Source of the DNA: Rhodoflexus caldus
Lineage (GTDB): Bacteria > Bacteroidota > Bacteroidia > Cytophagales > Thermoflexibacteraceae
NCBI RefSeq assembly: GCF_021206925.1
Contig: NZ_JAJPRF010000008.1
Coordinates: 1-64,000, forward strand
Length of the DNA stretch: 64,000 nucleotides
Direction: 5' to 3'
This document shows, in pieces, positions 1 through 64,000 of the stretch. Position numbers and translations under genes: made by a program. Every line of letters begins with the position of its first letter. Positions within the stretch are counted from its first letter, which is position 1. Under the pieces are notes generated by a model. That model saw only the letters and a list, made by a program, of their open reading frames with translations, did not search any database and was not told where the DNA came from.

Positions 1-73
1 AGGCACTATTGTAAAGGCTGTAAAGGAAGCAAAAAAGGGCTACAACAAAGTAGTTTTGTCGGCATGTGTTTGA
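1..73 (+). CDS. 3' end of an unidentified protein
   Basis: The window opens inside a reading frame that runs to a TGA at 71-73. Only 23 residues are visible, ending VVLSACV, preceded by a lysine-rich stretch (VKAVKEAKKGYNK). The tail looks like the last helix and strand of a globular domain, but it is too short to identify. A strong terminator lies about 60 nt downstream, which fits a genuine 3' gene end. The frame and stop are seen directly; no function can be given. Confidence 0.5.
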   Translation, partial: GTIVKAVKEAKKGYNKVVLSACV

Positions 74-130
74 CTGTCAATTACATAAGTCTTTATTGGT
101 TAGTCCTCTTCTGGGCACTTTTGCACAAAA

Positions 131-166
131 AACCCGCTTAGAGATGCTTCTAAGCGGGTTTTTTTC
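131..166 (+). terminator. Rho-independent terminator
   Basis: Perfect 12-bp inverted repeat (131-142 with 149-160, arm AACCCGCTTAGA), a 6-nt loop, and a T run at 159-165. An A run precedes the left arm, so it could also work on the minus strand for the stress-protein gene that ends at 264. Confidence 0.9.
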
Positions 167-263
167 ATGGAAAAGTAGATTGATTCGTTTTCTCATTTTA
201 TGAAGAACAGCCATTGTGCAAACTGCATAATGGCTATGTCTTCACATGGTTTTTTTGGAGTAG

Positions 264-1115
264 CTACTTTTTAAACACCAGCAGCGGAGTCCGTGTGCCG
301 AAAGCAACCGATTGGCTGATGCTTGGATTAAATAGCTTGTCAAACCACGAGCGTTCGTGGGTAAACATTACAAGTAATGAGGGCTTTTCTTCGGCTACAT
401 ACTGTTGAATGCCGGCTACAATATCGTTGTCATATTCGGTATGTACAAACGTGATATGCAGTTTGTCATAGTCAAATTTTGAGGTGAGCATATGCAAGGT
501 TTTTTCCTTGTCAAATTTGGTTACGTCCACCAATTGAGGGTACACCGGATATACGTGGAAAAGGTCTATGGTTGCATGGAACGGTTTGGCAAAGGCTACA
601 ATTTTTGCAAGTTCATCGCCAAAGTCGGTCAGGTCTGAAGCATAACCGATTTTAGTAATGCTGTCTGCCGGAGTGTCGGCCGGTACTGCCAGTACAGGGA
701 TGCTCACTTGTGCAAACAACCCTGCCGTATTGCTGCCGAAAAATACTTTTTTCAGCCCGCTTGCACCTTGTGTACCCATAATAATCATATCGGCCTGATG
801 CTTTTCAATAACTACGTGAATCATGTTCTTGAAAGCGCCGTATTCAACAGCCAAAGAGTAGCTGTCTGTAGCAGGGGTAATGCCCGAAGCAGTATATGCC
901 TGTGCAACCTGCTTCCGCAGCTCTTCCATATTTTCCTCTATGTCACTTTTTACCAGTTCGTGGTACAAATGAACAGGGGCTGTTTCCGGTACAATCGTAT
1001 CTGTAGCTCTGAAAAATACCAAATGGCTGCCGGTTGTATTGGCAAAGCGAATGGCGTATTGCATTGCTTTCAGTGCATTGTCAGAAAAGTCGGTGGGAAC
1101 GAGGATGGTTTTCAT
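264..1115 (-). CDS. Tandem-domain universal stress protein (UspA family)
   Basis: A 283-residue protein with two Usp domains in tandem (about 1-146 and 154-283). The first domain starts MKTILVPTDFS, the usual Usp beta-1 strand, and carries the nucleotide-binding pattern G-2x-G-9x-G-S at 114-128 (G114, G117, G127). In the second domain the matching segment near residues 255-275 is degenerate, so probably only the N-terminal half binds ATP; that is inference. Members of this family are cytoplasmic and linked to starvation and stress survival. The gene seems to stand alone: LutC lies about 100 nt upstream on the same strand, with no recognisable promoter between them. Confidence 0.93.
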   Translation of the reverse strand: MKTILVPTDFSDNALKAMQYAIRFANTTGSHLVFFRATDTIVPETAPVHLYHELVKSDIEENMEELRKQVAQAYTASGITPATDSYSLAVEYGAFKNMIHVVIEKHQADMIIMGTQGASGLKKVFFGSNTAGLFAQVSIPVLAVPADTPADSITKIGYASDLTDFGDELAKIVAFAKPFHATIDLFHVYPVYPQLVDVTKFDKEKTLHMLTSKFDYDKLHITFVHTEYDNDIVAGIQQYVAEEKPSLLVMFTHERSWFDKLFNPSISQSVAFGTRTPLLVFKK

Positions 1116-1220
1116 AAAATCTGTTTGTTGATTGTAAGGTTATGCAATCTGAAAGCAATATAACAGACAGATGCCTGACAAACAATGCGCTAAGTCATCT
1201 TTTGTAAAAAAATACATTTT

Positions 1221-1817
1221 TTAATCGCTTGTCAGGCAAACCAACAGACTGCGTGCGCCGTGTGCGCCTATCACGAGCGATTGCTCAATGTCCGCCGTGC
1301 GCGAAGGGCCTGAAATAAACACACCAAAACCTTCGCTTATTTGTGCTATTTGCTGATAGGCGGCGTGCATATTTTCTACCAGATGTTTATCGGACAGTAC
1401 AATTACTAAATGTTGCGTAATAAAGGGTAGCGCACGATGTATCATCTGTGTTTCGGTAAGCCAGATAGCACCGTTTTCTGCTACGCCGAGTAAACCTTGC
1501 ACAATGGCAACATCTACCGTGGCCAGTTCTGCAGGGTGGCCAATGGTGTTTGGGTCTATATTGCCCTGTATGGCAGGGTGTGCGCTGCAAATATGAACAG
1601 CCTCCGGGTAGGAGGTGCGAATAGCTTGTCGGATGGCTTCTTCGGTGGGGGTGTGTATAACCGTAGCGCCAATGCGCCCGAGTATTTCCACAAATGCCGA
1701 TTGTAATTCCTTCTCGGTTGTATGGGTGGCATATAAAGGAACGGTTGGCAAGTTGGCCTCGGCCGGGGGGGGGTTGCGGCGAATGGCACTGATAATTTGT
1801 TCGCGGTTGCTTTTCAT
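1221..1817 (-). CDS. lutC: LutC/YkgG-family protein (LUD domain)
   Basis: A 198-residue protein covering one LUD domain, the length usual for LutC. Typical segments are the N-terminal KSNREQIISAIR, the central VDVAIVQGLLGVAENGAIW, and the C-terminal GFGVFISGPSRTADIEQSLVIGAHG. LutC is one of three proteins (LutABC) of L-lactate oxidation to pyruvate in the cytoplasm; its own biochemical role is not well defined. The iron-sulfur partners LutA and LutB are not in this window, so either they lie elsewhere or the protein works alone. A terminator just upstream (1843-1879) isolates it from the YtxH gene. Confidence 0.88.
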   Translation of the reverse strand: MKSNREQIISAIRRNPPPAEANLPTVPLYATHTTEKELQSAFVEILGRIGATVIHTPTEEAIRQAIRTSYPEAVHICSAHPAIQGNIDPNTIGHPAELATVDVAIVQGLLGVAENGAIWLTETQMIHRALPFITQHLVIVLSDKHLVENMHAAYQQIAQISEGFGVFISGPSRTADIEQSLVIGAHGARSLLVCLTSD

Positions 1818-1842
1818 ATACTCAAAGAAACAAAATCAACTC

Positions 1843-1879
1843 AAAAAAAACACCCCTCCGCAAAATGCAGAGAGGTGTT
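1843..1879 (-). terminator. Rho-independent terminator after the YtxH gene
   Basis: Read on the minus strand, a 13-bp stem (1867-1879 with 1849-1861, two G:T wobbles) is followed by a run of eight T. It lies between the YtxH gene stop (1957) and the lutC start (1817), so it separates the two transcription units. Confidence 0.85.
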
Positions 1880-1956
1880 TGGAACATAAACCTATTAAAA
1901 CAACTTAAAACCTTTATTGCCAAAACAATGCGGAGCATAGATTAGTTGCAAGGGTT

Positions 1957-2253
1957 CTACTTTTGCTTGATTCGGAATTCCAAATCGTGCATGTCGCTGT
2001 AAATTTTTTCAGCTTCTTTTAAAATATCACCAACTACGCGCTGTCCGTCTGCTTTAGCGCTGTTAATGGGCTCATCTTTTTTTTCTTTGAGCGTTTCCAT
2101 TAGCTCTTTCAAAGCATCCAAATACTTATCTAAACGATAGCTTAATCTGTCGCGAGTGTTAATTCCTTTGTCCGGTGCGAAAAGCATACCCGCCACGATC
2201 CCTGTTGCTGCACCGGCGATAAAACCTAAGAGAGTTCTTCCTGCTTTGCTCAT
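1957..2253 (-). CDS. YtxH-domain small membrane protein
   Basis: A 98-residue protein starting at the ATG at 2253 (MSKAGRT). A longer reading from a TTG at 2277 is less likely. One glycine-rich transmembrane helix (about residues 8-24) ends in the family signature LFAPDKG, followed by a charged, probably coiled-coil cytoplasmic segment rich in Lys and Glu. YtxH proteins are widespread, small, and of unknown molecular function, often stress-linked. A TATATTTG box (minus strand, 2275-2282) sits just upstream and could be its own -7 element. Two comparable small membrane proteins are encoded at 17879-18653. Confidence 0.85.
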   Translation of the reverse strand: MSKAGRTLLGFIAGAATGIVAGMLFAPDKGINTRDRLSYRLDKYLDALKELMETLKEKKDEPINSAKADGQRVVGDILKEAEKIYSDMHDLEFRIKQK

Positions 2254-2295
2254 AATGATTGAAGTGTTGTTATTCAAATATACGAAAATTTAAAA

Positions 2296-3471
2296 TTATT
2301 TGTTGTCTATCAGGCCGCGACCGCTTTTCTTTACTTTGCCGGCCTGTTGCAGGTCGGTAGCAATTGTGTTGAGCAGGCCATTCACGAAGAAGTAACTTTT
2401 GGGAGTACTGTACATTTTGGAGATTTCAATAAACTCATTGATGGTTACTTTCACCGGAATACTTGGGAAGTGTATCATTTCGCTGATGGCGAGGTTGAGA
2501 ATCACCTTGTCCAATACGGTTATGCGGTCAATATCCCAGTTTTGGGTGCGGTCTGCTATCATTTGCTGTGCCATAGCCGACTCTTGTACGCCTTTGGCAA
2601 ACAGTTCAATCAGGTATTCTTTATCGTCTTGCCAGTTTGGGGAAAGCTCTTGCAACGGTATCTGCTCGCCTGCAGGTGCTTCTGCAATGCGTTTGATGGT
2701 TTTTACCGCCATGCTTTTAATAACGGGCATATTGTCTGTCCAGCCGATGTCGTTTTCTTCAAAATAGGCTAAAACGGCATCGTTGGAAAGGATGAACTGT
2801 TTGGCAATGCTCAGTACGATATTCAGTTCATCTTCATCGGTTGTTTCGGGCAGGCTGCGATACTGTTTGTAGAAGTCTTCTTTGAGCATGAGCTTGTACC
2901 ACTCGCGCACAAGTTCGTTGTCCCACACAATGTTGCGGCGCAGGGCTTCGTCTTTGAGCGCACTGTGTGCAGCCAATTTAGCAATAATGGGATTTTTGGC
3001 CAGCTTAAAGGTGTATTCGGCAACGCTCACCTGAGTAAACTTGCGGTTGAGGCTGTCCTGATGTTCTTTTTTGGCTTGTGCGCCCAGCTCTACCAGCAAC
3101 AAAAGAAAACGCAGGTAGTTGTCAAATATTTTTTCGGTTTCGCGCACCAAGGAGCGGCTCAGGTTTTCGTAATCTTTTTTGAGTGCCTGATGGTAAAAGC
3201 GAATGGCTTCGGCCGCAGATTTTTCAACCTTAGCGCTTACCGGACGGTCTAACGTGAGTGTTTTATTGAGATATTGTTCTTTGAATAATTTTTGTGCCTG
3301 TTCTCTTCCTTCTGCCAGTTTAACGGGGTCTTGCACTTCCATAGAGTTTAAATCCGGCAGAAAGTCGGATGCAATTTTATCTAATGCAAGTTCATAGTCC
3401 GATTGCTGACATTGTTGAAAAGCATAGAGGCTTTGTACAGCCTTAGCACGAAGTAATCGCCGATTGAGCAT
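2296..3471 (-). CDS. nusB: Transcription antitermination protein NusB, long Bacteroidota form
   Basis: NusB binds NusE (ribosomal S10) and boxA RNA to support rRNA antitermination. The protein has 391 residues, whereas classical NusB has about 140. The N-terminus RRLLRAKAVQSLYAFQQ and the C-terminal 110 residues (from about 275, including the segments DRITVLDKVILNLAISEM and IPVKVTINEFIEI) are canonical NusB. Between them lies an expanded, highly charged helical region (about 30-270), a layout known from this phylum. A Bacteroidota-type promoter lies at 3512-3543. The YtxH gene follows 42 nt downstream of the stop and may be partly cotranscribed. Confidence 0.93.
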   Translation of the reverse strand: MLNRRLLRAKAVQSLYAFQQCQQSDYELALDKIASDFLPDLNSMEVQDPVKLAEGREQAQKLFKEQYLNKTLTLDRPVSAKVEKSAAEAIRFYHQALKKDYENLSRSLVRETEKIFDNYLRFLLLLVELGAQAKKEHQDSLNRKFTQVSVAEYTFKLAKNPIIAKLAAHSALKDEALRRNIVWDNELVREWYKLMLKEDFYKQYRSLPETTDEDELNIVLSIAKQFILSNDAVLAYFEENDIGWTDNMPVIKSMAVKTIKRIAEAPAGEQIPLQELSPNWQDDKEYLIELFAKGVQESAMAQQMIADRTQNWDIDRITVLDKVILNLAISEMIHFPSIPVKVTINEFIEISKMYSTPKSYFFVNGLLNTIATDLQQAGKVKKSGRGLIDNK

Positions 3472-3511
3472 AGAAAAATATTAAACCGCTTAACACTTAT
3501 GAAAAGCGGCG

Positions 3512-3543
3512 CAAATTTACTTAAAAAATGGTGAGCCTTTCAA
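3512..3543 (-). promoter_or_regulatory. Bacteroidota-type promoter for nusB
   Basis: On the minus strand TTG (3541-3543), 21 nt, then TAAATTTG (3512-3519). This matches the phylum consensus TTG-N19..23-TAnnTTTG and lies about 40 nt upstream of the nusB ATG. Confidence 0.55.
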
Positions 3544-3560
3544 TCCCTGCAAGATATTAG

Positions 3561-4004
3561 CTATTGGGAAGCCCATTTTTTGGCTTCTTGCAGCGTGTCA
3601 AATACTTTGACTTCATATTTTGCATGGTTATTATCCATCAGGAACAGTTCAAGTGAAATATTGGAGAATAAATCTGTAGAACTGATGATTGCCATTTTTT
3701 GTAATCCTGCCATATTCATTTGAGGCGTCCATTCGGAAACTAACCAATCTACAATCTCATTCCACGGGCCAACAATGCTGGAATGATCCGCTATCAGTGA
3801 TGTGATGTTGTATTCACGCACTATTTCAGCTATTTTACCATATCCGGTACTCAGTTCATCCATCAACAGGAAGCCTCGCCACTTGTAATACAATTGTTTT
3901 TTCGCAGTATCAGGCTCGAAAAACATGTATACATATCCGCCCTCATTTTTCAGTTCGAGCGCAGAGCCATTTTCGGATGCATGGGGCACTAATGTCTGAT
4001 CCAT
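3561..4004 (-). CDS. SpoIIAA/STAS-like protein, unknown function
   Basis: A 147-residue soluble protein without a signal peptide. Its pattern is that of SpoIIAA-like or STAS-like folds common in Cytophagia: alternating strands and helices, a central conserved-looking block SLIADHSSIVGPWNEIVDWL, a strand with MAIIS, and a C-terminal helix ending EAKKWASQ. Two more proteins of similar size and pattern are encoded at 44812 and 53998. Fold assignment rests on pattern only, and no ligand or partner can be named. It follows ade on the same strand after a 64-nt gap. Confidence 0.6.
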   Translation of the reverse strand: MDQTLVPHASENGSALELKNEGGYVYMFFEPDTAKKQLYYKWRGFLLMDELSTGYGKIAEIVREYNITSLIADHSSIVGPWNEIVDWLVSEWTPQMNMAGLQKMAIISSTDLFSNISLELFLMDNNHAKYEVKVFDTLQEAKKWASQ

Positions 4005-4068
4005 CGGCTATCAATAGGGATAAAAAGCAGCACAAATTACGTTATTAGCCACCCAATTAACAAAACTG

Positions 4069-5715
4069 TTAGCAGAAAACCTGCGCAAATTCAAATTTAT
4101 TACCATCAAACAGACCTAAGTCGCTCATTTTCAGTGAGGGTATTACAAGTAATGCCATGAAGCTCAGCGTCATAAAAGGGGCTTGCAAGGGTTGTGCCTG
4201 CACGGGTGCACAAAGTTGCTTGGCAAATGTGTCTATGTCCTGATAGGCCTGTGCTACATAGTAGGCATCATCTGCCGACATTAATCCCGCTACGGGCAGA
4301 GACAGTAGTTTGGTTTCTTCATTGTTGCAAGCCGAAATGCCGCCTTGGGCTTCAATAATGGCATTAACAGCTTTGGCCAGCAGTTCATCATCCGTGCCTA
4401 CGGCTACAATGTTGTGCGAGTCGTGCGCTACTGATGAGGCAATGGCTCCCTGCCGCAATCCGAACCCGCGAATGAAGCCCACGGCAGGCGGCGCATTTTT
4501 GTAACGATTTATAACCACTATTTTGAGTAAATCTTTACCGGGGTCTGCAATGGCGAAACCATTGACAATGGTGGCTTTAACAAACTCTTCTTGTGTAATA
4601 AGTTCGCCGTCCAGTGCTACAATGGCGCGCACCGTATCGGAGGCCGCACGAACTTGCAGCGAATCGGCACTAATAGGTTGTGCATGGAAATAATTTTGCT
4701 TTTCTGCCACAGGCGCTTTAATAAACGAATGCCCGTTTTCTGCTACCAGTTCGCCGTTAATCCACGTTTGCAGCACTTTAAAATGCGTCAGGTCTTCTAC
4801 CAAAATGCAATCTGCCGGGTCGCCGATGCGCAATTGACCAACGTCTAACCCGTAATGATAAATCGGGTTGAGGCAGGCAACCGTTAATACTTTAAAAACA
4901 TCTACGCCTAAGGCTACGGCGCGGGCTGCCAATTGGTTAATGTGCCCTTCCAGCAAACTGTCGGGGTGTTTGTCATCGGAGCAGAACATTATTTGTTGCC
5001 AATGTTCGTGGAGCAAGGGGGCAAGTGCATTGAAGTTTTTGGCAGCGCTTCCTTCGCGGATAATAATTTTCATGCCGGCAGCCAGTTTGTCGAGCGCCTC
5101 TGCGGCCGTAAAACATTCGTGGTCGGTGCTCATGCCTGCCGCTGCGTATTGTCTTGCCTGCTCACCGCGCAAACCGGGTGCGTGCCCGTCAATGGGTTTG
5201 CCCAATTCCTGCGCGATTTTAATTTTTGCCGCTACGTCTTCGTTGCCGTACAGAACGCCCGGCCAGTTCATCATCTCGGCAAGATATTTGAGCTTGTCTG
5301 TTTGGAAAAGTTCTCTGACTTGTTCGGGGCTGATGGCTGCGCCCGCTGTTTCAAAGGCGGTAGCAGGCACGCAAGAAGGTATGCCAAAGCAGAATTTAAA
5401 AGGCACACTGTTGCCGTTGCGCACCATGTAGCGAATGCCTTCTACGCCTGTTACATTGGCAATTTCGTGAGGGTCGGAAACGGTAGCAACCGTGCCGTGC
5501 AGGGTGGCCAGCCGCGCAAACTGTGCAGGCACAAGCATAGAACTTTCAATGTGGACGTGTGCATCAATAAATCCGGGCATCAGAAAATATTTGCAGGGTG
5601 CATCGGTAGGTTGAATGTCGGCAATTTTACCGTGGCTGATTTGCACTTCGGCAGGAAAAATTTGGCGCGCTGCAATATTTACTACATTTGCACGTATGCT
5701 AATAAGATGATTCAT
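4069..5715 (-). CDS. ade: Adenine deaminase
   Basis: Converts adenine to hypoxanthine and ammonia for purine salvage in the cytoplasm. The 548-residue length fits the Ade family of the amidohydrolase superfamily. Metal-site motifs are present: HVHIESSML near residue 50, VSDPHEIANVTG near 80-90, DHECF near 195, and the family signature SDDKHPDSLL near 245. The C-terminal domain contains the typical GFGLRQGAIASSVAHDSHN block. The ATG at 5715 precedes an N-terminus expected for Ade. The promoter of the divergent micro-lipoprotein operon lies inside its first codons (5661-5690). Confidence 0.95.
   Translation of the reverse strand: MNHLISIRANVVNIAARQIFPAEVQISHGKIADIQPTDAPCKYFLMPGFIDAHVHIESSMLVPAQFARLATLHGTVATVSDPHEIANVTGVEGIRYMVRNGNSVPFKFCFGIPSCVPATAFETAGAAISPEQVRELFQTDKLKYLAEMMNWPGVLYGNEDVAAKIKIAQELGKPIDGHAPGLRGEQARQYAAAGMSTDHECFTAAEALDKLAAGMKIIIREGSAAKNFNALAPLLHEHWQQIMFCSDDKHPDSLLEGHINQLAARAVALGVDVFKVLTVACLNPIYHYGLDVGQLRIGDPADCILVEDLTHFKVLQTWINGELVAENGHSFIKAPVAEKQNYFHAQPISADSLQVRAASDTVRAIVALDGELITQEEFVKATIVNGFAIADPGKDLLKIVVINRYKNAPPAVGFIRGFGLRQGAIASSVAHDSHNIVAVGTDDELLAKAVNAIIEAQGGISACNNEETKLLSLPVAGLMSADDAYYVAQAYQDIDTFAKQLCAPVQAQPLQAPFMTLSFMALLVIPSLKMSDLGLFDGNKFEFAQVFC
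5661..5690 (+). promoter_or_regulatory. Promoter of the micro-lipoprotein operon
   Basis: TTTG (5661-5664), 18 nt, TACATTTG (5683-5690), followed about 38 nt later by the ATG of the first small lipoprotein. The site lies within the 5' coding region of the divergent ade gene. Confidence 0.55.
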
Positions 5716-5728
5716 AACCCTTTTTGAT

Positions 5729-5893
5729 ATGAAAAAAGCAATTTATTTTGTGCTGTTCTGTGTACTGACTCTGGGCTTTGGTTCGTGCGTGCACGCGCCT
5801 AATACGGGTTGGACACCACGCAAGTCGAAACCTATCCGCACCGGAAAGCCGGTTGAATATACAAAAGTGAATAAACGTATCCGAATGTGGTAA
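5729..5893 (+). CDS. Micro-lipoprotein 1 (54 aa)
   Basis: Translation starts MKKAIYFVLFCVLTLGFGSC: a charged N-terminus, a hydrophobic stretch and a lipobox ending at Cys20, so a signal-peptidase-II lipoprotein is predicted. The mature part is 35 residues, very basic, and contains HAPNTGWTPRKSK. It is the first of three overlapping genes; its stop overlaps the next start (TAATGA). The second protein has the same mature motif, HAP-x-T-x-W-T-P-x-K. Function unknown; membrane-anchored basic peptides of this size are not characterised. Coding is supported by the tandem lipoboxes, the overlaps and the upstream promoter. Confidence 0.75.
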   Translation: MKKAIYFVLFCVLTLGFGSCVHAPNTGWTPRKSKPIRTGKPVEYTKVNKRIRMW

Positions 5894-6045
5894 TGAAAAA
5901 GAGGAGTTTATTGCAAAAATTCTCAGCAGGTAAGGCGCTGTTATTTATCTGCCTGTTAGGTATGGCAAGTTGCTATCATGCACCGCGCACAGCATGGACA
6001 CCCGTAAAACCCAAAAGAGCTAAACCCGATGTTTACCCACGTTAA
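5893..6045 (+). CDS. Micro-lipoprotein 2 (50 aa)
   Basis: The start overlaps the stop of the previous gene by one base, suggesting translational coupling. The signal segment ends in a lipobox GMASC (Cys27). The mature part is only 24 residues, YHAPRTAWTPVKPK plus a short basic tail ending VYPR, and shares HAP-x-T-x-W-T-P with micro-lipoprotein 1. The two genes therefore look like diverged duplicates. The peptide would be anchored by lipid in the inner or outer membrane. No function is known. Confidence 0.75.
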   Translation: MKKRSLLQKFSAGKALLFICLLGMASCYHAPRTAWTPVKPKRAKPDVYPR

Positions 6046-6169
6046 TAAAACCCGATGGATAGTTTATTTGCTGTTGCTTGCAGCGTTCTCTTCGGGCTGT
6101 GCTTCGGGCAAAGGCGGCAGAAAATTAAAAAGAGGCAAACCGATTCCCTGTCCTGTTAAGGATTGCTAA
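6029..6169 (+). CDS. Micro-lipoprotein 3 (46 aa)
   Basis: Overlaps micro-lipoprotein 2 by 17 nt in another frame. The N-terminus MFTHVNKTRWIVYLLLLAAF leads to a lipobox SSGC (Cys24). The mature part is CASGKGGRKLKRGKP followed by IPCPVKDC, strongly basic and with two more cysteines near the end. It lacks the WTP motif of the first two but shares size, charge and arrangement. Likely the last gene of the operon; about 100 nt of non-coding DNA follow before the transposase debris. Confidence 0.65.
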   Translation: MFTHVNKTRWIVYLLLLAAFSSGCASGKGGRKLKRGKPIPCPVKDC

Positions 6170-6253
6170 TGAGGCAATCGCTTGTTAGGCAAAATCACAA
6201 GTATTTGCAAGGGAAAATATTGTTTAGTGTTGAAAATCAAAAACTTAAACCTC

Positions 6254-6315
6254 TTGCCGTTGCTTGCGTCTTCACAAGCGACAGGCGTCGCTGGTGCAGA
6301 CACCAACGACGGCAA
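6254..6315. repeat. Two-armed palindromic element
   Basis: Outer 7-bp stem TTGCCGT (6254-6260) with ACGGCAA (6309-6315). Inside are two hairpins: 6262-6268 with 6273-6279 (7 bp, one mismatch, 4-nt loop) and 6287-6296 with 6301-6310 (10 bp, one mismatch, 4-nt loop). Together they could fold as a small cloverleaf. The element forms the junction with a truncated transposase gene. Confidence 0.7.
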
Positions 6316-6634
6316 TAAATACGTCTTGGGCTTGTAAAGCCGCTTTGAGGCATTTTTTGGTAATTTTTAAATAATCGCAAACCGTACGGATATCCACGTT
6401 AAAATACAGCGCCATATTTTCCAGCGTTGGATAAGACTTTAGGTAGTGCAAGACAAAGAAAAGCGCCTCTTTGGGATTGGTAAAAACAGGTTGTTTTTTG
6501 ATGTAAGGATTGCCTGATTTGGGCTTGTAGTATTGGCTAAAAACTTCGGCTAATTTTTCAAATTGTTCAAGAGTTAAGCCCGTAGCGGCTTTGCATTTTT
6601 TATCGCTGTTGAGATTAAAAAAGATGCTTGCCAT
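6272..6634 (-). pseudogene. IS5-type transposase N-terminal fragment
   Basis: A 120-residue frame whose first ~104 residues resemble the N-terminal helix-turn-helix part of IS5/ISL2-group DDE transposases: a FFNLN start, TGLTLEQFEKLAEVF, then FTNPKEALFFVLHYLK and TVCDYLKITKKCLKAALQAQ. The catalytic DDE domain is missing. The last ~16 codons (from about VFIAVV) are read through the two-armed palindrome and are not transposase-like. So this is a dead remnant, cut or replaced by the repeat. No flanking terminal inverted repeats were recognised. Confidence 0.75.
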
Positions 6635-6813
6635 ATTGTATCTCTATTTGATAAGATTGCTACACAAAATTAAGCAATTAGCTGATAATCAATACACAAA
6701 AGGTCTAATATTTTACAATACTTCATCAAAAAAGGACATCATAAATTTGTTTAGTAATTTTTTTGTGCATATATTGCCTTAGTAATTTTTTATTCACTTA
6801 AACAAATTAGAAA

Positions 6814-7053
6814 ATGAAAAAGATTCTCTGTCTACTTATTTTATTGTCAGTTCCCTTTATCTCTGATGCTGCGCAATGTTCTTGTGAGGCTTATGCTGAT
6901 GGCTGGGCTTTTCATATTACCTATCAAACTAATAGTGATAATTGCACAGATAATATCATATGGGAAAGTGGGACAGGTTATGCTCAGAATCTCAATGAGC
7001 CGGAGTCAGAAATGATTACAGCTAGTTGGGCTGATCCTAGTCTATGCTTATAG
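6814..7053 (+). CDS. Small secreted cysteine-containing protein
   Basis: A 79-residue protein with a clear signal peptide (MKKILCLLILLSVPFISDAA, cleavage near 20). The mature part is about 60 residues, acidic, with four cysteines (QCSCEA near the start, DNC in the middle, LCL at the end), compatible with two disulfides in the periplasm or outside. Two imperfect copies of TTAGTAATTTTTT lie about 30 bp apart in the AT-rich leader (near 6750 and 6780). It lies 33 nt before the lipoprotein gene on the same strand. No family recognised. Confidence 0.65.
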   Translation: MKKILCLLILLSVPFISDAAQCSCEAYADGWAFHITYQTNSDNCTDNIIWESGTGYAQNLNEPESEMITASWADPSLCL

Positions 7054-7085
7054 TTTTTAGTTCAACCATTTAAATCACATTATTC

Positions 7086-7817
7086 ATGAAAACTCTCCTT
7101 AATGAAACCTTGAGCATGGCGTTACTGGCAGTAGCGTTATTCTCTTCTTGTCAGCAGAATATTCATCCTAAAGAAGATTCTATGGCTGAATTAAATTCTA
7201 AAAAGAATTTAAATTACATTAAACTTGATGAAAAAGATAGCAAACCACGCTTTGCTTTAGGTGAAGAAGCACCTATTTTACTGACGGGACGCAACAAACA
7301 AGAAGCATGGGAGGCTGCCAAAAAGATGGCGCCCTTGAACAATCGCTTGAAAGAAGACCTTACACCTGAGCAGGTCGGTCAGTTGGAAAAAGAGTATTTA
7401 GCCAATTTTGAAGCGGGTTCCGGTCAGGAACTCACTGCCCGCCTGTTCTTTGCAGTTAAAGTACTGGATCAATACTGGCTGGAACAGCCCGCAAGTGCAG
7501 AAAAAACTGAACGGGTGAACTACTATGCCAACCTGTTTTACGAAAATCAGTACGGTGATCCTATGCTGACTGTCAGAATTTTAGACTACCTGAAAGACAG
7601 AATCGCATCCGGCACATGGCATGGAATGGCGCAGGAATTTTTATTGCGTGGCAAAGCCATCACAGCTGCGCGGGAGGCTTCTGTAACCCAACAACAACAC
7701 AAAAAACCTGCTACTACACCAATGGGGCAAGCATTAGACGACAAACAGCGACAGTATGTAGAAATCCGTAAACAAGAATTAGTTACACTGGAAAATATGT
7801 TGGTGCGTAACCGCTGA
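7086..7817 (+). CDS. Hypothetical lipoprotein
   Basis: A 243-residue protein with a lipobox LFSSC at about residue 22, so probably membrane-anchored. The mature region is mostly charged and helical, with a TPR-like or helical-bundle look (EAWEAAKKMAPLNNRLKEDL, QVGQLEKEYLANF) and a Lys/Gln/Thr-rich linker near 205-215. No conserved domain recognised. It is probably cotranscribed with the small secreted protein upstream. A strong hairpin follows the stop. Confidence 0.7.
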   Translation: MKTLLNETLSMALLAVALFSSCQQNIHPKEDSMAELNSKKNLNYIKLDEKDSKPRFALGEEAPILLTGRNKQEAWEAAKKMAPLNNRLKEDLTPEQVGQLEKEYLANFEAGSGQELTARLFFAVKVLDQYWLEQPASAEKTERVNYYANLFYENQYGDPMLTVRILDYLKDRIASGTWHGMAQEFLLRGKAITAAREASVTQQQHKKPATTPMGQALDDKQRQYVEIRKQELVTLENMLVRNR

Positions 7818-7847
7818 TGCGTTTATTAAGCATTGGTATTATACAAA

Positions 7848-7887
7848 CAAGACACCCGACGGATTTTGAAATCCATCGGGTGTCTTG
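7848..7887. terminator. Hairpin between convergent genes
   Basis: Arms 7848-7859 and 7876-7887 (CAAGACACCCGA) pair perfectly over 12 bp, and the stem continues inward after one mismatch. No long T run follows. Its position between two convergent genes (stops at 7817 and 7972) suggests a shared terminator. Confidence 0.6.
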
Positions 7888-7971
7888 CTTATGCGGCTGC
7901 ACTGCACTTTCAACTGAAGCCATGTTGCGCTAATGGCAGCCTAATCACAATCCATGCAGCAGATATTCGGG

Positions 7972-8595
7972 CTAATCAAAATGAAAATGAATACCGACAG
8001 AGTGTACCGGGCGAACCGTTAGGAAATATGCCTGCCGTCCATTTCGCAGATCATTGCGATAGCGGTAGTCCATTAGTGCTGTTTCACCCGAAATGGATAG
8101 GCGCGGAAGTAAAAAATATTTGGCACCAATAAAAGCTGTCGCACCTAAATGAAACAAGCCGGAACCATCAAAAAAACTTGATCCAAATCTGAATACTCCC
8201 ACCTCTGCACCATAGTGCAATTGAAAACGCTTCCAGTGCTGCTGCCATTCAATACCTGGCATGACAGAATACTCATACACGTTGTTGGATCGGATATTTC
8301 GTATTGTAAAACTTGAAAAATACTCAAATCTCAATCGGAAGGCATAATGCCTGACTGTATTCAAATCTTTATATTTCTGCCTGTTAAGTCGGATCAGTGT
8401 CTGGTAAGTAGGTAAGAGCTGCCTGCTTGGATAGTCTATTAGACCGAAAGCATTAATCATGACACCCATATCCCACTTGTAGCCGCCGTAGTCTGTGCGC
8501 GTTGTTTTCAGTGAATCGCTGTTGCTATTGGCGTATGCGTAAATAGCAAGTACACAAAATAGCAGTGACAGTATTATTTGTTGAATATTTTTCAT
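7972..8595 (-). CDS. Predicted outer-membrane beta-barrel protein
   Basis: A 207-residue protein with a signal peptide (about 1-23, ending AYANS). The mature part shows alternating hydrophobic/polar strands rich in aromatics (YAFRLRFEYFSSF, LHYGAEVGVFRFG, GATAFIGAKYFL) and ends in FHFD, typical of small outer-membrane barrels in this phylum. The tail RPVHSVGIHFHF matches RPIHSVNFHFFF in the broken neighbouring gene, so the two are paralogues. Function unknown. Confidence 0.7.
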   Translation of the reverse strand: MKNIQQIILSLLFCVLAIYAYANSNSDSLKTTRTDYGGYKWDMGVMINAFGLIDYPSRQLLPTYQTLIRLNRQKYKDLNTVRHYAFRLRFEYFSSFTIRNIRSNNVYEYSVMPGIEWQQHWKRFQLHYGAEVGVFRFGSSFFDGSGLFHLGATAFIGAKYFLLPRLSISGETALMDYRYRNDLRNGRQAYFLTVRPVHSVGIHFHFD

Positions 8596-8603
8596 TGTGA
8601 AGC

Positions 8604-9224
8604 CTAAAAAAAGAAATGAAAATTAACAGAGTGAATCGGACGACTGTACATATGAAACCCACTGGGCGGTATGTACTTGAGCATCCAAAGTAGTGTTTCG
8701 CCGGATATTGCAATTCGCTGTGTGGGGAAATAACGCACACCTGCAATGAAGCGAAAAGGAAACGAATGCAAGGAAAGAAACCTATTACCGCTGACATCTT
8801 GAACTGTATTAGCATCTATTCCTACTTCTGTTGCCAAGATGCCGTGCAGATTTCCAAATCGCTTCTGCCATTCTATACCTCCTTGTATAATGAGTTCGCG
8901 CTCATTTCGCGGAAATACTAATTGCCCGGAGTCAGCTTCGGTTTGTGATAGGTTATAGCCTACCCGAAAGCGGTAGGCATAGTGTATCGTACTTTTATTA
9001 GCCCTTTGTTTGCTTCGGTGAAGCCTGAATAGGATATTGTAGTCTGCCATATCGGTATGTTGCCCTACCATACCCGTGATAAGTGGGAAAAGATCAATAG
9101 AAATATCTCTCCTGAAATCCCCGTACTTAGTAGAATCGTGCTATGCGCGTACTTCATACATGCCAATACTCAAAAGCATTACTGCTAAGAAGCATATGGA
9201 TAGTTTAATTAGCTGTTTTTGCAT
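8604..9224 (-). pseudogene. Beta-barrel paralogue interrupted by an amber codon
   Basis: An ATG at 9224 begins a signal peptide (MQKQLIKLSICFLAVMLLSI, continuing to EVRA). The 28th codon is TAG (9143-9141), then the same frame runs open for 178 codons to the stop at 8604. It starts HDSTKYGDFRRDIS and continues into a beta-barrel that resembles the product at 7972 (ISGET motif, RPIHSVNF tail, aromatic C-terminus). A single base change in a sense codon, for example CAG, would restore the gene. A restart at the ATG at 9071 would give 155 residues without a signal peptide, unlikely to reach the outer membrane. Confidence 0.8.
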
Positions 9225-9322
9225 GGATTGATTGATTTAGGTTGTAATTAGGCAAATGTAGCAATATTTTTGTTTATAACGAAAATTTGAGTGATAATTA
9301 CTGTTAATTTATATATCTAAAA

Positions 9323-9390
9323 TGAGGCTGTTGATTTTTTTGTTCATTATAGATGTTGGCTTCTGATGATTTGTTTTTTGGACAGCCTCA
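9323..9390. repeat. Small inverted-repeat element, possibly MITE-like
   Basis: Nine-base inverted repeats TGAGGCTGT (9323-9331) and ACAGCCTCA (9382-9390) enclose about 50 bp of T-rich DNA, with further T runs inside both ends. A GAGGCTGTCC-type end resembles some insertion-sequence termini. No reading frame inside. It lies in the gap between the broken barrel gene and dctQ. Confidence 0.4.
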
Positions 9391-9431
9391 AAATCTCACT
9401 ATCTTACGCCATCCTTAGTTGATAGCTGAAA

Positions 9432-9974
9432 ATGAAAGAACTTCTGATAAGCTCCCTACGTGCTTACAGCCGTATGGCGCATCTGATCAATGAATACATC
9501 GGGCGCGGCGTAGCGTGGCTCACTACCGTGTTGGTAATTGTATTCTGCATAGATGTCATCATTCGCTATGTTTTTAAAAGCAGCAGCGTAGCTTTCTACG
9601 AAGCCGAGTGGCACATTTTTTCTATTATTTTCCTGATAGGTGCGGGCTATTCGCTGCGGCACGACCGCCACGTGCGGGTAGATGTTTTCTACTCGCGCTT
9701 CAGTCCCCAAACAAAGGCTTGGGTCAATTTTTTTGGCGTACTGCTGTTTTTATTGCCTTTTGCGGTCTTGGTTATTAAGGCTTCCATTCCCTATGTGGCC
9801 TTGTCTTATCGCATCAACGAAGGCTCTGCCGATGCGGGCGGGCTGCCTTATCGCTATCTGATTAAAAGTACGATGATGATTGGTTTTGCGCTGCTGCTGC
9901 TCCAAGGCATTGCGCTGTTGCTGGATAGTTTATTGGTGATTCTGGGTATTCAAAAATCTTCTGAAAACGAATGA
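9432..9974 (+). CDS. dctQ: TRAP transporter small permease DctQ
   Basis: A 180-residue inner-membrane protein with four predicted helices (about 30-50, 65-80, 95-115, 145-170), the standard DctQ length and layout, including the family segment CIDVIIRYVFKSSSVAFYEAEW. In TRAP systems the small and large permeases together with a periplasmic binding protein take up organic acids using an ion gradient. The stop overlaps the dctM start by four bases (ATGA). No DctP binding-protein gene is nearby, so the substrate is unknown. Confidence 0.88.
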   Translation: MKELLISSLRAYSRMAHLINEYIGRGVAWLTTVLVIVFCIDVIIRYVFKSSSVAFYEAEWHIFSIIFLIGAGYSLRHDRHVRVDVFYSRFSPQTKAWVNFFGVLLFLLPFAVLVIKASIPYVALSYRINEGSADAGGLPYRYLIKSTMMIGFALLLLQGIALLLDSLLVILGIQKSSENE

Positions 9975-11278
9975 TTGCGCTGCTGCTTTTTCTGACCTTG
10001 TTTATTTTGCTGTTGCTCGGCTTTCCGGTGGCGTTTACGCTGGCGGGTGTTTCTATCATATTCGGGCTGTTTACTTTCGGGCTGGAACTTTTTAACCTGC
10101 TGCCGCTTCGGATTTACGGCACGATGAACAACTACGTGCTGATTTCTGTACCCTTGTTTGTTTACATGGGCGTTATGCTGGAAAAATCGGGTATTGCCGA
10201 GCGCCTGCTTAACGCAATGACGATGTTTTTTGGCGGCCTCCGCGGCGGATTGGCGCTGTCCGTAGTTATTGTCGGTACGCTGCTGGCGGCTTCTACGGGC
10301 GTGGTAGGCGCAACTGTGGTAACAATGGGCTTGCTGAGCCTTCCGGCTATGCTGGCACGCGGTTACAGCCCCTACCTTGCTACGGGAACAATTGCTGCTT
10401 CGGGGACGCTGGGGCAGGTGATTCCGCCAAGTGTGATTTTGGTGCTGTTGGGCAGTGTGATGAATATTTCGGTGGGTGATTTGTTTGTAAGTGCGGTTGT
10501 GCCAAGTTTATTGCTTGTTTTTGCTTATATAGTTTACATCATTGTTTTTTCCATCATCAGACCTGAGGCTGCACCGGCTATTCCTGCCGAAGAGCGCGCC
10601 GCATTTAAGGGAGATGGTTTTTACGGGCGCATGTTCAGAGCATTTGTGTTGCCCATGATTTTGGTCGTATCGGTGTTGGGAGCCATCTTTGCAGGCATTG
10701 CCTCCCCAACCGAAGCGGCAGGCGTAGGGGCATTTATGGCAACTTTGCTGACTGCTTATGAGCGCAAACTCAACCTGAAAGTACTTCGCGAAGTAATGGC
10801 AGAAACTACGCACCTGACGGTGATGGTATTCATCATCCTGATTGGCGCAACGGCTTTCGGCTTGGTTTTTAGGGGCGTAGGCGGCGACCACGACTTGGTG
10901 CAATTGATTGAAAGCTCGAACCTAAGCCCTTATGCTTTTCTGGCTTTTGTGATGTTGGGTATTTTTATTGCCGGCTTTTTTATTGATTTTATTGAAATTA
11001 TTTTCATTTTCATGCCGGTAATTGTACCTGTTTTTGTCCGCTATCAGATTGATTTGCTTTGGGTGGGCATGTTGGTATGTATGAACCTGCAAACCTCTTT
11101 CCTGACACCGCCGTTCGGCTTTTCATTGTTCTATCTGAAAGGGGTTGCTCCTCCGCAAATTACCACACAGCACCTTTACCGCGGCATTATTCCCTTCATT
11201 GTGATTCAGTTATTAGTGTTGCTTGCGGTTGCTTTTTATCCCGAACTGGCTACTTGGCTGCCCAAGGCGCTGCGTTAA
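9971..11278 (+). CDS. dctM: TRAP transporter large permease DctM
   Basis: A 435-residue protein with about 12 membrane helices. Signature segments are LLLGFPVAFTLAGVSI near 15-30, YVLISVPLFVYMGVMLEKSGIAERL near 50-75, AASGTLGQVIPPSVILVLLGSV near 140-160, SPTEAAGVGA near 240 and FLTPPFGFSLFYLKGVAPP near 375. These are the usual DctM substrate- and ion-path motifs. Full length, translationally coupled to dctQ. A palindromic hairpin (11355-11387) follows before the convergent cyclase gene. Confidence 0.92.
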   Translation: MIALLLFLTLFILLLLGFPVAFTLAGVSIIFGLFTFGLELFNLLPLRIYGTMNNYVLISVPLFVYMGVMLEKSGIAERLLNAMTMFFGGLRGGLALSVVIVGTLLAASTGVVGATVVTMGLLSLPAMLARGYSPYLATGTIAASGTLGQVIPPSVILVLLGSVMNISVGDLFVSAVVPSLLLVFAYIVYIIVFSIIRPEAAPAIPAEERAAFKGDGFYGRMFRAFVLPMILVVSVLGAIFAGIASPTEAAGVGAFMATLLTAYERKLNLKVLREVMAETTHLTVMVFIILIGATAFGLVFRGVGGDHDLVQLIESSNLSPYAFLAFVMLGIFIAGFFIDFIEIIFIFMPVIVPVFVRYQIDLLWVGMLVCMNLQTSFLTPPFGFSLFYLKGVAPPQITTQHLYRGIIPFIVIQLLVLLAVAFYPELATWLPKALR

Positions 11279-11354
11279 GATTTTTATTATCGGGCAGATT
11301 AAGCACGATATTCTATTCTTGTGATTGGCGTTTTCTTGCTTGTATACACAAACA

Positions 11355-11387
11355 AAACTTGACGGGTCTTTTAGACCTGTCAGGTTT
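11355..11387. repeat. Palindrome in a convergent intergenic gap
   Basis: Arms 11355-11369 and 11373-11387 pair over 15 bp with two mismatches (AAACTTGACGGGTCT with AGACCTGTCAGGTTT). Palindromes built on AAACCTGACAGGT are frequent between genes in this phylum. It may act as a bidirectional terminator between dctM and the cyclase gene. Confidence 0.55.
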
Positions 11388-11455
11388 AAATAGTTGATTT
11401 TCAAAAATTTACATTAATCGCAAACCTCTTGCGCTTTTCTATAACAAAAAAGTCT

Positions 11456-12250
11456 TCACTGATGTAAAGCATATAATACAGGCTTGCTTGGCGAGGCATC
11501 CATCATCAGGCTGATGATACCGAGTTGCAGCAGATAATCGCCGTCTGCGATAGTATCAGGCACATAAATCAGTTCGGTAATGGTGCTTTCGCGGCGGGTT
11601 GCCTGCGGATACTGCCAGAAATTGCGGTGCATAAGCAATCGGCCGCCGTCCTCTTCCCTGTCCACCGAAGGCAAATCGCAGAGCAGGTGCTTAATGCCTT
11701 TGCTTGCCAGTAACCGTCCACATTCTGCATGAAAATAGGGTGGATTAGTACCGGAATACTGCCGCACCCGTTTATTGTCAGCATTGGGTAATGTCCTGAT
11801 AATCAATGCTTCAGGGATGTTTGTAAGGATTGCCTTTTCTAATTGTTCCGGCAAAATACAAAGGTCGCCGTTGGACAGTTGCGCAGGTTGTATGCTTATC
11901 AGACGGGCAAAAAAAAGGAATTGGCGCAGACATTCGTGAATAGTGGCGCCATCAGCGGAAATGTGCCCGTAGCACTCGGTATGTGTGCCGTTCCCGTGTG
12001 GCGTTATGTGCAGGCGTTGGTAGTTGCAACTGCCGCCTGCCGCCACACTGCCAATAAAAGTATCTCCAAAACTGATAGTTTCGGCCGTCGGTTCTTCGGC
12101 ATAATAACAGTTGGGGTTTAATTGATTGATATTCAGTGGCATAGATATATCCAAAGGTTGGGTTATATCTGCTGTCCACTGCTGTTGATTGAAGCAAAAA
12201 TTCAATGACATAGAAAAGACAGGAGTTTGAAAAATTGATGTAACTTGCAT
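11456..12250 (-). CDS. Cyclase-family metal-dependent hydrolase
   Basis: A 264-residue protein of the cyclase/kynurenine-formamidase-like family. The metal-binding motif normally written HxGTHxD appears as HGNGTHTECYGHI at about 86-98, so the usual Asp is Glu here (THTE). The conserved C-terminal part includes GTNPPYFHAECGRLLASKGIKHLLCDLPSVDREEDGG near 165-205. Members hydrolyse amide or ester bonds such as N-formylkynurenine. With no tryptophan-degradation genes beside it, the substrate is open. The 12271-12278 region (TAATTTTG on this strand) may be its -7 box. Confidence 0.75.
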   Translation of the reverse strand: MQVTSIFQTPVFSMSLNFCFNQQQWTADITQPLDISMPLNINQLNPNCYYAEEPTAETISFGDTFIGSVAAGGSCNYQRLHITPHGNGTHTECYGHISADGATIHECLRQFLFFARLISIQPAQLSNGDLCILPEQLEKAILTNIPEALIIRTLPNADNKRVRQYSGTNPPYFHAECGRLLASKGIKHLLCDLPSVDREEDGGRLLMHRNFWQYPQATRRESTITELIYVPDTIADGDYLLQLGIISLMMDASPSKPVLYALHQ

Positions 12251-12288
12251 AAATAAGCAAACAAACCCTACAAAATTATTCGATTGCT

Positions 12289-13896
12289 GTGCATAAAATA
12301 GTTACCTTATTTTTTTTGCTGAGCATGGCGAGTCAAGTGCTACTGGCTCAGTGCGAATCGGTACCAAGCGTAGCCACGCCGAGTAATATTGCCGCTATTA
12401 CCTGCCAAAGCAATACCATTGCCAATGGCAATACGATTAATAGCGGAAATTCACCGGCTTTTCTCAACAATACCACCATCAGCGACTTGTCCATTAACAA
12501 TCAGGGGGTTGCCGTAGCTTGCGGTACATCTGCCATCAGCAATAATTTGACAATGAACGGGGGTGCTTTTGGCAGCCGTTTGCATATCAACGGTAACACT
12601 ACTATTGGCAGCGGTGGTTCTTACAGCAGTGATGCGATTATTGTTATACAAAACGGCGGCACATTAACCACCACCAGAGGCAATTTTAATAACGCAACCA
12701 TTGTTGTGCGCAGTGGCGGAACGTTGAATTTGAGCACTTCGTTGGATAACGTGACCATTATTGTAGAAAACGGAGGTACTGTAAACCTTTCCACAGGCGT
12801 TAGCGCATTGGGAAATGTTACCATCGTTGTCAATCCGACAGCAACACTCAATATTGCCGGAACAGGTAGTTTGGACTTCAACGGTACAACGCGGTTGATT
12901 AACTACGGGTCTATCACTACTGCCAGAAATATTGCTTTGCAAAACTCAAATGCTCGCATATTTAATGCACTCAACTCCTCACGTTTGACTTTTGGCGATT
13001 TGACTATCAATAACGGCAAGTTGGTAAACTATGGAGGCGTTACCGCCAATGCTCTGAGGATTAATAACAATGGTACCGACGGACAAAACATTTGCATGAG
13101 CGGAAACTCTGCCATCAGTATATCTACCATTGTCACCAATGACAGGCTCAACAGTGTGCAAGCGTTCGGCACGGCTTGTTTCCGCATTAGGGGAACAGGC
13201 GCTAATCAGTTAAACAGTAGCCTGACTAACACAAGCAGCCTGACCATGTGCATTCCGACAGGCATGGCACCTTCAACAGGCGGTGCAGCTGGTACGAACA
13301 ATGGTTTTGGCGCAGCCACACAAGTACTCAATTGCAACAATGACAACCTGTGCAACCAGATTTTACCCGTAACATGGGTGTCGTTTATCGGAAAAGCCAC
13401 AGAAAACAGCATCGTATTGGAATGGACTACGGCCTATGAATTTAACAACAGCCACTTTGAAATACAGCGCAGCAGCAACGGCGTGGAATTTATCACCATC
13501 GGAACGATAGCGGGCGCAGGTAACAGCCGTAATTTACAGGTTTATCGATTCATTGATAATGAGCCGCAGAGGGGCATTGCGTATTACCGAATCAGGCAAG
13601 TAGATTTTGACGGAGCATATGACTATTCAAAGGTAATAACGGTTGCTCCGCTGCTGTCGGACAAATATTCGGCCGCAGTGGCCAACAATCAGTTGCTCAT
13701 ACAAGTACAGCAACCAATTGATTTCCTGCATATTGCATTGATAGACCTTTCCGGTAAAGTCATTGGCGAGTGGCGCATGTTATCGCTCAATGTCGGCCAA
13801 TATGCATTTGATTTGCCCGTTCATAAAGGCTTTTACCTGTTGCATATGAATGCGGACGGCAAAGAGATGAATCGTAAATTAGCGGTTGAACCTTAA
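12289..13896 (+). CDS. Secreted beta-solenoid surface protein with type IX secretion tail
   Basis: The frame opens with GTG at 12289, followed at once by a signal peptide (about 1-20, ending LLAQ). Residues 30-350 are Asn/Thr/Ser/Gly-rich with four ~22-residue units around 118-205 (VIQNGGTL, VVRSGGTL, IVENGGTV, VVNPTATL), typical of a parallel beta-solenoid. Residues ~360-455 contain the module LPVTWVSFIGK...WTTAYEFNNSHFEIQRS...YYRIRQVDFDGAYDYSKV, found near the end of many Bacteroidota cargo proteins. The last ~75 residues resemble a type A sorting domain. Likely displayed on the cell surface by type IX secretion; ligand unknown. Confidence 0.82.
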   Translation: MHKIVTLFFLLSMASQVLLAQCESVPSVATPSNIAAITCQSNTIANGNTINSGNSPAFLNNTTISDLSINNQGVAVACGTSAISNNLTMNGGAFGSRLHINGNTTIGSGGSYSSDAIIVIQNGGTLTTTRGNFNNATIVVRSGGTLNLSTSLDNVTIIVENGGTVNLSTGVSALGNVTIVVNPTATLNIAGTGSLDFNGTTRLINYGSITTARNIALQNSNARIFNALNSSRLTFGDLTINNGKLVNYGGVTANALRINNNGTDGQNICMSGNSAISISTIVTNDRLNSVQAFGTACFRIRGTGANQLNSSLTNTSSLTMCIPTGMAPSTGGAAGTNNGFGAATQVLNCNNDNLCNQILPVTWVSFIGKATENSIVLEWTTAYEFNNSHFEIQRSSNGVEFITIGTIAGAGNSRNLQVYRFIDNEPQRGIAYYRIRQVDFDGAYDYSKVITVAPLLSDKYSAAVANNQLLIQVQQPIDFLHIALIDLSGKVIGEWRMLSLNVGQYAFDLPVHKGFYLLHMNADGKEMNRKLAVEP

Positions 13897-13908
13897 AACT
13901 TTTGGCTG

Positions 13909-14901
13909 ATGCAAACCATCCGATGGGGCATTGCAGGCCTTGGTAAAATTGCCGGCCGCTTTGCCGAAGATTTAAAATTGCTGCACGACCATCGGTTGGT
14001 TGCCGTTGCCTCTCGCAGTGCCGAAAATGCGCGACAGTTTGCCCAACGATACAACGCCGACTATTGGTTTGATGATTTTCGGCTGTTGGTTGGCTGCCCT
14101 GAGATAGATGCAGTTTATGTGGCTGCACCTCATGCCGACCACTATACGCTGACCATAGCGGCACTGCAAAACGGCAAGCATGTACTTTGCGAAAAGCCAA
14201 TGGGCATCAACGCTGCCGAAGTGGCTGCCATGCAAAAGTTGGCCACCGAAAAAGGCTTGTTTCTGATGGAAGCCCTCTGGACGCGCTACATGCCTTCTTT
14301 TCTGAAAATGCTGGAATGGTTGCCACAGATAGGTGCAATCAGAGAGATTCGCGCCGACTTCGGCTTTGCAGCCCATTTCCCCGACGAGCATCGGCTGATG
14401 GATAAAAACAAGGGCGGTGGCTCGCTGCTTGATATCGGCATTTATCCTGTTTTTTTAGCATTGCAACTGCTCGGGAAACCTGAAAAAATAGCTGCCACTG
14501 CTACTTTCAACCATTCGGGTATAGATACCTCCTGTCAAATCACATTTGACTACCCGCAAAAAAATTGCAAAGCAATGCTATCGTGCAGCATTTTGGAAGA
14601 CACGGTTTCGGAGGCTGTTATTACGGGTGAAAACGGCAGCATTCACATGGCAAAACCGTGGCACAATTGGGGAACGGTAACGCTGCATCTGCCCGATAAA
14701 GAACCCGTTTTGTTTATCCCCGAAAAACGGGGTATCGGTCTTTGGTTAGAAACAGTTGCCGCAGGTGAAGCAATCCGCTCCGGTAAGGCAGAGGAGCCGC
14801 TGCTGCCGCACGCAACCAGCTTGCAGATAGCGCAAACACTGGATGAAATTCGCTGCCTGATTGGTTTGGTATATCCGCAGGATATGCGGGTTGAGGCATA
14901 A
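13909..14901 (+). CDS. Gfo/Idh/MocA-family oxidoreductase
   Basis: A 330-residue NAD(P)-dependent dehydrogenase. The Rossmann motif GIAGLGKIAGRFAEDL is at about 6-21; the AAPHADHYTLTIAAL segment and the catalytic Lys motif CEKPMGIN (near 95) follow. The C-terminal domain includes GGSLLDIGIYPVFLALQLLGKPE, matching the substrate-site D-x-x-x-Y/H region. Similar to trans-1,2-dihydrobenzene-1,2-diol dehydrogenase-like members. Substrates are usually sugars or polyols; the exact one cannot be read. The gene begins 12 nt after the surface-protein stop, but the functions look unrelated. Confidence 0.88.
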   Translation: MQTIRWGIAGLGKIAGRFAEDLKLLHDHRLVAVASRSAENARQFAQRYNADYWFDDFRLLVGCPEIDAVYVAAPHADHYTLTIAALQNGKHVLCEKPMGINAAEVAAMQKLATEKGLFLMEALWTRYMPSFLKMLEWLPQIGAIREIRADFGFAAHFPDEHRLMDKNKGGGSLLDIGIYPVFLALQLLGKPEKIAATATFNHSGIDTSCQITFDYPQKNCKAMLSCSILEDTVSEAVITGENGSIHMAKPWHNWGTVTLHLPDKEPVLFIPEKRGIGLWLETVAAGEAIRSGKAEEPLLPHATSLQIAQTLDEIRCLIGLVYPQDMRVEA

Positions 14902-15210
14902 AAACATCACAGCAACAGTGCAGGTAAGTCATTTACGCACCGCATCGGGTTGATTTCGGAGTAAGCAAGTGAGAGATTTGACGCAAATTTTTTGCTATTC
15001 ATTTGATAATCATCACGTTATGTGCGAAAAGATCAAAATGAAACATGAGCGCAAAAATGTAAGTCTTTGAATTGTATTTTTCTGATGCGGGTAAATTTGT
15101 ACGGACAGGATATGCCCTGTCCGTACGGGTGAAACACCAATTAAATTAAACTTTTCCAAGATTCTATCGTGTAGTTCGCATTAGGCCGAAATTCTTCTTT
15201 GCCCAACGGC
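14902..15210. other. Convergent intergenic region (309 bp)
   Basis: Between the oxidoreductase and the TonB-dependent receptor, whose stops face each other. No credible reading frame. It holds the palindrome at 15099-15126; otherwise nothing is recognised. Confidence 0.6.
15099..15126. repeat. Palindromic hairpin
   Basis: A perfect 11-bp inverted repeat GTACGGACAGG / CCTGTCCGTAC (15099-15109 with 15116-15126) around a 6-nt loop. Read on the minus strand it is preceded by GTTTCACCC. A similar GTTTCGC lead-in occurs at the palindrome at 46254-46300. Confidence 0.65.
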
Positions 15211-17691
15211 TTAGAACCTTGCTCCAACGGAGAGGTACCAGTTGCGGCCTTCGCCGGGCATAATACCGGGGCCGGGATAGCCGCCTGCACGGCGAGTAAA
15301 GTAGCGTTCATCGGTTAGGTTGTTTACGCCTGCACGCACATTGTAACGTTGCAGAAATCGCCAAGTAGCCGAAATATCCATTACCCGATAGGCCGGTACC
15401 ATGCCCGTTACGGCAGTGGCAGGTGCAATGCGAGTGTTGTTGGCATCAGAAAAAGCCTCGCCCACAGCACTCATTTGCCAAGTTGCCGAAAAACCTTTGT
15501 TGGTATAAGTTGCACCTATGCGGTGTATGTAGGATGGGGCATTCTCTACCTTGTTGCCTTTCAGATTGGTTTCTACGGGTACGTTGTTTACAATACTTAC
15601 CACTCTCAGGTCTGCATATTCGGCATTTATCCACGAAAGCGAAGCAAACAGATTGATATAGCCAAGTTTTGAGCGGTCGGTAATGGCTGCAATCGGGGCA
15701 AACTCTACGTAGCTTTCTATGCCTTGGGTGCGGCTGCCGCCTACGTTGGTGCGTAGTTGGAAGCGGCTGCCGTCAGGCCGAATCTGGTTGAGCGTGCCAA
15801 TGCGATTGTCATATTGTAAGTAGAATGCGCTCACATCGTAGGTAACAATATTTTTATAACTGCCGCGAATACCCAAGTCGGCATTGAAGCCCGAAGCATC
15901 GCGCAGATTTTCATCAATAACATCGGTAGTGGCAGGGGGCGTAATCTCCGAAAACAATACAGGGCGATAAGACTGTGAAATATTAGCGTAAATATTGGCC
16001 TCCGGTGCAAGGTTGAGCTCCGTTCCGATACCTGCCAGCATAAAATTGCGCTGTTTTTCAGTGCGCGGCATCAAAATGGCCGAGCCGTTTGCAGCACGTC
16101 CGAATTGCCCTTCGCCTGTATTTTTCACCATTTCATAGCGAATACCCGGCGTAACTGTCCAGTTCTTTGTCAGGCGGAATATATTTTCCACATAAACCGA
16201 AGTGTTATGGGTCATAAATTCCAGATTGCGAGGATACTCGGCTTCCTGCAAATTCAGATTGAAGTCGCTGCCGGTGTCGCCTCTGCCGTTTTGTCTGCGG
16301 CGCGTAGCGCCTGAATAGTAGCGCAAACCTGCGGCAATGGTGCTTTCCCGATTCAGGAGTTTATAGTTGATGACGTTACGCCATTCTGCACCAAAGTTGC
16401 GGTAAGAATCGCGGTCTAACTGGCGCGGGTTAAACGTGCCGGTTTGTGCGTTCAATGTGTCGGGGATGTTAATAGCCCGCACATAACCGATACTGTTGCG
16501 CTCGGCTATCAGCCCGAACACTTTCAGGCTTGACTTCCATTGCTCCGTAACTTGATAATCAACGGTGAGTGCAGGCACAGTCCAAGGCGTACTGAACCAG
16601 TTGCGGGCGCGGCTGCTTTGGCGGGCATCTTGCGCAAACTGCGCATCGGTCAAACCGCCCGGCTGTTGGTTTTTGTAGAACAATCTGGATATTTCAAAAC
16701 CTATGTTCAGTTTTTCGGTAACGGCATAGTTCAAGTTCAAATGCAGGTTTGTAATGTTATACGCACTGTTTTCGCGCCAGCCGTCCGCCTGACGGTGGTG
16801 TACGTAGCCGTAGTAATTCAACTTGCCAACGGTGCCGCCTACCGCATTAAATGTGCTGAACATGCCAAAGCTGCCTGTACTTTGCTGCGTTTCCACAGAG
16901 ATTTTGCGGTTGGCATCGCCGCGTTTCAGCACGTAGTTCAGCAAACCGCCAAACTGCGGTCCGTATTGCAGTGAAGAAGCACCGCGCACAATCTGGATGC
17001 GTTCCACGGCTTCCATAGGCGGGTTATAATAGGCCTCGGGGTAGCCGAAAATATCGGAACTGATGTCATAGCCGTTTTGGCGAACGTTGAACTCCCATGA
17101 GCGGTTCGGGCTGAGACCGCGAGAGGCAACCCCCACCTGCACCCCCGAGCCGTCATTTTCCCAAACACTAATGCCCGGCACTTTGGCAAAGACCTGTCGG
17201 GCATTGTTGGTAATCAGGTTGGCATCTAACCTGTCCATGCGCACAACCTCCGTTTTTTTACCTGCAAAAATGGAAGTGCCCTCCACATCGGCAAGTTGGT
17301 CGGCAGGGCGCACACCGCGCGCTCCGGCAATCACAATTTCGCCCAATTGAATAATCTGTTCTTCAGCAACCAATTTTACATCGGTTACTTCTTTGGCACG
17401 CACGCTGATGCGTTGCTCGGCAATTTTCAGATGAACCGCACTTGCCGAGAGGATATATTCACCCACGGGTACTCCTGTTATTTCAAAACTGCCGTCTTCG
17501 GCACTCACTGTTCCGCGAAGAGTGCCTTTTAATACAATGCTTACACCGCCAATCGGACGACCGTTTGCATCCGTAATCATTCCTCTGACCGTACCTTTAT
17601 CCGGTACGCCGTTGTCGGGAGGCAAAACGGCAAATGAACTGTTGGTAAGCATGAAAAGCAGTAAGCTCAAGCAGTAGGTTAGTAAACGCAT
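15211..17691 (-). CDS. TonB-dependent receptor, FecA-like siderophore type
   Basis: An 826-residue outer-membrane receptor. Order: signal peptide (1-21); carboxypeptidase-D regulatory-like domain (about 33-115, GTVRGMITDANGRPIGGVSI); plug (about 130-255, with NARQVFAKVPGISVWENDGSG and IQIVRGASSLQYGPQFGG); and a 22-strand barrel ending in a terminal Phe (LSVGARF). The plug segment GLSPNRSWEFNVRQNGYDISSDIFGYPEAYY is typical of Fe(III)-dicitrate/siderophore receptors. It would use energy from ExbBD-TonB; one such operon lies at 54477-56464. A strong promoter lies at 17729-17760. No Fur-box match was identified by eye, so iron control is inference. Confidence 0.9.
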   Translation of the reverse strand: MRLLTYCLSLLLFMLTNSSFAVLPPDNGVPDKGTVRGMITDANGRPIGGVSIVLKGTLRGTVSAEDGSFEITGVPVGEYILSASAVHLKIAEQRISVRAKEVTDVKLVAEEQIIQLGEIVIAGARGVRPADQLADVEGTSIFAGKKTEVVRMDRLDANLITNNARQVFAKVPGISVWENDGSGVQVGVASRGLSPNRSWEFNVRQNGYDISSDIFGYPEAYYNPPMEAVERIQIVRGASSLQYGPQFGGLLNYVLKRGDANRKISVETQQSTGSFGMFSTFNAVGGTVGKLNYYGYVHHRQADGWRENSAYNITNLHLNLNYAVTEKLNIGFEISRLFYKNQQPGGLTDAQFAQDARQSSRARNWFSTPWTVPALTVDYQVTEQWKSSLKVFGLIAERNSIGYVRAINIPDTLNAQTGTFNPRQLDRDSYRNFGAEWRNVINYKLLNRESTIAAGLRYYSGATRRRQNGRGDTGSDFNLNLQEAEYPRNLEFMTHNTSVYVENIFRLTKNWTVTPGIRYEMVKNTGEGQFGRAANGSAILMPRTEKQRNFMLAGIGTELNLAPEANIYANISQSYRPVLFSEITPPATTDVIDENLRDASGFNADLGIRGSYKNIVTYDVSAFYLQYDNRIGTLNQIRPDGSRFQLRTNVGGSRTQGIESYVEFAPIAAITDRSKLGYINLFASLSWINAEYADLRVVSIVNNVPVETNLKGNKVENAPSYIHRIGATYTNKGFSATWQMSAVGEAFSDANNTRIAPATAVTGMVPAYRVMDISATWRFLQRYNVRAGVNNLTDERYFTRRAGGYPGPGIMPGEGRNWYLSVGARF

Positions 17692-17728
17692 ATAGTTAAG
17701 TTTATTTAGACTGATTTTAAATAATGAG

Positions 17729-17760
17729 CAAAGCTATCATGCGAACATTTCACATCCAAA
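17729..17760 (-). promoter_or_regulatory. Promoter of the TonB-dependent receptor gene
   Basis: On the minus strand TTTG (17757-17760), 20 nt, TAGCTTTG (17729-17736). A full match to the Bacteroidota consensus, 37 nt before the ATG. Confidence 0.75.
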
Positions 17761-17878
17761 TTGTCGGTGCATATTTTTTTAAATTCTGCTGCGCGGCTTT
17801 TGCGTAGCTGCCCGATTGCTGCCTGCTGCAAGAAATATCGTTTGCCCTGTTATATTTGTACATTGAAACCGTGCAAAC

Positions 17879-18238
17879 ATGTTTGATAGTCTTATTAAAT
17901 ATCTGGAAATCAACATTGAACTTGTCAAGCTGGACATCAAGGAGATGGTCGCCAAGATGATTGTGGATGTCATTAAGCTGGTAGTGGTTGGTTTTTTGTC
18001 AAGCATGGCACTCATCTTTTTAAGCATCGCATTGGGTTTGTGGCTCGGCGAAATAACCGGCAGCATGATTCAGGGGCTTGGCATTGTAGGCGGTTTGTAC
18101 CTGTTGTCTGCTGCGGTTTTCGTAGTTGCCCGCAAAAAGCTGCGTATGGTTTTTGAGAGAGTTGTTTCTAAATATATACCTGATAATCAACAGCTTATCA
18201 ACGAATTGACGCAAGAACATGAAAAATCTGAGCATTGA
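17879..18238 (+). CDS. Holin-X-like small membrane protein
   Basis: A 119-residue protein: an amphipathic N-terminus (MFDSLIKYLEINIELVKLDI), two membrane helices (about 32-57 and 64-87), and a charged C-terminus. This is the layout of the putative phage-holin superfamily III (Holin-X) proteins common in Bacteroidota chromosomes. No other phage genes are near, so a lysis role is unlikely; a cell-envelope stress role is more plausible but unproven. A TATATTTG box at 17851-17858 may be its -7 element. The stop overlaps the next gene by 20 nt. Confidence 0.72.
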   Translation: MFDSLIKYLEINIELVKLDIKEMVAKMIVDVIKLVVVGFLSSMALIFLSIALGLWLGEITGSMIQGLGIVGGLYLLSAAVFVVARKKLRMVFERVVSKYIPDNQQLINELTQEHEKSEH

Positions 18239-18653
18239 TGAGCAGCGCGAGCTCCTGAATCGCCGCAAAGAGGAATATAAGCACTCTCTGACCACATCGG
18301 TTGAAGAGACCAAAGCCGAAATAGGCAGCAAACTGCAAACCATTGCCTTTGCAGCGGGGGCAGTGCTGCTGGGCTATTTAGTAGTTAAAGTGGTGGACGA
18401 ACTGACCCATAAAAAGGAAGAAGCACGTCAGCCGTCCGAACAACCGCCGGTACAAATGCCGATTTATCAGCCGCAGCCGCCGGCACAGCACGAGGCGGGT
18501 TTTTCGTTTACCAATTTTCTGAAAGAACAACTTGCATTTTTTTTAGTCAGCCTCGCCAAGGATAAAATGTACGAACTCATAGATTTTGCCCTGCACAATC
18601 TGCGCCATCATATGCCTGCCAAACCTGCACAGGAACAGGCGGAAAATGAATAA
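18219..18653 (+). CDS. Small membrane-anchored protein, unknown function
   Basis: A 144-residue protein overlapping the holin-like gene. Charged helix (1-36), one membrane helix (about 38-58, LQTIAFAAGAVLLGYLVVKVV), a Pro/Gln-rich linker (72-93), and a second amphipathic or hydrophobic helix (about 98-125). The layout resembles YtxH or DUF883-type proteins, but no signature was found. Coupling to the holin-like gene suggests that the two products act together at the membrane. Confidence 0.65.
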   Translation: MKNLSIDEQRELLNRRKEEYKHSLTTSVEETKAEIGSKLQTIAFAAGAVLLGYLVVKVVDELTHKKEEARQPSEQPPVQMPIYQPQPPAQHEAGFSFTNFLKEQLAFFLVSLAKDKMYELIDFALHNLRHHMPAKPAQEQAENE

Positions 18654-18952
18654 AAAGCATATTTGATTGCAATTATGGCAATAATGTGCTTACTTTGCCG
18701 TCAAATGCAAAGTGATACGCCTTACATTACCCTTTCCCATTTCGTGCTCGTAGCAGTACAGGCTACTCATTTGCGTATTCTCCCTGTCCGTAGGCCCTGA
18801 AAAGGGCATATTTTCTATTGCTGCATCCGTTGCGGCACATCTCCGAAGCATTGTGTCTATAAATCTGTATTTGCTGCGTAACATATTCAGCAGAACTTTC
18901 AGACACGCAATTTATTTTACCTGACTTTTCTTACTTTCAACTGTCAAAAACA
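18654..18952. other. Intergenic region (299 bp), no gene supported
   Basis: Lies between two plus-strand genes. A 64-codon minus-strand frame here has no recognisable start context, signal or domain and is treated as spurious. No clear terminator or promoter was found. Confidence 0.5.
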
Positions 18953-19666
18953 ATGGAAATTATTGTTCAAGTTGCCGGAGAACAGCACTTGGAATACGCG
19001 CAGGAAATCTGTCGCCAAATTGAGGAATCAGCCAAAGCACGCGGCACAGGCATTGCCAAGCGCGACCCGGAGTATATCAAACAAAAAATTCGCGAAGGCA
19101 AAGCCATTATCGCTTTAACCGATACAGGCGTTTTTGCCGGCTTTTGCTACATTGAAACATGGAGTCACGGCAACTACGTAGCCAACTCCGGTCTGATTGT
19201 CAATCCGGAATTTCGCCAACACGGGCTTGCCAAAAAGATTAAGGAACAAGCCTTTAACCTCTCACGCGAAAAATTTCCGGATGCCAAAATTTTCGGCTTA
19301 ACTACCAGTTTGCCGGTGATGAAAATCAACTCCGACTTAGGCTACAAACCCGTTACGTTTTCCGAACTCACCAACGACGAATCGTTTTGGAAGGGCTGCC
19401 AAAGTTGCGTGAACTATGATATTTTGACGCGTACCAACCGCAAGCACTGCCTTTGCACGGGTATGCTTTACGACCCCAAATGGGAGGAGGACAAAAAGAA
19501 AACCATTGAACCGGAAGCCAAAAAAACCTTCAAACTCAAAGAAAAAATCTACGAGCGCTGGCTGCGATTCAAGGCTTTCGTCCTTTTAAAAGACAAAGAC
19601 AAGAACAACGGAAAAAACAATCATACAAACGCTACCAAGCCTGAACCCCAAACCATCAATGCCTGA
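18953..19666 (+). CDS. GNAT acyltransferase next to argG, candidate N-acylglutamate synthase
   Basis: A 237-residue GNAT protein. Acetyl-CoA motif A lies near 85-105 (NSGLIVNPEFRQHGLAKKIKEQAF), followed by the strand segment KIFGLTTSLPVMKINSDLGYKPV. A Cys-containing segment (GCQSCVNYD, KHCLCTGM) and a basic Lys-rich tail follow. Its stop overlaps the argG start region. In Bacteroides a GNAT of this kind beside argG has been proposed as the N-succinylglutamate synthase that starts arginine synthesis. That role is inferred here from family and position. Confidence 0.78.
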   Translation: MEIIVQVAGEQHLEYAQEICRQIEESAKARGTGIAKRDPEYIKQKIREGKAIIALTDTGVFAGFCYIETWSHGNYVANSGLIVNPEFRQHGLAKKIKEQAFNLSREKFPDAKIFGLTTSLPVMKINSDLGYKPVTFSELTNDESFWKGCQSCVNYDILTRTNRKHCLCTGMLYDPKWEEDKKKTIEPEAKKTFKLKEKIYERWLRFKAFVLLKDKDKNNGKNNHTNATKPEPQTINA

Positions 19667-20861
19667 TATGAAAGAAAAAGTAATACTTGCCTTCAGCGGC
19701 GGATTAGATACATCGTTTTGTGCCAAATACCTGAGCGAAGAAAAAGGGCTGGAAGTACATGCTGCCATAGTAGATACAGGCGGGTTCAGCACCGAAGACA
19801 TGCGGCGCATAGAAGCACGTGCCCATGAACTTGGCGTAGCAAGTTTTACCTGCCTGAACGAGGTAGATAATTTTTATCGGCAGTGCATTCGCTACATGAT
19901 TTACGGCAACGTGCTGCGCAACAATACCTATCCGCTTTCGGTAAGCGCCGAACGCGTATTTCAGGCATTGGCTATTGTAAACTATGCCAAAAAAATCGGC
20001 GCACAGTATATCGCACACGGCAGTACGGGAGCCGGCAACGACCAAGTGCGCTTTGACTTGGTATTTCAGATAGCAGCTCCCGAAATTGGCATTATTACCC
20101 CCATCCGCGACTTACGCCTTTCGCGTGAAGAAGAGATTGAGTATCTGAAAAAACATGGTGTCGGTGGCAACTGGGAGAAAGCAAAATATTCTATCAATCA
20201 GGGCATTTGGGGCACAAGCGTAGGCGGTAAGGAAACGCTGACTTCGCACCTCTCTCTGCCCGAAGAAGCCTATCCAAGCCAATTGCAAACCACTGAGCCG
20301 CAGACAATTACTCTGACCTTTGAGAAAGGCGAACCTGTGGCACTCAATGGTGAAAAACACGGGGGCAGCGTTGGGGTGATTCAGGCATTGAACGCACTCG
20401 GCAGCCGCTATGCCATTGGCCGCGATATCCACATTGGCGATACCATTATCGGTATCAAAGGTCGCGTAGGTTTTGAAGCACCTGCTGCGCTGATGACCAT
20501 TAAAGCGCATCATGCCCTTGAAAAACACGTACTTACCAAATGGCAGGCCTACTGGAAGGAGCAGTTAGGCAATTGGTACGGCATGATGCTGCACGAAGGG
20601 CAGTACCTCGAGCCGCTGATGCGAAACATTGAAACCTTCCTGCAAGACACCCAACACAACGTAAGCGGCGAAGTTTATATCAAACTGATGCCGTATCGCT
20701 TTGAAATTCAGGGCATCAGCTCCCCGCATGACCTTATGGCATCTAAATTTGGCCAATACGGCGAAATGAACAACGCATGGACAGGCGACGACGTAAAAGG
20801 ATTTACCAAGATTATCGCTAACCAGATGAAAATTTATTTCCAAGTCAATGGCCAAAGCTGA
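19659..20861 (+). CDS. argG: Argininosuccinate synthase
   Basis: Joins citrulline and aspartate using ATP, the penultimate step of arginine synthesis. The 400-residue length is normal. The ATP-binding N-type motif AFSGGLDTSF lies at about 10-19. Further family segments are AHGSTGAGNDQVRFD near 117-131 and SINQGIWGTSVGG near 174-186. The ATG at 19659 overlaps the GNAT stop; an ATG at 19668 would remove three residues and is equally possible. The stop overlaps xseB by 14 nt. No argH or argC is in the window. Confidence 0.96.
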   Translation: MPDMKEKVILAFSGGLDTSFCAKYLSEEKGLEVHAAIVDTGGFSTEDMRRIEARAHELGVASFTCLNEVDNFYRQCIRYMIYGNVLRNNTYPLSVSAERVFQALAIVNYAKKIGAQYIAHGSTGAGNDQVRFDLVFQIAAPEIGIITPIRDLRLSREEEIEYLKKHGVGGNWEKAKYSINQGIWGTSVGGKETLTSHLSLPEEAYPSQLQTTEPQTITLTFEKGEPVALNGEKHGGSVGVIQALNALGSRYAIGRDIHIGDTIIGIKGRVGFEAPAALMTIKAHHALEKHVLTKWQAYWKEQLGNWYGMMLHEGQYLEPLMRNIETFLQDTQHNVSGEVYIKLMPYRFEIQGISSPHDLMASKFGQYGEMNNAWTGDDVKGFTKIIANQMKIYFQVNGQS

Positions 20862-21048
20862 AAAACTGACATACGAAAAAGCGTTGGAAGAACTGCAAGC
20901 GATTCACAACGCCTTGGAAAACGATGAAATAAGTATTGATGAACTCTCTGCAAAGGTGGAGCGAGCCTACGAATTGCTCCATTTTTGCAAAGAACGCCTC
21001 CGTGCTACCGAAGCACAATTAGAACAACTAATGAAAGAAAATGAGTAA
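20848..21048 (+). CDS. xseB: Exodeoxyribonuclease VII small subunit
   Basis: A 66-residue helical protein with the family pattern LTYEKALEELQAIHNALENDEISIDELSAKVERAYELLHFCKERL. It forms the multi-copy small-subunit helices on the XseA catalytic subunit, which degrades single-stranded DNA. The large-subunit gene xseA is not adjacent, as would be usual. Overlaps argG by 14 nt and comB by 8 nt, so translation is probably coupled. Confidence 0.92.
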   Translation: MAKAEKLTYEKALEELQAIHNALENDEISIDELSAKVERAYELLHFCKERLRATEAQLEQLMKENE

Positions 21049-21751
21049 CCCCCTTGTTGAAATTTGTCTCTCGCCCGAACTGCTGCATTTGCATGAACTA
21101 AGCGGCCGCACGGTTGTTGTTGCCGATATTTTGCGGGCTACCTCCTGCATGGTGGCCGGACTGGCAACGGGCATTGCAAGCATTACGCCCGTCGCTTCTT
21201 TGGAAGAAGGCCGAGCACTGATGGCACAGGGCTATATCGGTGCAGGCGAGCGCGACGGTAAACAGGTTGAAGGATTCCACATGGGCAACTCTCCTTTCAG
21301 TTATATGGAACCTTACCTGAAAGGTAAAAAAGTAGTAACCACTACTACTAACGGCACTCAGGCCATCCAAAAATCGCGGGCGGCAGCGCAAATCGTCATC
21401 GGGGCGTTTTTGAATCTCTCCGCCGTGGCTGCGCATGTAAAAGCAGCCGGCAGGGATGTCGTTATTGTTTGTGCTGGATGGAAAGGCAAGGTTAATTTGG
21501 AAGACACTCTGTTTGCAGGTGCGCTGGCACGCAAGCTGGAAGGCTTTTTTACGTGGGAAGACGATGCTATACTTGCTGCAAGCGAGCTGTATGCCAATAT
21601 GCAAATGGATTTGCACGCACACATCAGCCGCTCATCTCATTATCAACGGCTTGCAAAGCTGGGCATTAAAGAAGACATTCGCTTTTGCTTAGAAATAGAC
21701 CGCTTTGATGCAGTACCCGTACTTGAAGGCAATGAGATAGTGGTCAAATAA
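21041..21751 (+). CDS. comB: 2-phosphosulfolactate phosphatase family protein ComB
   Basis: A 236-residue member of the ComB family, with segments VVVADILRATSCMVAGLATG (near 25-44), GAGERDGKQVEGFHMGNSP (68-86), KKVVTTTTNGTQAI (96-109) and NLEDTLFAGALA (150-161). The characterised enzyme removes phosphate from 2-phosphosulfolactate in coenzyme M synthesis. Bacteria without coenzyme M also carry it; a link to sulfonate or sulfonolipid metabolism in Bacteroidota is possible but unproven. Last gene of the GNAT-argG-xseB-comB overlap cluster. Confidence 0.88.
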   Translation: MSNPLVEICLSPELLHLHELSGRTVVVADILRATSCMVAGLATGIASITPVASLEEGRALMAQGYIGAGERDGKQVEGFHMGNSPFSYMEPYLKGKKVVTTTTNGTQAIQKSRAAAQIVIGAFLNLSAVAAHVKAAGRDVVIVCAGWKGKVNLEDTLFAGALARKLEGFFTWEDDAILAASELYANMQMDLHAHISRSSHYQRLAKLGIKEDIRFCLEIDRFDAVPVLEGNEIVVK

Positions 21752-22072
21752 ATTTTTACTGCGTAATTGTGCAGATTAAGAGGTTCTTTTTTACTGCGGA
21801 GCTCACAAAGGTTAAATCGCGGAGCATTTCAAGGAAATAATCATTGGGACAAACGCTTCGCGCACTTTGCAGTATAAAAGTTGGAAGGTTGTTTTAAATT
21901 GCTTATCTGAGCAAAATGAAGCACTCTTGTTGTTAGGGGCTGCGGTGTGCAACTGCTAACGGGCTTTTGCGGAATCCCTGCCGTTAGGCAAAGCCCCCGA
22001 CAGCGGGATTTTCAGTGGCGACAGATGTTTTACCGCCGTTTGCAAGTGTGCTTGAATCAAAAAAAACAAAGT
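21752..22072. other. Intergenic region with repeat and nested inverted repeats
   Basis: Contains the dispersed repeat at 21783-21905. Just before smpB, GGGCTTTTGC (21961-21970) pairs imperfectly with GCAAAGCCC (21988-21996), and AATCCC (21973-21978) with GGGATT (22005-22010). A long upstream extension of the smpB frame through this region does not look like protein. No gene supported. Confidence 0.55.
21783..21905. repeat. Dispersed intergenic repeat, copy 1
   Basis: About 123 bp starting GTTCTTTTTTACTGCGGAG and ending GTTTTAAATTGCTTA. It shares several blocks in the same order with 36230-36374: GTTCTTTTTTA, CAAAGGTT, TTCGCG, CTTTGC-x-GTA and GTTTTAAATTGCT. The ends are loosely inverted copies of each other. 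No coding potential. Confidence 0.65.
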
Positions 22073-22531
22073 ATGGCAAAACAGAAAGATAAATACGTAA
22101 AAAATCTCAGCGTGCGCAATAAGCGCGCGGCATTTGAATATTTTTTTCTAGATAAATACACGGCAGGCATAGTGCTGCGCGGCACGGAAATCAAAGCCAT
22201 GCGTTTGGGTAAATTCAATATGGAAGATGCTTATTGCCTGTTTAATGAAGCGGGGGAACTGATTATTCGCAATTTGCACATTCCTGAGTATGAGATGGGC
22301 AACATACACAACCACGAGCCCAAAGCCGACCGCAAACTGTTACTGACTAAGCGCGAGCTGAAAAAGTTACAAAACGGGCTAAAAGACGTTGGCCTGACGA
22401 TTGTTCCCACACACATTTTTATCAATGACCGGGGGCTGCTGAAAATAGAAATCGCACTTGCCAAAGGTAAAAAACTCTATGACAAGCGCGAAACCATTAA
22501 AGAACGCGATTTGAAGCGTGCGATGGATTAG
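22073..22531 (+). CDS. smpB: SsrA-binding protein SmpB
   Basis: Binds tmRNA and delivers it to stalled ribosomes. The ATG at 22073 (MAKQKDKYVKNLSVRNKRA) gives 152 residues, normal for SmpB; the frame is open further upstream but that part is not SmpB-like. Motifs: RAAFEYFFLDKYTAGIVLRGTEIKAMR, NLHIPEYEMGNIHNHEPKADRKLLL, and the C-terminal KGKKLYDKRETIKERDLKR tail that enters the ribosomal decoding centre. Confidence 0.96.
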   Translation: MAKQKDKYVKNLSVRNKRAAFEYFFLDKYTAGIVLRGTEIKAMRLGKFNMEDAYCLFNEAGELIIRNLHIPEYEMGNIHNHEPKADRKLLLTKRELKKLQNGLKDVGLTIVPTHIFINDRGLLKIEIALAKGKKLYDKRETIKERDLKRAMD

Positions 22532-22534
22532 CCG

Positions 22535-23722
22535 CTATATTTTACTAAGCCCTAATCCGCTGTTTAACATTTTTTGCGTGCGGTCTCTTACGCGGGCATC
22601 GGTTGCTTGTGCCACAATGGTTTGCAATACTCGGCGCTCATCTACCGCAGCCAGTTGCTCGGGTGTGCGTATGCCGTCTGCTGCCGCAATTTGTTCCAAT
22701 GCCTGTCTGAAAAAACTTGCGGTGCGCGTAATCCACTGATTGACCGTTAAATCAATCATGGTGGCAATACCCGCTTCCGAGCGTATGATAGAAGCTAACG
22801 GAATACCGCTGTAAAGTTGTCCGCCAAGCACAAGGTCTGTTCTCATGCCCAAAGCAGGCGATACGTAGCCGCGCGTTGCGCTTTCTATTTGTGCTAAAAT
22901 TACGCTGGGGTGAAACCCTGCCGCAATAAAAGCAGTTGTCAGTTGCTTATTGGTTTTGATGTAGGCACAAGCCTCATCTCCGCTGAGTATGGTGCCGGTT
23001 TCGGGGGAGGCACAAGTAATAATCGGTCGCGGAGTTGCATTGACCACGTCAATACCATATTGGCCGAACATCTGCTGGAATACCTGCGGCTGTTTACTCT
23101 TAACAATCATCAGCATAGCGCCTAAGCCACCGCCTGCACCACCTGCAAACTGGATAAAGCCATAAGAAAAAATAGCTTTGTCATAGCTGTTAATCGCATC
23201 AAAATTGCCCTCATTTTCCGATACGACTTTCAGGGCGCGCGCCAGTGGCAGCGAAAGCCCTACCTGCGTATAGGCCTCTACCGGAATATTGCGCGGGCTG
23301 GATTTGCCCACATACATGATGCCGTCTGCATATACCCGATGCGCACTGTTGATGTTATCTCGAAAGGTAGCCGTATCTGTGCCGCCGGTAGGCAGCGGAT
23401 AAGTTACCCTGTATTGATTAAATCCGGCTTGTGGCAACACCTGCACCTGAAATACATTGCGGGCAGCCCTAATGCTTTGCATGTTCATTGAACTTCCACC
23501 GGAAACGGTTGCCACGGGCGGCTGATAAAATCCTGTAGAAGGTTGTACCGGATGGGGGGCGGCAGTTACGCCGGAGCCCGCCGGAGGTGCCACGCGCAGT
23601 TGCTGACCTATCGAGAGCGAATCGCTGCGAAGAGCATTCCACATCCGAATACTGTCAACGGAAACACCATAGCGACGCGCGATGGCAAAAAGCGTATCAC
23701 CGGCCTGAACGGTATGTATCAT
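22535..23722 (-). CDS. LysM-domain protein with an unassigned C-terminal domain
   Basis: The ATG at 23722 is preferred (MIHTVQAGDTLFAIARRYGV). A TTG at 23743 would fall in the upstream terminator. About 395 residues: one LysM domain (2-45), which binds peptidoglycan or chitin; a Pro/Gly linker (46-95); then about 290 residues with segments such as VSENEGNFDAINSYDKAIFSYGFIQFAGG, which vaguely recall a lysozyme-like Glu-containing active site. No signal peptide is visible, which is unusual for a LysM protein. It converges on smpB with a 3-nt gap. Confidence 0.7.
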   Translation of the reverse strand: MIHTVQAGDTLFAIARRYGVSVDSIRMWNALRSDSLSIGQQLRVAPPAGSGVTAAPHPVQPSTGFYQPPVATVSGGSSMNMQSIRAARNVFQVQVLPQAGFNQYRVTYPLPTGGTDTATFRDNINSAHRVYADGIMYVGKSSPRNIPVEAYTQVGLSLPLARALKVVSENEGNFDAINSYDKAIFSYGFIQFAGGAGGGLGAMLMIVKSKQPQVFQQMFGQYGIDVVNATPRPIITCASPETGTILSGDEACAYIKTNKQLTTAFIAAGFHPSVILAQIESATRGYVSPALGMRTDLVLGGQLYSGIPLASIIRSEAGIATMIDLTVNQWITRTASFFRQALEQIAAADGIRTPEQLAAVDERRVLQTIVAQATDARVRDRTQKMLNSGLGLSKI

Positions 23723-23744
23723 AAGAATATCTGTTATTAACAAG

Positions 23745-23768
23745 AAAAAAGCGGCCGCAAAGCCGCTT
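23745..23768 (-). terminator. Rho-independent terminator after the nuclease gene
   Basis: Minus-strand hairpin AAGCGGC-TTTGCG-GCCGCTT (23762-23768 with 23749-23755) followed by a T run. It ends the secreted nuclease transcript and separates it from the LysM gene. Confidence 0.8.
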
Positions 23769-23802
23769 GGAAGTTATGAATAAAATAGAAGCAAAACAAA
23801 AT

Positions 23803-24729
23803 TTAGCGTGTAGGGCCGTTATCTACCTTGGTTTCCAGCGTGTTTTGCAATGATTGCGGCAAACTTGCAAAGAAGTTCAACCCCGTAGCCTGCTCAATGG
23901 CACGCACACTTACTCGATAGTCGCCCCATGGTTTTTCCTCAACGGACTGCGTATTGGGCGTATCAACGGCAATGATGCGTGTATTGGCATTGATGCGGGT
24001 GATATCGTTAGTGCCAACGGGCAGTACGACAATCACTTTCCAAATTCTTGAAGGAACGGTAATTTGACCATTGGCAATATTGGTGGTCGTACCGTTGCTG
24101 CCTGTGCCTCCTCTACCGTAAACGCCGGAGTAAATGTACATTTCATTGCCTTCATCTGCCAAACGACGACAGTATTCTTCCAGCAAACGCCAAGTTTCTT
24201 GGTTGTTTTTAGGTGCCTGAGGGACGATATTGGTCATCAGGAAAGTGGCGGAATTATCTTCTTCGCTGCCATCGCGGTCATCGGAAGGGCACATGTGGCC
24301 GCGGTCAAAACCGGAGCCCGTATAGTGGTTGGTGGTTGCACGAAACCACGATGCAGGCAAAGAAGGGTCAAAGCGGAAGTTGTTTTGTCGTCGGGCAGTG
24401 CCGCGCCATGCTTTGCTTAAATGCCATGCTACCCAGTTAGCGGTGCCGCGCGAGCGATTATAAGAAACAACAAATTGCGGATGTTCTATCAAAAAGTTGT
24501 CGTAATTGCGCTCATCCTTTGTTGCATTGCTTGGATTCCCCAACGCCAAGTGCGGGTCGCGGGTAGGTTGTGAAGCATCGGTTGTGTTTCCTCCGGGTGC
24601 AGGTTGCGTAGCAGGGGGCTTGGTAGTTGTTTGATTAGGCTCGGGGGATGAAACTTCCACTCCCTTACATTTGCCTAAAATCACAAACAAGGCAACAATA
24701 ATGACGGCTATAACGCTTTTCGTTTGCAT
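23803..24729 (-). CDS. Secreted DNA/RNA non-specific endonuclease (NucA/NucB-type beta-beta-alpha metal)
   Basis: A 308-residue nuclease. N-terminal hydrophobic signal or anchor (about 5-19), a Thr/Pro/Gln-rich linker (28-57), then the nuclease domain. The catalytic motif DRGHM is at 142-146, with His145 as general base, and the metal-ligand region TNIVPQAPKNNQETW at 166-180. Such enzymes cut DNA and RNA outside the cytoplasm for nutrient salvage, biofilm remodelling or competition. No immunity protein is beside it, consistent with export. A promoter lies at 24750-24780. Confidence 0.92.
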   Translation of the reverse strand: MQTKSVIAVIIVALFVILGKCKGVEVSSPEPNQTTTKPPATQPAPGGNTTDASQPTRDPHLALGNPSNATKDERNYDNFLIEHPQFVVSYNRSRGTANWVAWHLSKAWRGTARRQNNFRFDPSLPASWFRATTNHYTGSGFDRGHMCPSDDRDGSEEDNSATFLMTNIVPQAPKNNQETWRLLEEYCRRLADEGNEMYIYSGVYGRGGTGSNGTTTNIANGQITVPSRIWKVIVVLPVGTNDITRINANTRIIAVDTPNTQSVEEKPWGDYRVSVRAIEQATGLNFFASLPQSLQNTLETKVDNGPTR

Positions 24730-24749
24730 GATTCACATTTGTTTTCATG

Positions 24750-24780
24750 CAAAACTAAGGAAGATGTCGGAAAAAATCAA
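24750..24780 (-). promoter_or_regulatory. Promoter of the nuclease gene
   Basis: Minus strand TTG (24778-24780), 20 nt, TAGTTTTG (24750-24757), 21 nt before the ATG. It lies between the nuclease and tRNA-Cys genes. Confidence 0.6.
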
Positions 24781-24808
24781 TTATTATTTACTTTTGCAGA
24801 AGAAAAGG

Positions 24809-24879
24809 AGGTCACGAGCGGATTCGAACCGCTGTAAAAGGTTTTGCAGACCTCTGCCTAGCCACTCGGCCACGTGACC
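24809..24879 (-). tRNA. tRNA-Cys (GCA)
   Basis: 71 nt. Acceptor stem GGTCACG/CGTGACC with discriminator T (U73, as expected for tRNA-Cys), D arm GGCCGAGTGGCTAGGC, anticodon loop CTGCAAA giving anticodon GCA, and T arm GCGGTTCGAATCCGC. CCA is not encoded. A promoter lies immediately upstream. Confidence 0.95.
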
Positions 24880-24896
24880 TTTCGTTTAAGGTGGTG

Positions 24897-24927
24897 CAAA
24901 GGTATAACAACATTTTTTATCAAACAA
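24897..24927 (-). promoter_or_regulatory. Promoter of tRNA-Cys
   Basis: Minus strand TTG (24925-24927), 20 nt, TACCTTTG (24897-24904), with the tRNA starting 18 nt downstream. It overlaps the 5' end region of the divergent pcm gene. Confidence 0.6.
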
Positions 24928-24929
24928 GT

Positions 24930-25583
24930 ATGCAAGATACTTTCAAACATATTGGCCTGCGGATGGCGTTGGTAGAGCAGCTGCGCAAAAAAGGCATCAG
25001 TGATGAAAGGGTGCTGGCTGCCATTGGTGCGGTACCGCGCCACTTTTTTCTGGACAGCGCCTTTGCCGAACATGCCTATCAAGACAAAGCCTTTGCTATA
25101 GGTGAAGGGCAAACCATCTCACAGCCCTACACAGTGGCTTTTCAAACGCAGCTGCTTCAAATTCAGCCCGGCGACAAGGTGTTGGAAATCGGCACGGGTT
25201 CAGGTTATCAGGCAGCTATTCTCTGCTATTTGGGTGCTAAAGTTTTCAGCGTTGAGTGTAAACGCAAACTTTTTTTACAGGCCAAAAAGGTATTGTCGCA
25301 CCTGCACATGAAACCTACCATCCTTTTTGGCGATGGCAGCGTGGGCTTGCCTTCACAAGCGCCTTTTCAGGCCATTCTTGTAACAGCGGCTGCTCCGGCA
25401 GTACCTCAGGCACTCATTGATCAGTTAGACGAAGGCGGCCGATTAGTGATTCCGGTAGGCAATTTGGAACAGCAACAGATGTTGCGCATCACCAAAAAAA
25501 ACGGACAACCCATTACCGAAACCTTTGACATGTTTGCCTTTGTGCCACTGACAGGAAAATTTGGCTGGAATAGCACCAAATAA
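24930..25583 (+). CDS. pcm: Protein-L-isoaspartate O-methyltransferase
   Basis: Repairs isoaspartyl residues in aged proteins by SAM-dependent methylation. The ATG at 24930 gives 217 residues, normal for PCMT. A GTG at 24891 would lengthen it into the tRNA promoter and is less likely. Motifs: VPRHFFLDSAFAEHAYQDKAFAIGEGQTISQPYTVAF (about 35-72, substrate site), SAM-binding VLEIGTGSGYQAA (about 84-96) and the post-strand-4 segment ILVTAAAPAVPQALIDQL. Cytoplasmic; no operon partner is obvious. Confidence 0.94.
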   Translation: MQDTFKHIGLRMALVEQLRKKGISDERVLAAIGAVPRHFFLDSAFAEHAYQDKAFAIGEGQTISQPYTVAFQTQLLQIQPGDKVLEIGTGSGYQAAILCYLGAKVFSVECKRKLFLQAKKVLSHLHMKPTILFGDGSVGLPSQAPFQAILVTAAAPAVPQALIDQLDEGGRLVIPVGNLEQQQMLRITKKNGQPITETFDMFAFVPLTGKFGWNSTK

Positions 25584-25698
25584 CGGCTGTAAGCGTTATT
25601 AGTAAGGAAGCAATAAGAGTTTTTAGCGCGAGTGACTTATGTCATCTTTTTTAACGCTTCCGAGTGTAATTTTGCACCACAGAACCCGTGAGAACAAA

Positions 25699-26970
25699 AT
25701 GTTTGAGAACTTTAAAGCCGTAATACTCACTTACAAAACAGCGCCCATTGAAGTACGTGAAAAAGTATCCTTAGACGAGCAGCAAGCCCGCAGGCTGTTG
25801 CAACGCCTCAAAGATGCTTTAGGCTTATCCGAGGCGCTGGCGGTTTCTACATGTAATCGTACAGAAGTTTATTACAGCGCCGACCGGTCTATGGGCAAAG
25901 AAATTATCGCACAACTTTGTCTGGAAAAAAATCAACTGCCGGTTCATGAAATTTTACCCTACTTCCACATTGAAGATACGCATGAAGCAGCCGTTGAGCA
26001 TCTGTTCCGCGTAGGTATCGGGCTTGAATCGCAGGTGGTCGGCGATTTGCAAATCAGCCACCAGATGAAACTTGCCTATCAGTGGTCGGCAGATGAAGGC
26101 ATGGCAGGGCCGTTTTTGCACCGCCTGATGCACACCATTTTCTTTACCAACAAGCGCGTATTTCAGGAGACAGCCTTCCGCGACGGGGCAGCGTCGGTAT
26201 CCTATGCTGCTGTTGAAATGATGGAAAAACTGACAGTTTCCAACAACGCGCCCACCGTTTTGGTCATTGGCTTAGGTGAAATAGGTGCAGACGTTGTGCG
26301 CAACCTGAAAGACTCCCGATTTGCCAAAGTATGGTTGGCCAACCGCACACGCGCCAAAGCGGAAGCAATTGCACAAGATTCTGATTTTGAGGTGATTGAC
26401 TTTGCTGATTGGGAACGCTATATGGAGCAGGCAGACGTAGTTGTCAGTTCGGTAGCTAAAGAAACACCGCTGATTGAGGCTGCGCAGGTTGCCCGCTATT
26501 ATCAAACAGGCAAATTCCGCTACTTCTTTGACCTTTCCGTGCCGCGCAGCATTGCCCCCGAAGTGGAGCAAATGCCGGGTTGTATTGTTTACAACGTGGA
26601 CGACATTAACAACCATGCCAATGAGGCTTTGCAACGCCGATTGGCAGCTATCCCCGACGTGGAACGCATCATCGGCGAAGCCATGAGCGACTTTGGCAAC
26701 TGGACAAAAGAAATGGTTGTTTCGCCGGTTATCAACAAACTCAAAAACATGCTCGAGCAAATCCGCAAGGAGGAAATAGCCCGCTACATGAAACACCTAA
26801 ACGCCGAAGAAGCCGAACGAATTGAGCAAATTACCAAAAACATGATGCAAAAAGTCATCAAAATGCCTGTTTTGCAACTCAAAGCAGCTTGCAAACGCGG
26901 CGAAGCCGAAACGCTGGCAGACGTGCTGAACGATTTGTTCAATTTGGAGAAAGTAACAATAGAAAATTAA
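25699..26970 (+). CDS. hemA: Glutamyl-tRNA reductase
   Basis: Reduces glutamyl-tRNA to glutamate-1-semialdehyde, the first committed step of C5-pathway haem synthesis. The ATG at 25699 (MFENFKAVILTYKTAPIEVREK) gives 423 residues; the longer frame from 25639 adds non-family sequence. Catalytic Cys52 lies in STCNRTEVYY, the substrate His in the segment after it, and the NADPH motif VIGLGEIGADVVRNL begins near 192. The C-terminal dimerisation helix ends in ADVLNDLFNLEK. A TAATTTTG box (25667-25674) is the likely -7 element. hemL and hemC are not adjacent. Confidence 0.95.
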   Translation: MFENFKAVILTYKTAPIEVREKVSLDEQQARRLLQRLKDALGLSEALAVSTCNRTEVYYSADRSMGKEIIAQLCLEKNQLPVHEILPYFHIEDTHEAAVEHLFRVGIGLESQVVGDLQISHQMKLAYQWSADEGMAGPFLHRLMHTIFFTNKRVFQETAFRDGAASVSYAAVEMMEKLTVSNNAPTVLVIGLGEIGADVVRNLKDSRFAKVWLANRTRAKAEAIAQDSDFEVIDFADWERYMEQADVVVSSVAKETPLIEAAQVARYYQTGKFRYFFDLSVPRSIAPEVEQMPGCIVYNVDDINNHANEALQRRLAAIPDVERIIGEAMSDFGNWTKEMVVSPVINKLKNMLEQIRKEEIARYMKHLNAEEAERIEQITKNMMQKVIKMPVLQLKAACKRGEAETLADVLNDLFNLEKVTIEN

Positions 26971-27321
26971 TCAGGAGCGGCGAAACCAATCGCCGCTTTT
27001 GATTTCCGGCAGGTTGCGTGGCGCATTTCTTCCGCTGATATAGAGCCATGCACCAATGCGGTCGTCAAATATCCGCTCATATAAGCCCACATCCGTTCCT
27101 TCCAACTTATCTAAGCGTTGCAAGGTATCGGCTGAAATTTTATAAATTTCGCCCCAAATGATGCGATTGGCATCGGCACAAGGTTGTACAAAAGGGTATA
27201 AACCGAAGTCATACATGATGTAGCCGCCAAGTTGCACATTTTGTTCCGTGCAAACGGAATCGCGCAGCAAATGATGGTTACTGCCTCCTGAGCGAAGTGT
27301 TCCGTAAACAAAAATTCTCAT
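26971..27321 (-). CDS. Gamma-glutamylcyclotransferase-like (GGCT/AIG2) protein
   Basis: The ATG at 27321 gives 116 residues starting MRIFVYGTLRSGGSNHHLL, the GGCT substrate-binding signature. An upstream extension of the frame reads through the divergent gene and is rejected. Other family parts: IIWGEIYKISADTLQRLDKLEG and the C-terminal AWLYIS strand. The family acts on gamma-glutamyl amines or peptides, but many bacterial members are uncharacterised. Its stop directly abuts the hemA stop (convergent, no gap). Confidence 0.88.
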   Translation of the reverse strand: MRIFVYGTLRSGGSNHHLLRDSVCTEQNVQLGGYIMYDFGLYPFVQPCADANRIIWGEIYKISADTLQRLDKLEGTDVGLYERIFDDRIGAWLYISGRNAPRNLPEIKSGDWFRRS

Positions 27322-27339
27322 AAACTTATTTGCCGTTAG

Positions 27340-28035
27340 ATGAACCGTAAATTTTTTATACCGTTGATATTCGTTTTGGGTACATTGGCCTGTAATTCGC
27401 CACAGCAACAGCAGGAGCAAACTATGCAAAATGTTGCCGACACTGTCCGCGCACAAACATCGGCTGCAACAGATACCCGCAAAGTAATTTTATTTTTCGG
27501 CAATAGCCTGACGGCAGGTTTCGGGCTGGAAATAGAGCAGGCGTTCCCCGCACTGATTCAGCGCCGAATAGATTCGCTGGGGCTGCCCTACCGCTGCATC
27601 AATGCAGGCTTGAGCGGCGAAACCACCGCCAGCGGTAATACGCGCATAGACTGGATGCTGGAGCAACCCATTGATATTCTGGTAATTGAACTGGGCGGCA
27701 ACGACGGCCTGCGTGGCATCAGCCCCGAAGAGACCCGCAAAAACCTGCAATCCATTATCAGCAAAGCCAAAGCGAAATATCCTGCCATTAAAATTATTTT
27801 GGCCGGTATGGAAGTCCCGCCCAATATGGGGCCGGACTATGCGGCAGCTTTCCGCAAAATTTATCCCGAACTTGCCAAATCCAATAAGGTGGAGTTGATT
27901 CCTTTTCTGTTGGACAAAGTAGGCGGCGAACCTTCGCTCAACCTGCCCGACGGCATCCACCCGACAGCCGAAGGCCATCTGATTGTAACCGAAACGGTTT
28001 GGAAAACCTTGCAACCCGTGTTGGAAAAGCCCTGA
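27340..28035 (+). CDS. GDSL-family esterase/lipase lipoprotein (TesA-like)
   Basis: A 231-residue SGNH hydrolase. Lipobox LGTLAC (Cys18) predicts a membrane-anchored lipoprotein. SGNH blocks: FFGNSLTAGFG (catalytic Ser, about 51-61), NAGLSGETTASG (block II Gly), ELGGNDGLRG (block III Asn) and LPDGIHPTAEGH (catalytic Asp-His). TesA-like members hydrolyse aryl esters or thioesters in the periplasm. Divergent from the GGCT gene (18-nt gap) and convergent with the Rof gene with no gap. Confidence 0.93.
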   Translation: MNRKFFIPLIFVLGTLACNSPQQQQEQTMQNVADTVRAQTSAATDTRKVILFFGNSLTAGFGLEIEQAFPALIQRRIDSLGLPYRCINAGLSGETTASGNTRIDWMLEQPIDILVIELGGNDGLRGISPEETRKNLQSIISKAKAKYPAIKIILAGMEVPPNMGPDYAAAFRKIYPELAKSNKVELIPFLLDKVGGEPSLNLPDGIHPTAEGHLIVTETVWKTLQPVLEKP

Positions 28036-28305
28036 TTAGCAATCGCAACTTGTATCGCGATAAGATGCGTAGATGGGTGAAAAGGTATCGTCAATGCTGA
28101 TAATATTATCCAAGCGCACCGTTTCACCGCTTGCAAGTGCAATAAATTCTTCTTTGTTGCGTGTAAAAACATCGGTTATGACTGCATTCACCGTCATAAA
28201 CTCGCGCAACTCGGTGTAGTATCGGATGCGACAGTACGCCTTGCGGGAGGCTTGTTCGGTGATAAAGTCATAGAATGAGCAGGCAACGGGCTGATAGTCG
28301 GACAT
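28036..28305 (-). CDS. rof: Rof-like Rho-binding antiterminator
   Basis: An 89-residue protein resembling Rof (YaeO): the N-terminal DYQPVACSFYDFI, a central beta-barrel of strands, and the loop GETVRLDNIISIDD corresponding to the Rho-contacting Sm-like fold region. Rof binds Rho and inhibits transcription termination in Enterobacteria. The C-terminal extension SPIYASYRDTSCDC is not in the E. coli protein. Function is inferred from sequence pattern; a general Sm-like protein is the alternative. Confidence 0.68.
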   Translation of the reverse strand: MSDYQPVACSFYDFITEQASRKAYCRIRYYTELREFMTVNAVITDVFTRNKEEFIALASGETVRLDNIISIDDTFSPIYASYRDTSCDC

Positions 28306-28319
28306 TTGGCGCGGGTTTG

Positions 28320-28350
28320 TTTATTTCCACTAAATTACTGCTTAATTTTG
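28320..28350 (+). promoter_or_regulatory. Promoter of the oligopeptide ABC ATPase gene
   Basis: TTTA (28320-28323), 19 nt, TAATTTTG (28343-28350), 38 nt before the ATG. Confidence 0.55.
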
Positions 28351-28388
28351 AAAGCCTTTTTGCGCCGGCTCTGATTTAATACCCTCAT

Positions 28389-30212
28389 ATGGCTACCGAC
28401 AAAGAAGAAACACCACTGCTATCTGTTGAAGACCTGAAAGTTTGTTTTGAAACCAAGCACGGGCAGGTTACTGCCGTTGAAAACATCAGTTTTCAGGTCA
28501 AAAAGCGTGAGACCATTGGTATTGTCGGCGAATCAGGTTCGGGGAAGTCCGTTACGGCGCTGGCTACGATGCGGCTCATACCGCCGCCCGGGCGTATAGA
28601 ACAGGGGAAAATCTTGTTCAATTCGCCTTCGCTCGGGCGCGTAGATATCACCAGACTTAGCCGCGAAGAGATGCGGATGCTTCGCGGCGGCGAAATTGCG
28701 ATGATTTTTCAGGAGCCGATGACCTCCCTCAACCCCGTTTTTTCTTGTGGAAATCAGGTGATGGAGGCGCTGCTGCTGCACAATCCTGAACTTTCGTTTA
28801 GCGAAGCACGGAAGCGGACGCTTGAAATGTTTGACAAAGTCAAACTGCCGCATCCTGAAAATATTTTCCGGGCATATCCGCACGAAATTTCCGGTGGGCA
28901 GAAACAGCGCGTGATGATTGCAATGGCGCTTTCATGCAACCCTTCGCTGCTGATTGCCGATGAGCCGACAACCGCACTGGATGTAACGGTGCAGCATCGT
29001 ATTCTGGAACTTTTTCAGGAACTGCGCGACCAAATAGACACGTCCATTCTTTTTGTCAGCCACGATTTGGGGGTTATTGGCGAAGTTGCCGACCGCCTGT
29101 TAGTGATGTACAACGGCAAAATTGTAGAGCAAGGCGCTACGTGGGATATATTTTCATCGCCGCAACATCCTTACACGAAAGGTCTGCTTGCCTGCCGCCC
29201 CCGTTTGGATATCAAACTGAAAGTACTGCCTGTTATCTCCGACTTTATGGACACGGATGCTAACGGAAATGTTACTGACCGTCAGGAAAACAAGTTTAAG
29301 TCGGTAGGTCAGGCGCTCTTGCTGAACTTTCAGAGCAAAGACGAAATCATCGCGCGTCAGGAAGCCTTACTTGCACAAGAACCGCTTATTAAAGTGCGCA
29401 ATTTGCAAGTGCATTTTCCTTTGGAAAAAAATTGGTTGGGCAAAGTAACTCGCGTGCAAAAAGCCGTTGATGGGGTAAGTTTTGAAATCTATCCGGGCGA
29501 AACTTTGGGCTTGGTGGGTGCCAGCGGTTGCGGCAAAACAACACTGGGACGTGCCATTCTTAATTTGGTTGAGCACGTATCGGGGGAGGTTTACTACAAG
29601 CACCGCAATATTCTCAAAATGCCTAAGCGCGAATTGCAGGAATTGCGCCGCGAAATTCAGATTATTTTCCAAGACCCCTATTCCTCGTTGAATCCGCGAA
29701 TGACCATCGGTGAGGCCATTATGGAGCCTATGCGCTTCCACAATTTGCACGAGAACGACAAGAAGCGCAAAGAAGTTGCCATTGACCTGTTGGAAACGGT
29801 TAATTTGAGTAGCGTACACTTTAACCGATTCCCGCATGAGTTTTCGGGCGGGCAGCGCCAGCGCATTTCCATTGCCCGCACATTGGCGCTGCAACCCAGA
29901 TTTATTATTTGCGACGAGTCGGTATCGGCACTTGATGTATCGGTTCAGGCGCAGGTGCTCAATCTGCTCAACCAGTTGAAAGACAAGTTTAAGCTAACCT
30001 ACATCTTCATTTCCCACGATTTGTCGGTTGTGAAATTTATTTCTGACCGCATTTTGGTAATGAAGGAAGGAAAACTCGTGGAGTGCGGTTTTGCTGAAGA
30101 TATTTACGAACACCCTAAAAACGATTACACGCGCAAACTCATTCAATCCATTCCGAAAGGAACGTTGGAAGATGTTCGCCGTGCGATGTTGCGCCGCAAG
30201 ATGCGGAAGTAA
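28389..30212 (+). CDS. Fused DppD-DppF-type ABC transporter ATPase
   Basis: A 607-residue protein with two ATPase domains, like GsiA/YejF of peptide importers. First: Walker A GESGSGKS (about 48-55), signature SGGQK, Walker B LLIADEPTTALD. Second (from about 332): Walker A GASGCGKT, signature SGGQRQ, Walker B FIICDESVSALD. Each half has the oligopeptide/dipeptide C-terminal segment (QHPYTKGLLACRP; HPKNDYTRKLIQSIPK). It energises import of peptides or nickel through separate permeases, which are not adjacent. Confidence 0.94.
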   Translation: MATDKEETPLLSVEDLKVCFETKHGQVTAVENISFQVKKRETIGIVGESGSGKSVTALATMRLIPPPGRIEQGKILFNSPSLGRVDITRLSREEMRMLRGGEIAMIFQEPMTSLNPVFSCGNQVMEALLLHNPELSFSEARKRTLEMFDKVKLPHPENIFRAYPHEISGGQKQRVMIAMALSCNPSLLIADEPTTALDVTVQHRILELFQELRDQIDTSILFVSHDLGVIGEVADRLLVMYNGKIVEQGATWDIFSSPQHPYTKGLLACRPRLDIKLKVLPVISDFMDTDANGNVTDRQENKFKSVGQALLLNFQSKDEIIARQEALLAQEPLIKVRNLQVHFPLEKNWLGKVTRVQKAVDGVSFEIYPGETLGLVGASGCGKTTLGRAILNLVEHVSGEVYYKHRNILKMPKRELQELRREIQIIFQDPYSSLNPRMTIGEAIMEPMRFHNLHENDKKRKEVAIDLLETVNLSSVHFNRFPHEFSGGQRQRISIARTLALQPRFIICDESVSALDVSVQAQVLNLLNQLKDKFKLTYIFISHDLSVVKFISDRILVMKEGKLVECGFAEDIYEHPKNDYTRKLIQSIPKGTLEDVRRAMLRRKMRK

Positions 30213-30221
30213 GAACGGCAG

Positions 30222-31769
30222 TTATATTTTTTCAATTAACCATTCGGCTACCTCTTTGGTTTGCCCCGAAAAATTGATGCCAACCAAATAAATTTCTCTG
30301 TGCGCGCCTTCATATGCTTTATAATAAGCCCGCTCTTTGATTTGCCTCAACGCATTTGCTGCGCTGTCATTCAGTTTAAATTCAAAAATGTAAATGCGGT
30401 TGTCGTGCTCCATAACCGCATCTATACGCCCTGCGGAAACGCTAACCTCCGACTTGATATGGAAGCCGCAAAGCTGAAAGGCAAGAAAAATGACTGCATG
30501 AAAATATTTTTCCTGATGTTGGTCAAATATCTGATAAGGAATGGATGCAAAAAGGGTGTTGATGGCTTGTATTAGTTGTGGCATATCGTGGCTGCGCACT
30601 GCTCGGATGATGTTACGTGCCCACACACTACTTTCCGCGCTGTTTGCAAAAGCCACCATAATGTACTCCAATAGTGCCTGCCTTACTTCTTTGTTCGGAT
30701 AGTCCAACAAGTAAATTCCCAGTTCATCGCATTCCGCTATTGTTAAGTATCCTGTCTGGAAAAGCAGTGTGTAGAGGTTAATATTATCAATGTCAAAATT
30801 TTCAATCATCAATGGCGAAACCGCCTTACGCGAAATATCATAAATCATTTGCTTTTTCAGCCATTCCACCAAAAACTTGGGTGTACCGCTGTCAAACCAA
30901 AAATTCATGAATTTTTGCTCCCCGAAAAACCGGAGGATAGAGTACGGATTATACAACTTTTCTACACCATTCCACGAAAAGCCATTGTACCATTCCTTAA
31001 CTCGTTCGGCAAGTTCTGAGGCCGAAATATTATGTTTTAGGGCTGTTATGTCAAGGTAGGGTTTAAAATAATCTTCCAACTCTTGCTGTGTGTAGCCCAG
31101 CATGTTATGGAAATAATCGGAATAACTCAAATCTGTCAGATTGTTTAAATCCGAAAACAGGGAAACTTTGGAGAATCGGGCAATTCCTGTCATGAAAAAC
31201 AAGCGGATATACTGCGAACTGCCTTTTACGACACTGTAAAACTCACGCATGATATCGCGATGCTCATGCGCGCGCTCATTTTTACCCACTTCCAATACAT
31301 CGGTTATGGGTTTGTCATATTCGTCTATCAGAATTACTGCTTGTTTGCCCGTTTGCTTATACAGGTTTTCCATCAGCTCCTTAAACTTACTGCCAATCGT
31401 AGCCGCTTTAAAGGCGGTACTATAAGCTGCCGCAATTTCGTCTAACCGGTCGCTCAAAGCAGTACGCAAGCCTTTACCTTTGAAATCTAAGTTGCTGAAA
31501 TCCAAGTGAATAATGGGGTGTGCATCCCAACTTATTTTGTCATAGATATACAACCCCTCGAATAGCTCTTTTTTACCTTCAAAAATGCATTTGAGCGTGC
31601 TCACCAACAGCGACTTGCCAAATCGGCGCGGACGGGCAAGAAAAAAAAACACACTCCCGTGGTGCAGCATATTGTAGATATAATTGGTTTTATCCACATA
31701 TAAGCGATTGGTTCGGCGCAATTCACTAAAATCTTGTTGGCCGATGGGGAGCAGTTGCAGACTGTGCAT
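30222..31769 (-). CDS. AAA-ATPase-like protein with PD-(D/E)XK nuclease-like tail
   Basis: The ATG at 31769 gives 515 residues; the TTG at 31799 is less likely. The N-terminal AAA-ATPase-like domain has LPIGQQDFSELRRTNRLYVDKT, Walker A RPRRFGKS (46-53) and Walker B VILIDEYDKP (about 142). The C-terminal PD-(D/E)XK-like domain holds GRIDAVMEHDNRIYIFEFKL (Asp, then Glu-x-Lys). This architecture is abundant and often multicopy in Bacteroidota, possibly a mobile or defence-associated family, but of unknown function. A TATCTTTG box (minus strand, 31787-31794) precedes it. Confidence 0.85.
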   Translation of the reverse strand: MHSLQLLPIGQQDFSELRRTNRLYVDKTNYIYNMLHHGSVFFFLARPRRFGKSLLVSTLKCIFEGKKELFEGLYIYDKISWDAHPIIHLDFSNLDFKGKGLRTALSDRLDEIAAAYSTAFKAATIGSKFKELMENLYKQTGKQAVILIDEYDKPITDVLEVGKNERAHEHRDIMREFYSVVKGSSQYIRLFFMTGIARFSKVSLFSDLNNLTDLSYSDYFHNMLGYTQQELEDYFKPYLDITALKHNISASELAERVKEWYNGFSWNGVEKLYNPYSILRFFGEQKFMNFWFDSGTPKFLVEWLKKQMIYDISRKAVSPLMIENFDIDNINLYTLLFQTGYLTIAECDELGIYLLDYPNKEVRQALLEYIMVAFANSAESSVWARNIIRAVRSHDMPQLIQAINTLFASIPYQIFDQHQEKYFHAVIFLAFQLCGFHIKSEVSVSAGRIDAVMEHDNRIYIFEFKLNDSAANALRQIKERAYYKAYEGAHREIYLVGINFSGQTKEVAEWLIEKI

Positions 31770-31823
31770 GGTTGAGTGTGTTTTTACAAAGATAGACAAA
31801 GGGGCTGTATAGCCGCATCTGAC

Positions 31824-32492
31824 CTAAAAAGTCGTCAGCGAGATGCCGAAGGTGAAAGGCGTAACAGGCGCACCGTCGGGGGCTTTGCCTGCGCGGAAGA
31901 GTTCTGAAAGCCCATAGTAGGCAAATACGTTGAATGAACTGTAGCCCATGCGCCCGTAGATGCCGTAACGGATGGGATTGAGGTAAAAGTCGTCTTTGTA
32001 TTTGCTCTTGTCGCCGTCTTCAAATTTTACTTTGGTGTGCGAGCTTACGCGAACGCCTATTTTACCGCCTGCGGCCACTCGGAAGGCTTTTCTGCCGCTT
32101 TTGGCAGTAAATCGGAACTCTATCGGAAGGTCGGCATAGTTGATTGCCACAAGAGTTTTGCGCACATCAAAGGAGGCAATGTTGCTCATAATGGCACTTT
32201 GAAAGCCACTTTCCAGCAGGACTTCCTTGCTGAACGCATATTTTTCCATACCTGCACCGGCGCCCAAATTGAACGAAAAATGGTTGCTGATGCGAATGTT
32301 TTTCATGTAATAGATATTGACCGTGCGAGAGTTCAGGGGAGTCAATTCCATTGAAACAGGTGCATCCTGCAAACCTGAAATGCCCAAATCCATTACCAAA
32401 TTGATGGGGGCATGTTTCAGCAAGCCTAATTGTGCCTGCGCGGCCACTGCCCAAACGGTAAACAGTAACCCTAAAAAAAGTTTCTTTGCCAC
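31824..32492 (-). CDS. Outer-membrane beta-barrel protein
   Basis: A 222-residue protein with a signal peptide (1-20, ending AQAQ). The strands alternate (FSFNLGAGAGMEKYAF, VAINYADLPIEFRF, AFRVAAGGKIGVRVSSHTKVKF) and the protein ends FTFGISLTTF with a terminal Phe. The pattern fits the PorT-like outer-membrane beta-barrel family. Basic residues cluster in predicted periplasmic or outer loops. Downstream of two related secreted proteins on the same strand; a functional link is possible but not shown. Confidence 0.75.
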   Translation of the reverse strand: MAKKLFLGLLFTVWAVAAQAQLGLLKHAPINLVMDLGISGLQDAPVSMELTPLNSRTVNIYYMKNIRISNHFSFNLGAGAGMEKYAFSKEVLLESGFQSAIMSNIASFDVRKTLVAINYADLPIEFRFTAKSGRKAFRVAAGGKIGVRVSSHTKVKFEDGDKSKYKDDFYLNPIRYGIYGRMGYSSFNVFAYYGLSELFRAGKAPDGAPVTPFTFGISLTTF

Positions 32493-32540
32493 GTGATTTG
32501 TTTGTTTTTTCGTTGCAACAACAAAAATAACATGCCAACT

Positions 32541-33404
32541 TTACTTGAAAGTGATTTGGGCGCACTCAAACTCGAACAGATACTTGCGGATAATGATGCC
32601 GAGTGCCTCTTTTTGTTCTAAGGCAGCCCCAATCAGTTCGGGTTCTATGACACTTTTTCCGCATTGTTTGTCATCTTTTAACAAATAGAGCTGTCCGGTG
32701 GCCATCCATTTGAACTCATAATTGCTGATGCGTATCAGGTAGGTTTTTTGGCGCGGGTCGCATTCCTGAATTTCAAAAACTACGGTTGAGGCGCGGTAGT
32801 TGCTTCCGGCAGGCATGGTTATTTTGGCCGAAACATTGGAGGAGGCCTTGGAAGCAAAGATTTCGCACAAACAAGTCCCTCGGAATTTCTCTGTTTCAAT
32901 CATCAGCGAACGGATGTCTACAATGCGCCACTGGGTTTCGTCCACTTTGCGCAACAGCACGCTGAGGTGTTCGTCGCCTCTGACGAGGTCTTTGCCTTTT
33001 ACCTGCCAAGTAAACTCTATGTGAATATTGGCATAGATGGTGTGGGAGCGCTGATGAATGGTTTCCATTTTTTTGAAGGTGCGCACAACATCGGAAGAGC
33101 CCTCTACGTGCATTCGCCGCAGAAATTGCAGCCAGTCGGTAACATCGCCGCTGCGGCTTTTTTTGTTGCCGCTGAGTGCCACGGTATTGACTTCAAACGT
33201 AAGACCGGGGTCAGTAACGGCCATTATGGTTTTCAGTTGCTCCTCTGTTTTTGCCCCTTGCGAAGTATAGCTTCGGGCAAAAAGCTGCAACATGCGCTCG
33301 GCCTCTCCCACAACGGGCTTCTGTGCCGAAAGTGCCGAGCAAATGCCAAATAAAAGAGGCAACAGCAGACTTTGCAGGATGCTATGTCGTGCCATTGCCT
33401 TCAT
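32541..33404 (-). CDS. Secreted protein, paralogue of the next gene
   Basis: A 287-residue protein with a signal peptide (about 1-27, ending ALSAQ). The mature part has an NTF2-like look: a helix-rich first half with conserved aromatic and charged positions (WQVKGKDLVRGDEHLSVLLRKVDETQWRIVDIRSL), followed by KFRGTCLCEIFASK and a beta-rich tail. The neighbour at 33426 has the same order (DEKLRGDCFCELFESK, then EKEQAIMLILRE), so the two arose by duplication. No family name can be given. Confidence 0.7.
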   Translation of the reverse strand: MKAMARHSILQSLLLPLLFGICSALSAQKPVVGEAERMLQLFARSYTSQGAKTEEQLKTIMAVTDPGLTFEVNTVALSGNKKSRSGDVTDWLQFLRRMHVEGSSDVVRTFKKMETIHQRSHTIYANIHIEFTWQVKGKDLVRGDEHLSVLLRKVDETQWRIVDIRSLMIETEKFRGTCLCEIFASKASSNVSAKITMPAGSNYRASTVVFEIQECDPRQKTYLIRISNYEFKWMATGQLYLLKDDKQCGKSVIEPELIGAALEQKEALGIIIRKYLFEFECAQITFK

Positions 33405-33425
33405 AAATTAAGCAGGTAATTAATG

Positions 33426-34325
33426 TTACTTTTTGCGCATTTTGATATTGGCGCAACCTTCTTTGTAATTCACCTCACGCAAAATAAGCATAATTGCCTG
33501 TTCTTTTTCAGCAGCCACCCCGGGAAGTGTTACGGCAGCGGGGGCTATGCTGGATGCTTTGGCATCGCGTTGCGGGGTGTAGGAGATTTCGCCTGAGTCT
33601 GCCCACTGATAAACCGTATTCCCCGAGCGAATGATTCTGCCGTCTGCCTTTTGTACAAATTCAAAATTTTGGAGGTCTTCGGTGTATCCTCTGCCGCCGG
33701 GTACGGTGGTTTTGGTTACAAAGTTACCGGGCTTAGACTCGAAAAGTTCGCAGAAACAATCGCCACGCAGTTTTTCATCTTCAATGTTGATGCTGTTGTA
33801 ATACACGATTTTCCAGTCGTTGCCGAATTTCTTGAAAACCAATGCTACTTGTTCCCTTCCTTTTTCCCATACGCTGCCGTCGCGTTCAATCTGATATTCG
33901 GCCGTGTAAACTACCGAGCCGATATCATCGGTGGAGTGTTCGGCGGCAATACCTGTCAGTTTATAGTTCAGATTGAGGTTTTCTGCATTGGCGAGCTTGG
34001 TAAGGTATTCATCAAAACTCTGATAGTCGCCGGTGAAACTGCGATACTTGCCACTAACGTTGGAGTTGAACAAAGAGGCAGATACTTTTTCATGCATAAA
34101 CTTCAACACTGACGACTTGTCTTTGGTTTGGGTAAATTTCCCGTAATTTTCCACAAAGCTGATGGTAAGTTTTTTAACCTCCGAATCGGCAGGTTTTTTA
34201 GCCGTTGTTGAAGTCGTAGATGTTGTTGTCGTTCCCTTTTTGGGTTGGGCTATAGCCGCCTGCACGTTCCAAAAACAGCCTGCCGCCAACAGGTAAAACA
34301 GGCAGCGTTTCAATGAGTGTATCAT
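33426..34325 (-). CDS. Secreted protein, paralogue of the previous gene
   Basis: The ATG at 34325 (MIHSLKRCLFYLL) begins a normal signal peptide ending near IAQP; the longer frame from 34394 is not signal-like at its start. 299 residues with a Thr/Ser-rich low-complexity stretch right after the signal (TTTTSTTSTTAKK), then an NTF2-like region (YTAEYQIERDGSVWEKGREQVALVFKKFGNDWKIVYYNS) and the shared block LRGDCFCELFESK. Ends in a basic KMRKK tail. Gap to the next gene is 21 nt, so both are probably cotranscribed. A TAGCTTTG box lies at 34353-34360 on this strand. Confidence 0.7.
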   Translation of the reverse strand: MIHSLKRCLFYLLAAGCFWNVQAAIAQPKKGTTTTSTTSTTAKKPADSEVKKLTISFVENYGKFTQTKDKSSVLKFMHEKVSASLFNSNVSGKYRSFTGDYQSFDEYLTKLANAENLNLNYKLTGIAAEHSTDDIGSVVYTAEYQIERDGSVWEKGREQVALVFKKFGNDWKIVYYNSINIEDEKLRGDCFCELFESKPGNFVTKTTVPGGRGYTEDLQNFEFVQKADGRIIRSGNTVYQWADSGEISYTPQRDAKASSIAPAAVTLPGVAAEKEQAIMLILREVNYKEGCANIKMRKK

Positions 34326-34455
34326 ACGATTTTCGTGTGTAGTTTGTCTATGCAAAGCTAAGTTAAAACAATTCACCGATAAGTACCGCATCATCTGATA
34401 TTTTACCGATTTTAAGCCGCTAAATTTGCAGGAGCCATTCTGAACCCTATCTGTT

Positions 34456-36126
34456 ATGTTGCCACTGCAACTTTCACATCGCTATTTGCTGCTCCTTTCG
34501 TTGGTGGCCGGCCTCTTGCTCGGCCTTGCGTGGTATGCACCTACCGCATGGCTGATTTTCATCGGATTTGCCCCTTTGTTTGCCATAGAGTACATCATTC
34601 GCCGCAGCGAGGCGAAGCGTTATCTATTACTTTGCTTTGGTTACAGCTATCTCGCCTTTCTGATTTGGAATATAATAGCCACGTGGTGGCTGTGGAATGC
34701 TTCTCCTGCCGCCTCCATATTTGCTTTTACGGCCAATGCAGCGCTCATGGCAGGTACTTTAACGCTGTTTCATGCAGCAGTGAGGGCATCTTCGGATAAG
34801 TTTGGCTATTTGCTGTTTGTCGTTCTTTGGATGTCGTTTGAATATTTTCACCACCATTGGGGCTTTTCGTGGCCTTGGCTGACGCTGGGAAATGTTTTTG
34901 GCTTTATGCCCTCATGGGTGCAGTGGTATGAATACACCGGTACGCCCGGGGGCACGCTTTGGGTAATTGCCGTTAATTTGATGGTGTTTGAAACCTTTTG
35001 GAAAGCCCCTCGCCTCTGGAAACTCAACGCAGTACTTGCAATATTGATGATTGCCGTGCCGGTGGCTGCATCGCTCGTGGTTTATTACAATCACAAAGAA
35101 CGCGGGCCGGCAGTGGAGGTAACAGTTGTTCAGCCCAACCTTGACTGCTATGCTGAAAAGTTTGACTATAACGCTAAAACGGGGCAAGTCAATACAGGAT
35201 TAACTTATGTGCCTTACGAGGAGCAGGTAGCACGATTTATTAACCTGAGTAAGAGCAAGATAACACCACAAACAGCCTTTGTTCTCTGGCCGGAAACCTC
35301 ACTCCATCAAACTTTTGTGGAAGAAAGCAATTTTACGATACTGACAGCTCCCTATCCGATGTCGGAAGTCGGAAAGTTTAAGAGGCAGTATCCGCAACTC
35401 AGCCTGATGACAGGTGCCGATACGTACATCGCGTTCCACCCCGACAGCCTGCCCGACCGCCCTACGGTGCGCAAAGGCAGCGGTATGGGGTATGAGATTT
35501 TCAATACGGCTGTTTTTATAGGCGAGGATACAACGGTGCAATATTACCACAAGTCTAAACTGGTGGTAGGGGTTGAATCTAACCCGCTTGCAAGTGTGTT
35601 TAAATGGATTGATAACAGCCTGATGTTGAATCTGGGGGGCGTAGTTGGCAACTTAGGCAGTCAAGAACAACGAACCGTTTTTTTCAACCGCGACAGCATC
35701 GGCATTGCTCCGATTATCTGCTACGAATCCGTGTACGGTGATTTTGTTACGGAATACGTGCAGAAGAAAGCCAATATTCTGGGAATTATAACCAACGACG
35801 GTTGGTGGGGCAATACCCCCGGCCATGTACAGCATCTGGCGCTTGCAAGCCTGCGTGCCATAGAAACGCGCCGCAGCATTGCCCGCGCTGCCAATACGGG
35901 TATTTCGGGTTTTATCAACCAACGCGGCGATATTATTTCGCGCATTCCATACAACGAAATGGGGGCAGCCACTATGTCCATCCATGCCAACAGCGGCATG
36001 ACCTTATACGCCCGTATAGGTGATGCACTCTATCGGCTGGCAGCTTTTCTGGCCGGTTTTATGGTACTTTCGGCGTTTGTAAGGCGTAGAGTAAGGGGGA
36101 TTACGCCGCCAAAGAAGAATCTGTAA
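34456..36126 (+). CDS. lnt: Apolipoprotein N-acyltransferase
   Basis: Adds the third acyl chain to lipoproteins in the inner membrane. 556 residues: N-terminal membrane helices (about 10-210), then a periplasmic nitrilase domain with catalytic Glu280 (LWPETS), a Lys near 366-368 (YYHKSKLV) and Cys422 (APIICYES), plus a last helix near 528-545. All catalytic residues are present. A TAAATTTG box (34421-34428) is a likely -7 element. Lipoproteins elsewhere in the window (for example 5729-6169, 7086, 27340) would be substrates. Confidence 0.95.
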   Translation: MLPLQLSHRYLLLLSLVAGLLLGLAWYAPTAWLIFIGFAPLFAIEYIIRRSEAKRYLLLCFGYSYLAFLIWNIIATWWLWNASPAASIFAFTANAALMAGTLTLFHAAVRASSDKFGYLLFVVLWMSFEYFHHHWGFSWPWLTLGNVFGFMPSWVQWYEYTGTPGGTLWVIAVNLMVFETFWKAPRLWKLNAVLAILMIAVPVAASLVVYYNHKERGPAVEVTVVQPNLDCYAEKFDYNAKTGQVNTGLTYVPYEEQVARFINLSKSKITPQTAFVLWPETSLHQTFVEESNFTILTAPYPMSEVGKFKRQYPQLSLMTGADTYIAFHPDSLPDRPTVRKGSGMGYEIFNTAVFIGEDTTVQYYHKSKLVVGVESNPLASVFKWIDNSLMLNLGGVVGNLGSQEQRTVFFNRDSIGIAPIICYESVYGDFVTEYVQKKANILGIITNDGWWGNTPGHVQHLALASLRAIETRRSIARAANTGISGFINQRGDIISRIPYNEMGAATMSIHANSGMTLYARIGDALYRLAAFLAGFMVLSAFVRRRVRGITPPKKNL

Positions 36127-36408
36127 AATTCAAGATTCATCATTGGGGCAGCATCTGCCACAGCGGATAAACAGCCACATTGATAGCACACAAATACGCA
36201 AGGCTTTTAATTAGGTGAGAAATTAACGTGTTCTTTTTTACCGCAGAGTGCGCAAAGGTTTAACCGCAGTGTACACAAAGAAAAAATTCATCATAAAAAC
36301 ACTCAGCAGCTCTTCGCGTAATACTCAGCGGGCTTTGCGGTAAATTTGAAAGAACGTTTTAAATTGCTCGCTTACTTTTATGTGCTTGCGGCGAATGACT
36401 GCTTGCTT
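36127..36408. other. Intergenic region containing repeat copy 2
   Basis: Between lnt and the patatin gene, convergent. Most of it is the dispersed repeat; the remaining ~100 bp show no gene, promoter or terminator I can support. Confidence 0.5.
36230..36374. repeat. Dispersed intergenic repeat, copy 2
   Basis: About 145 bp beginning GTTCTTTTTTACCGCAGAG and ending GTTTTAAATTGCTCGCTTA, sharing ordered blocks with 21783-21905. Its own ends are inverted: GTTCTTTTTTACCGC at the start and GCGGTAAATTTGAAAGAAC near 36338-36356. It looks like a non-autonomous, partly palindromic element. Confidence 0.65.
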
Positions 36409-37407
36409 TCAATTGCCTACTCTTTGGGGGGGCGTATGAGCACTTTTCTGTAATAGTTTCACCAATTCCCTGATTTCTTCGCGCTTGTCTATCAGCATAT
36501 TTTCGGCTGCAATTTTCAACATGCGCAAATTTTCGGGTGAGGCATCATCCATAGCAGTATTGTCGGGGTGCAGCGTTGTCTGAAAGCGTATGTATCGGCT
36601 GCCTTTTCTGTCTTGAAACAGATAATCTGCCTGATAGTCGGCAAGTTCGCTGCCGCCACCCATCAGAATGTCAATCAAAGGCTTTATCCAACTGACTGCG
36701 CCCCAGTTTTTGGCATCGTCGTAGCGGATGGGCTTTTCTAATGTGCCCGTGCCAATGGAAACCAGCAAGATATTTTTAGGTTTGGCTTTCATGGCCTCCA
36801 CATACGCACAAATAGACGGATTGTTGGCTATTACGCCGCCATCTATCAACGCCAAAAAGTCATTTACCCCTTTGTTTATTTTTGAAGGTTCAAAGTAGGT
36901 AGGGGCAGCCGATGTGGAGCGGGCAATTTGCCACAGCAGGTAATCGTCGGCAGCGTTTTCTTTTGCCTTTGTGCTCTTGAAAAAAAACGGGCGGCGGCGT
37001 TCTATCTCATAGGCTGATATAATGACATTGGGCGAACAATCTTTCAGGCGACTGTTGCCAAAATATTGTTTCAGTACCGACTCTATACCCTCGGCAGCGT
37101 ACATCTCCTCAAATAATCCACTGTTGGCAAAGGGCAGCATTGATTTTTTGAAGATTGTTTGCCCGTGCTGCTCATAAAGGGCTGCGAGGTCTTTGGCTGC
37201 AAATTTGGGTTTGCCTGCCTTGTCGCGGAGTGCAAGCCCGAGCGCCAAAATGCCGCCTGTAGATGTTCCGGCAATGAGGTCAAACTGTTCGGCTATCGGT
37301 TTGCCGATTTGTTGTTCAAGTTCTGTCAGTAATATGGCCGGAATAATGCCCCGTATGCCGCCTCCGTCAATGGACAAAATGCGGAATATTTTAGCGTCGG
37401 TACTCAT
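36409..37407 (-). CDS. Patatin-like phospholipase
   Basis: The ATG at 37407 gives 332 residues; a TTG at 37434 is unlikely. Oxyanion-hole motif DGGGIRG at 14-20, nucleophile elbow GTSTG at 47-51 (Ser49), and the dyad Asp in ALIDGGVIANNP near 183. The product is a soluble CapV/plant-patatin-like lipase that releases fatty acids from phospholipids. Some relatives are CBASS effectors, but no nucleotide cyclase is nearby, so a metabolic role is more likely. Followed upstream by a Crp-family regulator on the same strand. Confidence 0.9.
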   Translation of the reverse strand: MSTDAKIFRILSIDGGGIRGIIPAILLTELEQQIGKPIAEQFDLIAGTSTGGILALGLALRDKAGKPKFAAKDLAALYEQHGQTIFKKSMLPFANSGLFEEMYAAEGIESVLKQYFGNSRLKDCSPNVIISAYEIERRRPFFFKSTKAKENAADDYLLWQIARSTSAAPTYFEPSKINKGVNDFLALIDGGVIANNPSICAYVEAMKAKPKNILLVSIGTGTLEKPIRYDDAKNWGAVSWIKPLIDILMGGGSELADYQADYLFQDRKGSRYIRFQTTLHPDNTAMDDASPENLRMLKIAAENMLIDKREEIRELVKLLQKSAHTPPQRVGN

Positions 37408-37465
37408 GTGCGAGGTTTGTTTATCGGCTTTCAATTTGCAAAAAATTGCCGCAAAAACCTAAAAA

Positions 37466-38050
37466 TCAATGACATTCGCGCGCCAATGCTGCCCGAATGC
37501 GGCTTAGTGCCTCTTGCGTGATGTTCAGGAATGAGGCAATATATCCCAGATTCACTCGGTTGGTGATGTTGGGATAAACAGCGAGCAGTGCTTCGTAGTG
37601 TTCTCTTGCGGAAAGAAATTGCAGGCGATGGGTGCGTTCTTCGGCCTGAAAAATATGTTGTTCCAAAAACAGGCGGTACAGTCGTTCCACTTCGGGATAA
37701 TTGTTCAGCAATTCCTGCCACGTTTGGTAATGAATAGCCAAGCAGGAGCAATCTTCCAATGCCTGAATAGATTGTCGGGCAGGTTGTTGGGTAATGAAAC
37801 TGCGCAAATCAACCACCATATCACCTTCAAAGGAAAACCAAAGTGTTTTTTCCTTGCCGTCCGGTTGCTGCATCCAGTCTCTGACAGCCCCTTGTTCAAG
37901 AAAGAAAATATGGCGGCAGATTTGCCCTTCTTTAACCAAACATTCCCCTTTTTTGAAACTGCAAGGCAAAAAACTTTCCACCACATGTGCATGTACGGTG
38001 GGCGGCAACGTATAAACCGCTTTCAGTGCCATGTGGATATCCGCCTTCAT
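37466..38050 (-). CDS. Crp/Fnr-family transcriptional regulator
   Basis: A 194-residue protein. Cyclic-nucleotide-binding-like domain (about 20-120, with FKKGECLVKEGQICRHIFFLEQGAVRD), a dimerisation helix, and a C-terminal helix-turn-helix with IASFLNITQEALSRIRAAL (about 170-190). The recognition helix is of the short Bacteroidota type, and the domain lacks the Cys cluster of Fnr, so oxygen sensing by Fe-S is unlikely. Effector and targets unknown. It lies 58 nt upstream of the patatin gene on the same strand. Confidence 0.85.
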   Translation of the reverse strand: MKADIHMALKAVYTLPPTVHAHVVESFLPCSFKKGECLVKEGQICRHIFFLEQGAVRDWMQQPDGKEKTLWFSFEGDMVVDLRSFITQQPARQSIQALEDCSCLAIHYQTWQELLNNYPEVERLYRLFLEQHIFQAEERTHRLQFLSAREHYEALLAVYPNITNRVNLGYIASFLNITQEALSRIRAALARECH

Positions 38051-38056
38051 GGGTTA

Positions 38057-39121
38057 TTACTTTTCTTCTTCTGCCAGTCCGTAGAAACTGCCAATAGCGT
38101 TGCGTTTGGCTTTGAGCCACTCGCCTACATTTTTGCGCTGCCAAAATTCCAGCCCCACCTTTTCCTTGTATTGTTTGCCTTCTTTGTCGCGCAGTAGCAA
38201 TTGATAAGTTTCGGTGCGGTTGCCTTCCCGCCAGTCGTTGCCGGGCAAGGGTTCTTTGGGGAATTGGGGTTGCTTATCTGCTCCTGTGGCCTTGGCAGTG
38301 TGGTCTACCGTCCACCGATAAATTTCATACTTATACTTGGTCTGGAAAACGGGCACTTGCTTGTAAACAGGTTCTTCGTAAGTTTCTTTGCGATTTTCGT
38401 AAACGGGTTTGTCGCAGTACACATCTTCAAAGTAACCGTTGCCTAAGTCTTTTTTGCCACAGCGGACGCGTTTGGTGCCTGTCTGTACGCGCACGGTGCG
38501 GGTCTTGGTTTGATAGCCGGTCAGCACCTGATTGTAGTGGTGCACATCCTGCCGCTGCGAAATCAGTTTTGCACCCGAAGGCAACTGCCAGTCTTCTTCA
38601 ATAAACGGGCGATTTTGTTCAATGGCCACGGTGCGTTCCCATTCGTGCCCTACCACTTCCACTTCAAAGCCGCGCGGCTTGAACATGTACCACAAGAAAA
38701 AAACAGCCAGCAGCACAAACGACCAGACCACGATGCGGTACTTGCGGCGGTAGCGGGCTTTATTATCGGCCGGATTGAACTTTGGCGGTGGAGTAGGCGC
38801 GGTCTCCTGACGCTGAGGCTCATCATCATATATCACTTTTTCGGTGCGGGCGATGTCTTCGTGGTTGCGCTCGTTACCACAGGCTTTGCACGCGGTATCC
38901 GTTGCTTTGTTGTCAGCGCCGCAGTAATCGCAGCGCCAGTCAGCACCTGCTTTTGCCTGCCGTACCTTGTCCGCATCGGTTACTTCGTCCGCATCTTCGG
39001 GCAGATAGAATGCAACATCTTTGCCTCGAGGCGAGCCGCAACCCACGCAATGGGTATCAGGCCCTAAATTGCCTTTCAAGCCACATACCGGGCAGTCCCA
39101 TCTGCCTACTCTGATTGTCAT
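38057..39121 (-). CDS. Membrane protein with two RanBP2-like zinc fingers
   Basis: The ATG at 39121 gives 354 residues; the 39187 start is not family-like. Two zinc-binding modules of the W-x-C-x2-C-x10-11-C-x2-C type: Trp8, Cys10, Cys13, Cys25, Cys28; and Trp62, Cys64, Cys67, Cys78, Cys81, the second with the N of the RanBP2 pattern (CGADN). One membrane helix (about 129-147) follows, then a ~200-residue soluble region with a CGKK...VYCDKP cysteine pair and many Tyr/Lys/Glu. The fingers would be cytoplasmic. Function unknown. Stop lies 6 nt before the Crp-family gene start. Confidence 0.75.
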   Translation of the reverse strand: MTIRVGRWDCPVCGLKGNLGPDTHCVGCGSPRGKDVAFYLPEDADEVTDADKVRQAKAGADWRCDYCGADNKATDTACKACGNERNHEDIARTEKVIYDDEPQRQETAPTPPPKFNPADNKARYRRKYRIVVWSFVLLAVFFLWYMFKPRGFEVEVVGHEWERTVAIEQNRPFIEEDWQLPSGAKLISQRQDVHHYNQVLTGYQTKTRTVRVQTGTKRVRCGKKDLGNGYFEDVYCDKPVYENRKETYEEPVYKQVPVFQTKYKYEIYRWTVDHTAKATGADKQPQFPKEPLPGNDWREGNRTETYQLLLRDKEGKQYKEKVGLEFWQRKNVGEWLKAKRNAIGSFYGLAEEEK

Positions 39122-39215
39122 AACGTATCGTTTACCTGATTCAGGACTTGAAGTTACTATTTTCGGCAGAAAAACAGCGGCTTTCAATCCGAGTTGGGAT
39201 AAAAAATCGGATAAA

Positions 39216-39248
39216 ACAAAAAAACCGCCTCAGCACTTGAGACGGTTT
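39216..39248 (-). terminator. Rho-independent terminator after tRNA-Arg
   Basis: Minus strand stem 39238-39248 with 39222-39232 (11 bp, one G:T wobble), then a run of seven or more T. It directly follows the tRNA. Confidence 0.85.
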
Positions 39249-39252
39249 AGCG

Positions 39253-39326
39253 TGTTCTCGGCAGGACTCGAACCTGCAACCTTCTGATCCGTAGTCAGAT
39301 GCTCTATCCAATTAAGCTACGAAAAC
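39253..39326 (-). tRNA. tRNA-Arg (ACG)
   Basis: 74 nt with acceptor stem GTTTTCG/CGAGAAC (one G:U), discriminator A, D arm GCTTAATTGGATAGAGC, anticodon loop CTACGGA (anticodon ACG, normally read as inosine at the wobble position) and T arm GCAGGTTCGAGTCCTGC. CCA not encoded. Confidence 0.95.
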
Positions 39327-39340
39327 AGCGTTTGATGCCA

Positions 39341-39370
39341 CAAAACTATATGCTTCGCAGAATTTTGCAA
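39341..39370 (-). promoter_or_regulatory. Promoter of tRNA-Arg
   Basis: Minus strand TTG (39368-39370), 19 nt, TAGTTTTG (39341-39348), 15 nt before the tRNA 5' end. Confidence 0.65.
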
Positions 39371-39523
39371 GCAATTTCGCAATGAAAAATAATGACAAGA
39401 CACTAATTGCCTGAAAATGAAAGACATTATTTTTGCAGGCCGATTGGCTATGTCATTTTGTCAGCCTTGGGCTTTGTGGCAAGCGAATTGATGCGCTAAT
39501 AATGCTAAAATCTGACTGTAATC

Positions 39524-40084
39524 ATGGAAGAAAATACAAACGATATTCACAACGAACATAACGACAACAATACATCGGCCGAAACTTCTCAGGAACATCA
39601 TGAAGGCATTGCAGCGCACGTGCCCGAGCCTGAACCGATAGAAAAACTGCGCGATGACCTGAACGAAGCGAAGGATAAGTACCTGCGCCTCTATGCCGAT
39701 TTTGAGAATTATCGCAAGCGTGTGGCTAAGGAAAAAATAGATTTTCTGACAACGGCCAACGAAGAACTCATCATAAAGTTGTTGCCTATTCTGGACGATT
39801 TTGAGCGTGCACAAAAGTCAATGTCGGCCGATGAGCACACAAGCGAAGTTGCCCGTCAGGGTTTTGAGTTGATTTATGCCAAATTTGTTAAAGTACTGGA
39901 AAGCAAAGGATTAAAGGCAATGACTGCCAAAGGCGAAAACTTTAATCCTGATTTGCATGAAGCTATTACCCAATTCCCTGCGCCTTCTGACGACATGAAA
40001 GGGAAAGTAATTGATGAGGTAGAAAAAGGTTACATGTTGGGCGAAAAAGTAATCCGTTTTGCGAAGGTTGTAGTGGGAGCATAA
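39524..40084 (+). CDS. grpE: Nucleotide exchange factor GrpE
   Basis: A 186-residue protein: a long N-terminal coiled-coil region (about 10-80) and a C-terminal beta domain with [25 protein letters not shown] and the signature [17 protein letters not shown]. It releases ADP from DnaK. A -7 type box TATTTTTG (39428-39435) lies about 90 nt upstream. Followed by dnaJ after 23 nt; dnaK is not in the window. Confidence 0.96.
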
Positions 40085-40107
40085 TAATAAAAAACAAGTT
40101 TGAAGTG

Positions 40108-41244
40108 ATGGCAGCCAAAAGAGACTATTACGATATTTTAGGCGTAGAGAAAAATGCCTCAGCCGAGGAAATCAAAAAGGCATACAGAAGAACCGCCATT
40201 AAATATCACCCCGACAAAAATCCGGGCGATAAAGAGGCAGAGGAGAAATTCAAAGAAGCAGCCGAAGCCTACGAAGTGCTTAGCAACCCCGACAAGAGGG
40301 CGCGCTACGACCGCTTTGGTCATCAAGGCGTAAACAATGGCGGCTTTGGCAGCGGCGGTGTCAATATGGAAGATATCTTCTCTCAGTTTGGCGATATCTT
40401 CGGGGGCAGCCCTTTTGGCGATATTTTTGGCAGCGGCAGACGTTCCACCCGTCGGAAAGGAACCAACCTGCGCATCAAACTCAAACTTACCCTTCAGGAA
40501 ATTGCCAACGGCGTTGAAAAGAAAATTAAAGTACGCCGTCAGGTAGCTTGCAAAAGTTGTGAAGGAACAGGTGCTAAAAACGGAACCTCATTTACCAACT
40601 GTACTACGTGCAATGGTTCAGGACAAATTAAACAGGTGGTCAATACCATGCTGGGGCAGATGGTTTCCGCCAGCACTTGCCCTGCCTGTGGCGGCGAAGG
40701 TAAAATCATCAGCGAACGTTGCGGCAGTTGCGGCGGCGACGGAACTACTCTGGAAGAGGAAGTAATCCCAATTAAAATACCCGCAGGCGTAGAAGAGGGT
40801 ATGCAATTGCAAATGAACGGCAAAGGCAACTTCCCTCCGCGCGGCGGTGTGCCCGGCGACTTGTTGGTGGTTATTGAAGAAGAGGAAGATGCACTCTTGA
40901 AGCGCGAAGGTACCAACGTACATTTTGACCTGCATTTGAGTTTTATTGATGCTGTTCTGGGTACTTCCGTAGAAGTTCCTACAATTGACGGTAAAGCAAA
41001 AATTGACATTGCGGCAGGTACGCAAAGCGGCAAAGTATTGCGCCTGAAAGGAAAAGGCATCAAGGAGTTGAACGGATACGGCACAGGCGACCAATTGGTG
41101 CATGTCAATATCTGGACTCCTAAAAATTTGACCAAAGAAGAACGTGCACTGTTGGAAAAACTCCGCGATTCGCCTAATTTCAAACCCAATCCCGACAAAG
41201 CCGACAGGAGCTTTTTTGACCGAATGAGGGAATATTTTCAATAA
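40108..41244 (+). CDS. dnaJ: Chaperone DnaJ
   Basis: Full-length type I Hsp40; the ATG at 40108 gives 378 residues. J domain with HPD (about 35), a Gly/Phe region (70-110, GGFGSGGVN), four zinc repeats [24 protein letters not shown] and CGSCGGDG (about 148-210), then the substrate-binding C-terminal domains. All cysteines are in place. Directs DnaK to unfolded clients in the cytoplasm. Forms an operon with grpE. Confidence 0.97.
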
Positions 41245-41263
41245 AGAGATAACCACGTAAAAA

Positions 41264-42409
41264 TTGTTTACCTACGCGCTATTATCATTGGCAAGAAGGT
41301 GGCGAAAGTTTGTTTCGCTTATCCTGATTTATGCAATGACAGTAGCGCTTTTTAGTTCTGCCGTTTTTTTCGGCGATGCCATTCGCAGCGAATCAAAAAT
41401 CATACTGGCCGACCTGCCCGAGCTTTGGGTACAACAACTGGCAGGCGGCAGATTAGTGCCCCTGAAGGCAGCGGTTGCCGATTCACTGAAAAATATACGC
41501 GGTATTCGGAGTATCCATGGACGCATCTGGGGCTACTGGTTTGATGGGGCAACCGGTGCGGTTTTCAGCATTGTGGCCGCAGACAGCACACTTGGCGGCC
41601 TCCCGCTGATGAGCCGTAGCCAACTGCAACGGTTAGATACAGGCAAAATACTGATAGGCAGCGGATTGGCCGAATTGCGCAACCTGACCGCCGGCGATTT
41701 TTTGTCCATTACCGATGTAGGCGCCGAAACGTTTCAGTTTGAAGTTGTCGGACAGTTGCCTCCCGAAACTGCCTTGCTTTCACGCGATTTGATTGTGATG
41801 CACCCCAAAGATGCGCGGCGTGTGCTGCAATATGCAGGCAACGAACTGACCGATTTGGCAGTTCGCGTAAACAATCCGGCAGAAGCTGCCAACATTGGCA
41901 AAAAAATTGACTTGCTGTTTCCCGATTTGCGCGTGGTGGCTAAGCATCAATTGGTGGCAACCTATGAGGCGCTGTTTGGCTGGCGCGGAGGTTTGGTCAT
42001 GTACGGCGGCTTATTTGCCTTGCTTGCTTTTTTGGTGCTTGCATGGGAGCGCGCTTCCGGTTACAGCCGCGAAGACCGCCTCGAGCTCGGCATTTTGAAG
42101 GCATGTGGTTGGCAAATTGATGAAGTGCTGCGCCTCAAAATGCTGGAAGGATTGCTGATATCTTTTACCGCAACCGCTCTGGGTATTATTTTAGCATGGT
42201 TGCATATTTTTTTTGCTGATGCTTACCTGATTAAACCACTGCTTGCGGGTTGGTCGGTGTTGTACCCTTCTTTTCATCTTTCTCCGCACTTAGAGGGCAG
42301 CAGTTTGCTGTTTATTATGATGCTGTCTGTTGTGCCCTACATGATTGCCACGCTTATTCCTGCATGGAAAAGCGCGATTACAGACCCGGCTGAAATCGTA
42401 CAAGGTTAA
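41264..42409 (+). CDS. FtsX-like ABC transporter permease
   Basis: A TTG start at 41264 is the only in-frame option before the first membrane helix, because a TAA lies six bases upstream. 381 residues: helix 1 (about 15-37), a large extracytoplasmic domain (38-235), then three C-terminal helices (about 238-258, 285-310, 345-365), with the loop LELGILKACGWQIDEVLRLKMLEGL typical of FtsX/MacB-like permeases. No ATP-binding subunit is adjacent, which is unusual. It follows dnaJ by 19 nt, perhaps in the same transcript. Confidence 0.8.
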   Translation: MFTYALLSLARRWRKFVSLILIYAMTVALFSSAVFFGDAIRSESKIILADLPELWVQQLAGGRLVPLKAAVADSLKNIRGIRSIHGRIWGYWFDGATGAVFSIVAADSTLGGLPLMSRSQLQRLDTGKILIGSGLAELRNLTAGDFLSITDVGAETFQFEVVGQLPPETALLSRDLIVMHPKDARRVLQYAGNELTDLAVRVNNPAEAANIGKKIDLLFPDLRVVAKHQLVATYEALFGWRGGLVMYGGLFALLAFLVLAWERASGYSREDRLELGILKACGWQIDEVLRLKMLEGLLISFTATALGIILAWLHIFFADAYLIKPLLAGWSVLYPSFHLSPHLEGSSLLFIMMLSVVPYMIATLIPAWKSAITDPAEIVQG

Positions 42410-42489
42410 GGTTTTCTGTTTTACTTTGCCTTCCAAAACTTGTATTTAGGCGAAACTTTGCTTTTTTTGTCCTTTCTAAAAAACAGAAA

Positions 42490-44193
42490 ATGAACTTTAA
42501 CTCACTTTTTCGGCGCAAGAAAATACAGGATATCATTGCCGACCATGAAGGTTCTGCACATGGCGAGCTCCATAAAAATCTCAGTCTGATAGACTTAACA
42601 GCTTTTGGCATTGCGGCTATCGTAGGTGCAGGTATTTTTAGCACTATTGGTAATGCAAGTGCTGCCGGAGGCCCTGCGGTAGTATTTTTGTTCATTTTTA
42701 CCGCTATCGCCTGCGGTTTTTCCGCCATGTGTTATGCCGAATTTGCCAGTACTATCCCCGTTTCGGGCAGCGCCTATACCTATGCCTATACATCTTTCGG
42801 TGAGTTAGTGGCGTGGATTATCGGGTGGAATCTGTTGATGGAATACGCTATCGGAAATATTGCAGTGGCTATTTCGTGGAGCGATTATTTCACGGGGCTA
42901 ATGGCCGGTTTCGGGTGGGAGATTCCGCATTATTTCTCGATGGACTATCTTACCGCTGCAAGAGTACATGCCGAAATAACCGAGGCGCTGGCTGCCGGTA
43001 AAACACTGAACGATTTTCCGCTGTCATCCCGCGAGGCATATGCTGCATGGGAAAGTGCGCCAAGCATCGGCAACTTCCGCCTGATTGCCGATATTCCCGC
43101 ATTGGTCATTGTTTTTGTTATCACCTATTTGGTGTATATCGGGATGCGGGAGACGAAGAATACTGCCAATATGATGGTTGTTTTTAAACTGGCGGTGATT
43201 CTGGCCGTAATTGCCGTAGGTGCATTTTACGTGCAGACCGATAACTGGTCGCCGTTTGCGCCTAATGGAGTAGGGGGGGTGCTCAAAGGTGTATCGGCCG
43301 TTTTTTTTGCCTACATTGGTTTTGATGCCATTTCTACAACCGCCGAAGAGTGCAAAAATCCGCAGAAAGATTTGCCTCGCTCCATGTTTTTGTCGCTGCT
43401 CATCTGCACAATTCTGTACGTAGTGATTGCGTTGATTCTTACAGGCGTTGTACCATACAAGGAGTTAGCTGTCGGCGACCCGCTGGCACATATTTTCAGC
43501 GTCATCGGGCTTAATTTTATGTCGGGTTTGGTTGCCCTGAGTGCAATTATTGCCATTGCAGGCGTATTGCTGGTATTTCAAATGGGGCAGCCCCGCATTT
43601 GGATGGTGATGAGCCGCGACGGGCTGATGCCGCCGCAGTTTGCCAAAATTCACCCAAAATATAAGACACCTTATTTTTCCACCATCATAACAGGGCTTGT
43701 AGTGGCCATCCCGGCATTGTTTATGAACCTGACGGAGGTTACAGACCTGACCAGCATCGGTACGCTGTTCGCCTTTGTGATTGTGTGCGGTGGTGTGTTG
43801 TACATGGAGCAGCACGGCTTGAATAAAAACGCGCGCTTCAAAATACCGTACATCAGCAGCCGTTGGATTATTCCGCCTGTTTTACTTGGTGTGGTTGTGC
43901 TTTTGTATATCCAAATGCCCGAAAATGTCGCCAACTTTTTTACCTACGGCGACTGGGATACTTTCAAGCATAAAATACCGATGTGGGGCTTTATTTTGGT
44001 ATGCGTAGTTGCTGCAATTTACAGCGTTGTAATGCAACCTTCGTTGATTCCGATGCTGGGGCTGCTGTGTAATCTCTACCTGATGACCGAGCTTGGGCTA
44101 ACCAACTGGACGCGATTCCTGATGTGGACTTTTGCCGGTATCATCATATACTTTGGGTACAGCTACCGCCATAGTAAGTTAGCCCAAAGCTAA
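42490..44193 (+). CDS. APC-family amino-acid permease
   Basis: 567 residues with about 12-14 membrane helices. The N-terminal helix carries the family motif GIAAIVGAGIFSTIG (about 38-52). Other signatures: AFFAYIGFDAISTTAEECKNPQKDLPRSM (about 275-302) and VFQMGQPRIWMVMSRDGLMPPQF (about 365-387). Resembles cationic amino-acid transporter/YfnA-type permeases that import amino acids with protons. A large loop near 155-195 is longer than usual. No amino-acid catabolic genes lie beside it. Confidence 0.92.
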   Translation: MNFNSLFRRKKIQDIIADHEGSAHGELHKNLSLIDLTAFGIAAIVGAGIFSTIGNASAAGGPAVVFLFIFTAIACGFSAMCYAEFASTIPVSGSAYTYAYTSFGELVAWIIGWNLLMEYAIGNIAVAISWSDYFTGLMAGFGWEIPHYFSMDYLTAARVHAEITEALAAGKTLNDFPLSSREAYAAWESAPSIGNFRLIADIPALVIVFVITYLVYIGMRETKNTANMMVVFKLAVILAVIAVGAFYVQTDNWSPFAPNGVGGVLKGVSAVFFAYIGFDAISTTAEECKNPQKDLPRSMFLSLLICTILYVVIALILTGVVPYKELAVGDPLAHIFSVIGLNFMSGLVALSAIIAIAGVLLVFQMGQPRIWMVMSRDGLMPPQFAKIHPKYKTPYFSTIITGLVVAIPALFMNLTEVTDLTSIGTLFAFVIVCGGVLYMEQHGLNKNARFKIPYISSRWIIPPVLLGVVVLLYIQMPENVANFFTYGDWDTFKHKIPMWGFILVCVVAAIYSVVMQPSLIPMLGLLCNLYLMTELGLTNWTRFLMWTFAGIIIYFGYSYRHSKLAQS

Positions 44194-44209
44194 TTGCTTG
44201 ATTGAGAGT

Positions 44210-44815
44210 CTATTTGAATTTTTCCGCGAGCGTAAAAGTGCCGCCGTTTTTGTTGTAAACCATTTCATAAACAAGGTGAAAGACTTGTGTATCGTTTTCT
44301 CCGCCTTGTTCCATAAATCCGATTTGGATAGTTGTTCCTTTTTGCGGTACTTTTACCCACTGGCTCAGGTCTGCCTCTTTGTCAGTGATGCGGATTTTCT
44401 TTGAAGTACTTTCCATGCCTTTTTCTATTTGCTTGCGCATGGCAGCAGGCATAAAACGCTCCGTTTTGTCTATCAGTTTGCCGTTTTGCAGTTCGTAGAA
44501 GGAAGGCAAGCCCGATTCGCACAGGGGGCCGCAACCAAAACCCGCAATGGCAACAAACTTGGGTGCATTGGCAGGGATGTAGTAAGCCATTTCTTCATAG
44601 CCTTCCACGCCAAGCAAGTTGTAGGCAATAAAGCCGTTTTTAATATCTTGTGTTCGAATAATGTCCTTCGCGCCTGTCAAATCCATACCCGCTTTTTTCA
44701 TTTCTTCCCGATGCTCTTTCATGCGGGCGCGGTAGTAATCCATTACAGACGTCTGTGCTTGTGCCGTTAATATGCCTGCAACGCATAATATGATACCGAC
44801 TACTAACTTTTTCAT
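44210..44815 (-). CDS. Secreted hypothetical protein
   Basis: A 201-residue protein with a signal peptide (MKKLVVGIILCVAGILTAQAQ, cleavage near 21). The mature part is a mixed alpha/beta domain with two close cysteines in a Gly-rich segment (GFGCGPLCESGLPSFYEL), which could form a small disulfide loop, and an acidic C-terminal half. No family recognised. The start overlaps the upstream STAS-like gene by four bases (ATGA), so the two are translationally coupled. Confidence 0.7.
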   Translation of the reverse strand: MKKLVVGIILCVAGILTAQAQTSVMDYYRARMKEHREEMKKAGMDLTGAKDIIRTQDIKNGFIAYNLLGVEGYEEMAYYIPANAPKFVAIAGFGCGPLCESGLPSFYELQNGKLIDKTERFMPAAMRKQIEKGMESTSKKIRITDKEADLSQWVKVPQKGTTIQIGFMEQGGENDTQVFHLVYEMVYNKNGGTFTLAEKFK

Positions 44816-45231
44816 GCAAGTTTGATTTGACTTTCATTTTCAACTACTTGGATGGGTATAGAAACAAACATATTCATCAGTTTGCTCCCGTATTTGATGG
44901 CACGTGATTCTGTAACAACCCAGATAGACTCTAAACGATTCGCATGTGCTTGCAGAAAATTTTGGAAAACAAGTCGCGCATGTGCTTCATAATCAGTCAT
45001 ATACAAGCATCGGCATATCAGAGGGAAGGTGTTCGTTTCTTCAAGTTCGGCTATTTGCCGATTCAGATAAGTGCTTAACTTGTTGGCATCTGTTTCAGTA
45101 AAAATGCCATTGAAAGTAATCACGAGGCATGTTTTATCTTGAATAATCTCCCACGAGGCATGGGCTGCCCGAGTTGATTCCTGCGGATTTTCTTTACCGC
45201 TAATCAGCAGTTTTCGTAGTTTGTCTAACAT
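44812..45231 (-). CDS. SpoIIAA/STAS-like protein, unknown function
   Basis: A 139-residue soluble protein: an acidic/basic N-terminal helix, then strands and helices with SWEIIQDKTCLVITFNGIFTETDANKLSTYLNRQIAEL, resembling SpoIIAA-like or STAS folds. It shares size and secondary-structure order with the products at 3561 and 53998 but little direct sequence identity by eye. The secreted downstream protein is coupled to it, a combination not explained by known systems. Confidence 0.55.
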   Translation of the reverse strand: MLDKLRKLLISGKENPQESTRAAHASWEIIQDKTCLVITFNGIFTETDANKLSTYLNRQIAELEETNTFPLICRCLYMTDYEAHARLVFQNFLQAHANRLESIWVVTESRAIKYGSKLMNMFVSIPIQVVENESQIKLA

Positions 45232-45288
45232 GGCATTATGTGCACAAAAGTGTCTGCTTTAAGATACGCATGATTGATTGAGTTGGTT

Positions 45289-45319
45289 GTGGGGAGCACT
45301 TTGTAGAGGTGCTCCCTAC
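45289..45319. repeat. Palindrome downstream of hbd
   Basis: Arms 45289-45299 and 45309-45319 pair over 11 bp with one wobble (GTGGGGAGCAC with GTGCTCCCTAC); 9-nt loop. Placed just after the hbd stop on its strand, it may be a terminator or a REP-like element. The reverse strand reads GTAGGGAGCAC. Confidence 0.6.
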
Positions 45320-45326
45320 ATGGAGT

Positions 45327-46217
45327 TTACTTTGCAAAACGGGCTGCTACCTTCATATCTTTACCCTCATATTCGTAGAAGCCTTTGCCTGATTTGACAC
45401 CCAAATGCCCTGCGCGAACCATATTGACCAGCAGCGGACAAGGTGCGTATTTGGGATTGCCAAAACCTTCATACATCACATCCAGAATGGCTTTGCAAAC
45501 ATCCAACCCGATGAAATCGGCCAGATGCAGAGGCCCCATGGGATGTGCCATCCCGAGCTTCATCACGGTGTCAATTTCTTCTACACCTGCCACGCCTTCA
45601 AACAGCGTGTAAATCGCTTCGTTAATCATCGGCATCAGGATGCGGTTGGAAACGAAGCCCGGGTAGTCGTTTACCTCAACCGGTGTTTTGTGCAGCGAGC
45701 GCGAAACTTCCATGATGGTATTGGTAACGGCATCAGAAGTGGCATAGCCGCGGATTACCTCTACCAATTTCATTACCGGAACAGGGTTCATAAAGTGCAT
45801 ACCAATCACCTGTTCGGGGCGTTTGGTGGCTGCCGCTATGCGGGTAATGGAAATAGAGGAGGTATTGCTTGCCAAAATGGCATGAGAGGGGCAAAGTTGG
45901 TCTAATTGTGTAAAAATTTTATGCTTTACGTCCACATTTTCCGTAGCCACTTCCACTACCAAATCTGCCGAGGGGGCGGCTTCTTCTAAGGCTGTGAAGG
46001 TTTTGATGCGTGCCAATGCAGCGGTTTTATCTGCTTCGGTAACAGCGCCTTTGGCTACTTGGCGGTCAAAGTTTTTAGAAATGGTATCTAATGCTTTTTT
46101 GAGGGCATCGGCAGACAAATCCACCAATGAAACTTCATAGCCGAATTGGGCAAAAACGTGTGCAATGCCGTTGCCCATCGTTCCTGAACCTATAACGGTT
46201 ACATTTTTGATTGTCAT
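45327..46217 (-). CDS. hbd: 3-hydroxybutyryl-CoA dehydrogenase
   Basis: NAD(P)-dependent dehydrogenase of beta-oxidation/butanoate metabolism. The ATG at 46217 (MTIKNVTVIGSGTMGNGIA) gives 296 residues; a longer reading is non-homologous. Rossmann GSGTMG motif at about 10-15, catalytic His in GMHFMNPVPVMKLVEVI (about 137-153), and NDYPGFVSNRILMPMINEA near 180. It acts in the cytoplasm, oxidising L-3-hydroxyacyl-CoA. It is a stand-alone gene flanked by palindromes; a thiolase or crotonase partner is not adjacent. Confidence 0.94.
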   Translation of the reverse strand: MTIKNVTVIGSGTMGNGIAHVFAQFGYEVSLVDLSADALKKALDTISKNFDRQVAKGAVTEADKTAALARIKTFTALEEAAPSADLVVEVATENVDVKHKIFTQLDQLCPSHAILASNTSSISITRIAAATKRPEQVIGMHFMNPVPVMKLVEVIRGYATSDAVTNTIMEVSRSLHKTPVEVNDYPGFVSNRILMPMINEAIYTLFEGVAGVEEIDTVMKLGMAHPMGPLHLADFIGLDVCKAILDVMYEGFGNPKYAPCPLLVNMVRAGHLGVKSGKGFYEYEGKDMKVAARFAK

Positions 46218-46253
46218 GGTTGTAATTAGTTGATTTTCAGGTGATTTATTTGT

Positions 46254-46300
46254 GTTTCGCAGGGACACGGCACGCCTGTTGTACGGCTGTGTCCCTACAC
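46254..46300. repeat. Palindrome upstream of hbd
   Basis: GTTTCGC (46254-46260) followed by arms 46261-46271 and 46286-46296 (AGGGACACGGC with GCTGTGTCCCT; 11 bp, one wobble). This looks like a REP-type palindrome with a short conserved lead, similar in form to the 15099-15126 element read on its minus strand. Confidence 0.6.
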
Positions 46301-46313
46301 ATAGCAATCAGTA

Positions 46314-48563
46314 TCAGTTCAAATATTTTGGCAGCGTGCCTTCGTACAGTTCGCGGGCTTCGCCTACGGTAAGTACGGTGGCGCCGTTCACGTTCAGTTT
46401 ACCGTCAGTGCGGACGCTGCCTAATTGTGTAAACGGTGTGTTGTGTTGTACCAGTAAGGCCTCAAATGCGGCTGCTTTGTCGGGGCTGACGCTCACTACT
46501 ACGCGGCTCTGACTTTCGCCGAACAGGTAGGCATCTAAGCGAATGCCACTGTTTACGGGCACTTGTATGTCGTAGCCTAACTTGCCGTGCAGCGCCGATT
46601 CGGTGAGTGCCGTCCATAAGCCGCCGTCGGAAACGTCGTGTGCCGACTGCACCAATTTGGCCTTGATAACCGCCGCCACAGCCTGTTGCAGGTGGTATTC
46701 GGTTTCCAAATCAAAAGCAGGGGCAGGGGAGGCTTTCACGCCGCGGAATGAATAGAGGTATTCGGAGCTTGCAATGTCGTTTTTAGCTTCTCCAATGAGG
46801 TAAATCAGGTCGCCTGCTTGCTTAAAATGCAACGTCATGCGGTTTTGCCAGCCTTCCAAAATGCCCAGCATACCAATGGTTGGGGTAGGGAAGACGGCAT
46901 AATTTACGCCGCCATCGCCCGATTTGGGCGTGCTTTGGTTATAGAAGCTGACGTTGCCGCCTGTTACGGGGGTTCCGAAGCGTTCGCAGGCTTTTTTCAT
47001 GCCCTTGATGCTGCCGACAAACTGCCAATAGACTTCCGGCACGTAAGGATTGCCAAAGTTGAGGTTGTTGGTAATGGCTACAGGTTCGCCTCCGCTGCAA
47101 ACCACGTTGCGGGCAGCTTCCGATACGGCAATTGCACAGCCGATTTCGGGGTCAGCCTTTACATAGCGACCGTTGCAATCAACCGTGATGACGATATTTT
47201 TATCCGTGCCTTTTACGTTTACGACTGCCGCATCGGAAGGTGTAACGCTATTGACGTTTGCCGTGCCTACCATGCTGTCGTATTGCTGATAAATCCAGCG
47301 GCGCGAGCAGATGTTCGGGTGTGCAATCAAGAATCTGCCGACTTCGCCGATTTGTTCGGCTGTAATATCGGGCACACTGTTAATGTCAAATTTTTTGTAC
47401 TCTTGGTAGTAGGCAGGTTCGCGGTATTCTCGGTGGTATTGCGGAGCACCCCCGCCCAGTACCAAACTGTCGGCAGGCACATCGGCAACCAATTCGCCGT
47501 GCATGTAGAAGTACAGGCGCTCTCCTTCAATCACTTCACCGATTTGTACGCAATGCAAATCCCACTTGTCAAAAATGCGTTGGATGATGTCTTCCTTGCC
47601 TTTTTCTACAACCACGAGCATGCGCTCCTGCGATTCGGAGAGCAATATTTCAAAGGGTTTCATGTTGGGCTGACGTGTCGGTACACGGTCTAACCATACA
47701 TTCATGCCGTGCTTGCCTTTGGCGCTCATTTCTGAGGTGGAGCAGATGATGCCCGCCGCACCCATGTCCTGAATGCCGACTACGCAGCCTGTTTCAATAA
47801 TTTCCAAAGTGGCTTCCAGCAACAGTTTTTCCTGAAAAGGGTCGCCAACCTGTACGGCAGGCAGCTTTTCGGTAGATTTTTCGCTGATATCTTCCGAGGC
47901 GAAGGTTGCGCCGTGGATACCGTCTTTGCCCGTCGCAGAGCCAACAATAAATACGGGGTTGCCCGCACCGTAGGAGATAGCCCGTGCAATTTTATCGGCT
48001 TTCAGGATACCTGCCGAGAAGGCATTCACTAAGGGATTGATTTCGTAGCAGTCGTCAAAGTAAACTTCGCCGCCAACCGTAGGCACGCCGAAGGCATTGC
48101 CGTAGTCGCCGATGCCTTTTACCACGCCTTTGACTAACCACTTGGTGCGGTCGGTGTTCAGGTTGCCGAAGCGCAGGGAGTTGAGCTGTGCAATCGGACG
48201 CGCTCCCATGGTGAAAATATCGCGGTTGATGCCGCCCACGCCCGTTGCCGCACCCTGATAGGGCTCTACTGCCGAAGGGTGGTTGTGGCTTTCAATTTTG
48301 AAGGCGCACGCCAGCCCGTCGCCCAAGTCCACGATGCCCGCGTTTTCTTCGCCTGCCTTAGCCAGCATTTTAGGCGAATCTTTGGGCAGCGTTTTGAGCC
48401 AGACGATGGAGTTTTTGTACGAACAGTGTTCCGACCACATCACCGAATAGATACTCAGTTCGGTAAAGTTGGGAGTGCGGCCTAAGATTTGGCAAATCTG
48501 TTCAAATTCTTCGGGTAACAAGCCCAGTTTGCGGGCGGTTTCTACTGTTGGGAGTGCTTCCAT
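46314..48563 (-). CDS. purL: Phosphoribosylformylglycinamidine synthase subunit PurL
   Basis: De novo purine synthesis: converts FGAR and glutamine to FGAM as the large subunit of the PurLQS complex. The ATG at 48563 gives 749 residues, the small bacterial PurL type that needs PurQ and PurS, neither of which is nearby. Motifs: [14 protein letters not shown] (about 39-52), ATP/substrate segment [33 protein letters not shown] (about 93-125), and [28 protein letters not shown] box on this strand lies at 48598-48605. Confidence 0.95.
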
Positions 48564-49164
48564 AAAAATGCGAAAAAGAGGGGGCAAAAAGCCAAAGCAA
48601 AGGTAGGGCAAAACTCAGGATTTTTTATTGGCGATGATTCCTTGATTTGTAAAATAAGCAGTTAGTCAAATTGAAGTCCAATACTTACCACAAGGGCACA
48701 AACACACAAAAATATTGTCTTCTTGTAGCCTTGTGGTGAAGTAAACTGCCCCCCCAATAAAAAACCACCGCCCCGAATCGGTGTGCCTCAGAAGGCCAAA
48801 TATTGGCAGCACCGAAATTCAGGGCAGGTGGTTTGTAGAAGATTTTTATGGAATTTGTTGGTTTTTTATTGCATTTGGAAAACAAAAGGTAGCACCATGC
48901 ACTGTCTGACAGGTCGTCCGCGTTGTTTGGCCGGCGTCCAGCGTGGGCTGTTGGCAATGATGTACATCACTTCCTCATTGCGCTCAGGCGAAAACTGTAG
49001 CCATCGTGCCATTTTGGGGTGCGGTTGATTGTTTCCATGTGCGTTTTGTTTAATTTTGAAAGCATAATGCAGGCCTTACACGAAAGGTTACAGCCGCGCG
49101 AAAAAAAATCGTAGCATTAAGTTTGCGGTTGATTAACTAACAGACTTTATTTTTAGGGATTATC
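48564..49164. other. Intergenic region between purL and the oxygenase gene
   Basis: About 600 bp. Holds the TonB remnant (48866-49012). A run of C at about 48747 and a possible weak hairpin with A-rich flank near 48753-48790 may be a minus-strand terminator. Longer frames on either strand here have no domains and are not reported. Confidence 0.5.
48866..49012 (-). pseudogene. TonB C-terminal domain remnant
   Basis: A 48-codon frame from ATG 49012 ending in TAA. The product MARWLQFSPERNEEVMYIIANSPRW ends with TPAKQRGRPVRQ-x4-PFVFQMQ. The run SPRWTPAKQRGRPV plus the LPFVFQMQ end closely matches the last strands of TonB C-terminal domains (usual pattern PxWxPGKQxGxPVR...LPIxFxLQ). The periplasmic linker, the TM helix and the first part of the domain are absent upstream, where a stop appears within about 22 codons. 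So it is a decayed 3' end, not a working TonB. It is the only recognisable gene material in the 48564-49164 gap. Confidence 0.65.
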
Positions 49165-49944
49165 ATGGAACTAATTGATTATCAATCGCTTGAAAGCAGA
49201 AAAAACACACTCAGAGAACAGTGGATGTCTGCCAAGCCTTTTCGCTATATTGTTTTTGAAGATTTTTTCAAGCCCGAAGCGGCGGAAATGATATTGCAGC
49301 ATTACCCCGATGTTACGCAGCAGGGCTGGGGAAATACGACCTATATCAACCAGAAAAACAAGTTTGTGATGACGGAGTTTGAGCAGGGAAGCCTGCTGCA
49401 ACAAACTTTTGACGAGTTGAACGGAAAGAAATTGCTGCAAATCGTAGAATACATCACAGGCATAGAGGATTTGGTAGCCGACCCCAAGCTATTTGGCGGC
49501 GGTTTACATCAGTCCACAAAAGGAGCGTTTTTGGATGTACACGTAGATTTCAACTATCACCCCGACACGCACTACCACCGTCGGATGAATATTTTAGTGT
49601 ATATGAACAAGGACTGGAAGCCGGAGTACAACGGCTATCTGGAATTGTGGGATATGGACAAAAAAGAACAGATTGAATACATAGAACCCAAATTCAATCG
49701 CTGCGTGATTTTTGAAACCAACGAAATATCATTTCATGGGCATCCCAAGCCGCTGAATACGCCACCCCATTTGAGTCGGAAGTCAATTGCAGCTTATTAC
49801 TACACAGCCACACGCCCCGAAGAAGAAATTGCAGCAGACCACAATACCATTTACGTCAATACCGAAGGTACGCAAGGCATAGTGAAGAATTTCTTGTCAG
49901 GGATAAAGGCTTTGGGCGAACGAATCAAAGGCAAAATCGGTTAA
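49165..49944 (+). CDS. 2OG-Fe(II) oxygenase
   Basis: A 259-residue protein of the prolyl-4-hydroxylase-like 2-oxoglutarate/iron family. The iron triad is visible: His126 and Asp128 (DVHVDFNYH) and His191 (SFHGHP). Arg205 (LSRKSIAAYYYT) is placed to hold 2-oxoglutarate. It covers a full double-stranded beta-helix domain with FGGGLHQSTKGAFLDVH and RMNILVYMNKDWKPEYNGYLELWD. Such enzymes hydroxylate peptides or sugars in cell-surface glycan and secondary-metabolite loci. The glycosyltransferase follows after 11 nt, suggesting a shared glycan or glycopeptide substrate (inference). Confidence 0.9.
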   Translation: MELIDYQSLESRKNTLREQWMSAKPFRYIVFEDFFKPEAAEMILQHYPDVTQQGWGNTTYINQKNKFVMTEFEQGSLLQQTFDELNGKKLLQIVEYITGIEDLVADPKLFGGGLHQSTKGAFLDVHVDFNYHPDTHYHRRMNILVYMNKDWKPEYNGYLELWDMDKKEQIEYIEPKFNRCVIFETNEISFHGHPKPLNTPPHLSRKSIAAYYYTATRPEEEIAADHNTIYVNTEGTQGIVKNFLSGIKALGERIKGKIG

Positions 49945-49955
49945 GCGCTTTGTTC

Positions 49956-51188
49956 ATGTCAAAACCCCAAAATATTCTTGTAACTACTTTTTGGTCGTAC
50001 AAGGATGCGCTGGTGCAAAACTGTACGCTGCCCTATCTGAAAATTATTCATAAAAACTTGCCCGAAGGCAGCAAAATATTCCTGCTCACAATTGAGCAGG
50101 AGCGTTTTGCCATTGCACCCCAAGAGCGCCGGCATATCAATGACTACCTGAGCCAGTGGAATATTGTACATTGCAGTTTCCCGTACTATTCCTACGGTTG
50201 GAAGTCCTATTTGAACTGGATGCGCATCGTGGGTGTGCTTTGGTGGACAATGCTGCGGAACAATGTCAGATACGTGCATACGTTTTGTACAACTGCCGGC
50301 ATGTCTGCCTACTTGCTGTCGCTGCTGACCGGCGCTACGCTGGTGATGGATTGCTACGAACCACATGCCGAGGCCTCCGTAGAAAACAACGATTGGGAGC
50401 GCAACAGCCTGCGTTTTCGCCTGTTGTTCTGGTTAGAAAAATTGCAATCTAAAAGGGCGCGCTATGTTTTGTCCAATACGGCGGGTATGAGAGACTACGC
50501 AAAAGAGAAATACAATGCGGAATTTACTCATTTTTGCGTTAGACCCAACTGCACCAACCTTGCGCAGTTTTCCGAAGACCATGTCAAAAAGCCCGATTTA
50601 CTTGCACAATATGGCTTTACCGATAAAATTGTATGTGTTTATGCAGGTAAACTGGGCGGCATTTATCTGAAAAAAGAAGTTTTTGACCTTTTTAAGGTAG
50701 CTTATGACTATTGGGGCGATAAATTCCGCATATTGTTACTTACGGCACACACGCGGGAAGAAATTGAGCAGATGGCCGAAGAAAGCAACTTAGACAGCCG
50801 TATTATTACCTCGTTGTTTGCTCCGCACAATCAAGTGCCCGATTTGATGGGGCTTGCAGACTTCGGCATTACACCCGTTAAGCCTGTGCCAACTAAGCGG
50901 TACTGCTCGCCCGTAAAAGACGGCGAATACTGGGCATTGGGGTTGCCCGTCATCATCCCTCAAAACATTGGCGATGATGCGGATATCATTGCCCGTTACG
51001 GCATTGGTGCAGTACTCCCCGAATTGTCATTGCAGGCATATGAACGTGCGGTGCGTGAAATAGACCGATTGCTGCAAGGCGACCGAGTGGCTTTGCGAGC
51101 CAAAATTCGCCGTATTGCCCAAGAATACAGAGGTTTTCATATCGCAGAAAAAGTATATGCCGATATTTATTCCGCTGTAAGCACCTAA
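49956..51188 (+). CDS. Glycosyltransferase (GT4-like)
   Basis: The ATG at 49956 gives 410 residues. The fold looks GT-B: an N-terminal part with ILVTTFWSYKDALVQ, a C-terminal nucleotide-sugar site with IVCVYAGKLGGIYLKKEVFD, then FAPHNQVPDLMGLADFGITPVKPVPTKRYCSPVKDGEYWALGLPVII. The last segment matches the GT4 pattern where Glu contacts the nucleotide-sugar. It lacks membrane helices, so it acts at the inner face of the membrane. Paired with the 2OG oxygenase. Sugar and acceptor unknown. Confidence 0.85.
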   Translation: MSKPQNILVTTFWSYKDALVQNCTLPYLKIIHKNLPEGSKIFLLTIEQERFAIAPQERRHINDYLSQWNIVHCSFPYYSYGWKSYLNWMRIVGVLWWTMLRNNVRYVHTFCTTAGMSAYLLSLLTGATLVMDCYEPHAEASVENNDWERNSLRFRLLFWLEKLQSKRARYVLSNTAGMRDYAKEKYNAEFTHFCVRPNCTNLAQFSEDHVKKPDLLAQYGFTDKIVCVYAGKLGGIYLKKEVFDLFKVAYDYWGDKFRILLLTAHTREEIEQMAEESNLDSRIITSLFAPHNQVPDLMGLADFGITPVKPVPTKRYCSPVKDGEYWALGLPVIIPQNIGDDADIIARYGIGAVLPELSLQAYERAVREIDRLLQGDRVALRAKIRRIAQEYRGFHIAEKVYADIYSAVST

Positions 51189-51239
51189 TCTGTTGGTTTT
51201 GGTGTCAATTTTGTTGCTTTTTATAAGCCGCCTTGTATC

Positions 51240-52022
51240 ATGAACAAGCCTAAAAAAATCATATTCCTTTTATTGATGTTTCTCTTGATAGCCGGCTGGG
51301 CTTGTTCGCAGCCGCTGCAACAGTTTCAGGGAACATATACCGACTTGCAGGCAGAAGCCCGCAAACAAAACAAACCGTATTTTGTGTTTTTTTATACCAA
51401 CTGGTGTATGCCTTGTCGTAAAATCATGAAGGAAGGGTTTTATGACAAAAATTTTATTAGTTATGCAGAAAAAAACTACCTTGCATACAGCGTAGATGGC
51501 GAATCTTTGGTAACGGAAGGTAAAAAACTGGCCAATTTCTACAACGTGTATTTTTACCCGATGATTCTGGTTTTTACGCCGCAAGGAAAAGTAGTAGAAC
51601 GCATGGACGGCTATTTGAAGCCCGAAGAACTAACGGCACTGCTCAAACGCAACGTAAACCTGAAAGGCGAACCTACGGGAGAGTACATCTACCGCAACGA
51701 TGACCCGCCAATGGCTGCCAATATAACGCCCACCGGTAAAGGGCTTTATCGCGTCCATATAGAAAAGCAAGATTCCGACGGTTACGGACTGCAACTGGGC
51801 GTATATGAAAATTATGAAGCCATTTTTAAGGAAATGGAGAAATTGCAAGCCAAACACCATCGCAATATTCTGGTGCATATCAACGAAATCAACGGCAAAA
51901 CGGTATATCATCTGATTCTGGGGCCTTTTAATTCACAGCGTGCTGCCCTTACCTACGGTGAAGTATTGGAAAGCAGGTACGGTATCAAAGGAGTAGTAGT
52001 GGTGCTGGCGGCCATGAAATAG
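51240..52022 (+). CDS. Thioredoxin-SPOR domain fusion
   Basis: A 260-residue exported protein. N-terminal signal/lipoprotein segment (MNKPKKIIFLLLMFLLIAGWAC; WAC could be a lipobox, Cys22). The thioredoxin-like domain (about 28-140) has the active site C56-M-P-C59 (YTNWCMPCRK) and the cis-Pro loop YFYPMILVF. The C-terminal part (about 170-258) has a SPOR-like pattern with two repeats (YGLQLGVYENYEAIFKEM and HLILGPFNSQRAALTYGEVL), a domain that binds glycan strands lacking stem peptides. This suggests disulfide or thiol chemistry localised to septal peptidoglycan. Confidence 0.85.
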   Translation: MNKPKKIIFLLLMFLLIAGWACSQPLQQFQGTYTDLQAEARKQNKPYFVFFYTNWCMPCRKIMKEGFYDKNFISYAEKNYLAYSVDGESLVTEGKKLANFYNVYFYPMILVFTPQGKVVERMDGYLKPEELTALLKRNVNLKGEPTGEYIYRNDDPPMAANITPTGKGLYRVHIEKQDSDGYGLQLGVYENYEAIFKEMEKLQAKHHRNILVHINEINGKTVYHLILGPFNSQRAALTYGEVLESRYGIKGVVVVLAAMK

Positions 52023-52028
52023 GCCAAA

Positions 52029-52060
52029 TTTGCATACCTTGGCATCCCGTATTAACTTTG
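52029..52060 (+). promoter_or_regulatory. Promoter of the ferredoxin-mlaEF operon
   Basis: TTTG (52029-52032), 20 nt, TAACTTTG (52053-52060): a full match to the Bacteroidota consensus, 36 nt before the ferredoxin ATG. Confidence 0.8.
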
Positions 52061-52080
52061 CATAGGATTAATTGAATTAA

Positions 52081-53179
<1,099 letters not shown>

Positions 53180-53190
53180 TCGGCTGTAAA

Positions 53191-53937
53191 GTGATTGAAG
53201 TTAAAAATATCAACAAGTCATTTGGCGACAAACAGGTATTGTTTGACGTGAGTGCCGTATTTAAGCCCGGTATCACTAACATGATTATCGGCGGCAGTGG
53301 TACGGGCAAAAGCGTATTACTCAAAAATATTGTGGGGCTTGTAGTACCCGATACGGGCAGCGTGCTGTTCGATGGGCGCGACTTCCACAACGGCTCGCGC
53401 GAAGAGAAAAAAGCATTGCGGCAGGAAATAGGCATGCTTTTTCAAAGTGCGGCGCTGTTTGACTCCAAAAATGTAGAAGAAAATGTCCGTTTCCCTTTGG
53501 ACATGCTCTCCAACATGCCCATGGATGAAAAAATGGACAGGGTCAATTTCTGCCTGAAGCGTGTGGGGCTTGAAAATGTGAATAAAAAAATGCCTTCCGA
53601 ACTCAGCGGGGGCATGAAAAAGCGGGTAGGCATAGCCCGTGCTATTGCCTTGCAAACCAAGTATTTGTTTTGCGATGAGCCCAACTCAGGCCTTGACCCG
53701 CTGACCTCCATTATGATTGACAACCTGATTCATGAAATTACGACAGAGTATAACATTACCACAGTGATTGTTTCGCACGATATGAACTCTGTTATGGAAA
53801 TAGGCGAGCATATTATTTTCATGTATCGCGGGGCAAAACTCTGGGAGGGCAATAATGAAACCATCTTTGATTCGGACGTGAAAGAATTGAACGAGTTTAT
53901 CTTCTCCAACAAATTGATGCGCCGTTTCAAGCAATAA
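53191..53937 (+). CDS. mlaF: MlaF-family ABC ATPase
   Basis: A GTG start at 53191 (VIEVKNINKSFGDKQ) fits the family; it lies 11 nt after the mlaE stop. 248 residues. Walker A GGSGTGKS (about 36-43), Q-loop MLFQSAALFDSKNV, signature LSGGMKKRVGIARA, Walker B YLFCDEPNSGLDP and an H-switch SHD. It powers MlaE-type lipid transport. The region has the usual MlaF insert INLPTMS-like stretch (VRFPLDMLSNMP). Confidence 0.93.
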   Translation: MIEVKNINKSFGDKQVLFDVSAVFKPGITNMIIGGSGTGKSVLLKNIVGLVVPDTGSVLFDGRDFHNGSREEKKALRQEIGMLFQSAALFDSKNVEENVRFPLDMLSNMPMDEKMDRVNFCLKRVGLENVNKKMPSELSGGMKKRVGIARAIALQTKYLFCDEPNSGLDPLTSIMIDNLIHEITTEYNITTVIVSHDMNSVMEIGEHIIFMYRGAKLWEGNNETIFDSDVKELNEFIFSNKLMRRFKQ

Positions 53938-53997
53938 TCGTGTAAGTTTTTGCATGAAATTTGTAGTGTTTATGCTATACCGCCAAGAACACTAACT

Positions 53998-54396
53998 ATG
54001 GCTTATGCAACCATTGATGAAAGCAATCTGCCTATTGTACTGATTACTTTTAGCGAAAAAGAACCCACGCGTGAGGAGTTTGACGCGTACCTCGATGCTA
54101 TGTACAAAATCTATGCACGGCGACAGCCTGTAAGTTTTGTTTTTGATGCAACTAAGGTGAAATACTTAGGGTCTGAGTTCCGAATTAAGCAAGGAAACTG
54201 GCTCAAACAACACAAGGCACTGATAGGGGAAGTGCAAAAATGTTTGGTTTTTGTCATTCCCAATATGATGGTGCGCTTTATTCTGGATGCTGTATTGCTC
54301 ATTACGCCCTTGCCGGCACCGTATGTGGTGGTAAAAAGTGTAGAAGAAGGTTTTGCAGAGGCCGCCAAGCGGTTGCAATTATCACAGGGCGTTTAA
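53998..54396 (+). CDS. SpoIIAA/STAS-like protein, unknown function
   Basis: The ATG at 53998 (MAYATIDESNLPIVLITFSEKEPTREEF) gives 132 residues. Alternating strands and helices with the shape of the products at 3561 and 44812: a first strand and helix, a central WLKQHKALIGEVQKCLVFVIPN, and a C-terminal EGFAEAAKRL helix. No signal peptide. It lies 60 nt after mlaF and ends at a strong hairpin. Fold assigned by pattern only; regulatory or anti-anti-sigma-like function is speculative. Confidence 0.55.
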   Translation: MAYATIDESNLPIVLITFSEKEPTREEFDAYLDAMYKIYARRQPVSFVFDATKVKYLGSEFRIKQGNWLKQHKALIGEVQKCLVFVIPNMMVRFILDAVLLITPLPAPYVVVKSVEEGFAEAAKRLQLSQGV

Positions 54397-54416
54397 CAAA
54401 TCGCTTAATTTGAATA

Positions 54417-54458
54417 CTCAAAGAGTCATTCTGTGATTTTTCAGAATGACTCTTTGAG
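54417..54458. terminator. Perfect 17-bp hairpin between convergent genes
   Basis: CTCAAAGAGTCATTCTG (54417-54433) pairs exactly with CAGAATGACTCTTTGAG (54442-54458) around an 8-nt loop. It lies 21 nt past the STAS-like gene stop and 19 nt before the tonB stop; it probably ends both transcripts. Confidence 0.8.
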
Positions 54459-54476
54459 TTGATTGACGAGTTGATT

Positions 54477-55331
54477 TCAGCGCGCGGTGATATTGAATAC
54501 AACTTTGCCCACTGTAATGGAGGGTCTGCTTCCTCCCGACGTAGGGCGGAAAGATACTTCTTTCAAGGCTTCCTCATACAACCGTGCGATTGAAGGGCTT
54601 ACCGAGCGGTAGAGCAGCCGAACGCCGACTACTTCTCCGTTTCTGTCCACGCGGATTTCAAACTCCAACCTTCCCGTTTCTCCAGTGCGGTCATTGACCA
54701 CGGGTTTAGTATCCCACGTCCAGCCGGCGAGGTCTAATGAGGTGCCGCCGCCGCTTCCTAACAGCGCATCGTTATTGAGGCTGCCGTCCGGTTTTCCTTG
54801 GTCGCCTGTTGCCCCCGATACATTGCCGTTATTATTGGCCGTGTTTTTATCGCCTGTACCCTTGCCGCTGTCTGTGTTGCTCGGTTGCTCCGATTTTTGC
54901 GGTTGCTCCGAAGGGCGGGTAGTTACGGGCTGCGTAGAGGTTTTTTTTTCCTCGCGTACATCTGGACTGTTGCGGTCTTCGGTAGTTACAGGCCGTGCCG
55001 TAGGTTGCTCCACTCTTTCGGGCGTGCGCTCAACCGACTGCGTAACGGGTTTAGTCTCGTTGGTTGCAGCAGGGCGAGTAACCGAAGGGCGTGCATCTTC
55101 TAAGTTTTTGTTGTTGTTAGCTTTTGACTGGCTTTGAACTTTACCGCTGCCTGCGTTGTCTTTGCCAAAATTAACCCCTCCCTCAATCTCCAAGGTTGGA
55201 ACAAACGGAGGCGGGTCAGGACGTGTCCATACGACTGTAAAAATGAAAATAGCCAACAGGATAGCATAGATTATCAGGGTGAGAATGCCTGCTATCCGGC
55301 GGTCTTTGGCTTCGCGTTGTAGGCTGTTCAT
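54477..55331 (-). CDS. tonB: TonB-family energy transducer
   Basis: 284 residues: cytoplasmic N-terminus, one membrane helix (about 13-36), a long low-complexity periplasmic linker (about 45-210) with several KT/VTRP/QP-type repeats, and a C-terminal domain (from about 215) with GRLEFEIRVDRNGEVVGVRLL and FRPTSGGSRPSITVGKVVFNITAR, matching the TonB/TolA-like C-terminus. Gene order exbB-exbD-tonB with gaps of 51 and 2 nt. The complex passes proton-motive force to outer-membrane receptors such as the one at 15211. Confidence 0.85.
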   Translation of the reverse strand: MNSLQREAKDRRIAGILTLIIYAILLAIFIFTVVWTRPDPPPFVPTLEIEGGVNFGKDNAGSGKVQSQSKANNNKNLEDARPSVTRPAATNETKPVTQSVERTPERVEQPTARPVTTEDRNSPDVREEKKTSTQPVTTRPSEQPQKSEQPSNTDSGKGTGDKNTANNNGNVSGATGDQGKPDGSLNNDALLGSGGGTSLDLAGWTWDTKPVVNDRTGETGRLEFEIRVDRNGEVVGVRLLYRSVSPSIARLYEEALKEVSFRPTSGGSRPSITVGKVVFNITAR

Positions 55332-55333
55332 GG

Positions 55334-55738
55334 CTAATCGGGTTTGGTAGCAATGGAGACCTTTGCTTTTAGTTTGGCAGCTATACCCGCTACATCCACT
55401 AAGTACTGTACGGGAACGTCTTTATCTATTTGCAAAACAACCACCCCGTCTTCGCGGTCGCGCAGTTGTGCGCGCAGTTCGCGTTCCAAACGGTTGTAAT
55501 TAACGCCTATCTCATTGACAAAATACATCATTTCTCCTCCTCTGCCTTTTTTTACACTGACACTGATTTTAGGAATCACCTTGCCGCCCGCTTTGCTGGT
55601 AGGCAGGTTGATGTTAAGCCCTGAGGGTGTAACAAAGTTGGAGGTCAGCAAAAAGAAGATGAGCAGCAGAAAAACCATGTCCGTCATAGACGACATGTTG
55701 AAGTCGGGACTGATTTTATTTTTTGAACCAAGTGCCAT
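55334..55738 (-). CDS. exbD: Biopolymer transporter ExbD/TolR
   Basis: 134 residues. One membrane helix (about 21-42) after the conserved Asp20 (SSMTDMVFLLLIFFLLT), which carries the proton in the ExbBD motor. The periplasmic domain contains NLPTSKAGGKVIPKISVSV and VLQIDKDVPVQYLVDVAGIAAKLKAKVSIATKP. ExbD lies downstream of exbB and is followed after 2 nt by tonB. Confidence 0.94.
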   Translation of the reverse strand: MALGSKNKISPDFNMSSMTDMVFLLLIFFLLTSNFVTPSGLNINLPTSKAGGKVIPKISVSVKKGRGGEMMYFVNEIGVNYNRLERELRAQLRDREDGVVVLQIDKDVPVQYLVDVAGIAAKLKAKVSIATKPD

Positions 55739-55789
55739 AAGTTTTCAGGATAAATGTAACAAGCTGTCAATTAATTGTATCAACCCTGA

Positions 55790-56464
55790 TTAGGCATGAG
55801 GGCGTTCCAGCAATTCCATGAACTCGATGGTGGTAAGCTCCATGTTGTAGATTACCTTCTGAATTTGCGTTACCAAGTAGTTATAGCCTACATAGGCAAT
55901 AATGCCTACAAACAAGCCCACTGCGGTTGTAATCATAGCCTCGTAGATGCCGGAGGAAAGCAGTTTTGGGCTTACGGAGCCTTCCTGTTGCGCAATGGCG
56001 ATAAAAGCCGAAATCATACCGGTTACTGTGCCGAAGAAGCCAATCATGGGGGCAGCTCCTGAGATAGTCGCCAAAATGCCTAAATTTTTTTCCAATCGGT
56101 AAATTTCCAATTTGGCAGCGTTTTCTACGGTAGCTTCTATGCTCTTCATATCAAAACCAAGTTTGCCGATACCGCGGTCTAACATTCGCGAAATGGGGTT
56201 GTCTTCCTTTGCACAAATGGCGCGGGCTTTTTGCACATTGCCTTCCAGCACTGCTTTTTTGACTTTTTCAAACAGTTCTTCGGGGTTTTGAGAAGCCCGT
56301 GTGATATTCAGATAGCGTTCAATAAAAATAAAGATAGCGGCGGCGCCAAGCAGTGCCAGCGGAATCATAATGAGTCCGCCTTTCATTAAAAGGCTAATTA
56401 GTGAAATCTCATCCTGAACGTCGTAGCCGCCGTTGGCTAAAGTATCTGCCTGCAAGAGTAGCAT
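55790..56464 (-). CDS. exbB: MotA/TolQ/ExbB proton-channel protein
   Basis: 224 residues with three membrane helices (about 25-48, 125-150, 170-195). Signatures: GLIMIPLALLGAAAIFIFIERYLNI, and ISGAAPMIGFFGTVTGMISAFIAIA (about 133-157). First gene of the exbB-exbD-tonB operon; forms the pentameric ring around ExbD. A promoter was not identified with confidence. Confidence 0.94.
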   Translation of the reverse strand: MLLLQADTLANGGYDVQDEISLISLLMKGGLIMIPLALLGAAAIFIFIERYLNITRASQNPEELFEKVKKAVLEGNVQKARAICAKEDNPISRMLDRGIGKLGFDMKSIEATVENAAKLEIYRLEKNLGILATISGAAPMIGFFGTVTGMISAFIAIAQQEGSVSPKLLSSGIYEAMITTAVGLFVGIIAYVGYNYLVTQIQKVIYNMELTTIEFMELLERPHA

Positions 56465-56707
56465 AGTTGAATCGTTGGGTTTAAAATTGGGGTAATGGGT
56501 TGTTTGCCGCTAAGTAAGATAAGTTTTTTTGAATTTTACGCGGTTGGCAGCAAGTTTTCACTGCCAATTTTGTTATGGCAGGCATTTAGCAGCGTGCCGT
56601 GCTTACACATGCCTGCTGCAAATCCGATGCTGTTGCTGTGTTTGCACAGCTTTCATTATCGGAAAAGCACAAGTAAACAACGGTAAAATAATAAATTATC
56701 GTGCCAA

Positions 56708-57943
56708 TTATTTTTCAGGCATGAAAACAAGTTCGCTGAGGCGTTCTTCTGCAAAAACCTCACAGGCAATTTCCTGCAAGTCGGTTGCTTTAATACGCTC
56801 AATTCGCCCGAAAATTTCGTTCAGGCTTTCCACACGCCCGAGGTCTAATATGCTTTTGCCCATCATCAGCATCATTCCGTGGTTGCTTTCCTCTGCCATG
56901 GCAAGCTGTCCCATCAGTTGCTGTTTGCTGCGCTGCAATTGCAAAGTGCCAAGCGGTTGTTCGCGCAGTTTCTGCAACTCTTTCATTACCAAACCCTTGC
57001 ACTTGTTGAGCGTATTGGGGTCGGTGGCAAAGTAAATGCTGAATGTTCCGGCATCTAAGTAGATATTATAGCCCGAGTCCACGCTGTAAACCAATCCGTG
57101 TTTTTCGCGCAGGCTCATATTGAGGCGCGAATTCATGCCCGGCCCGCCCAGCAGGTTGTTGAGCATAAAAAACGGGATGCGTTTTTCATCGTACAGGCTG
57201 TATGCATGTCCGCCAATGAGGCAATGTGCCTGATGAATAGGGCGGTGTTGTACAAGGCTTTGGGGGATGTAATGCTGCGGTTTTTGCCGATTGAGCGAAG
57301 CATTGAACTGCGGCAAGTCGCTCAGATATTTCTCTGCCAAATATTTGGCTTTTTCAAAGGGAATATTTCCCGTAACAGATATTACAATGCGGTTATTTTG
57401 CATATTACCGCGCACGAACTCCAAAAAATGCTGCCGTGTGAAGCTGCCCACGCTTGCCGTTGTTCCCACGATATTCCAGCCCAACGGATGCCCGGGGAAA
57501 AGGATTTCATCAAACGCATCGTAGATGGCATCGGCGGGGTCATCTTCGTACATCGCCATTTCCTCCAAAATCACCGTTTTCTCTTTTTCAATCTCTTTTT
57601 CGGGAAAAGTGGAATGGAAAGCAATGTCTGCCAGTAGTTCCAGTGCCTTTTCAAAATGTTGCTCCATCACCGAAGCGTGAAAGCATACCTTTTCTTTGGT
57701 GGTATAGGCATTGAGTTCGCCGCCTACGTCTTCCAGACGGCTCAGTATATGGTACGTTTTGCGTTTTTCCGTGCCTTTAAACGCCATGTGTTCCCAAAAA
57801 TGGGCAATTCCCTGCTCGTGGGGGCGTTCATCGCGGCTGCCGACATCCAGAATAATGCCGCAATGAGCAATTTTGGTGTGTGTTACGCGCTTGTGTACCA
57901 AACGCAAACCTGAAGGAAACTCGTAGAGTTCGTAATCTTTCAT
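56708..57943 (-). CDS. M16-family zinc metallopeptidase
   Basis: 411 residues, one full-length M16 module. The inverted zinc motif HxxEH is H48-F-W-E51-H52 (GIAHFWEHMAFKGT); the second Glu is expected in the ILEEMAMYEDDPADAI segment (about 123). The C-terminal half has the typical GGPGMNSRLNMSLREKHGLVYSVDSGYN. Cytoplasmic or periplasmic processing peptidase; no signal peptide is visible. Its own promoter probably lies at 57952-57984, just after murF-alr. Confidence 0.93.
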   Translation of the reverse strand: MKDYELYEFPSGLRLVHKRVTHTKIAHCGIILDVGSRDERPHEQGIAHFWEHMAFKGTEKRKTYHILSRLEDVGGELNAYTTKEKVCFHASVMEQHFEKALELLADIAFHSTFPEKEIEKEKTVILEEMAMYEDDPADAIYDAFDEILFPGHPLGWNIVGTTASVGSFTRQHFLEFVRGNMQNNRIVISVTGNIPFEKAKYLAEKYLSDLPQFNASLNRQKPQHYIPQSLVQHRPIHQAHCLIGGHAYSLYDEKRIPFFMLNNLLGGPGMNSRLNMSLREKHGLVYSVDSGYNIYLDAGTFSIYFATDPNTLNKCKGLVMKELQKLREQPLGTLQLQRSKQQLMGQLAMAEESNHGMMLMMGKSILDLGRVESLNEIFGRIERIKATDLQEIACEVFAEERLSELVFMPEK

Positions 57944-57951
57944 AGGACTTG

Positions 57952-57984
57952 CAAAGGTACGCGATTATCGGGTAAAATGGCCAA
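57952..57984 (-). promoter_or_regulatory. Promoter of the M16 peptidase gene
   Basis: Minus strand TTG (57982-57984), 22 nt, TACCTTTG (57952-57959), ending 8 nt before the ATG. The short leader makes it less certain. Confidence 0.4.
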
Positions 57985-57989
57985 TGTGC

Positions 57990-60458
57990 CTATGCCGAAA
58001 AATAAATCCGCTTCACGCGCTCGCCGATACCCGTCAGTACTTCATAAGGGATTGTATCTAACTGATTAGCAAGTTGTTGCAGTGTTTCCGCATCGTAAAA
58101 TACCAATGCTTCGTCGCCCTCCTGTGCTTCGGGGATGTGTGTAATGTCTGCCATGCACATGTCCATACAAATGCGCCCGACTGTGGGGGCTTGTTTGCCG
58201 TGAATCCAGAAGTGGCCTTTGCCATTGCCCAACATGCGCCGATAGCCGTCCGCATAGCCAATAGCCAGCGTTGCAATGCGCGAGGGGCGTGTGATTTGCC
58301 CATGCCTGCCATAACCGACCGTATCGCCCGGTTGCAGATTTTTGATTTGCGAAATGGTAGTTTTTAACGTAGCAACTGCCTGTAAGTGAGATTGTTGAAT
58401 ACCGTTGGCTTCAATGCCGTACAGGCCGATACCCAACCGAACCATGTCGTACTGTGCATCGGGGAAGCGCACAATACCGGCCGAATTGAGGGCATATTTC
58501 AGCATGGTTTTCCCATAGGCGTGTTCTACCTGTGCCGCCGCCGATTCAAACAAGTGCAGTTGTTGTTGCGAGAACGTTGCCAATCGCTCCTCATCGGCAC
58601 CTGCCAGATGTGTAAAAATGCCGCTGATAGATAGGATGTCCTTGTGTTGTCTAATTATTTCACAAAGTCTGCCGATTTCATTGGGTAAAAAACCCAAACG
58701 ATGCATACCTGTATCTATTTTCAGGTGAATAGGCGGGGAAGATTCGGCCGCAGCGTTGAATCGCAGCCACTCTTGCAGGATGCGGAAGCCGTAAATTTCG
58801 GGCTCGAGTCGGTAGCTGTGCAAAAGAGCGAAACTGTCTGCCGAGGGGTTCATTACCATCACAGGCAGCGAAACGCCTTGTTGCCGCAGGGTAATGCCCT
58901 CATCGGCATAGGCAACCGCCAAATAATCACAGCCTTTCTGTTGCAGATATTGGGCAATTTCGTGGCTGCCGCTGCCGTAGGCAAAAGCCTTAACCATTGC
59001 CATTATTTTTACGCCGGGTTTCAACAAACTTTTGTAATAGCCCAAGTTGTGTCCAACCGCATCCAGATTAATTTCTAAACGCGTGCCGTGTATTTTTTCT
59101 TCCAAACGAGCAACAATTTGCTCAAAACCAAAACTTCTTGCACCTTTAATCAGAATATTTTCTTCTATGAAAGTAAGCTCGGCGCGGTCAATGGCTGCCA
59201 GCAGTGAAGCCGTATCGGCAAAATTTTGTACAAACAAATCAGGTGGAACTTGCAGGTTTGCCCATTCCTGTCCCACGAGCAACAGTCGGCTGACATCAAA
59301 ACGACCGATGAGCGCCTCTACTTCGCGGCAAATAGCTTCGTGCGAAAGTCCGCTTTGCAGCATATCGGACAGAATCAGGGTACGGGGGCGATTGGGCACT
59401 GCATGGAGTGCCAGAAATTCCAGCGCTACGCGCAGACCTGCCAAATCGTTGTTGTAGCTGTCGTCAATCAATGTGCAGCGATTGATACCCTTTTTGCGCA
59501 CCAAACGCATGGCGGGTTGCATGTGCGAGTTTAATATTTTTGACAGTGATTTGTCTATATAATCTGCATCTTTGGTCAAATGCCACATGGCAATTATGCA
59601 GTGCAGAGCATTTTCCAGTGAGGCAGAGTCGGCAAACGGCAATTGTAAGCGCTTAGGTGATGCGTTGAAATAGATATCCAGTACCGTTTTTCGGGTATTT
59701 TTTTCTATGATTTTGATTTTAACGACATCGTTTTCATTGGTGCCCCAACTGATAAGTTGGCAGTTCGGGTGAGAAAAATGCCAGTTGAGAATTTCATCGC
59801 GTAGTTCCTGCTGTGCGCTATTGAAAATTATTACTTCCGATTGGTTGAATAATTGCAGCTTTTCTCTGATTTTTTCGCTCCTGCTGCTGAATCCTTCATC
59901 ATGGGCTGTACCGATATTGGTAAAAATCCCGATAGTAGGACGAATTACCTGTGCCAGAGGTTTCATACTGTCGCGGGTGGAAATACCGGCCTCAAAAATT
60001 GCCAGATTGTGTCGGTCGCTCATCTGCCAAACTGACAGCGGTACGCCTAATTGCGAATTATAACTTTTGGGACTTTTAATAATGTTAAATTTTTCTGCCA
60101 GTAACTCTGCCAACCACTCTTTTAGAATGGTTTTACCGTTACTGCCTGTAATCCCTACAACCGGATAGTGAAAGCGCTGTCTGTGCAAGGCACAGAGTTC
60201 CTGCAAGGCAATCAGCGGGTTATCTGCCACAAAAAAATGCCCGTCTAACCCTTCGGGTACCCAACGAACGATGAAAAAGCGAACGCCCTTGGCGTGTACA
60301 TCAGCCAGAAACTGATGGCCGTCCGTGTGCTTACCTGAAAGTGCTATGAATATGCTTTCATCGGCATTTTGAGGCGTAATAGAGCGGCTGTCTATTTGAA
60401 GTTGTCGCCCTTCGGCCACCCTGTAAAAGTCTTTCGCATTATCAAAAGTTAGATGCAT
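57990..60458 (-). CDS. murF-alr: Bifunctional MurF ligase-alanine racemase
   Basis: 822 residues joining two peptidoglycan-precursor enzymes. N-terminal MurF (about 1-445) adds D-Ala-D-Ala to UDP-MurNAc-tripeptide, with ATP motif GITGSNGKT (about 103-111) and a YNSQLGVPLS segment. C-terminal Alr (about 455-822) makes D-alanine: PLP-Lys motif MVKAFAYGSG (about 489-498), KIDTGMHRLGF (about 590) and the catalytic Tyr segment in VGRICMDMCMADI (about 752). The fusion is known in Bacteroidota and coordinates D-Ala supply with its ligation. The start is an ATG at 60458. Confidence 0.95.
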   Translation of the reverse strand: MHLTFDNAKDFYRVAEGRQLQIDSRSITPQNADESIFIALSGKHTDGHQFLADVHAKGVRFFIVRWVPEGLDGHFFVADNPLIALQELCALHRQRFHYPVVGITGSNGKTILKEWLAELLAEKFNIIKSPKSYNSQLGVPLSVWQMSDRHNLAIFEAGISTRDSMKPLAQVIRPTIGIFTNIGTAHDEGFSSRSEKIREKLQLFNQSEVIIFNSAQQELRDEILNWHFSHPNCQLISWGTNENDVVKIKIIEKNTRKTVLDIYFNASPKRLQLPFADSASLENALHCIIAMWHLTKDADYIDKSLSKILNSHMQPAMRLVRKKGINRCTLIDDSYNNDLAGLRVALEFLALHAVPNRPRTLILSDMLQSGLSHEAICREVEALIGRFDVSRLLLVGQEWANLQVPPDLFVQNFADTASLLAAIDRAELTFIEENILIKGARSFGFEQIVARLEEKIHGTRLEINLDAVGHNLGYYKSLLKPGVKIMAMVKAFAYGSGSHEIAQYLQQKGCDYLAVAYADEGITLRQQGVSLPVMVMNPSADSFALLHSYRLEPEIYGFRILQEWLRFNAAAESSPPIHLKIDTGMHRLGFLPNEIGRLCEIIRQHKDILSISGIFTHLAGADEERLATFSQQQLHLFESAAAQVEHAYGKTMLKYALNSAGIVRFPDAQYDMVRLGIGLYGIEANGIQQSHLQAVATLKTTISQIKNLQPGDTVGYGRHGQITRPSRIATLAIGYADGYRRMLGNGKGHFWIHGKQAPTVGRICMDMCMADITHIPEAQEGDEALVFYDAETLQQLANQLDTIPYEVLTGIGERVKRIYFSA

Positions 60459-60496
60459 AGGTAATTCTACTTAGATAAGTTGAGTAATTCTCAGGA

Positions 60497-60527
60497 TTTA
60501 CACGCAAAGAAAGAGAATATACCTTTG
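60497..60527 (+). promoter_or_regulatory. Promoter of a predicted small RNA
   Basis: TTTA (60497-60500), 19 nt, TACCTTTG (60520-60527). No reading frame starts downstream within the transcribed segment, which ends in a terminator at 60637. Confidence 0.6.
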
Positions 60528-60532
60528 CAATA

Positions 60533-60637
60533 TCTATTAATTGGATTAACGCCAAGTGGCATTAAGATAATTAATAAGGGGTAAATTTAAACAACGCTGG
60601 AACAGTCGCACTAATATTTAGCGCGACTGTTTTTTTG
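60533..60637 (+). ncRNA. Predicted ~105-nt small RNA upstream of aconitase
   Basis: Bounded by a promoter (60497-60527) and a Rho-independent terminator (60601-60637). The predicted transcript starts near 60533, contains an imperfect hairpin (60546-60554 with 60557-60565, TTAACGCCA/TGGCATTAA, one mismatch), an AT-rich single-stranded stretch, and the terminator. No coding frame. It may be a stand-alone small RNA or an attenuated leader of the aconitase gene, which has its own promoter further down. Prediction only; the class is not recognised. Confidence 0.5.
60601..60637 (+). terminator. Rho-independent terminator of the small RNA
   Basis: AACAGTCGC (60601-60609) pairs with GCGACTGTT (60623-60631), 9 bp, followed by a T run to 60636. 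No protein gene on this strand ends upstream, so it must end a non-coding transcript or a leader. Confidence 0.85.
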
Positions 60638-60693
60638 TTGCCGTCCGCAGAGGCGGCCTGCTAATATTTCTCTGATAAATGTTAGCCGTGCGT

Positions 60694-60725
60694 TTTACTT
60701 GTTTAGCACTACTGCACTATCTTTG
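60694..60725 (+). promoter_or_regulatory. Promoter of the aconitase gene
   Basis: TTTA (60694-60697), 20 nt, TATCTTTG (60718-60725), 44 nt before the ATG. A 10-bp hairpin (60660-60669 with 60677-60686) lies between the small RNA terminator and this promoter. Confidence 0.6.
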
Positions 60726-60768
60726 TAAGCAACAATTAGTTTAATAAATCCATAACTTTTTCAAGAGA

Positions 60769-63033
60769 ATGGCATTCGATATAGAAATGATTAAGGCCGT
60801 TTACGCACGCATGGGCGAGCGTATAGAAGCGGCAAGAAAGGTGCTGGGAAGACCTCTGACGCTGAGTGAGAAAATATTGTATTCTCATTTATACAAAGAC
60901 CAGCCGTTGGCGGCCTTTGAGCGTGGCAAAACTTATGTTGATTTTGCACCAGACCGAGTAGCCATGCAGGACGCAACGGCACAAATGGCCTTGTTGCAAT
61001 TCATGTCTGCGGGTATTCCGAAGGTGGCCGTGCCTTCTACCGTACACTGCGACCACCTCATTCTGGCAAAAACAGGTGCTAAGGAAGACCTCAAAGTAGC
61101 CAACGAAACCAACAAAGAGGTTTATGAGTTTTTAAGTTCTGTATCGAATAAATACGGCATCGGCTTTTGGAAGCCCGGTGCAGGTATCATCCACCAAGTA
61201 GTGCTGGAAAACTATGCCTTCCCCGGTGGCATGATGATTGGCACCGACAGCCACACGCCTAATGCAGGCGGTTTGGGCATGGTTGCCATTGGTGTTGGTG
61301 GTGCCGATGCGGTGGACGTGATGGCCGGCATGGCTTGGGAGTTAAAAATGCCAAAACTGATTGGCGTGAAACTCACCGGCAAAATGAGCGGTTGGACTTC
61401 TGCCAAAGATGTTATCTTGAAAGTGGCAGGTATTCTCACCGTATCGGGCGGTACGGATGCTATTGTAGAATATTTCGGCGAAGGTGCGGATAATATTTCT
61501 GCCACAGGCAAAGGAACCATCTGCAATATGGGTGCAGAAATCGGTGCCACAACCTCTATTTTCGGTTATGACCGCCATATGTACGATTATCTGGTAGCAA
61601 CAGGCCGTCAGGATGTGGCAGAGCTTGCCGAGCAACACAAGGCTCACCTGCGCTCCGATGACGATGTTTATGCTAACCCTGAAAAATATTTTGACCAACT
61701 GATTGAAATCAATCTGGACGAGCTGGAGCCGCACATCAACGGCCCTTACACACCCGATTTGGCATGGCCGCTCTCCAAATTTGCGGATGCAGTTCGCGAA
61801 AAAGGTTATCCTGCCAAGTTAGAGGTAGGTTTGATTGGTTCTTGTACCAACTCTTCCTACGAAGATTTGACCCGTGCCGCTTCCTTGGCCAAGCAAGCAG
61901 TAGATAAAAAGCTGAAAGCCAAAGCAGAGTTTACAATTACCCCGGGTTCTGAGCAGGTGCGCTACACCGCAGAACGCGACGGTATTTTGGGTGTTTTTGA
62001 CCAAATCGGTGGGGTAGTGCTGGCAAATGCCTGCGGCCCTTGCATTGGTCAGTGGTCGCGCCACGTAAATGACCCCAACAAGCCGAACTCCATCATTACT
62101 TCGTTCAACCGCAACTTTGCCAAGCGCAACGATGGCCTTTCTTCTACTCACGCTTTCGTAGCTTCACCTGAAATTGTTACGGCATTTGCCATTGCCGGAG
62201 ATTTGACTTTCAACCCAATGAAAGACAAACTCATCAACGAAGACGGACAGGAAGTAATGCTGGATGAACCGCAAGGCCTCACTGCGCCTCCGAAAGGCTA
62301 TGCAGTGGAAGATGCCGGCTACCAAGCTCCGGCGGAAGACGGCAGCAAGGTACAGGTAATTGTAAGCCCGACTTCTGACCGCTTGCAGATTCTGGAACCT
62401 TTCAAACCATGGGAAGGAACAGACTTGAAAGGTTTGAAACTCCTCATCAAGGCAAAAGGTAAGTGTACTACCGACCATATTTCCATGGCTGGCCCTTGGT
62501 TGAAGTATCGCGGCCACTTAGACAATATTTCTAACAACCTGCTGATTGGCGCTACGAATGCCTTCAATGGTGCTACTAACAGCGTGAAAAACCAACTCAC
62601 AGGCCAATATGGCGAAGTTCCTGCCGTACAACGCGCCTACAAAGCAGCAGGCATAGGTTCAATCGTTGTAGGCGACGAAAACTACGGCGAAGGCTCGAGC
62701 CGTGAGCACGCCGCCATGGAGCCGCGTCATTTGGGCGTTCGCGTGATTCTGGTAAAATCTTTTGCCCGTATCCACGAAACCAACCTGAAAAAACAAGGTA
62801 TGCTCGCGCTGACTTTTGTCAATAAAGAAGATTACGACAAAATTCAGGAAGATGATACCATTGATGTAATCGGTTTGACGGAGTTTACCCCGGGTAAAAA
62901 CCTAACTATCCGCCTGACTCATGCAGACGGTTCTGTGGAGGAGTTCCCCGTGAAGCATACTTACAACGAGCAGCAAATCGGCTGGTTTAAAGCGGGTTCT
63001 GCGCTCAACCTGATTGCAGCCAAAGGTAAGTAA
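60769..63033 (+). CDS. acn: Aconitate hydratase
   Basis: Interconverts citrate and isocitrate in the TCA cycle using a [4Fe-4S] cluster. 754 residues, mitochondrial-type aconitase. Cluster Cys motifs: [13 protein letters not shown] (about 355-367) and [10 protein letters not shown] (about 424-433). Substrate loops [45 protein letters not shown], and C-terminal [19 protein letters not shown] are intact. Possible control by the small RNA or leader upstream is inference. Confidence 0.97.
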
Positions 63034-63049
63034 GGAATACAAGTTTTGG

Positions 63050-63097
63050 AAAAACAAAAGCCACTCCTGTCTTTTTAGGAGTGGCTTTTGTTTTTTA
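63050..63097. terminator. Bidirectional terminator after aconitase
   Basis: A perfect 19-bp stem (63050-63068 with 63077-63095, core AAAGCCACTCCT) and an 8-nt loop. A T run follows on the plus strand and the left arm starts with an A run, so it serves both the aconitase gene and the convergent sensor gene. Confidence 0.92.
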
Positions 63098-63172
63098 AAG
63101 GGTACAGAGACTTCCAAAAAGCACGCAAAAAGTTTTGTATATACCTTGATTCCCCCAATACAATTTGCTTGC

Positions 63173-64000
63173 TCACAGTTTTAGGTGGTTTTGTTTTTTT
63201 TCTTCTTCACTTATTTGGTTGGTTCTGTCCGATACCTGTCGTACAGTTTCATCCATTTTTTGAACTGTTTTATCCAATAAGTCAATTAGGTAGGGGTTGT
63301 AAATGCCCTGATTCATATCCATTTTGATGAGATTCATCAGCCCCAGCAAGGTTGCAATCGGGGCGCGCATTTGATGGGAGTTGATATGAGCAATTTCATC
63401 AATGGTTTGCATGTGCCTGCGCTGGTTGTTGTGCAAGCGCTGCCTGATACGCCTGATGACCAGATAAACTGCCGTTCCAGCAAACAAAAATATAAATATT
63501 CCGGCAATAATTAAAAGCCTATTGTAGGCAATTTGCTGTGTTTGTAAGCTGATTTTTAGTTGATTTTCAGCATTTTTTATTTTTTGAAGTTCCAACTCGG
63601 CAGCCTGTTTTTTGAGTTGCTGTGTTGTGCTTTCCTGCTCTTTTTCCAATAGTTTCTTTTGTGAACTAAGCAACGACAGTTCCAACTGCTTTTTTTCGGC
63701 AACCATTTCCTTTAATTGGGCTTCTTGCCCGAGCAAACGGATGATTTTTGCCTGCCGCTCGTTGTCCATGGCCTGTAACCGAGCATTCCATTGCAATCGT
63801 TCTATTTCAGCCTGTTGTTGCTGCAAGTCGTATCGCGATTTTGCCTGTTCGGTAAGCCGCTGTTTTTCGCTGTTAAACAGTAGTTGATTGAGTGAATCGC
63901 TCATCATCTTATATCGCAATGCCTGTTTAAAATCTTGTTTTTTGACATATAGATTGCATAGGTCGTCTGTAATAGATTTAGTCAGACTTGTCAGATTATT
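63173..64000 (-). CDS. TPR sensor with a histidine-kinase-like H box but no ATPase domain (5' end missing)
   Basis: The frame is open to the window edge, so only the C-terminal ~275 residues are seen. It begins with TPR-like helices (NLYVKKQDFKQALRYKMMSDSL), continues as a long coiled coil (about 30-165 of the visible part), then one membrane helix (LLIIAGIFIFLFAGTAVYLV). The cytoplasmic end has IAHINSHQMRAPIATLLGLMNLIKMD, like a HisKA box with His in SHQMRAP, but the protein stops about 50 residues later with no HATPase motifs. Probably a TPR-containing signal protein; whether it can be phosphorylated needs a partner. Confidence 0.75.
   Translation of the reverse strand, partial: NNLTSLTKSITDDLCNLYVKKQDFKQALRYKMMSDSLNQLLFNSEKQRLTEQAKSRYDLQQQQAEIERLQWNARLQAMDNERQAKIIRLLGQEAQLKEMVAEKKQLELSLLSSQKKLLEKEQESTTQQLKKQAAELELQKIKNAENQLKISLQTQQIAYNRLLIIAGIFIFLFAGTAVYLVIRRIRQRLHNNQRRHMQTIDEIAHINSHQMRAPIATLLGLMNLIKMDMNQGIYNPYLIDLLDKTVQKMDETVRQVSDRTNQISEEEKKQNHLKL

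Follow-up and report, generated by a model that had tools for sequence, protein, structure and literature searches.

What does the GNAT-family acyltransferase encoded directly ahead of argG in Rhodoflexus caldus do, and, if it acylates glutamate at the entrance to arginine synthesis, which acyl group does it transfer? A sequence-only reading of the locus had put it forward as a candidate N-succinylglutamate synthase. The window, that is, the whole stretch of 64,000 nucleotides analysed here, spans positions 1 to 64,000 of contig C8 in a genome of 3.96 Mb (40 contigs, completeness rating 100%).

The GNAT-argG pair

Open reading frames and Pfam matches place the GNAT gene at 18953..19666 on the plus strand (ATG start, 237 residues) and, together with the TIGR00032 model, argG at 19659..20861 on the same strand (ATG start, 400 residues). 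The argG product carries two argininosuccinate synthase domains (Pfam, E 2.7e-42 and 7.4e-36) and scores 274.5 bits against TIGR00032, above the cut-off of 268.2. With its start at 19659, ArgG overlaps the GNAT by 8 nt; since a second in-frame ATG lies at 19668, 1 nt past the GNAT stop codon (19664-19666), the overlap depends on the start codon. The two genes are directly adjacent on one strand whichever ATG is used. Thus, the earlier statement that the GNAT overlaps argG stands as to adjacency, with its coordinates confirmed, and as to overlap only if ArgG begins at 19659. A gap of 299 nt (18654..18952, plus strand) separates the preceding open reading frame (18219-18653) from the GNAT and is the presumed place of a promoter. 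On the 3' side of argG, positions 21041-21751 encode a 2-phosphosulfolactate phosphatase (PF04029, E 6e-77) that may act in sulfonate or sulfonolipid metabolism.

The GNAT matches nothing but itself within its own genome, and its Pfam and NCBIfam matches are to generic GNAT families only (25.2 bits against Acetyltransf_1, PF00583, cut-off 20.7). Classical ArgA joins an amino-acid-kinase domain to a NAT domain. By Pfam, the GNAT is a single-domain protein in which the kinase-like domain is absent, and TIGR01890, the model of classical ArgA, is not among its NCBIfam matches up to E 0.1. A search of solved structures by sequence returned weak matches with PA4794 on top and no N-acetylglutamate synthase in the lead. 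Such generic family matches, and PA4794 as the best sequence match among solved structures, would suit an unrelated acetyltransferase, acting on a protein, an antibiotic or a polyamine, that stands before argG by chance. An AlphaFold2 model built on a 30-sequence alignment (mean pLDDT 89.2) was searched against the PDB with Foldseek: rank 1 is 9cr5 (PA2271), a GNAT superfamily protein without a stated function, rank 2 is the N-acetylglutamate synthase 2r8v (Neisseria), and the N-acetylglutamate synthases 5yo2 and 5yge (Mycobacterium) and 3e0k (Vibrio) are in the ten best rows. The GNAT thus has its fold in common with the short N-acetylglutamate synthase of M. tuberculosis (Rv2747, 5yo2/5yge) and with the NAT domain of ArgA (2r8v, 3e0k), and presumably acts on glutamate in the same way chemically, but it is just 13-22% identical to them in the Foldseek rows. 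The matches of the model agree with glutamate N-acylation and are taken as support only, because the GNAT fold is generic. The sequence of the GNAT by itself does not reveal the acyl donor.

Arginine loci in relatives

We asked how far the pair is conserved. In a sample of 296 genomes from the phylum, 126 match the GNAT at E <= 0.001; two marginal ones (G081 and G156, 28-29% identity) were set aside, leaving 124 genomes with a clear GNAT. Among the genomes listed, matches come from 11 other members of the order and from 56 of 61 additional members of the class; the misses that were listed, to which 150 unlisted ones must be added, include no member of the order. Gene neighbourhoods were read from a different set, also of 124, consisting of GNAT sequences other than that of the window (29 relative loci, 80 named-record loci and 15 pieces; 123 distinct). 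The 80 named-record loci were the highest-ranking among 592 matches and are therefore weighted toward close relatives; the closest of them, from an uncultured Cytophagales MAG, has a GNAT 99% identical to ours followed by an argG 98% identical.

An argG gene lies within 300 nt downstream of the GNAT in at least 92 of the 124 sequences, a lower bound since some pieces are too short for the neighbour to appear. This count includes 67 of the best 80 of 592 named-record loci; argG is downstream in 22 of the 29 relative loci, and among the 72 named-record loci with at least 600 nt past the GNAT, five have no argG. An adjacency kept this often is not due to chance: on this ground the GNAT as a chance neighbour of argG was rejected, and the adjacency argues against an unrelated acetyltransferase. 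So does the operon order in relatives, where five further arginine genes follow. The full series GNAT-argG-argC-argD-argF'-argB-argE' is found in order in 13 of the best 80 of 592 loci and the same order minus argE' in 15; the run ends at argF' in nine, at argD in 12 and at argC in six, while 12 have GNAT-argG only, 11 the GNAT only and two lack argD, many of the 80 loci ending at a contig edge or at the limit of the 6-kb flank. Five Pedobacter loci hold the cluster as far as argB. As the cluster is whole in many relatives, the R. caldus genome, in which the arginine genes lie apart on contigs C2, C8, C9 and C17, retains only its first pair.

A GNAT beside argG as an enzyme of the succinylated route is of a kind already known in the phylum. 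In excerpts of the published work, BT3761 of Bacteroides thetaiotaomicron is 'probably N-succinylglutamate synthase', with support from mutant fitness (PMC7311316); the same role is proposed for it in PMC9026213, where the family is named ArgA2. As excerpted, both papers have BT3761 mutants needing arginine and give BT3761-BT3760 in Bacteroides as N-succinylglutamate synthase plus argG. This arginine-specific fitness of BT3761 also speaks against an unrelated acetyltransferase in the window. The earlier claim that Bacteroidota often succinylate by means of a dedicated GNAT is in line with these excerpts (PMC7311316, PMC9026213). The first of the two sources adds, in the parts consulted, that arginine synthesis in most Bacteroidetes appears to run by the succinylated route and that in one Pedobacter and one Echinicola strain most candidate arginine genes are needed in arginine-free medium (PMC7311316). 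The succinylating gene was still described as unidentified in 2015 (PMC4490483, in excerpt). Within the collection of papers searched, the phrase 'N-succinylglutamate synthase' was found in PMC7311316 and PMC9026213 only, and the excerpts consulted contain no enzyme assay of the acyl donor of the ArgA2/BT3761 family. BT3761 also serves, in a single mention in the text seen, as the anchor in a figure on 3-ketoglycoside hydrolases (PMC9765024).

The R. caldus GNAT resembles BT3761 in lying beside argG (there judged by locus number; PMC7311316, PMC9026213) and in belonging to a genome that, like that of BT3761 as excerpted, lacks a candidate for ArgA or ArgJ (in R. caldus, by searches for ArgJ and for the long ArgA type) and has a succinylornithine carbamoyltransferase (SOTCase). 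It differs in that the arginine genes of R. caldus are split over contigs with GNAT-argG alone together. In a Bacteroides-type genome (G230), the GNAT is 54-56% identical to that of the window, the genes run GNAT-argG-argC-argD in order, and 288 of 316 residues of its carbamoyltransferase ArgF' are identical to chain 1js1. This gene order agrees with BT3761 (GNAT), BT3760 (argininosuccinate synthase) and BT3758 (aminotransferase) as given in the excerpt of PMC7311316. A further counterpart is Cabys_1732, which, like our gene, stands first in an arginine locus with argG next (argAGCBEH of Caldithrix abyssi; PMC5317091, in excerpt). Unlike our reading of the window GNAT, that excerpt calls Cabys_1732 an N-acetylglutamate synthase, citing unpublished results (PMC5317091), and BT3761 is more than 50% identical to it (PMC7311316, in excerpt). 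This favours a reading with acetyl-CoA as the donor, N-acetylglutamate as the product of the GNAT and acetylated intermediates in the later steps.

The arginine genes of the genome and the acyl group

A complete acetyl route, with argA or argJ, had been set against the succinylated one in the sequence-only reading. A search of the R. caldus genome for ArgJ (PF01960) gave no match, while the same search was positive in 10 of 14 control genomes. For classical ArgA (TIGR01890, cut-off 202.85 bits) the genome has nothing above the cut-off, its single match being the argB gene at 58.5 bits; this negative covers the long ArgA type alone, because the model rises above its cut-off in just one of the 14 controls. 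An acetyl route by way of classical ArgA or ArgJ was rejected on these results, an outcome in favour of the sequence-only reading, and an unrelated role for the GNAT would leave the genome with no first-step enzyme found in the searches for ArgJ and long ArgA.

The other steps have candidates. Above their family cut-offs are argB (contig C2, 202 bits), argC (C9, 297 bits) and argH (C9, 317 bits). Five argD-like aminotransferases were found, none reaching the family cut-off. One of them, on C9, is 53-71% identical to argD of the named-record loci, except for three Parapedobacter loci, where the match is just 30-31% and on the other strand; the other two leading candidates reach only 25-38%. One of eight M20 matches, a protein on C2 (L131), has an M20 counterpart of 53-65% identity in 19 named-record loci; the counterpart lies 3' of argB on the same strand in 15 of them and upstream on the other strand in four. 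L131 is the likely desuccinylase (ArgE'), because its counterpart accompanies argB in the arginine loci of relatives.

Two carbamoyltransferase-like genes are present, on C17 (126.2 bits) and C1 (125.2 bits), both below the OTCase cut-off. Against the PDB, the C17 protein is closest to chains 1js1 and 2fg6 (E about 3e-126), as against E 6.6e-57 for 3l02, the best chain of an N-acetylornithine carbamoyltransferase (AOTCase); we take 1js1 and 2fg6 to be the SOTCase entries of B. fragilis and 3l02 to be the AOTCase entry of X. campestris, in agreement with PMC4581275. The C1 protein was rejected as ArgF', the C17 protein matching itself alone in the genome and being SOTCase-like, and by inspection the C1 gene is provisionally taken as pyrB.

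To distinguish the two types, we used a residue rule drawn from excerpts of PMC4581275 and PMC7311316, by which AOTCases have Glu92, Asn185 and Lys302 (X. campestris numbering) and SOTCases A/S/P/V/Q, P and V/I/E (PMC4581275). The corresponding residues of the C17 ArgF' are A91, P182 and V281, the SOTCase state at three of three. The placement was checked on the aligned AOTCase chain, in which the last two chosen columns hold N and K and lie 93 and 210 from the first, matching the published numbering. The succinylornithine carbamoyltransferase that was to be sought elsewhere in the genome is thus present on C17. NCBIfam model NF003384 names the same protein (L004 1489-2439) 'N-acetylornithine carbamoyltransferase' (306.9 bits, cut-off 288), a name that speaks for acetylated intermediates. 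Acetyl-CoA is moreover the usual donor of GNATs, which favours the same reading. The substrate label of NF003384 is probably wrong for this succinyl-type enzyme; the N-acetylornithine label was likewise misapplied in Swiss-Prot to BT3717, a SOTCase, according to GapMind (PMC7311316, in excerpt). An acetylated intermediate would, besides, face a carbamoyltransferase of the wrong type at all three discriminating residues.

We then looked for ArgF' in 80 genomes, namely 75 from among the 124 that clearly match the GNAT, plus five of the same class listed without a match. An ArgF' of the AOTCase/SOTCase type is present in all 75 (43% identity or higher across 274 or more of 316 residues), 13 of these proteins being just 43-49% identical to the ArgF' of the window's genome. 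By contrast, none of the five GNAT-lacking genomes has it, two of them showing weak pieces of 26-36% identity, and these five are a small, weak control because they are possibly plain arginine auxotrophs. This co-occurrence of 75/75 against 0/5 tells further against an unrelated acetyltransferase, which we regard as extremely unlikely.

At the first discriminating position, the 75 ArgF' proteins have A (34), V (21), T (9), Q (7), S (2), G (1) and P (1), the nine T and the one G being outside the printed A/S/P/V/Q. The second position holds P in 72 and A in three, and the third V in 33, I in 23, E in 17 and K, the acetyl state, in two. In the 39 ArgF' proteins of the named-record loci, the first position is V (24), A (9), T (3), S (1), I (1) or P (1), the three T and the one I again falling outside the list, while K stands at the third in three proteins. 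Glu, the acetyl-type residue of the first position, is found there in 0/75 of the GNAT-bearing genomes, which weighs against acetylated intermediates, and the full acetyl set E/N/K is absent from all 75 and 39 proteins. As there is no acetyl-type ArgF' among the 75 genomes, the collection yields no contrast of GNATs by acyl type. Gln, which is isosteric with the acetyl-type Glu, occupies the first position in G072, G166, G151, G227, G250, G274 and G286; it is counted as succinyl type in the excerpt of PMC4581275.

The proposal that the GNAT-argG arrangement fits the succinylated route is supported by the SOTCase-type ArgF', the lack of matches to ArgJ and above-cut-off classical ArgA, the synteny and the co-occurrence. 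The GNAT of the window is almost certainly an N-acylglutamate synthase, its action on glutamate being read from this context. Its acyl group is very probably succinyl, as judged from the partner enzymes, making it an N-succinylglutamate synthase of the ArgA2/BT3761 type; production of N-acetylglutamate from acetyl-CoA is improbable. Counted against the succinyl reading are the acetyl label of Cabys_1732, the weak sequence matches to solved structures with PA4794 on top, the dispersal of the pathway genes over several contigs and the scores of all argD-like genes below the family cut-off. A candidate is present for each step. In the proposed route, the GNAT would cap glutamate with a succinyl group as the start of arginine synthesis, ArgB, ArgC and ArgD would carry the product to N-succinylornithine, ArgF' would carbamoylate it, the M20 deacylase (ArgE') would take off the succinyl group, leaving citrulline, and ArgG, encoded after the GNAT, would complete arginine with ArgH. 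Arginine synthesis in Rhodoflexus caldus most likely follows the succinylated route, and a gene annotated merely as GNAT can now be named.

Conserved residues of the GNAT

The residues that are invariant across the 30 aligned sequences and conserved in 122-124 of the 124 GNATs collected include R30-A35, R37, E68, W70, N78-G80, T117, T118 and N126. Just past the GNAT core, the alignment also revealed four cysteines, C149, C152, C166 and C168 (CxxC-x13-CxC, codons within 19397..19456, plus strand), that are invariant both in the 30 sequences and in 124 of 124 GNATs. A Pfam search with residues 140-180, the cysteine segment, returned no family. The literature search found no zinc reported with an ArgA2/BT3761-type enzyme, and no report of the four-cysteine feature in the parts of the literature covered. 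From their pattern, the four cysteines possibly form a metal site. We know of no N-acetylglutamate synthase with a metal- or redox-dependent four-cysteine site of this kind. More speculatively, a site binding a metal (probably zinc) or acting in redox might mean that in Bacteroidota the first arginine step depends on metal or redox state, an idea we hold to be rather doubtful.

In six relatives (genomes G222, G170, G245, G261, G174 and G253) there is also a second, diverged GNAT copy that shares 49-57% identity with the GNAT of the window.
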